DNA from: a virus
Length of the DNA stretch: 20,950 nt
Reading direction: 5' to 3' (one strand)
IMG/VR virus record: IMGVR_UViG_3300018041_000089
Location: 1 to 20,950 of that record
How positions within the stretch are numbered: the stretch's first letter is position 1; the number at the start of each line of letters is the position of its first letter. Of the stretch, positions 1 to 20,950 are shown one piece after another. The translations under genes and the position numbers were made by a program. The notes beneath the pieces were generated by a model. The model saw nothing but the letters and a program-made list of their open reading frames with translations. It did not search any database and was not told where the DNA came from.

Positions 1-299
1 CCTGAAGTACCTGATGAGCCTGATGTTCCAGCTTCACCTGAAGTACCTGATGAACCTGATGAGCCCGATTCTCCTGAAGTACCTGAGCTACCTGAAGTTC
101 CGTCTGTTCCTGAAGTACCTGAACTACCTGATGAACCATCTGCTCCTGAAGTGCCTGAGCTACCTGAAGAACCAGATTCTCCTGAGGTACCTGATGAGCC
201 TGATGAGCCAGATTCTCCTGAAGTACCTGATGAACCCGATGAACCAGATTCACCTGAAGTACCTGAAGAACCGGAAGTTCCAGATGTTCCAGAAGTATT
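1..299 (-). repeat. Collagen-like Gly-X-Y repeat tract (partial)
   Basis: Tandem 9-base units encode G-(T/S/E/A)-(S/D), usually in the order GSS GTS GES. The plus strand reads as repeated cctgaagta/cctgatgaa. The tract runs off the left edge and is closely related at DNA level to the tract at 2007-2866. Confidence 0.9.
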
Positions 300-1184
300 G
301 GCTTCACCACCACCTCCAGTAATGTTAATAAGTACGCCGTTTGAACCGCTGGCGGTTACTTCAACGCCGCTTCCCGTGAAGTTGAGGTTGGATGCGTTAC
401 CTACGACTAAAGAGCCAGTATAGAGTACATCTGTGATGGTTAAATCATCAAAGAAGTTTTGTAATTCAATCTGGTATGGGGCAAAGTTTGAACCTGCAGG
501 TAAGTCAGTAATACCAGCTAAGTTAGTTGCAAATATGGGGGCTAAAGACTCTGATGTAGTTAAGGATACAATAGGAAGGGTTTGACCTGGAGATAAAACT
601 AATTGATCTCCACTTTCTGCTTGTGTTCCTTCTTCAGCCCATTCAATGTAAAAAGAAGCTTCTGATCCATCAGCAGATCTGTATAAAACATCGGCAATAC
701 TATATTTGTGATATCTACCAGGGATTAAAGTACCTCCTGAATTTGCGGCTGCTCCTATAATAGCATATACCGGAGTAGATCCATTATATTCATTATCATC
801 ACTACCTGTAATATTTTTAGTATTAATAGGTGTTGTAGTGTTGGGATCATAGAATGAAGCTGAAGCTACATAATAATCACCATCGGCGGGTGAAATTCTA
901 GCTAAAGCATTTGTTACAGTAGTTGCTGGGAAGTCTGCAACAGTAATGGTAGCAGCACCAGTATCTACAGATACTACGGTAGTTCCCGCTGTAAAGGGGC
1001 CAGAAGCTACAAAAGTTTGTCCAGGTTTTACATAGTCTATATTGAGGTAACCTGATACGTCAATTACATTAGTAATTGTCTTTGAAGACGTATCAAAATC
1101 ACCTCTAACTCTAATGTATGAGTTACTACCTGAACCGATGGGGGTAACTCCAGAAAGTTTACCGTAGAAAAGTTGGTTTGCCAT
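1..1184 (-). CDS. Collagen-like tail/neck fibre protein, partial (C-terminus beyond left edge)
   Basis: This reading frame opens at ATG (1182-1184, MANQLFYGKL) and stays open for 394 codons to the left edge, so the C-terminus is missing. About 295 N-terminal residues are beta-rich and Ser/Thr/Gly-rich (for example SSKTITNVIDVSGYLNIDY and TTVVSVDTGAATITVADFP) and match no family I can name. A GGGG linker then leads into a Gly-X-Y tract made of GTS, GSS, GES, GTD and GAD triplets. Collagen-like Gly-X-Y tracts form trimeric shafts in phage fibres, so I infer a virion fibre that extends from a particle-bound N-terminal domain. It lies just downstream of a second fibre gene with the same repeat, separated from it by a hairpin and an AT-rich leader. 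Fibre assignment is fairly sure; the attachment point and receptor are unknown. Confidence 0.8.
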   Translation of the reverse strand, partial: MANQLFYGKLSGVTPIGSGSNSYIRVRGDFDTSSKTITNVIDVSGYLNIDYVKPGQTFVASGPFTAGTTVVSVDTGAATITVADFPATTVTNALARISPADGDYYVASASFYDPNTTTPINTKNITGSDDNEYNGSTPVYAIIGAAANSGGTLIPGRYHKYSIADVLYRSADGSEASFYIEWAEEGTQAESGDQLVLSPGQTLPIVSLTTSESLAPIFATNLAGITDLPAGSNFAPYQIELQNFFDDLTITDVLYTGSLVVGNASNLNFTGSGVEVTASGSNGVLINITGGGGEANTSGTSGTSGSSGTSGESGSSGSSGTSGESGSSGSSGTSGESGSSGSSGTSGADGSSGSSGTSGTDGTSGSSGTSGESGSSGSSGTSGEAGTSGSSGTS

Positions 1185-1218
1185 GTGTTTATACTAGTAT
1201 GTACAATGAATATTCTAG

Positions 1219-1226
1219 TATAAATA
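1219..1226 (-). promoter_or_regulatory. TATTTATA motif upstream of fibre gene (candidate late promoter)
   Basis: The coding (minus) strand reads ATATTTATACTAG, 35 bases from the ATG at 1184, farther than other copies. The leader also holds a palindrome ATACTAGTAT (1191-1200). Assignment as a promoter is inferred from the recurrence of this motif ahead of other genes. Confidence 0.45.
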
Positions 1227-1233
1227 TGAAGAA

Positions 1234-1256
1234 AGAAGCCCCAAAACGGGGCTTCT
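1234..1256 (-). terminator. Hairpin terminator after fibre gene
   Basis: A perfect 9-bp stem AGAAGCCCC/GGGGCTTCT with a 5-base loop lies 24 bases past the stop of the fibre gene that ends at 1280. The following T-run on the minus strand is short and interrupted (TTCTTC), so it may be a weaker terminator than those at 7497 and 10587. Confidence 0.7.
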
Positions 1257-1279
1257 AAAAATATTTTAAATTGTTTTTT

Positions 1280-3031
1280 TTAGAATTGGAGAGTATAAAT
1301 AACTGAACCAAAAGTATCTAAACCTCCACTTAGAGTATAGATATTAAAATTAGTGGTTGGTGAGAAAGTTAAACCAGCAGCACCAATTTTAGATCCAGCA
1401 CCTACGTTATAAGCATCAAACCCAGGAATATTTCTAGAAGATGTAGAAATATTACCTCCAGATCCATTTGTGATAGAATTTGGTAGGGTTAATGTAATTA
1501 CTCCAGTTTCAGAAGAATCAATATAAACAGTACAAGAAATCAATTGGCAATTACCAGCTGATGGAGCATCTATAGTTAATGCCGTTTCACTTAAAGCTGA
1601 TACGTCAAATGCTGGGATATAAGCACCTGTAGATCCACTAGTATCTCCTGAATTTGCTACAGTACAAGTAAATGTATCTGTACCTGTTGAGGTAATAGAA
1701 ACATAAACATAATCTACGTTAAATCCTCTTAATACTACATAATCACCTGTAGTTAAACCATGTGCTGTAGAAGTTACAGTTAAAGTTGTACCTGAACGGG
1801 TCCATGATAATCCACTTTCAATGTTACCTGATGATAACATTTGGAATGTATCATTACCTGAGGTTCCGGCATATCTAACGACATTATTATATGGAGTACC
1901 TCCACCACCACCTCCGCCAGATTGGTCTACCCATTCTGTATCGTAGTCAGTACCTGAAGCTTTAGCTAATACCTGTCCTGAAGTACCACCTGTTGGAACT
2001 CCTTGTCCTGAAGTACCTGAGCTACCAGATGAACCGTTAGTACCTGAAGTTCCTGAAGAACCATTAATACCTGATGTACCGGATGAACCCGAAGAGCCAT
2101 TAATACCTGAGGTACCAGAAGAGCCTGAAGTACCTGATGAACCATCTGTACCTACACCTGAAGTACCGGAGCTACCTGATGAGCCATTTGTTCCTGAAGT
2201 ACCGTTTGTTCCTGATGTTCCGTTTGTTCCCGAAGTACCACTTGAACCTGAAGTACCATTAATACCTGAAGTGCCTGATGAACCCGAAGAACCATTAATA
2301 CCTGAAGTACCGGATGAACCTGAAGTACCTGATGAACCGTCTGTACCTACACCTGAGGTACCTGAAGTACCTGATGAACCATTAGTACCTGAAGTACCAG
2401 AGCTACCTGAAGAACCATTAGTACCCGAAGTACCATTTATTCCTGAAGTACCTGAGCTACCAGATGAACCATTTATACCAGAAGTTCCTGAAGAACCTGA
2501 AGAACCGTCTGTACCTGAAGTACCAGATGAACCTGATGAACCATCTGTACCTATTCCTGATGTACCTGAAGAACCAGATGATCCATTTAAACCTGAAGTG
2601 CCAGATGAACCTGAAGAACCGTCTGTACCTGAAGTGCCAGATGAACCTGAAGAGCCATCTGTACCTGAAGTGCCAGATGAACCTGATGAACCATCTATAC
2701 CTATTCCTGATGTACCTGAAGAACCTGAAGAACCGTTTATACCTGATGTACCAGATGAACCAGAAGAACCATCAGCTCCGTTTATACCTGAAGTACCTGA
2801 AGAACCTGATGAACCATCTGTACCTATTCCTGATGTGCCTGAAGTGCCTGAGGTACCTGAGGTACCTGAGCCTCCTCCACCACCTGTGCCTACGGCAACA
2901 ATAGTACCATCAGATGCTTTATAGTAAAGTCCTTCAGCTCCTAATGAGCCAGATGAGAAAACCGCAATCTTACCCGTGCCCGGATTCTCGATTGCGCTTC
3001 CAGTAGTATTTAGAAAATTAATTTGAGCCAC
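1280..3031 (-). CDS. Collagen-like phage fibre protein, complete
   Basis: 583 residues. An N-terminal domain of about 55 residues (AQINFLNTTGSAIENP, then YYKASDGTIVAVG) resembles short attachment segments of phage fibres. A Gly linker leads into about 285 residues of Gly-X-Y repeats (GTS, GSS, GIN, GTD, GTN). Next comes a phage-tail-repeat-like segment (GGTSGQVLAKASGTDYDTEW), a second Gly linker, and a C-terminal beta-rich domain of about 190 residues containing the HGLTTGDYVVLRG type of strand-turn pattern known from marine phage fibres. The start is GTG (3029-3031): no ATG exists upstream before an in-frame TAA, and GTG gives a natural MAQINFLN start. It follows the neck genes and precedes a second collagen-like fibre gene. 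The repeat contains no proline, unlike animal collagen. The C-terminal domain is the probable trimerisation or receptor-binding tip (inference). Confidence 0.85.
   Translation of the reverse strand: MAQINFLNTTGSAIENPGTGKIAVFSSGSLGAEGLYYKASDGTIVAVGTGGGGGSGTSGTSGTSGTSGIGTDGSSGSSGTSGINGADGSSGSSGTSGINGSSGSSGTSGIGIDGSSGSSGTSGTDGSSGSSGTSGTDGSSGSSGTSGLNGSSGSSGTSGIGTDGSSGSSGTSGTDGSSGSSGTSGINGSSGSSGTSGINGTSGTNGSSGSSGTSGTNGSSGTSGTSGVGTDGSSGTSGSSGTSGINGSSGSSGTSGINGTSGSSGTSGTNGTSGTNGTSGTNGSSGSSGTSGVGTDGSSGTSGSSGTSGINGSSGSSGTSGINGSSGTSGTNGSSGSSGTSGQGVPTGGTSGQVLAKASGTDYDTEWVDQSGGGGGGGTPYNNVVRYAGTSGNDTFQMLSSGNIESGLSWTRSGTTLTVTSTAHGLTTGDYVVLRGFNVDYVYVSITSTGTDTFTCTVANSGDTSGSTGAYIPAFDVSALSETALTIDAPSAGNCQLISCTVYIDSSETGVITLTLPNSITNGSGGNISTSSRNIPGFDAYNVGAGSKIGAAGLTFSPTTNFNIYTLSGGLDTFGSVIYTLQF
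2007..2866 (-). repeat. Collagen-like Gly-X-Y repeat tract with phase breaks
   Basis: About 285 residues of G-(T/S/I/L)-(S/N/D) triplets. The commonest block is GSS GSS GTS followed by GIN, GTD or GTN. The triplet phase slips by one residue at GIGTD, GIGID, GIGTD, GVGTD and GVGTD, equivalent to the G1G interruptions of collagens. The DNA is a dense set of 9-base direct repeats and a likely site of slippage or recombination. Confidence 0.9.
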
Positions 3032-3046
3032 TTCGAATAGGTTTAG

Positions 3047-3057
3047 TTATAAATATT
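3047..3057 (-). promoter_or_regulatory. AATATTTATAA motif (candidate late promoter)
   Basis: The coding strand reads AATATTTATAACTAAAC, 15 bases upstream of the GTG start at 3031. It is one of a set of near-identical copies ahead of minus-strand genes in this window. Confidence 0.55.
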
Positions 3058-3088
3058 GTTGTTTTCTGTTAAATCACCTAAATATTAA

Positions 3089-3403
3089 TTAAATATCTCC
3101 CCCTATTTCAATTACTCCACTATTAACTATTGTACCTTGGTTATCAAGGATGTTAGTTACATATAGTTGTGAAGTTGCTCGAGTAATAGAGCCATCAGGT
3201 AATTGGATTTCAGGACCAGCCTCCATAAGTAAAGTACCAGCTACTGTTAAATTGTATGTAGATACACTAGTATTAGGACTTACTGTAAAATAAGCTCCTG
3301 GGAGGATGATTTGAGGGATGACAGATCCATAAGCTGTGGAATTAAATGTTCCATTGGCAAATGAATTTACTGCTACACTATCTAAAAATCTTACATTACT
3401 CAT
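3089..3403 (-). CDS. Small beta-rich structural protein, unrecognised
   Basis: 104 residues. I do not recognise a family. The sequence looks all-beta: short hydrophobic strands (QIILPGAYFTVSP, STYNLTVAGTLLMEAG, SQLYVTNILDNQGTIVNSGVIEIGG) separated by turns, without membrane segments or cysteines. Ladders of VAGTLL, NQGTIVNSGVIEI are typical of beta-helix or fibre-associated phage proteins. Its ATG overlaps the stop of the upstream gp15-type gene by 4 bases (3400-3403), which implies translational coupling, and it precedes the fibre genes. I infer a small virion component near the tail-fibre or neck attachment site, without direct evidence. Confidence 0.7.
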   Translation of the reverse strand: MSNVRFLDSVAVNSFANGTFNSTAYGSVIPQIILPGAYFTVSPNTSVSTYNLTVAGTLLMEAGPEIQLPDGSITRATSQLYVTNILDNQGTIVNSGVIEIGGDI

Positions 3404-4380
3404 TTGTGTCCTGTATCGTTTAGTCGTTTACGAGTGGTTGTATTTTCACTCAATCTATTTCTACCATCTAAAGTAACTTGGGGATCAGGTTGGAAAACCT
3501 GTGGGTTTGAAGTAGTCTCCATTGAGAATACAACCTTAGATTTTTCATTAAATTTCTTAACAGAAGCAAGATCTTTTTGTACTATGTCAGGTATAATATA
3601 TCCATACATATTGATGTCAAACGTACTCCTAACAGAACGATCTTCACCTTTTGCTATTTCATTTACTGTATTGAAACTATCAATACGAGCCATAAATTGG
3701 AATCTTTGTGGGTTTCCCCAATAAGCATCTGATGCGTAGTTAATGGCTTCTACTATATTATTTAATTGTTCAACATAGTAAGTTTGTACAATCACACTAT
3801 ATTGTAGTGTAACGTAATCTGGGACTACGTTTGCGACAAACTGTTTAGTTTGAACTCTATTATTTAATATATTAAAATTAGAATAGAAATTTTTACTATT
3901 CCAAGTTTTTTGCCAAGAAGTATATAAGTGAGGCATGTTAGCATCTAACTTGTTTGTAATACTTCTATTTTTAGTAATAGTATTTCTCTTAAACATAATC
4001 ATAGGAGACATAATAGCTCCATTTTTATCTCTAAGATATCCATCTTTTTGAACTGCTTTCCATCTTTCAGGAGAACCATACATCACAGGAACTTCTATTC
4101 TTTCCCCATTTTGGTATACAAAAGGACGAATTACATTCTGGAAGTAATAAAGGATAGCTTCATCAATATCTTGGATTCCAACTGTAAATTCTTTATAAGT
4201 ATCTCCTTTACGAGACATTTTTTCAGAACGATTAAAAGGAATACCAGCTTGGTTGACATTAGGGTCAGTAGAATATTTACCAGCATCATTAGGATTACCA
4301 GCTGTAACATCATGGGGAGTATGTAAGCCTTCGCTAATTTCCCTTTGAGTTTTTGGTGTTGGTTGTCTTTGCTTTGCCAT
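3400..4380 (-). CDS. 15: Tail completion / sheath terminator protein, T4 gp15-like
   Basis: 326 residues (T4 gp15: 272). In T4, gp15 caps the finished tail by binding the last sheath and tube rings and then joins the head. The pattern of gp15 is visible in order: helix with aromatic residues (AILYYFQNVIRPF, about 75-88), RIEVPVMYGSPERWKAV (94-110, matching the gp15 RVPITYAS segment), a strand around PMIMFKR, VTLQYSVIVQTYYVEQLNNIVEAI (190-213), PQRFQFMARIDSF (224-236), and RSTFDINMYGYIIPD (251-265, matching the gp15 segment ending NGWMYPP). The first 60 residues are polar, probably disordered and extra relative to T4. The gene starts right at the stop of the gp14-type gene (1-base overlap) and overlaps the next gene by 4 bases. 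Identified from remembered sequence pattern, not a search. Confidence 0.75.
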   Translation of the reverse strand: MAKQRQPTPKTQREISEGLHTPHDVTAGNPNDAGKYSTDPNVNQAGIPFNRSEKMSRKGDTYKEFTVGIQDIDEAILYYFQNVIRPFVYQNGERIEVPVMYGSPERWKAVQKDGYLRDKNGAIMSPMIMFKRNTITKNRSITNKLDANMPHLYTSWQKTWNSKNFYSNFNILNNRVQTKQFVANVVPDYVTLQYSVIVQTYYVEQLNNIVEAINYASDAYWGNPQRFQFMARIDSFNTVNEIAKGEDRSVRSTFDINMYGYIIPDIVQKDLASVKKFNEKSKVVFSMETTSNPQVFQPDPQVTLDGRNRLSENTTTRKRLNDTGHK

Positions 4381-4946
4381 TAGAATCTCTCTACTTGTAT
4401 TTGTACTTTATCTGCTGGGACATAATGTGTCTCACAGATAACTGCTACATTATATCCAAATTGATTTAAATCATTTTCAAGAGGATTATTACCAGTAGCA
4501 TCGGTAAATGGGTACTCTGGGTCTTTGCCTACAAAGAATTGAGCAACATTAACGTTATCAATTTGGAAATAAGCTTCTTGATACATTATAATATCACCTA
4601 CTTGAGGTAATATATTAGCACCATTAGGATTATCATTATTTTCTTCACAACTACCAGAGGTAGAAGCTAATAAATCATCTCTTAAGAATTTAAATGTAGG
4701 AGACCAAGAAAAATCTGGGCCTAAACCATTTTCTTTATATTCTTGATTAGGTATTTCAATTAAACAATATAATAGTACTGGTGGGTGATAGTATTTTTCG
4801 TTGGCTGCTTCTCCGTAAATATTAACTTTAGTTTCTTCTAAATCATATTTGTAGAGAACACATTGTTGGGAAATAATGTTGTGCATTACTTCCCTATTAA
4901 TGTTCCTAAAGAGACTCATATCTCTTGCTCCACCGTACAATGCCAT
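4380..4946 (-). CDS. 14: Neck protein, T4 gp14-like
   Basis: 188 residues (T4 gp14: 256). gp13 and gp14 complete the head after packaging and form the neck. Seen here: RDMSLFRNINREVMHNIISQ near the N-terminus, KVNIYGEA (about 40-48), then KFLRDDLL and the pair GDIIMYQEAYFQIDNV ... FFVGKDPEY, ending with a Cys/His-containing CETHY. The order of blocks (KVNIYGEA, FLRDDL, GDI--Y---Y-ID, F-GKDP, C-THY) is what I recall for gp14-type neck proteins of marine T4-like phages. The gene abuts gp13-like upstream (stop and start share base 4946) and gp15-like downstream (base 4380), so all three are probably translated from one message. Confidence 0.75.
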   Translation of the reverse strand: MALYGGARDMSLFRNINREVMHNIISQQCVLYKYDLEETKVNIYGEAANEKYYHPPVLLYCLIEIPNQEYKENGLGPDFSWSPTFKFLRDDLLASTSGSCEENNDNPNGANILPQVGDIIMYQEAYFQIDNVNVAQFFVGKDPEYPFTDATGNNPLENDLNQFGYNVAVICETHYVPADKVQIQVERF

Positions 4947-6115
4947 TAGCCTATGAATATTGTCATTGGTACTCGATCTAACTCACTTTGCATAGCAGTT
5001 GATTCTGCTTGCCTTCTTTCAAGTAATTTTTGACGAGAAGTATCGTCAAGATAAGCTCTTAATCTATCGATTAATAAGTTTTTGTCAGATGTAGCAGAAG
5101 CTAATAAATCAGCTTGGTTTAAAGTTACTTCAGCTCCTGGGATAGGTACCTGAGTGTATTTACCTCTAACGTAGCCTAAAATTTCTTTAACTAATGCTAG
5201 TGTGTATTCGAATATCCAACTTCTACCTACAGAATTGATTGTATCGTAATCAATGTTTCTATATGGCATTTGGGAGATGTTACCAATTTTTTTAGGATCT
5301 ACATCTACAGAAGCACATGCTTCTTCTGATTTGAGCATGTATTCAAACCATAATTGAGCTCCATCATCTCCAGGTTCGGGGACTGGGAATATTCTAAGTT
5401 TATTATTGATTAATTGGAAAGTGTAATTGGCAAATAGTACATCTCTGTACATTTCAATTCCTTGAATTAATTGTAAATCATAGCTTAATGGAACCATTAA
5501 GAAGGAATTAGCTCCAAATCCACCACCTCCAAAAGCACCGGCAGCCACAGCTCCTAATCCCATAGTACCTCCTAAACCACCATTAAATACTTCTGTAGAA
5601 GCAGGACGAGGGGTATAAAATACTCTCATAATTTCAACATCACTACCTGTTAGACCAACAGAAGCGGCCCAATCATCTAAGTTGTAATCTTGAACACTAG
5701 AAGTTAATACTACTGATCCACTATGGTAATCTACATTACCTCCTACTCCAGCCCATGTTCCGTATTGTTGAGATAATTCAATTACAGGTTGTAAATTTGG
5801 GGTAATTACAGCTTGGTTAAAACTTACTTGAGTATCACCATATGAATATGAAGCACCTTCTAAAGATAAATAATTTTCTCTTTGTAAGTAAGCATATAAC
5901 TCGTTAGAATAAACTGTTACCGCTTCTTCAAAAGCAGCATAAAAGTTAATATCCTGTAATTCAACATTTTCAATAGGATATCCTAGGCGCAAAGCACAAA
6001 ACCTTGCTACTTTATCTGCGTCTTTTTGAAAATCAGGATTATAATCATAAAAACCAAATGGAGTATCTCCAGGTTGGAATGATGATGATCCTGGCCAAAT
6101 AGGAATGTTTGCCAT
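4946..6115 (-). CDS. 13: Neck/head-completion protein, T4 gp13-like
   Basis: 389 residues (T4 gp13: 309). Its place directly before gp14- and gp15-like genes, and an N-terminus with ADKVARFCALRLGYPIENVEL and AFEEAVTVYSNELYAYL (helices at about 33-77), support a gp13-type neck protein. Further blocks are EIMRVFYTPRP (161-171), a Gly/Ala-rich low-complexity loop at about 179-203, then LMVPLSYDLQLIQGIEMYRDVLF and KLRIFPVPEPGDDGAQLWFEYML, and a C-terminal helical part (WIFEYTLALVKEILGYVRGKY). The Gly-rich loop is unusual for a neck protein and may be a flexible or exposed insertion. A clear AATATTTATAA motif precedes the ATG by 9 bases. The gp13 assignment leans on gene order as well as sequence. 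Confidence 0.65.
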   Translation of the reverse strand: MANIPIWPGSSSFQPGDTPFGFYDYNPDFQKDADKVARFCALRLGYPIENVELQDINFYAAFEEAVTVYSNELYAYLQRENYLSLEGASYSYGDTQVSFNQAVITPNLQPVIELSQQYGTWAGVGGNVDYHSGSVVLTSSVQDYNLDDWAASVGLTGSDVEIMRVFYTPRPASTEVFNGGLGGTMGLGAVAAGAFGGGGFGANSFLMVPLSYDLQLIQGIEMYRDVLFANYTFQLINNKLRIFPVPEPGDDGAQLWFEYMLKSEEACASVDVDPKKIGNISQMPYRNIDYDTINSVGRSWIFEYTLALVKEILGYVRGKYTQVPIPGAEVTLNQADLLASATSDKNLLIDRLRAYLDDTSRQKLLERRQAESTAMQSELDRVPMTIFIG

Positions 6116-6124
6116 GTGTTTTTG

Positions 6125-6135
6125 TTATAAATATT
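6125..6135 (-). promoter_or_regulatory. AATATTTATAA motif (candidate late promoter)
   Basis: The coding strand reads TTTTTAATATTTATAAC, 9 bases upstream of the gp13-like ATG and immediately after a terminator hairpin, the position expected of a promoter for a new transcription unit. Confidence 0.6.
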
Positions 6136-6142
6136 AAAAAGA

Positions 6143-6163
6143 GGGGCTCCAATTAAGAGCCCC
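6143..6163 (-). terminator. Rho-independent terminator
   Basis: Minus strand: GGGGCTC, 7-base loop, GAGCCCC, then TCTTTTTAA. It sits 27 bases past the stop of the gene ending at 6190 and ahead of the gp13-14-15 unit. Confidence 0.8.
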
Positions 6164-6189
6164 CAATTTAAATATATGATTTTGTGGGA

Positions 6190-6690
6190 TTAAGCCGAAG
6201 CTACAACGTATTCAATTTGAATAGATCCAGTGTATGAACCATCTCCATTACCCGCCATAGCTTTAATTTCATTTATATAACCAAAGGAAGAAGTAGTAGC
6301 TGATGGAATTTCTACATCATCATTACTTAATATAATAGATTTTCCTGGGTCTACTTTGAAAGTTACTGATTCAGATATGGTGTTAATACAATGAATGCTG
6401 GCATAGGTATCACTATTAGGGAAGTTTGTAATTCTAATATACTTAACATCAGCATTTACAAACGAGCCTGGGGTTTGTTCTGATTTAGAATCAACAAAAT
6501 CTATAATACCAATTCCGGAACCACTCCATCTATAGTCTATAACTTCCGTTCTTGTAACATAGTTATTAATTCCACATACTGTAAAAGTATTAAAGGATTG
6601 TTGTAAGTTGTAATTAGGCAGGATAATAGATTCCTGAATAGTTACATCTAAACAGCCAGTAGGTGGGGTTTTAGGAGCACAGTTTGCCAT
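6190..6690 (-). CDS. Probable virion protein, unrecognised
   Basis: 166 residues, no family recognised. The protein is predicted all-beta with many Ser/Thr/Ile/Val stretches (VTIQESIILPNYNLQQSF, VKYIRITNFPNSD, SVTFKVDPGKSIILSNDDVEIP, SYTGSIQIEYVVASA). It has three cysteines (C4, C13 and C39, plus one near residue 101) and no signal peptide or membrane segment. The segment KYIRITN...ESVTFKVDPGKSIIL looks like a jelly-roll or decoration-type fold in which terminal strands close the sheet, but this is only an impression. The gene is isolated: its own AATATTTATAA motif stands 10 bases upstream and a terminator 27 bases downstream, between PhoH and the neck genes. Monocistronic expression inside the late cluster suggests an abundant structural product (inference). 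Confidence 0.7.
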   Translation of the reverse strand: MANCAPKTPPTGCLDVTIQESIILPNYNLQQSFNTFTVCGINNYVTRTEVIDYRWSGSGIGIIDFVDSKSEQTPGSFVNADVKYIRITNFPNSDTYASIHCINTISESVTFKVDPGKSIILSNDDVEIPSATTSSFGYINEIKAMAGNGDGSYTGSIQIEYVVASA

Positions 6691-6700
6691 TGTATTTTAG

Positions 6701-6711
6701 TTATAAATATT
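6701..6711 (-). promoter_or_regulatory. AATATTTATAA motif (candidate late promoter)
   Basis: The coding strand reads CCTAATATTTATAACTAAAA, 10 bases upstream of the ATG at 6690, in the 34-base gap after phoH. Confidence 0.6.
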
Positions 6712-6724
6712 AGGGAAGGGGTTA

Positions 6725-7456
6725 TTATTTGTTTTTTCCGCTAGAGCCCGATGTACCTAAATTCATTCCATTTTCCTCGGCTTCATCATATAGATTAATT
6801 AAATCTTCTACAATTGGATCTCTATGATTAGTTTTAAGAGAAATAGCACACATATTTTTTATTCTACGGGCTGCTGAGTATAAAAATCTAAATCCAGAAT
6901 CTTTTTTCTGTTTTAAATCTACTTGGTGATCATCACCACATACTATCATTTTAGAACGTAAACCAATACGAGTAACAATCATTTGCATTTGTTCGTGTGT
7001 AACGTTTTGAGCTTCGTCTACGATAACCACACTATCAAGGAAAGTTCTACCGCGCATAAAAGATACAGGTACAATTTCGATTTGTCCGTCTGTAATGTAT
7101 TTTTCAATTTTTTCTTTATCATATAACGCATACATATTTTGATATATAGGCTGTACCCATGGGTCCATTTTTTCGCGGAGGTCACCCGGTAAAAAACCGA
7201 TTTCCTCCTTACTCACCGTAGGTCGTGTAATTATAACTTTCTCAATTTCTCTCGTGAATAATTTCTCTAAAGCAATTTGACAAGCAAGAAACGTTTTTCC
7301 TGAACCAGCTGAACCAGCTAGTAAGGTAACTGTATTTTGTAAGATTTTTGCTTTTGCTTCTTTTTGTTCTTCATTTAATGAAACTTTGAACTTAATTGGG
7401 GTCTTAGGTCTTCTCTTTTGTTGGAAGACCTCATCAGTGTGATGATGGGAAGCCAT
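6725..7456 (-). CDS. phoH: PhoH-like P-loop ATPase
   Basis: 243 residues. PhoH-family ATPases are common in tailed phages, especially marine ones; their cellular role is unsettled (RNA metabolism and phosphate starvation have been proposed). Visible motifs: Walker A GSAGSGKT (48-55), ITRPTVSKEEIGFLPGDLREKM (76-97, typical PhoH block), Walker B VVIVDEAQNV (143-152), sensor-like GDDHQVD (174-180), and TNHRDPIV (209-216). The N-terminus has three adjacent histidines (4-6). The last residues, LGTSGSSGKNK, carry a GTSGSSG string identical to the repeat of the fibre proteins in this window; the family normally ends near the preceding helix, so this is an added tail. The gene lies behind the capsid-gene terminator with its own short AT-rich leader. 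Confidence 0.93.
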   Translation of the reverse strand: MASHHHTDEVFQQKRRPKTPIKFKVSLNEEQKEAKAKILQNTVTLLAGSAGSGKTFLACQIALEKLFTREIEKVIITRPTVSKEEIGFLPGDLREKMDPWVQPIYQNMYALYDKEKIEKYITDGQIEIVPVSFMRGRTFLDSVVIVDEAQNVTHEQMQMIVTRIGLRSKMIVCGDDHQVDLKQKKDSGFRFLYSAARRIKNMCAISLKTNHRDPIVEDLINLYDEAEENGMNLGTSGSSGKNK

Positions 7457-7496
7457 AAAAATATAAACTTTAGTTGTTTATTATACATATGAAAAA

Positions 7497-7518
7497 AAGC
7501 CCCGCTTTCGCGGGGCTT
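7497..7518 (-). terminator. Strong Rho-independent terminator after major capsid gene
   Basis: Minus strand: 9-bp stem AAGCCCCGC/GCGGGGCTT closed by a GAAA tetraloop, followed by TTTTT. It lies 25 bases past the stop at 7544 and separates the capsid unit from phoH. Confidence 0.93.
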
Positions 7519-7543
7519 CTCTTCTTTATTCTAGATTAATCTA

Positions 7544-9217
7544 TTAAAGGGTATTTAAACCGTTTACGTAGATCTTACCGTAGAATTCTGGACGAATCAT
7601 CTTCTTAGCGTAACGAGTTAAGAGACCTTTTCTTGGAGTGAAGGTTTCTGGATCGTAGATAAGAGGAGTCATGATTAACGGAATGTATGGAGCGAATACA
7701 GCACCAGACTCAAGGAACTGAGAGCCTCTATAACCCATAAGGATTAAGTTCTCGTTCATGTAAGGGTTTTTGTAAACGTCATATCTGTTATTCAATGAAC
7801 CAGCTTTCTGAACACCAAATGCATAGTTTTTAGTAACGTCACCATCAGAAGTAGCAGCGAATCCAGGGATTGACTCAAGGATAGTAGCTACAGCAGGAGA
7901 AATTACCATAAAGTTAGCACCACCACGAAGAGTTAACTGGTGGATACGGTTGCTTAACTTTTGCATTTTAGTTCCTAAAGTTTGGAACCAACCGCCTTGT
8001 GTATTGTAGAAACCAGAAGCGTTAGCAGCGAAAGTAGTTCCGTTGAACTCTTCGTTGTTAATAGCACTCCAGTACTCAGTACCAGCAGCAGCATCTTCGA
8101 TCAACATATCAAGGATTTCGAGGTCGATTTCCAATGAGATGTACTCACTCATGATGTTGGTTACTTCAGCTTCAGCGTCAAGAGCTTGGTAAGCGTTAAG
8201 GTCTTGTGCGAACTCAGGAGTCCAAACAGCCTTTAACTTCTTAGTCTTGGCAACAATAGCTTCAGATTTCATTTGGATGTTGATCTCAGGGATCGCGATC
8301 TCAGCAGCATTAGCAGCGTTAGGTACAGCGTAGTCGTTACCAGCTTCGAAGTCACCTACGTTGTAAGGAGACATTGCTGTAGCCTTATTGTAGAATACTG
8401 TCCACTCGTCACCATCGTTTAATGCAGCATCAGTAGCAACTACGAAAGAAAGTGTATCAGCAGTAGCATTGTAAGTAGTGAATGCTGGGTAAACTTCGTC
8501 AAGAGCGATAAGACCAGAAGAAGTAGCAGGTACGAAACCACGTACAGCTTCAGTGTCAAAGCCAGGAAGTGCAGCAGCAACACCAGCTAAAGTGATAACA
8601 GCTAAGTTAGCTGGGTCTAATCTGCTATCGAAATTGATAGAAGCAGAAGTAGCAGCTGCGTTAGTCATAGTCACATAAGACGATGAGAATTGGTTTGTAG
8701 AGTAAGTAAACTTACCAGCACCGTATAAACCACCAGCACCAAAAGTCTCATTTAAGTTACTCGTAGCAGTACCGAAGTTATTTGCGTTTTGAGTACCATA
8801 AAGTGAACCATTAAGAGCAAATGGAGTTTTAGCAGCGTTATTAGCACCACCATACTGGAAATCTAAATAGAATACAAGACCTGAAGGAAGGTTCATCGGC
8901 TGTACAGAAACGAATTCTTTAGCAGCGATTTGACCGAATACCTTACGTACTAAAGGTAAAGCGATACCAGCCCATTCAGCACCATTGCCTACTGAGAAAT
9001 TACCGTAGCCAGAACCACCACCTACTGATGATTGCTCTACTACTAATTGTTTTGCTTGGTTTTCAAGGATCAAAGACATGTTGTTCTTGTCTACCTCTTT
9101 GGACATACCTTCGAGTAAACCTGTCTTTTCCCACTTTGAAGCCAAACGTGCAGCGTCAGATTGCATATTTTTCCAACCTTGTCCTGCAGACTCTAAAAGA
9201 GATTGAATTTGTGACAT
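7544..9217 (-). CDS. 23: Major capsid protein, T4 gp23-like
   Basis: 557 residues (T4 gp23: 521). It forms the hexamers of the head. The block EFVSVQPMNLPSGLVFYLDFQYG (101-123) aligns with the gp23 segment VQPMNSPTGQVFALRAVYG, and GGGSGYGNFSVG (66-77) with the Gly-rich region just after the T4 cleavage site. The N-terminal 61 residues are helical and charged, as expected of the delta domain removed by the prohead protease; LVVE-Q (E61/Q62) is the likely cut. Later landmarks are VRGFVPATSSGLIALDEVYPAF, IPEINIQMKSEAIVAKTKKLKAVWTPEFAQDLNAY and the C-terminal MTPLIYDPETFTPRKGLLTRYAKKMIRPEFYGKIYVNGL, all gp23-like. Codon choice appears richer in C-ending codons than in its neighbours, which fits very high expression. 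It ends at a strong terminator and follows the scaffold gene by 21 bases. Confidence 0.95.
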   Translation of the reverse strand: MSQIQSLLESAGQGWKNMQSDAARLASKWEKTGLLEGMSKEVDKNNMSLILENQAKQLVVEQSSVGGGSGYGNFSVGNGAEWAGIALPLVRKVFGQIAAKEFVSVQPMNLPSGLVFYLDFQYGGANNAAKTPFALNGSLYGTQNANNFGTATSNLNETFGAGGLYGAGKFTYSTNQFSSSYVTMTNAAATSASINFDSRLDPANLAVITLAGVAAALPGFDTEAVRGFVPATSSGLIALDEVYPAFTTYNATADTLSFVVATDAALNDGDEWTVFYNKATAMSPYNVGDFEAGNDYAVPNAANAAEIAIPEINIQMKSEAIVAKTKKLKAVWTPEFAQDLNAYQALDAEAEVTNIMSEYISLEIDLEILDMLIEDAAAGTEYWSAINNEEFNGTTFAANASGFYNTQGGWFQTLGTKMQKLSNRIHQLTLRGGANFMVISPAVATILESIPGFAATSDGDVTKNYAFGVQKAGSLNNRYDVYKNPYMNENLILMGYRGSQFLESGAVFAPYIPLIMTPLIYDPETFTPRKGLLTRYAKKMIRPEFYGKIYVNGLNTL

Positions 9218-9238
9218 TGTAATTAATTTATTAAGTTA

Positions 9239-10444
9239 TTATTTAATACCAGCTAATTTCTGCCATCTAGCAACCTGTGGATCAATTTCCATAATAGGTT
9301 GTTTTGATGGAGCAACACCAGCTGCTTTTGAAGCGCGACCTAAATTCTCTCTAAGTGGAGTAGCGGTAGTTGTGTTAGCAACCATACCCTCGTTTAAAGT
9401 TTCGAAAATAAGTTTTACTTCTGAAACATTAGACGCTTTGTCAAATGCTTCTAAAACTTTAACCTTTTGAGCTTCTTTTAAGTTTTTAGCTCTAAAGATT
9501 TTGTTTGTGTAAAGAAGTTTAGCATTTAAAAGATTAGTTTCGTGAAGATCAGATCTCAATTCCTCGATTTCTTTCTTCATTTCATCCATTTCTTCGGTTT
9601 CACCAATAGATGAAGTTTTACCAGCACCTGATTTAGCTTGACCAGCTGTAGCAGCGCTACCAGCCATACCTAAGAAATCTTTTAATGACATCTTCTTGCC
9701 ATCTACAGTAATGAGTTTACCTAACATTTCTGGGTCGTTCCAAACAGCTTTAAGTTTGTCGGCAATACCTTCTTCCATGTCTTCTTTCTCATCGTGCATA
9801 CCGTCGAGGTAACCCTCTTCTTCTGCGTCTGTACGAGCGTTCTCGTTTACTTCTACGTCTACTTCTGTTTCATCTTCTACATCGATATCTTCGTCGTCTT
9901 CAACTTCGTCTTCAACTTCGAATTCTTCACCTGCTTCTAACTCACCAGATGTAACCATATCAGCGATTACGTCTTCGATGAATGATTTAAGATCTTCTTC
10001 GGACATATCTTCGAGGTCGATTTCTTCATCTTCCATATCGTCTTCCATGTCTTCTTTTTCATCTTTCATGCCGTCTTCGTAGCCTTCTTCTTCAGCGTCC
10101 GTTCTAGCATCCTCATCGAGTTCAGCTAATAATTCGTCTAAGTCCATTTCGTCATCGCCTTCGGCTAGATCCTTACCGTACTTCATTTTTTCTGTACGCT
10201 TAGTTTCTTTACTTTCACCTCCGTCTTTGCGGTCATCGTCCTTGTACTCTTTTTTAGCTTCTGTCATTTCATCTTCTACTTCTTTTAAGTCCTCATCTTC
10301 CATTTCTTGTAGCTTTGCTGATAGCATTGACTTCAATCTTGGTTCAAAGGCCTCTTCCAAAGCAGCTTTTGCGTTTGCAATAGCGGTTTCTCTAAGCGCT
10401 TTTGCATCAGCGATTGCTTCTACGAGCATATCTCTGTTTGTCAT
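9239..10444 (-). CDS. 22: Prohead core scaffolding protein, T4 gp22-like
   Basis: 401 residues (T4 gp22: 269). The scaffold fills the prohead and is digested by the gp21 protease before packaging. Support: the gene sits directly before gp23, is extremely acidic, and is helical or disordered. N-terminal helix 7-50 (LVEAIADAKALRETAIANAKAAL), long Asp/Glu stretch 50-200, a C-terminal half with a coiled-coil segment (EMKKEIEELRSDLHETNLL) and a final RWQKLAGIK. Two copies of a motif of about 22 residues (ARTDAEEEGY-DGM-DEKEDME) lie at residues 113-134 and 203-224; a third copy is in the head protein encoded at 12077-13120. The extra length over T4 gp22 is mainly the acidic and repeated part. Its leader is the longest gap of the window and holds a hairpin. 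Confidence 0.8.
   Translation of the reverse strand: MTNRDMLVEAIADAKALRETAIANAKAALEEAFEPRLKSMLSAKLQEMEDEDLKEVEDEMTEAKKEYKDDDRKDGGESKETKRTEKMKYGKDLAEGDDEMDLDELLAELDEDARTDAEEEGYEDGMKDEKEDMEDDMEDEEIDLEDMSEEDLKSFIEDVIADMVTSGELEAGEEFEVEDEVEDDEDIDVEDETEVDVEVNENARTDAEEEGYLDGMHDEKEDMEEGIADKLKAVWNDPEMLGKLITVDGKKMSLKDFLGMAGSAATAGQAKSGAGKTSSIGETEEMDEMKKEIEELRSDLHETNLLNAKLLYTNKIFRAKNLKEAQKVKVLEAFDKASNVSEVKLIFETLNEGMVANTTTATPLRENLGRASKAAGVAPSKQPIMEIDPQVARWQKLAGIK
9773..9841 (-). repeat. ART-AEEEGY motif, copy 2 (in scaffold gene)
   Basis: Encodes NARTDAEEEGYLDGM followed by HDEKEDMEE. It matches copy 1 at nearly every position and copy 3 including the preceding Asn. Confidence 0.85.
10043..10108 (-). repeat. 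ART-AEEEGY motif, copy 1 (in scaffold gene)
   Basis: Encodes ARTDAEEEGYEDGM followed by KDEKEDME, 90 residues before copy 2 in the same protein. Confidence 0.85.
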
Positions 10445-10504
10445 ACCTCAAAATTTAGTTTGTGGAATACAGTTATTAGGAACTGCAATTGTGTATTTAG
10501 TTAA

Positions 10505-10536
10505 GTGAATGCTATAGAACATAGCATATTATTCAC
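10505..10536 (-). promoter_or_regulatory. Imperfect hairpin in leader of scaffold gene
   Basis: GTGAATGCTAT (10505-10515) pairs with ATAGC (10521-10525) and ATTCAC (10531-10536) around an AGAAC loop, with a 5-base bulge ATATT. It lies 60-90 bases upstream of the scaffold ATG, in the 190-base gap 10445-10634. It has no T-run, so it is probably not a terminator; a leader structure or processing site is possible. AT-rich promoter-like sequence (TTTATATATG) lies just upstream at about 10549-10560. Confidence 0.4.
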
Positions 10537-10586
10537 GTTGCGATGATACATATATAAAGAGATATAAAAAAATACAAGGAAAAAAA

Positions 10587-10608
10587 AAGGCCCGCTTTCG
10601 CGGACCTT
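10587..10608 (-). terminator. Strong Rho-independent terminator after ParB-like gene
   Basis: Minus strand: AAGGTCCGC, GAAA tetraloop, GCGGGCCTT (one G-T wobble), then a run of at least six T. It lies 27 bases past the stop at 10635 and ends the portal-to-ParB unit. The design is very like the terminator at 7497-7518. Confidence 0.93.
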
Positions 10609-10634
10609 GCCTAAGGTAGCAGGCTTCTTAAATA

Positions 10635-11462
10635 TTATTTAATCTTATCCCACATTGGAAATAATGATTCGGCTGTTTTAGTTTTATTACCTAAGGCGTT
10701 GCCAATAGCAGTTAAGTGCTTTAATGCTGTTGTAGTATCACCCATAGCATCCATATCAATAGCGCCTGCGGCTCCTAATGTAGCACTTGGGTTGTTTAAC
10801 ATTGTAGCAGCCCATCTGTGATGGCCATCTAAAATTTTTCCATCAGTACTAATCCAAGCATCTATATCACCTCCTTCAACCCCACCAATTGCCATACTTA
10901 AAGCTTTAGCTAATAATATATTAGTTTGAGTTGGCTTTGCATCAGCAGCAGATACTGCTGATGGGGTTTTTACTGTAATATCATCATCTGAAGGTTTACC
11001 ATCTTTGGTTCCGCTAGTCATATAATCTTCAGCTTCAGGGGAACCAGGAGTTAAAGTATTTTTAGCAGGAGGAGCAATTGCTTCTTTAAAGTCTACATTA
11101 TATTTACCACCAGCTGTTAAAGCATCTTCTACATCTTTAGGATCACCTTTAGCATCAGGTGGGCCAGGTAAAAATGGCATATCCTTTTTTGCTAACCCTT
11201 GAGTAGGAATTTTACTTCCAACTGCTAAAATTCTGTCTACTACTGTATCAGGACCAATTTTTTCAACCCATGCTTTAGCTTTATTGGCATCGCCAAATTG
11301 ACCCATAGCTTTAATAATTGAAGATTCAGGATCACCTGACATTAATTGGTTTACTGCTTCTCTTGCTGTAGCTTCATCTTTAGGAAATGATGATTGACCT
11401 GTAAATTCTGTTGCTTCATTTAAAGCATTAATTTCGGCTATTAATTCTAACAAACCTTCCAT
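10635..11462 (-). CDS. ParB/sulfiredoxin-fold domain protein of the head module
   Basis: 275 residues. The C-terminal half contains TQTNILLAKALSMAIGG (179-194) and DAWISTDGKILDGHHRWAATML (201-222). The DG-x-x-(L/V)DGHHR-(W/Y)xA pattern with DGHHR at 212-216 is the signature of the ParB/Srx-like fold, whose members bind nucleotides and include nucleases and CTPases. The first 100 residues are helical and the middle (about 100-175) is Pro/Gly/Asp-rich and probably flexible. The gene lies 7 bases after the prohead protease gene and before a terminator and the scaffold gene, so it is expressed as a head-assembly gene, not with partition genes. There is no ParA and no obvious helix-turn-helix. It may be a virion-packaged DNA-acting protein or a core component (inference); the catalytic activity is unknown. 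Confidence 0.75.
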   Translation of the reverse strand: MEGLLELIAEINALNEATEFTGQSSFPKDEATAREAVNQLMSGDPESSIIKAMGQFGDANKAKAWVEKIGPDTVVDRILAVGSKIPTQGLAKKDMPFLPGPPDAKGDPKDVEDALTAGGKYNVDFKEAIAPPAKNTLTPGSPEAEDYMTSGTKDGKPSDDDITVKTPSAVSAADAKPTQTNILLAKALSMAIGGVEGGDIDAWISTDGKILDGHHRWAATMLNNPSATLGAAGAIDMDAMGDTTTALKHLTAIGNALGNKTKTAESLFPMWDKIK

Positions 11463-11469
11463 AAGTAAA

Positions 11470-12075
11470 TTAAAATACGGGACAAGTCCCAGTTGAACAT
11501 AAAATTTCGGTTACAATAGAGTTTACTTTGGCATACTTATCAATCTGGGTTTCCTTACCTTCTTTAATCATATGCATATATGAACCTGGGTTGGATGGGG
11601 TTGATACGAAATCCCAACATAATAATTCAAAGTCATCTTGTACTTCTAACACACCATCTCTATTTTGAGATAATGAACCCATACCACGAGATGAAACACC
11701 TACTTGTACGTTATTTTCAATTAAAGCTCTTAAGATGTTACCTGATGCTGTAGGGAGGATTTCAATTTTGCCAACTACGTGATCTCCATCCCACCACAAA
11801 TCTCTAATGATATGAGATACATTCTTAAGGTTGATAATAGAAGATTCTGGGTGATCTAATTCACCTGTTGCTCTATTTTCTTTTACAACTTCTTGGTACT
11901 TATCAATTTCTCTTTCCCATAATGGCTTAGCATAATAGCGACCATTGCCATTTTTAACTTCGGCGGTAGCTAAAATACCTTCTACCAGTGGATTACCGGA
12001 AGGAGCTTTAATTCCCTCTAATAATTGCACTGGGGAAACCTTAAATGCCTGGGTTTCGATTAGTACTTGTTTCAT
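11470..12075 (-). CDS. 21: Prohead core protease, T4 gp21-like
   Basis: 201 residues (T4 gp21: 212). This serine protease of the herpesvirus-assemblin-like fold digests scaffold and trims gp23 in the prohead. Motifs seen: GNGRYYAKPLWEREIDKY (43-60), ATGELDHPE with candidate catalytic H75 (69-77), GKIEILPTASGNIL (102-114), VGVSSRGMGS with candidate nucleophile S128 or S129 (125-134), and LLCWDFVSTPSNPGSY with a candidate third residue D155 (151-166). These are the standard gp21 blocks in the right order. The gene is separated by one base from the upstream head protein gene and by 7 bases from the downstream ParB-like gene. The last residues (CSTGTCPVF) contain two cysteines and lie outside the core fold. 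Confidence 0.93.
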   Translation of the reverse strand: MKQVLIETQAFKVSPVQLLEGIKAPSGNPLVEGILATAEVKNGNGRYYAKPLWEREIDKYQEVVKENRATGELDHPESSIINLKNVSHIIRDLWWDGDHVVGKIEILPTASGNILRALIENNVQVGVSSRGMGSLSQNRDGVLEVQDDFELLCWDFVSTPSNPGSYMHMIKEGKETQIDKYAKVNSIVTEILCSTGTCPVF

Positions 12076-12076
12076 T

Positions 12077-13120
12077 TTAGTATTCAGACTCGTCTGTAGT
12101 TTCGTCTACAATTTCTGGTTTAGTGTAAGCTTTTCCAGATAATTTTTCATACATTTTTTCCATGCCCGCTTTTTTCTTTTCTAATTCTTTAACAGCGCGT
12201 TGCATTTCTTTCATTTTAGCTTTATCTACTAATTCAGATAGATTTTCATCTTCAGTTACCATAGAAATTCTTTGGTTTTTTTCTTCGATGGCTTCGTCTA
12301 AGTAGTTAATTTGAGCTTCTAATTTTACGATATCACCTTGCTTACCGATTTCAGATAATTTAGAATCAATTGATTCTTTTTTAACTTTTTTCTTTTTATC
12401 TTTAGCTTTGTCTTCTAAATCTTCTTTTTCGTCACGCATTCCGTCTAAGTAGCCTTCTTCTTCAGCACGAGTTCTTGCGTTTTCGTTTGCCATTCCTGAT
12501 GGGCGTAAATCAACATATCCACCGATTGCTTCGTTAATCAAATCTGTTAACTTAATCATTTTTTCTTCTTTTACAGGGACCATTTGGTCCGATTTTGAAG
12601 CTTTTAAACCGGGTGCTTCGTCAGTATACCCAATACCTTTAACACCAAATTGAGCTTCGGTAGTATAATATAAAGGATCTTTAGCTAAATTTTTAGCTAC
12701 AATTTCTTTTAACTCAGTTACGTCTTTACCCTCGTTAGCTGGGTCTTTCATTTCTGTGTAGTAACCTTGTAAGAAGGCTTCACCATATAGATTATCGATA
12801 TTTTTTTCGTCTTTATAGTCGAAATCACGAGTTTCCATATCTGTAACTTCCTTAGTAGGCTTTTTCTCTTCTGCTTTAGCTTCTTCAGCTAAAAACTCTT
12901 TCCAATTGATAAAAGGATTAGTTCCACCTGTAGCAACACCACCGATACTACCTTCTGAGATAATAGACTTTCTTGTTAATACAGACACTGCTGTATCAAA
13001 AGTAGTGATAGGAGTGAATAGATTAGGGAATAACCTACGAGCGGATTTCATGAACATATCTTTACGTCCTTTTCCCTCTTTAATTAGGTTGTATTGTTCT
13101 TGTAATGTTGGTTGTTTCAT
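12077..13120 (-). CDS. Head-module core protein with ART-AEEEGY motif, unrecognised
   Basis: 347 residues, family not recognised. The N-terminus is basic (KGRKDMFMKSARRLFPNLF, about 17-35); the middle is acidic and polar with a YGEAFLQGYYTEM block; residues 215-236 hold ARTRAEEEGYLDGM-RDEKEDLED, the same motif that occurs twice in the scaffold protein. The C-terminal 100 residues are a strongly charged coiled coil (VDKAKMKEMQRAVKELEKKK). With the prohead protease directly downstream (1-base gap) this occupies the position of the small prohead core proteins gp67/gp68 of T4, and I infer an internal core or scaffold-interacting protein. Its ATG overlaps the preceding stop by one base, and AAAAGGAG just upstream is one of the few Shine-Dalgarno-like sequences here. 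Confidence 0.75.
   Translation of the reverse strand: MKQPTLQEQYNLIKEGKGRKDMFMKSARRLFPNLFTPITTFDTAVSVLTRKSIISEGSIGGVATGGTNPFINWKEFLAEEAKAEEKKPTKEVTDMETRDFDYKDEKNIDNLYGEAFLQGYYTEMKDPANEGKDVTELKEIVAKNLAKDPLYYTTEAQFGVKGIGYTDEAPGLKASKSDQMVPVKEEKMIKLTDLINEAIGGYVDLRPSGMANENARTRAEEEGYLDGMRDEKEDLEDKAKDKKKKVKKESIDSKLSEIGKQGDIVKLEAQINYLDEAIEEKNQRISMVTEDENLSELVDKAKMKEMQRAVKELEKKKAGMEKMYEKLSGKAYTKPEIVDETTDESEY
12413..12481 (-). repeat. ART-AEEEGY motif, copy 3 (in head core gene)
   Basis: Encodes NARTRAEEEGYLDGM followed by RDEKEDLED; the copy is in a different gene from copies 1 and 2, about 2.6 kb upstream of them in transcription order. Confidence 0.85.
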
Positions 13121-13368
13121 TATTCTCCTTTTAACATTTCTTCAATATCTTTAATATAGTCTAAAACTAAATCCGTAGGTTTGACCACAGCATAAGAACT
13201 GGGTTGGTCCTGATAATATGAGATAGTTTCGTCTTTAGCTCTATCCAATAAAGGGTATAAAGCGTTTATACGGGACTCAATCTCTTTGAATGCGGCAATA
13301 CGTCTTTCTTGGTATTTCCTTACATTCTCAGGTTGGTAAGCTGCTTCTTTTAGTTTATACTTATACAT
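13120..13368 (-). CDS. Small helical head-module protein, unrecognised
   Basis: 82 residues, no family recognised. It is predicted helical and charged throughout (NVRKYQERRIAAFKEIESRINALYPLLDRAKDETISYY, then KPTDLVLDYIKDIEEML), without membrane segment or cysteine. It is tightly packed: its stop overlaps the next start by one base (13120) and its ATG follows the preceding stop codon by one base. Conservation of this packing in the head cluster suggests co-translation with the core proteins. A variant of the recurring leader motif, AATATTTATG, lies about 15 bases upstream inside the preceding coding region. Small size and position resemble T4 gp67/gp68 but there is no sequence argument for that. 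Confidence 0.7.
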   Translation of the reverse strand: MYKYKLKEAAYQPENVRKYQERRIAAFKEIESRINALYPLLDRAKDETISYYQDQPSSYAVVKPTDLVLDYIKDIEEMLKGE

Positions 13369-13369
13369 A

Positions 13370-13906
13370 TTATTTCTTTCCCCATAAATATTTAACTTCT
13401 ACGCCTTTTGTCGAATGAGGCGGGGCAACGGGTTTCCATCCTAACTTATAATAATAGTTGTCTTGAACCCCTTTTTCCGTAGCTTTAGGACCTTTACCTA
13501 AACTAGCTCCAGGGTTAGATTCATCTACTTTTTTTTTCTTTTTAAAGGCAAATGGAGTAGCATATTGGGGGCCTGCTCCCGCAGTAAAAGAAGCAGCACC
13601 ACCAGCACCACTCATTTCATTCATTCCCTTAATACGTTCGTATTCTGCTTTTTTATTATTGCGTAAATAAGTTCTTAACTCATTTCTACGTTTACGGATA
13701 TCGTTATAATGATCCATAAAGAAAGCTTCACCAGTAGCATCTGCTACTTCCTTAGCCGTATTCATTAATTGAGTTATTTCCTTAAATAAACGCTTATAAT
13801 CAGCAGTATAATCAACATCCCAAGTAATTTGACCAGTTTCCGGATCAATGTTTGTTACTGTAGTTTGTATACCACCTGATACTTGAGTGTCGCCTATTTT
13901 AGCCAT
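13370..13906 (-). CDS. Head-module protein with Gly/Ala ASFTAG-QYATPFAF motif
   Basis: 178 residues. An N-terminal part with QITWDVDYTADYKRLFKEITQLMNTAKEVAD (about 28-58) leads to a basic helical region (RKRRNELRTYLRNNKKAEYERIKG, about 71-94). Then comes a Gly/Ala-rich stretch ending SFTAGAGPQYATPFAF (about 106-121), a lysine run (KKKKK) and a polar tail ending KYLWGKK. I recall an ASFT-G-G-QYATP-AF motif in proteins of many T4-like marine phages near portal and protease genes, but know no assigned function. The basic character contrasts with the acidic core proteins next to it, so binding to DNA or to the acidic scaffold is conceivable (inference). It overlaps the upstream gene by 8 bases. 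Confidence 0.75.
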   Translation of the reverse strand: MAKIGDTQVSGGIQTTVTNIDPETGQITWDVDYTADYKRLFKEITQLMNTAKEVADATGEAFFMDHYNDIRKRRNELRTYLRNNKKAEYERIKGMNEMSGAGGAASFTAGAGPQYATPFAFKKKKKVDESNPGASLGKGPKATEKGVQDNYYYKLGWKPVAPPHSTKGVEVKYLWGKK

Positions 13907-14756
13907 GAGATGCTTTTAATTCTTCTACTAATTCAAGATATTGAAGAATATTCACAATATTTTCACTTGTGACTTTAGCTGTTTTATCTAATTCTTCTAT
14001 TAAATTAGATACCTCGTTAATTTTAATTTGAACTGCTTTATCTTCAATTTTAGATATCAATTCATTTAACTGAGTTTTAATTTTAGATACTTCAATATTA
14101 TAAAATTCTCTTAATACTGGAGTTGAATCAACTGAGTTAACATACTGTCTTAATACTTCTTTTTGGCTAGTGTGTAAACCATCATACTTACCATTGAATT
14201 TTTCCATTAAAATTCTATAGGTGAGCATACGAGTATCTTTGTCGTATGATTGGAACTCTTGTAGTATATCAGCTTCAACTTTCTGGGTGTTGATTTGGGA
14301 AGTTGAAAGATGCTCTAGTAATGTCATTTTGTTATTTACAATAACATCAGTATTTACTAAAGCGTCTGTATTTTGGATTTCTACTAGAGTATAAAAGGCA
14401 GCATAAGTTTTATAATGAGATAATTTAGCTTTAAAGAAATCTTCTAAATTATAATTATTTCTAATCTCGTTAATAAGATTATACTTTTCTCTTTTAAGGG
14501 CGCTACGATTTAATTTTGAAGAGGCTTCAAGTAATGTTTGAATCATTACATTAGCTTTACCTTCAGTCAAAGAAGTATTTTTAGCTAAGGTTTCGTATAA
14601 TTTATACTCCTTACCTAACTCACTTTTGACAAAATATTTTTGGATAATACCCAAAGATGCCGAATCTTTTCCATTAAGGGTATCAGCAGTAACTTGACGA
14701 ACAAGTAACTCAAAAAGGATACCAGTATTTTTATACTTTGAATGTTTAATATTCAT
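13899..14756 (-). CDS. Conserved-looking helical protein downstream of portal, unrecognised
   Basis: 285 residues. It begins MNIKHSKYKNTGILFELLVRQVTADTL, an N-terminus I have the impression of seeing in other uncultured T4-like phages just after the portal gene, but I cannot name a family. The protein is almost wholly helical and rich in Lys, Glu, Asn and Leu, with a C-terminal coiled-coil segment (EVSKIKTQLNELISKIEDKAVQIKINEVSNLIEEL in effect, about 223-257). There are no cysteines, membrane segments or nucleotide-binding motifs. Position between gp20 and gp21 points to head assembly, where T4 has gp67 and gp68. An exact TATTTATA motif precedes its ATG, so it may start a transcription unit. 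Confidence 0.75.
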   Translation of the reverse strand: MNIKHSKYKNTGILFELLVRQVTADTLNGKDSASLGIIQKYFVKSELGKEYKLYETLAKNTSLTEGKANVMIQTLLEASSKLNRSALKREKYNLINEIRNNYNLEDFFKAKLSHYKTYAAFYTLVEIQNTDALVNTDVIVNNKMTLLEHLSTSQINTQKVEADILQEFQSYDKDTRMLTYRILMEKFNGKYDGLHTSQKEVLRQYVNSVDSTPVLREFYNIEVSKIKTQLNELISKIEDKAVQIKINEVSNLIEELDKTAKVTSENIVNILQYLELVEELKASHG

Positions 14757-14771
14757 TCCAACTAGGATTTA

Positions 14772-14781
14772 TTATAAATAT
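14772..14781 (-). promoter_or_regulatory. ATATTTATAA motif (candidate late promoter)
   Basis: The coding strand reads ATATATTTATAATAAATCC, 15 bases upstream of the ATG at 14756, in the 36-base gap after the portal gene. Confidence 0.55.
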
Positions 14782-14792
14782 ATGAGGATATA

Positions 14793-16655
14793 TTACTCTT
14801 TAATATTTGATTCATCTAATAGTGACTCCTTACGTTTATCAGAAGTAAAGACTAATTCTTTGTCTAAAGATTCTAATAAAGTTCGGTTTTTAGCAAAATT
14901 ATGTTTTGCGGCTTCACTAACTGTAGATTGGTCATCTACTTTCATGTCCTTTCTACCTAAACGATCTCTACCGAAAGCGTTGTCTTGAGTATTAATATTT
15001 GAAACCTTTTCTTCGGGACGACCTAAAGGACGTTTTTCATCATAACCATCAGGTACATTACCTGGGTCTGTTTCCATTCTACCTTTACCATATAATGAAG
15101 CTAGATCATGTGGAGTACCATATGAACGACCTGTTGTAAGTGGATCATTACCTTCTGTCTCAATTTGAGCCATACGGAATCTACGTTTTTGGTCCTGAGC
15201 GATTAAGTCTCTATACTCTTCATACTCGTCCTCACTAAAGTGGAAGATATGATTATAAATCCAATCAGTAGGAAGTAATTTATTTTCCATAATTTGAGAA
15301 GCTAAATCTACTTTCTCTTTCATTAATGCGATCTTTTCTTGATCGTAAATGATAGATGGAGTAGTTAATTGTAACTCAAAATTAGTCATTTGTTCGTCTC
15401 TATATCCTTGAGAATATAGGTGAACCAAAGCGATTTTATATAATTCTGAAATTAGAATACGTTGTAATCTGTCAATTGTGCGACCGAAACGGATATCTTC
15501 AGCTGCTAGTGTAGCTTTACCAGATAAATTTTCATCATAGCCCATAAATGCTTTAGGCACTTTAAGAGCAGCAAATAATTTTTCTCTTAGGTATTCTACG
15601 TCTTCGATTGCAGCGTAATCTAAACCTTTTGTAGTATCAATTTTAGTTGCTTGATCGTTACCTCTAATAGGGATATAAAAATCCTCCATTATGTTTTGCA
15701 TATTATAATTCAGGTTATACTCACCTGTTTTCTGGTCCATTAAAGGTGTACGCTTCATTGTAGAAATTGTTTTCTGCATGAAGTTTTCTACCTCATTTGG
15801 AGGAATAGAACCAACGTTAATATAGAAAATACGTTTTTCTGGGGCGCGGACAATTCTATGGATTAGCATTGCATCTTCCATTAACGCATATTGCTTGTAT
15901 AATTTACGAGCAGGTTCAATGTATGAACGACCATATGGAAGATAATTTACATCCGATAGTAATCTAAAGTGAGCAATTTCATAATTATCAAATGTAATAG
16001 TATTACCAGCTGCTCTTTGATTTGGTGTATTATAATATCCTGAGGAAGTACCACCATAGATACCTTCTGGGTTGTAATTAAATACTACTTTAGATGGGTG
16101 TTCTGGGTCAAAATTTTCTTGTCTTTCAATATGGTATGCTGAATATGGGATTACATTATAAACACCATATTTTTCTGAAATTTCTAGTTTAAGGAAAAAG
16201 TCACCATATTTACACATTTGGCGAGTCCAAGACCACAAATTAAATTCAACGTTTAAGATATCGTAGAATAAATTGTAAAGGATCTTTTGAATATCATCAT
16301 CCGAGGATTTGATTTGAAGTACTTCACCCATATCATTTTTAAGAGTACATTCATCAGCAATAATATCAAGTGCAGAAGCAATAATAGCATCTGTATCCAT
16401 TAAATCATAATCTGAGTAGATGTAAGTTCTTAAATACTGATAGTTCATATTGAACTGAGCTCCGTATAAAGAAGTTGAGGCTGGGTTTTGATAGATACCA
16501 GAGAATCTATCCATTAGAGAGTTTGTTTGGAACTCACCAGAGGTTTGAATGTGATCCGTATCGACTACTTTAAGTTGAGTGCCACCAACGTTACGAATTA
16601 CGACGTCGGAAGAAAATAATCTTTGTAGTCTTTTGAATAAACTAGTATCAGCCAT
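14793..16655 (-). CDS. 20: Portal vertex protein, T4 gp20-like
   Basis: 620 residues (T4 gp20: 524). Twelve copies form the DNA-entry ring at one capsid vertex, dock the terminase and later bind the neck. Blocks seen: YQYLRTYIYSDYDLMDTDAII-ASALDIIADECTLKND (72-108), LWSWTRQMCKYGDFFLKLEI, the tunnel/crown region around VEYLREKLFAALKVPKAFMGY and LSGKATLAAEDIRFGRTIDR (about 350-395), and RILISELYKIALVHLYSQGY. All are typical gp20 signatures. The C-terminal 120 residues are polar and probably flexible (GRSYGTPHDLASLYGKGRM onward), accounting for the extra length. The terminase lies directly upstream with a 23-base gap that contains the recurring AATATTTATAA motif overlapping the terminase stop. 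Confidence 0.95.
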   Translation of the reverse strand: MADTSLFKRLQRLFSSDVVIRNVGGTQLKVVDTDHIQTSGEFQTNSLMDRFSGIYQNPASTSLYGAQFNMNYQYLRTYIYSDYDLMDTDAIIASALDIIADECTLKNDMGEVLQIKSSDDDIQKILYNLFYDILNVEFNLWSWTRQMCKYGDFFLKLEISEKYGVYNVIPYSAYHIERQENFDPEHPSKVVFNYNPEGIYGGTSSGYYNTPNQRAAGNTITFDNYEIAHFRLLSDVNYLPYGRSYIEPARKLYKQYALMEDAMLIHRIVRAPEKRIFYINVGSIPPNEVENFMQKTISTMKRTPLMDQKTGEYNLNYNMQNIMEDFYIPIRGNDQATKIDTTKGLDYAAIEDVEYLREKLFAALKVPKAFMGYDENLSGKATLAAEDIRFGRTIDRLQRILISELYKIALVHLYSQGYRDEQMTNFELQLTTPSIIYDQEKIALMKEKVDLASQIMENKLLPTDWIYNHIFHFSEDEYEEYRDLIAQDQKRRFRMAQIETEGNDPLTTGRSYGTPHDLASLYGKGRMETDPGNVPDGYDEKRPLGRPEEKVSNINTQDNAFGRDRLGRKDMKVDDQSTVSEAAKHNFAKNRTLLESLDKELVFTSDKRKESLLDESNIKE

Positions 16656-16669
16656 TGTTTTGTTTATTA

Positions 16670-16680
16670 TTATAAATATT
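16670..16680 (-). promoter_or_regulatory. AATATTTATAA motif overlapping terminase stop codon
   Basis: The coding strand reads GGTAATATTTATAATAATAA: the terminase stop TAA flows directly into the motif, which ends 14 bases before the portal ATG at 16655. Confidence 0.55.
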
Positions 16681-18265
16681 ACCTAAGAAGCCAACTAATG
16701 TCTTCAGTGCCACCATTGCCATACGGATTTTCAATCTTGTATGGATTTTGGGTACCATTAGCATTATAACCACCCTGCCAGCTTACTCTATTGCTAGAGA
16801 TATTATTTAAAGTAGCTTTAGAGGCTTCTAAATGTTGTGATCTAAATTTGAATGAAGTATCTCTCATAAACATAGCGATACCAAATGCCATAACTAAATC
16901 ATCATTATATCCTTGCTGTGCTTCCGCACGGCCATTCTTCCACATAAATACTTTCATTTCTTCAATCAAACGTCTTGATTGAATTGTAACATCTTTACCA
17001 TTAACATACTCTTGAAACTTACCTACAATCATAGGTCGATTTCGAGATGTCATAGTAAAACCAGCTACCATTTTTGATGTATCCATATATTTGTCAAAAT
17101 ACGAATCACTCATTGCGGAATCACTCTTACTTGAATAGAATAGGTTAGTATATCCTCTTTCTATTACAGTTTGGATAGTTGCCCAACCAATAGAAGCATT
17201 TTCAATTACAAGTAATGCTTCATTATATTCAGTAGCTATACCTACTAATAAGTGTCCGTATTCTTTAGTGCCGAGTTGACCTTTATACTCAGCGACTTGA
17301 GTATTGGTTTCAATGTCGATAACATGGAATGCAGAGTAGTCTTTACCATCTCCACGAGCAACGTCAGCAACCACAAGGTAGGATCTTGAATAATCAGCGG
17401 GTTCCCAAATCCATAGATTTTGGTCAGCACCACGTTTTTCAAGTGGATCCTTAATGTATGTTTGTTCATAAAATTGTAAGTATTCAGCGTAGAATACAGT
17501 GTCACCTGAGGTGCTAAAATCACAGTCACATTCTTGGGCTGCCATTCTAGGATCACCTAGTAATTCATCTTGTCTATCTCTCCATGATTGGTCTCGTTCT
17601 GGGTGGACATACCAAGGTAATTTGATTGGTAAGAAATCACTTTCTCCATTTTCTGCTCTAACCCATGTTTGATGGAACCAGTTACCTGTACCATAAGGAG
17701 TAGATAAAGCAATACACCCACCACCAGTAGCAAGTGTTTGTTGAGCTGAGGCCCAGATTTCGCCAATGTTATCAATAAAGGCAGCCTCATCAATTAATAG
17801 AAGAGAAACGGCTTCCGATCTACCGGCATCACTTGATGCTGAAGTAGCTTTGATTTGGGATCCGTTATTTAACCTAAGTGTTAATTTGTTATTTTCGTCT
17901 GCTGGGATTTTCAGCCATGAAGGTAAATTTTCATACATGAATTTAACCTTCGTAACCATGTTTTTAGCTGTTTCTTGCTTAGTCGCAATACAGAGTACGT
18001 TTTTATCCTTTTGGAATAACATCAACCACAGAGAATAACCTGCGCCTAATGTTGAGATACCTAACTGACGGGATTTAAGTACTACGGAATAGGGATTATC
18101 TCTAAATAAACGTAATACTTTTTCTTGGAATGGGTATAAATGGAATGGAATACGTCCACGTTGTGGGTGCTGGATAAAACAGTACTTCTTCATGAAGTGT
18201 ACTGGATCGGAAGCACACTTAATATATTCCTGTTGGATGATTTTTCTTAAATCTTGTTCAGCCAT
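16679..18265 (-). CDS. 17: Large terminase subunit, T4 gp17-like
   Basis: 528 residues (T4 gp17: 610). It is the packaging motor: an N-terminal ATPase that pumps DNA through the portal and a C-terminal RNase H-fold nuclease that cuts concatemers. Motifs: FHLYPFQEKVLRLF (41-54, adenine-binding type region), Walker A variant SRQLGIST (65-72), Walker B LLLIDEAAF (155-163, catalytic E160), coupling motif STPYGTGN (188-195). Nuclease acidic residues are likely D301 in VVADVARGDGKDYSAFHVID, E355 in LLVIENASIGWATI, and the DD in GYNDDLVMAFGIAM. It is shorter than T4 gp17 mostly at the N-terminus. The start shares one base with the stop of the upstream membrane-protein gene. No clear small terminase is adjacent. 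Confidence 0.96.
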   Translation of the reverse strand: MAEQDLRKIIQQEYIKCASDPVHFMKKYCFIQHPQRGRIPFHLYPFQEKVLRLFRDNPYSVVLKSRQLGISTLGAGYSLWLMLFQKDKNVLCIATKQETAKNMVTKVKFMYENLPSWLKIPADENNKLTLRLNNGSQIKATSASSDAGRSEAVSLLLIDEAAFIDNIGEIWASAQQTLATGGGCIALSTPYGTGNWFHQTWVRAENGESDFLPIKLPWYVHPERDQSWRDRQDELLGDPRMAAQECDCDFSTSGDTVFYAEYLQFYEQTYIKDPLEKRGADQNLWIWEPADYSRSYLVVADVARGDGKDYSAFHVIDIETNTQVAEYKGQLGTKEYGHLLVGIATEYNEALLVIENASIGWATIQTVIERGYTNLFYSSKSDSAMSDSYFDKYMDTSKMVAGFTMTSRNRPMIVGKFQEYVNGKDVTIQSRRLIEEMKVFMWKNGRAEAQQGYNDDLVMAFGIAMFMRDTSFKFRSQHLEASKATLNNISSNRVSWQGGYNANGTQNPYKIENPYGNGGTEDISWLLR

Positions 18266-18843
18266 TATTTACCTATTTTCCAGTACATGCGGACTGTATA
18301 GACAGGTTGAAATTGTGGGTTTAAACCTATTCCAAAACCGTATGCATTTCTTTTTTTATTAATGTATAATAACTCACCATTAATATTTTGTAATTCTTGA
18401 TTAGTTGTTCCTACCGAAATACCGCTAAAGAATTCATGTTTGAAGAGGTAAACAGTATTAGTAACTGTAGTTGTTGGGATGAATATGTTGGATTGAACAT
18501 CTCTCATTGATATTAAGTTACGAGTAACCGTATCATTTATCACAATAGTACCAAGAGTATCAATCTTGATTGTATCTGTATAAAAGTATTTTGCGTAGTA
18601 ATCTTTTAGAATACTTACAGTATCAATTGGCGCCTGGAAGGTGTCAATGTTTACTACGGTTTTTTTAATGTACTTAGGTACATATTTAGTTTTTGTAACT
18701 TCTAGGGTATCCCATTGAGTTACTACTTTTGTAATAACTTCGGGCTCTACTTTAGGAGTAGAAGAGCAGCTTCGTTGTAACAACAATAAAACTGCTAATA
18801 CTACAATAAGTAAAGTCTGTATGTTTTTAAATAAGACTTTCAA
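18265..18843 (-). CDS. Membrane-anchored protein with TTG start, possible spanin-like
   Basis: 192 residues. A short basic N-terminus is followed by one hydrophobic segment (IQTLLIVVLAVLLLLQ, 8-23), then RSCSS with C26, a weak lipobox-like site. The outside part is rich in Asp-Thr pairs and valine (TKVVTQWDTLEVTKTKYVPKYIKKTVVNIDTF and the following residues, about 38 on) and ends in beta strands (FFSGISVGTTNQ, YGFGIGL, YTVRMYWKIGK). It is therefore an inner-membrane or lipoprotein-type envelope protein. A lysis (spanin) role is possible, because phages of this group often carry such single-span periplasmic proteins near the terminase, but no partner, holin or endolysin is seen. The start is TTG (18841-18843): no ATG occurs before residue 110 and an in-frame TAA lies 7 codons upstream. 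It overlaps the preceding gene by 17 bases. Confidence 0.7.
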   Translation of the reverse strand: MKVLFKNIQTLLIVVLAVLLLLQRSCSSTPKVEPEVITKVVTQWDTLEVTKTKYVPKYIKKTVVNIDTFQAPIDTVSILKDYYAKYFYTDTIKIDTLGTIVINDTVTRNLISMRDVQSNIFIPTTTVTNTVYLFKHEFFSGISVGTTNQELQNINGELLYINKKRNAYGFGIGLNPQFQPVYTVRMYWKIGK

Positions 18844-19189
18844 GTTCTTTTTTGATTTTAGTTAACTCCTTCAAACGAGCCAACAAACGCTCTTTTTCTT
18901 CACCCTCGGCTTGTTTCCACTTATTAACAGTAGATTTCATTTCCTTAGTGGTATCTTGTAATTTACGAGCTAGAGTTGAAACCGAATCACCTTTTTTAAT
19001 ATCTTTAGCAGACGGTTCTTTTTCGTCATCCATATCAAAATCATCTTCTTCTGTTATTTTAATAACATCATCATCTTCAGCTGCGGCTTTTGCTTTTGCT
19101 AAATCTTCAGGAGAAGTTTCAATTGTAGCTTCTTGAAGAACATCTACAATCATTTCTTTGATTTGTTGGGCTAATTCAGAGCGTTTCAT
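18827..19189 (-). CDS. Small acidic coiled-coil protein upstream of terminase
   Basis: 120 residues, family not recognised. The first 20 residues (MKRSELAQQIKEMIVDVLQEA) form an amphipathic helix of a kind that, from memory, begins several core-type proteins of marine T4-like phages. Residues about 38-60 are highly acidic (AEDDDVIKITEEDDFDMDDEKE), and the rest is a charged coiled coil (TLARKLQDTTKEMKSTVNKW, then EERLLARLKELTKIKKELESLI in part). It lies where T4 has gp16 (small terminase, 164 residues with a central coiled coil), one gene upstream of gp17, but it shows no DNA-binding helix-turn-helix and one gene intervenes; small terminase or scaffold-like function are both only possibilities. 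A copy of the AATATTTATAA motif stands 13 bases upstream. Confidence 0.7.
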   Translation of the reverse strand: MKRSELAQQIKEMIVDVLQEATIETSPEDLAKAKAAAEDDDVIKITEEDDFDMDDEKEPSAKDIKKGDSVSTLARKLQDTTKEMKSTVNKWKQAEGEEKERLLARLKELTKIKKELESLI

Positions 19190-19202
19190 ACTAGTAATTT
19201 AG

Positions 19203-19213
19203 TTATAAATATT
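19203..19213 (-). promoter_or_regulatory. AATATTTATAA motif overlapping kinase stop codon
   Basis: The coding strand reads TAATATTTATAACTAAATTA; the stop TAA of the kinase gene is part of the motif, which ends 13 bases before the ATG at 19189. Confidence 0.55.
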
Positions 19214-19742
19214 ATAAACCTAACTGAAATTTCATTTGTTCAATACGTTGTTCCGTAGGACCTTCAAGAATGCCGTAGTTTTTGATACGGTGTTTCTGTT
19301 GGCTTAAAATATGGCGAATAATTACATCAATTTCATTTCTATACTCTGCATCAGTTTCTCTAATACCATTATCTTCAATTTCTACACCTTCTGGTGAAAC
19401 ATAGAAAATGTAATCGTATTCTTTAATCAAACGGATAGCGTAAGCATAAAATGCTTCTTTATCAGTCCAATCCATTGATTTAGAAGCTTGAGCAAATGCC
19501 ATTACATCAATTACAGTGCGATCTGTAATAATATTTTCTTGGATGAGTTCACTTGCACGTTCTGCTAGAAATACTGTTTGTCCTTTAAGTGTTGAATCAG
19601 TATTTAAGGGAATACCTTGTGACATTAAGTATTTAGAACGTTCAGTTCTAAACATATAATCCTTAAATTCAGGTAACTCCTGTAAAGCATGAACAAGTGT
19701 AGTTTTACCTACACTCATTGTTCCGCATAATCCTATTTTCAT
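19212..19742 (-). CDS. P-loop kinase, NadR/AAA_28-like
   Basis: 176 residues. Walker A GTMSVGKT (7-14) sits right at the N-terminus (MKIGLCGTMSVGKTTLVHAL). A segment FRTERSKYLMSQGIPLN follows, then IITDRTVIDVMAFAQAS (about 71-87; the D-R-T is typical of nucleoside and nucleotide kinases), YDYIFYVSPEGVEIEDNGIRETDAEYRNEIDVIIRHIL (about 113-150, with a lid-like arginine-containing turn), and a C-terminal EGPTEQRIEQM. This layout fits the AAA_28/NadR C-terminal-like kinases, which include nicotinamide riboside kinases; thymidylate- or deoxynucleoside-kinase activity is the main alternative. A role in nucleotide or NAD supply during infection is inferred. The ATG overlaps the cupin stop by 4 bases (ATGA), so the two are probably co-translated. 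Confidence 0.75.
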   Translation of the reverse strand: MKIGLCGTMSVGKTTLVHALQELPEFKDYMFRTERSKYLMSQGIPLNTDSTLKGQTVFLAERASELIQENIITDRTVIDVMAFAQASKSMDWTDKEAFYAYAIRLIKEYDYIFYVSPEGVEIEDNGIRETDAEYRNEIDVIIRHILSQQKHRIKNYGILEGPTEQRIEQMKFQLGL

Positions 19743-20134
19743 ACGTCTTTATTATCTAACCATTTACGATACACTCTATAGCTATCACTATCAAAATGTT
19801 CTGTTGAAACCTCAAACAAAATACCATCAGTTAAAGCCATTACTTGGTGTGGTTGGCCTGGGAATTGGCGTACTGAATCACCTTCACGTAGTTGTTCTTC
19901 GTGCACTTCACCAGTTTCAGTATCAATCCAGCGATATAAAAATTCACCTTCTTGAACGTACCAAGTCTCGTCTTTAATTAAGTGGTAGTGCATGCTAAAG
20001 TTACAACCTTTCTTGAACACAAGCAACTTACCACAATAGAGTTCGTTGTTTTCGAATATAATTTCGTGTCCCCAACCTTTAGGAACATTACATTCTTTAC
20101 ATTCTTTAGCGTTAATTACAATAGGTTTTTCCAT
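19739..20134 (-). CDS. Cupin-domain protein (mannose-6-phosphate isomerase-like cupin)
   Basis: 131 residues from the ATG at 20132-20134. A longer frame with an ATG at 20218 exists, but it would overlap the upstream gene by 83 bases; the internal ATG follows that gene's stop with one base between, matching the packing seen throughout. Cupin features: GWGHEIIFENNELYCGKLLVF (20-40), metal-site-like HYHLIKDETWYV with H49, H51 and E56, then GEFLYRWID, LREGDSVRQFPGQPHQVMAL (82-101) with H96, and LFEVSTEH. This is a single conserved beta-barrel like that of type II phosphomannose isomerases and sugar-nucleotide cupins. Two cysteines near the N-terminus (C12, C15) are unexplained. Substrate unknown; sugar modification or isomerisation is a guess. 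Confidence 0.85.
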   Translation of the reverse strand: MEKPIVINAKECKECNVPKGWGHEIIFENNELYCGKLLVFKKGCNFSMHYHLIKDETWYVQEGEFLYRWIDTETGEVHEEQLREGDSVRQFPGQPHQVMALTDGILFEVSTEHFDSDSYRVYRKWLDNKDV

Positions 20135-20135
20135 A

Positions 20136-20411
20136 TTACATTCGTGCTGTGCCTCGTAATGTAGCACTTTTATACCAAGGGAGACCTTCTCTGTCTTGGC
20201 GGGTTTCTGTCCATTCATCTTTAGTCATCTCAATACCATAAAGATAATAAGACTTTTTTAATTCAGTTTCTTCACCTTCAATTGGGTCAATTGCGGGACC
20301 ATCCCAATTGTGATACTTCCAAGCATCAGTTCCACTCTCTCTAAAGAAGTGATGGTATGCTCCATTATTACGCATACGTCTTACTTCATAAAATAATTCT
20401 TTCTTAGCCAT
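20136..20411 (-). CDS. Small phage protein with WDGPA / YxxG motif
   Basis: 91 residues. The sequence carries YEVRRMRNNGAYHHFFRE, HNWDGPAIDP and KSYYLYGIEMTKDEWTE. The pairing of a DGPA turn with a Y-x-x-G-(x)4-(E/D)(E/D)W unit is a motif I know from small proteins of large phages, where DGPA blocks alternate with aromatic strands; no function is assigned to it to my knowledge. The protein is soluble, without cysteine. Its stop is one base before the cupin ATG and its own ATG lies 10 bases after the stop of the FAD-dehydrogenase gene (TAATAAATAAGTTATG), so it belongs to the same accessory unit. Confidence 0.7.
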   Translation of the reverse strand: MAKKELFYEVRRMRNNGAYHHFFRESGTDAWKYHNWDGPAIDPIEGEETELKKSYYLYGIEMTKDEWTETRQDREGLPWYKSATLRGTARM

Positions 20412-20421
20412 AACTTATTTA

Positions 20422-20950
20422 TTAAAATGTAATATTATCTCCCATATGATTGTCCCATTCGCAAATGTACAAACCATTTTCTACAGTGCAAAATCGCCCT
20501 AGAATATCTTCAGCAACATATGTTCCTTGAGCACCTGAAACTGTAATACCACGAGCTGATAGAGCATCACCTACAAAGTGAACATTATTAAATTGGTTTA
20601 ATGCTAGATTTTTATAATCTACAAGTGGTTCAGGTGAAAGATATTTAACTTCTGGGATGTAAATTCCCCAATCGTCTTTAAGTGTTGGGAATACTTTTTT
20701 CATGTCCTCAATAAAGTCCATAATGTAAGTCCAATATTCGCCCATTACATTCTCTACTCCACTCAAGTTATCGATTTGGTATGAACGAACATCTTCACCT
20801 TCTGAAGTTGTTGAGGGGATACGAGTTGGAGAATAATATAAACCAGTATTATTAAATTGGAGTTTTTGAACTACTTCACGTGCCCATTTAAATGGTTCTT
20901 CAATACCATTGATTTCCATCAAGATACCGAAATTAGTCATATTGTTTCTA
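20422..20950 (-). CDS. FAD-dependent dehydrogenase, C-terminal part (truncated by window edge)
   Basis: 176 residues visible; the frame is open through the right edge, so the ATG at 20938-20940 is probably internal. No Shine-Dalgarno or AATATTTATAA motif stands in front of it. The C-terminal block NNVHFVGDALSARGITVSGAQGTYVAEDIL (about 117-146 from that Met) is the FAD-binding GD motif that closes Rossmann-type flavoproteins, close to the pattern of uncharacterised FAD-dependent dehydrogenases of the COG2509 kind. The preceding TNFGILMEI and EPFKWAREVVQKL resemble the start of the substrate-domain region of that family. The N-terminal GxGxxG dinucleotide-binding motif would lie beyond the window. 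The substrate is unknown; the role in a phage is unclear. Alternative: another FAD/NAD-binding oxidoreductase family with the same terminal motif. Confidence 0.6.
   Translation of the reverse strand, partial: RNNMTNFGILMEINGIEEPFKWAREVVQKLQFNNTGLYYSPTRIPSTTSEGEDVRSYQIDNLSGVENVMGEYWTYIMDFIEDMKKVFPTLKDDWGIYIPEVKYLSPEPLVDYKNLALNQFNNVHFVGDALSARGITVSGAQGTYVAEDILGRFCTVENGLYICEWDNHMGDNITF

Follow-up and report, generated by a model that had tools for sequence, protein, structure and literature searches.

A ParB/sulfiredoxin-fold protein encoded beside the prohead protease gene of a T4-like virus as a candidate internal head cargo

Why does a gene for a ParB-like protein lie between the prohead protease and scaffold genes of a T4-like virus, and what might its product do there? 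We considered this question for IMG/VR virus record IMGVR_UViG_3300018041_000089, which was analyzed as one stretch of 20,950 nucleotides (hereafter the window). The gene starts with ATG, occupies exactly positions 10635-11462 of the minus strand and encodes a protein of 275 residues that includes DGKILDGHHRWAAT; the ORF with a DGHHR signature described in an earlier note on this DNA is thus real. It runs in the same direction as the prohead protease gene (11470-12075, minus strand; gp21 type, Pfam Peptidase_S77 E 1.1e-29, phrog_207 E 2.2e-57) and follows it closely, the protease stop codon lying 7 bp away. Further upstream on the same strand are genes for the portal protein gp20 (14793-16655; Pfam PF07230, E 1.1e-69) and the T4-type terminase large subunit (16679-18265; PF03237, E 1.4e-13). 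Downstream on this strand, a gene at the gp22 position (9239-10444) was given no name by Pfam or PHROGs; it was designated as scaffold or prohead core protein from its adjacency to the major capsid protein Gp23 gene (7544-9217, minus strand; PF07068, E 1e-72) and its acidic composition. An intrinsic terminator follows the 3' end of the ParB-like gene (10608-10587, minus strand), consisting of a stem of nine pairs and then a T-tract (MFE -22.3 kcal/mol, z -2.9). The earlier note had placed the ParB-like gene in a capsid-maturation operon, transcribed with both of its neighbors and ended by a strong terminator. The position and the terminator hold, but joint transcription is qualified by the terminator itself, which separates the ParB-like gene from the scaffold gene, so that scaffold transcription needs read-through or a promoter of its own.

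Other features were observed in the same window. The ORF upstream of the protease gene (12077-13120, minus strand) and the scaffold have the module ENARTRAEEEGYLDGMRDEKED in common (15/20 identical in the reported segment, pairwise E 0.003; two copies in the scaffold), and this ORF may encode a second core protein. On the coding strand, TATTTATA at 3048, 6126, 6702, 14773, 16671, and 19204 precedes six start codons by 11-17 bp; the window has eight such sites where 3.6 would be expected, and the sequence may be an element of a late promoter or a leader. A T4-late-type promoter was also considered, and it was not used because the matches to TATAAATA are on the plus strand, opposite to the genes. 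A 583-aa protein (1280-3031, minus strand) contains repeats of the SSGTSG type that hit the collagen repeat of Pfam at E 1.8e-33, and is perhaps a fibre protein.

The protein has helices within residues 2-84 followed by a Pro/Asp-rich stretch, both seen in the sequence and in the AlphaFold2 model, in agreement with the helical N-terminus and linker described before. The conserved core covers about residues 150-260 (10683-11015, minus strand), as delineated from an alignment of 65 sequences that comprised the window protein, its relatives L001 and L003, and 62 of 106 non-redundant references, the mostly more remote remainder being omitted. With these 65 sequences AlphaFold2 gave a confident model with pLDDT 87.4 and pTM 0.81, while a model from three sequences was poor (pLDDT 40.7) and was not used. 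All six entries listed by VIA-align, whose rows were drawn from Foldseek's own 49 chains and cover mainly residues 152-252, are ParB-N or sulfiredoxin structures (Z 3.0-3.5, rmsd 3.7-7.9 Å, 86-98 residues). Five BFVD matches at E ≤ 0.001 included proteins of pT24 and PTm1 and two named ParB/Sulfiredoxin (E 3e-4 to 5e-4), with low TM-scores (0.14-0.37) and large rmsd for these five best matches; no PDB chain reached E ≤ 0.001 in a Foldseek search, an absence that we regarded as uninformative. The C-terminal domain of the model therefore weakly resembles ParB/sulfiredoxin, and the ParB/Srx relationship claimed earlier is upheld at superfamily level, with modest structural scores.

In the alignment, Q179, I210, and D212-W217 are invariant in 65/65 relatives, although for I210 and D212-W217 this is mostly by construction, since that motif had served to retrieve 62 of the sequences. 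The DGHHRW stretch (residues 212-217; 10812-10829, minus strand) contains the GxxR box (Box II) as G-H-H-R at residues 213-216. GxxR is described as the P-motif of the ParB-CTPase fold in PMC12704722, where NTP binding by other ParB-fold proteins was tested with an R-to-A change in this box as negative control. The window protein is probably NTP-binding, judging from this box. No Pfam family (including ddrB-ParB, PF18763) was matched by the window protein at E ≤ 1, and 0/65 relatives matched any at E ≤ 0.01; for the distantly related Mel-JY01 protein there is a match to ParBc_2 that stays below the cut-off of that model (E 0.0019). Nothing useful for the window protein came from PADLOC or from NCBIfam (in the latter, no model at E ≤ 1).

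What kind of ParB-like protein is this? A plasmid-type ParABS partition protein is scarcely conceivable. Only the remote ParB/Srx fold speaks for it, against the T4-like capsid operon around the gene, and it was rejected on the NCBIfam result together with the lack of any ParA-type Pfam family among 23 scanned genes of the 20,950-base record; the earlier note had likewise argued against partition. A second reading takes its cue from the free serine kinase SerK: after injection, the DGHHRWA box would use ADP/ATP to phosphorylate a host protein or a small molecule. When the family profile was compared with PDB sequences, the best four (E 0.034-0.31) were three sequences of free serine kinases and an equally long "conserved hypothetical protein". 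However, the three printed alignments cover only the ten residues IVDGHHRWAG and are not significant. SerK is absent among the VIA-align rows listed, which says little either way, and we consider a kinase of this type improbable.

Relatives of the window protein are found in IMG/VR at 67% identity over the alignment (L001), 65% (L003/L002), and 72% (L045), and L004 is identical across 85 residues up to the contig end. The order protease, ParB-like gene, scaffold occurs in the window, L001, L002, L003, L045, and L098, with gp23 next after the scaffold in the window, L001, and L003; in L056 the protease gene is directly upstream of the ParB-like gene and the scaffold gene 2.5 kb downstream. In the PHROGs search the window protein matched phrog_2859 (E 2.8e-6, residues 160-253), as did 56 of the 65 aligned relatives at E ≤ 1e-3. 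This match, and the protease-scaffold slot kept by relatives of 65-72% identity, place the observation beyond chance. In Sphingomonas phage PAU and Tenacibaculum phage PTm1, the genes for gp148 and ORF-299 lie between portal and protease. The window protein matched them weakly in tblastn (E 0.04 and E 0.1, respectively), and phrog_2859 confirms the kinship (E 9e-40 and E 1e-13), as does the gene position. Used as queries, these two proteins match ParB-like segments in DarB-like, structural, PLxRFG, and internal virion polymerase proteins, including a DarB-like protein of BcepIL02 (E 1e-5 with PAU gp148). Elsewhere the ParB-like gene is beside a terminase gene (MA9V-2) or adjoins a Hoc-like gene (Aeromonas phage 65), and in pT24, SH-Ab 15599, and Mel-JY01 no capsid-operon gene is annotated in the stretch around it. 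Judging from these locations, the fold itself is not restricted to the capsid operon.

For a broader view, we collected at least 120 viral loci by a DNA pattern for I-x-DGHHRW then G; given this selection and the lower-bound count, shares among them are not shares of nature, and E-values of the iterated HMM are self-inclusive. A T4-type capsid or packaging gene was detectable in 29 of 120 such loci among the matches listed, and in 14 loci among the matches listed, some of them near-identical (such as L023/L080/L133), it lay within 200 bp of the ParB-like gene. All 78 detected capsid or packaging genes among these matches (78/78) are on the strand of the ParB-like gene.

The scaffold protein of the window ends with RWQKLAGIK (9242-9268, minus strand), and R[W/M/L]xKLAG[I/L] ends both this protein and ParB-like proteins of related phages. 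Other scaffold genes near gp23 were found in further contigs by the scaffold HMM, which was built from the tagged scaffolds of the window, L001, and L003. After near-identical ends had been collapsed and ORFs without a stop dropped, R[WFYML]xx[LM]AG[ILVT] was present at the C-terminal end of 10/96 ParB-like ORFs, 8/9 scaffolds (a share that the construction of the HMM may favor), and 1/5221 other ORFs among the matches listed (Fisher 2.5e-17, a value that ignores relatedness). Both this regular expression and the one for N-termini used below were written after tagged examples were known, so such Fisher values are descriptive. A PSSM of nine scaffold ends, made with no ParB-like sequence (four of the nine ends come from pattern-selected loci and two more from their contigs), scored above 15 bits for 10/95 ParB-like proteins and 0/5196 others among the matches listed, the best of these others reaching 12.6 bits. 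Close relatives of the window protein that have the tag are L001, L045, L027, L086, and L069, in which one copy ends with AGT. In L003, the tag peptide is near the N-terminus of the ParB-like protein instead (EFLKFQKLAGLI), and the scaffold ends with IKRFQKLAGII.

The tag is also kept away from the capsid genes. In G004, a genome of 284 kb, the capsid operon is near 76-88 kb and ParB-like genes are near 178 kb, about 100 kb apart, and despite this distance two ParB-like proteins end with RWQKLAGIFQD and RWNKLAGTLS. With a looser expression, five ORF ends were found in this genome, belonging to the scaffold, a 503-aa ParB-like protein, and ORFs of 464, 121, and 62 aa, the last of which is likely a chance match. 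The lone other ORF with the C-terminal tag in the comparison above belongs to a family of about 460 aa seen in G004 and G008.

This second, unnamed family is represented by L159:15203-16594 (minus strand) in G004 and L176:8551-9924 (minus strand) in G008, the latter about 3 kb from the ParB-like gene. The two homologues are 37% identical over 169 aa (E 2e-31), and they end with RWQKLAGIK in G004 and with STRWGQLAGV plus six residues in G008. The family is a candidate for further head cargo, judging from these ends.

A different peptide is found on other members. Proteins ipII and ipIII of T4 begin with MKTYQEFIAEA (NC_000866), and ParB-like proteins with N-termini of this capsid targeting sequence (CTS) type include MKHIKTYQEFINED in L090 as well as MKSFKSFISEM and MKSLNEFLNEA. 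According to PMC7697877, the T4 CTS loads almost any fused protein and is removed by the head protease. With ORFs lacking a 5' stop dropped, such N-termini were detected in 11/90 ParB-like ORFs and 19/3065 others among the matches listed (Fisher 1.9e-10, ignoring relatedness); many of the 19 are neighbors with a like N-terminus. The majority of ParB-like ORFs among the matches listed have neither the C-terminal tag nor a CTS by the patterns used. A gp23 gene was found in 1/20 contigs of the mainly CTS-type clade compared with 10/22 of the others; as most searched contigs are short, the CTS itself is the main ground for regarding CTS-type contigs as T4-like.

Similar N-termini also occur in neighboring genes. 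Beside a ParB-like gene starting with MKSITSYINEK in L101, six adjacent ORFs (226-4043, minus strand) start with MKSLSxHITES-type peptides and likely encode CTS-tagged proteins. The ParB-like ORF L031:270-1751 (plus strand) has a CTS-like peptide at both ends, starting with MKSFNEYITEA and ending with KSFREFINEQ. Ten PAU genes around the capsid operon (L007, 2850-10534) start with MKTL/MKTI/MKSL-x-x-LYE or a close variant and are likely to encode internal head proteins; gp148 is without the MKTLTxLYE-type N-terminus of many of these neighbors.

A phylogenetic tree of 94 of 129 core rows (identical segments, fragments, and proteins larger than 520 aa omitted) shows both the C-terminal tag and the CTS scattered, and one branch with 95% SH-aLRT holds L039 (C-terminal tag) as well as L083 and L103 (CTS). 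Such a pattern fits an exchange of tags on a common core, read from few columns and a tree with open forks. When untagged rows are counted, no fewer than 10 changes are needed for the C-terminal tag label and five for the CTS label, compared with two for each label in tagged rows alone, which makes multiple origins likely but not proven.

A third kind of element was detected in PTm1. Residues 169-207 of ORF-299 match residues 54-92 of the capsid protein with 22/39 identities (56%, E 4e-10), and 0/500 shuffles were as good. The copied N-arm segment begins with LLE-SYG where the capsid protein has INE-SYG, and it starts at the likely protease site of the capsid protein. The PAU capsid protein is cut from 585 to 520 residues, with ~65 removed as implied by N-terminal sequencing (PMC5646251), and PAU E64-N65 corresponds to the PTm1 site within about a residue. 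Local alignments of whole proteins gave no comparable copy for the window ParB-like protein against the window scaffold or capsid protein (48 and 81 of 200 shuffles as good), PAU gp148 against its capsid protein (158/200), or the ParB-like protein of L001 against its scaffold (99/200); for L003 against its scaffold, 4/200 shuffles did as well, but the aligned part is charged and of low complexity. Among the pairs compared, the shared signals are terminal peptides, and a long copy is present in PTm1 only.

How does the window copy itself compare? Its C-terminal tail (10638-10673, minus strand) ends with ESLFPMWDKIK in place of the R[W/M]xKLAGI of relatives (L045 ends with ESLEEIKRMKKLAGITQ), and on the scaffold-end PSSM it is without the tag (-8.2, the 33rd percentile of other ORFs). 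Its N-terminal peptide MEGLLELIAEINALNEA (11412-11462, minus strand) is weakly T4-CTS-like, which is suggestive: MEGLLELIAEI aligns gap-free with MKTYQEFIAEA with five identities including M, and the protein has the best CTS score of the 23 window genes, followed by the scaffold and the capsid protein. This score corresponds to the 96.3rd percentile (free offset) or 98.5th percentile (fixed offset) of 2453 background N-termini, taken from the first Met of ORFs many of which are not genes; as the likeness was sought after the fact, it is a lead. In addition, [LI]xE[ASGT], which resembles the T4-type prohead protease consensus, occurs N-terminally in the window protein (as LNE-A) and in L001, L003, and L045; it is a weak motif, looked for post hoc and frequent among head genes of the window, and is not counted as proof. 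The case for the window copy thus rests on position, kinship, and a weakly CTS-like N-terminus. The earlier suggestion of a prohead-internal protein gains indirect support from synteny in several lineages and from targeting peptides on relatives, against which stands the missing C-terminal tag of the window copy. In the literature searched, no virion mass spectrometry naming this protein was found, nor any open-access paper joining "ParB" with "capsid targeting sequence" (subscription papers were outside the scope).

Taken together, we favor as probable, though far from certain, that the window protein is a ParB/Srx-fold internal cargo of a T4-like prohead that is trimmed, retained with DNA, injected, and active early against host defence; three kinds of targeting element (C-terminal tag, CTS, and capsid-arm copy) on one fold argue for head cargo. 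The ParB-like protein would join the prohead core beside protease and scaffold, be trimmed by the gp21-type protease, stay with the DNA, and then enter the host, where it would act early, most likely by shielding incoming DNA from host defence. For the window copy, we infer loading, cleavage, NTP binding, ejection, and an anti-defence function, of which ejection and the anti-restriction role are drawn by analogy from T4 internal proteins and P1 DarB/DdrB.

Two further readings share much of this evidence. The protein may be a prohead assembly or packaging factor, that is, an NTP-regulated core organizer or maturation factor that is degraded or retained rather than ejected. The gene directly between protease and scaffold, the capsid N-arm copy in PTm1, and the tag common to the scaffold would suit such a factor, as the T4 scaffolding core is itself degraded by gp21 (PMC9958956). 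However, the family keeps a box of nucleotide-binding type, some members have the CTS of T4 internal proteins, distant relatives occur in DarB-like proteins, and ParB-like genes of G004 are far from the capsid operon; overall we find an assembly role unlikely. Alternatively, an ordinary phage ParB-like nuclease or regulator could be expressed from the late operon and left unpackaged, its neighborhood being incidental. The pT24, SH-Ab 15599, and Mel-JY01 genes without annotated capsid-operon neighbors and the window copy without a clear tag are consistent with this, but the family carries three kinds of head-targeting element beyond chance, and an unpackaged protein seems to us distinctly unlikely.

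If the window protein is indeed injected head cargo, its target may be considered. According to PMC12373910, each of T4 Ip1-3 blocks a single GmrSD type IV restriction enzyme, and GmrSD enzymes themselves contain a ParB_n domain together with a DGQQR motif. The former makes an anti-restriction role the best guess for the window protein, by analogy; because of the latter, an injected DGHHR ParB-fold protein may disable GmrSD as a decoy partner or nucleotide competitor. More generally, we put forward tentatively, at a little under even chances, a cargo code in which the C-terminal scaffold tag, much like the loading tag of encapsulin cargo, brings in proteins that are then injected, while other lineages load the ParB-fold cargo by the N-terminal T4 CTS or a piece of the capsid arm. 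The proposed bearers of R[WFML]xKLAG[IL] are the ParB-fold protein and the 464-aa family of G004/G008, which would be co-assembled into the core. Host defence encounters internal head proteins before most other phage proteins, yet they diverge so fast that recognizing them outside T4 and P1 is difficult. If the proposal is true, a tag that cargo and scaffold have in common would allow the cargo of many uncultured T4-like phages to be read from their sequences, a C-terminal loading signal would complement the T4 CTS, and phrog_2859, a large unannotated ParB-fold family, would be placed in the virion.

Several known systems resemble parts of this picture. The closest is phrog_2859, which has the same domain at the same profile region as the window protein and is encoded in the capsid operon in PAU and PTm1; its function is unannotated, and only about 97 of its 740 profile positions are matched by the window protein. 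SerK (PDB 5x0b-k), placed in the ParB-CTPase fold tree by PMC12704722, has a DGHHRWA box identical to that of the window protein, and the similarity that could be aligned is confined to the box. The T4 internal proteins IPI/II/III are CTS-loaded and injected, and some ParB-like relatives (L090) have the same kind of N-terminus, whereas the window copy is weakly CTS-like and, unlike the T4 proteins, other relatives bear a C-terminal scaffold peptide; no ParB fold was found described for T4 internal proteins in the literature searched. As for P1, a ParB/Srx superfamily domain (DdrB) is part of a protein found in the phage head and linked to antirestriction (PMC5512222, PMC9024508), the latter paper also reporting an N-terminal capsid targeting signal shown for DarB. 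These DarB/DdrB polyvalent proteins are large and multidomain, whereas the ParB domain of the window is standalone, has no match to Pfam ddrB-ParB, and belongs to a family whose tags vary from lineage to lineage. Descriptions of ParB-fold domains in heads already exist for P1-type polyvalent proteins; what is new here is the targeting evidence.
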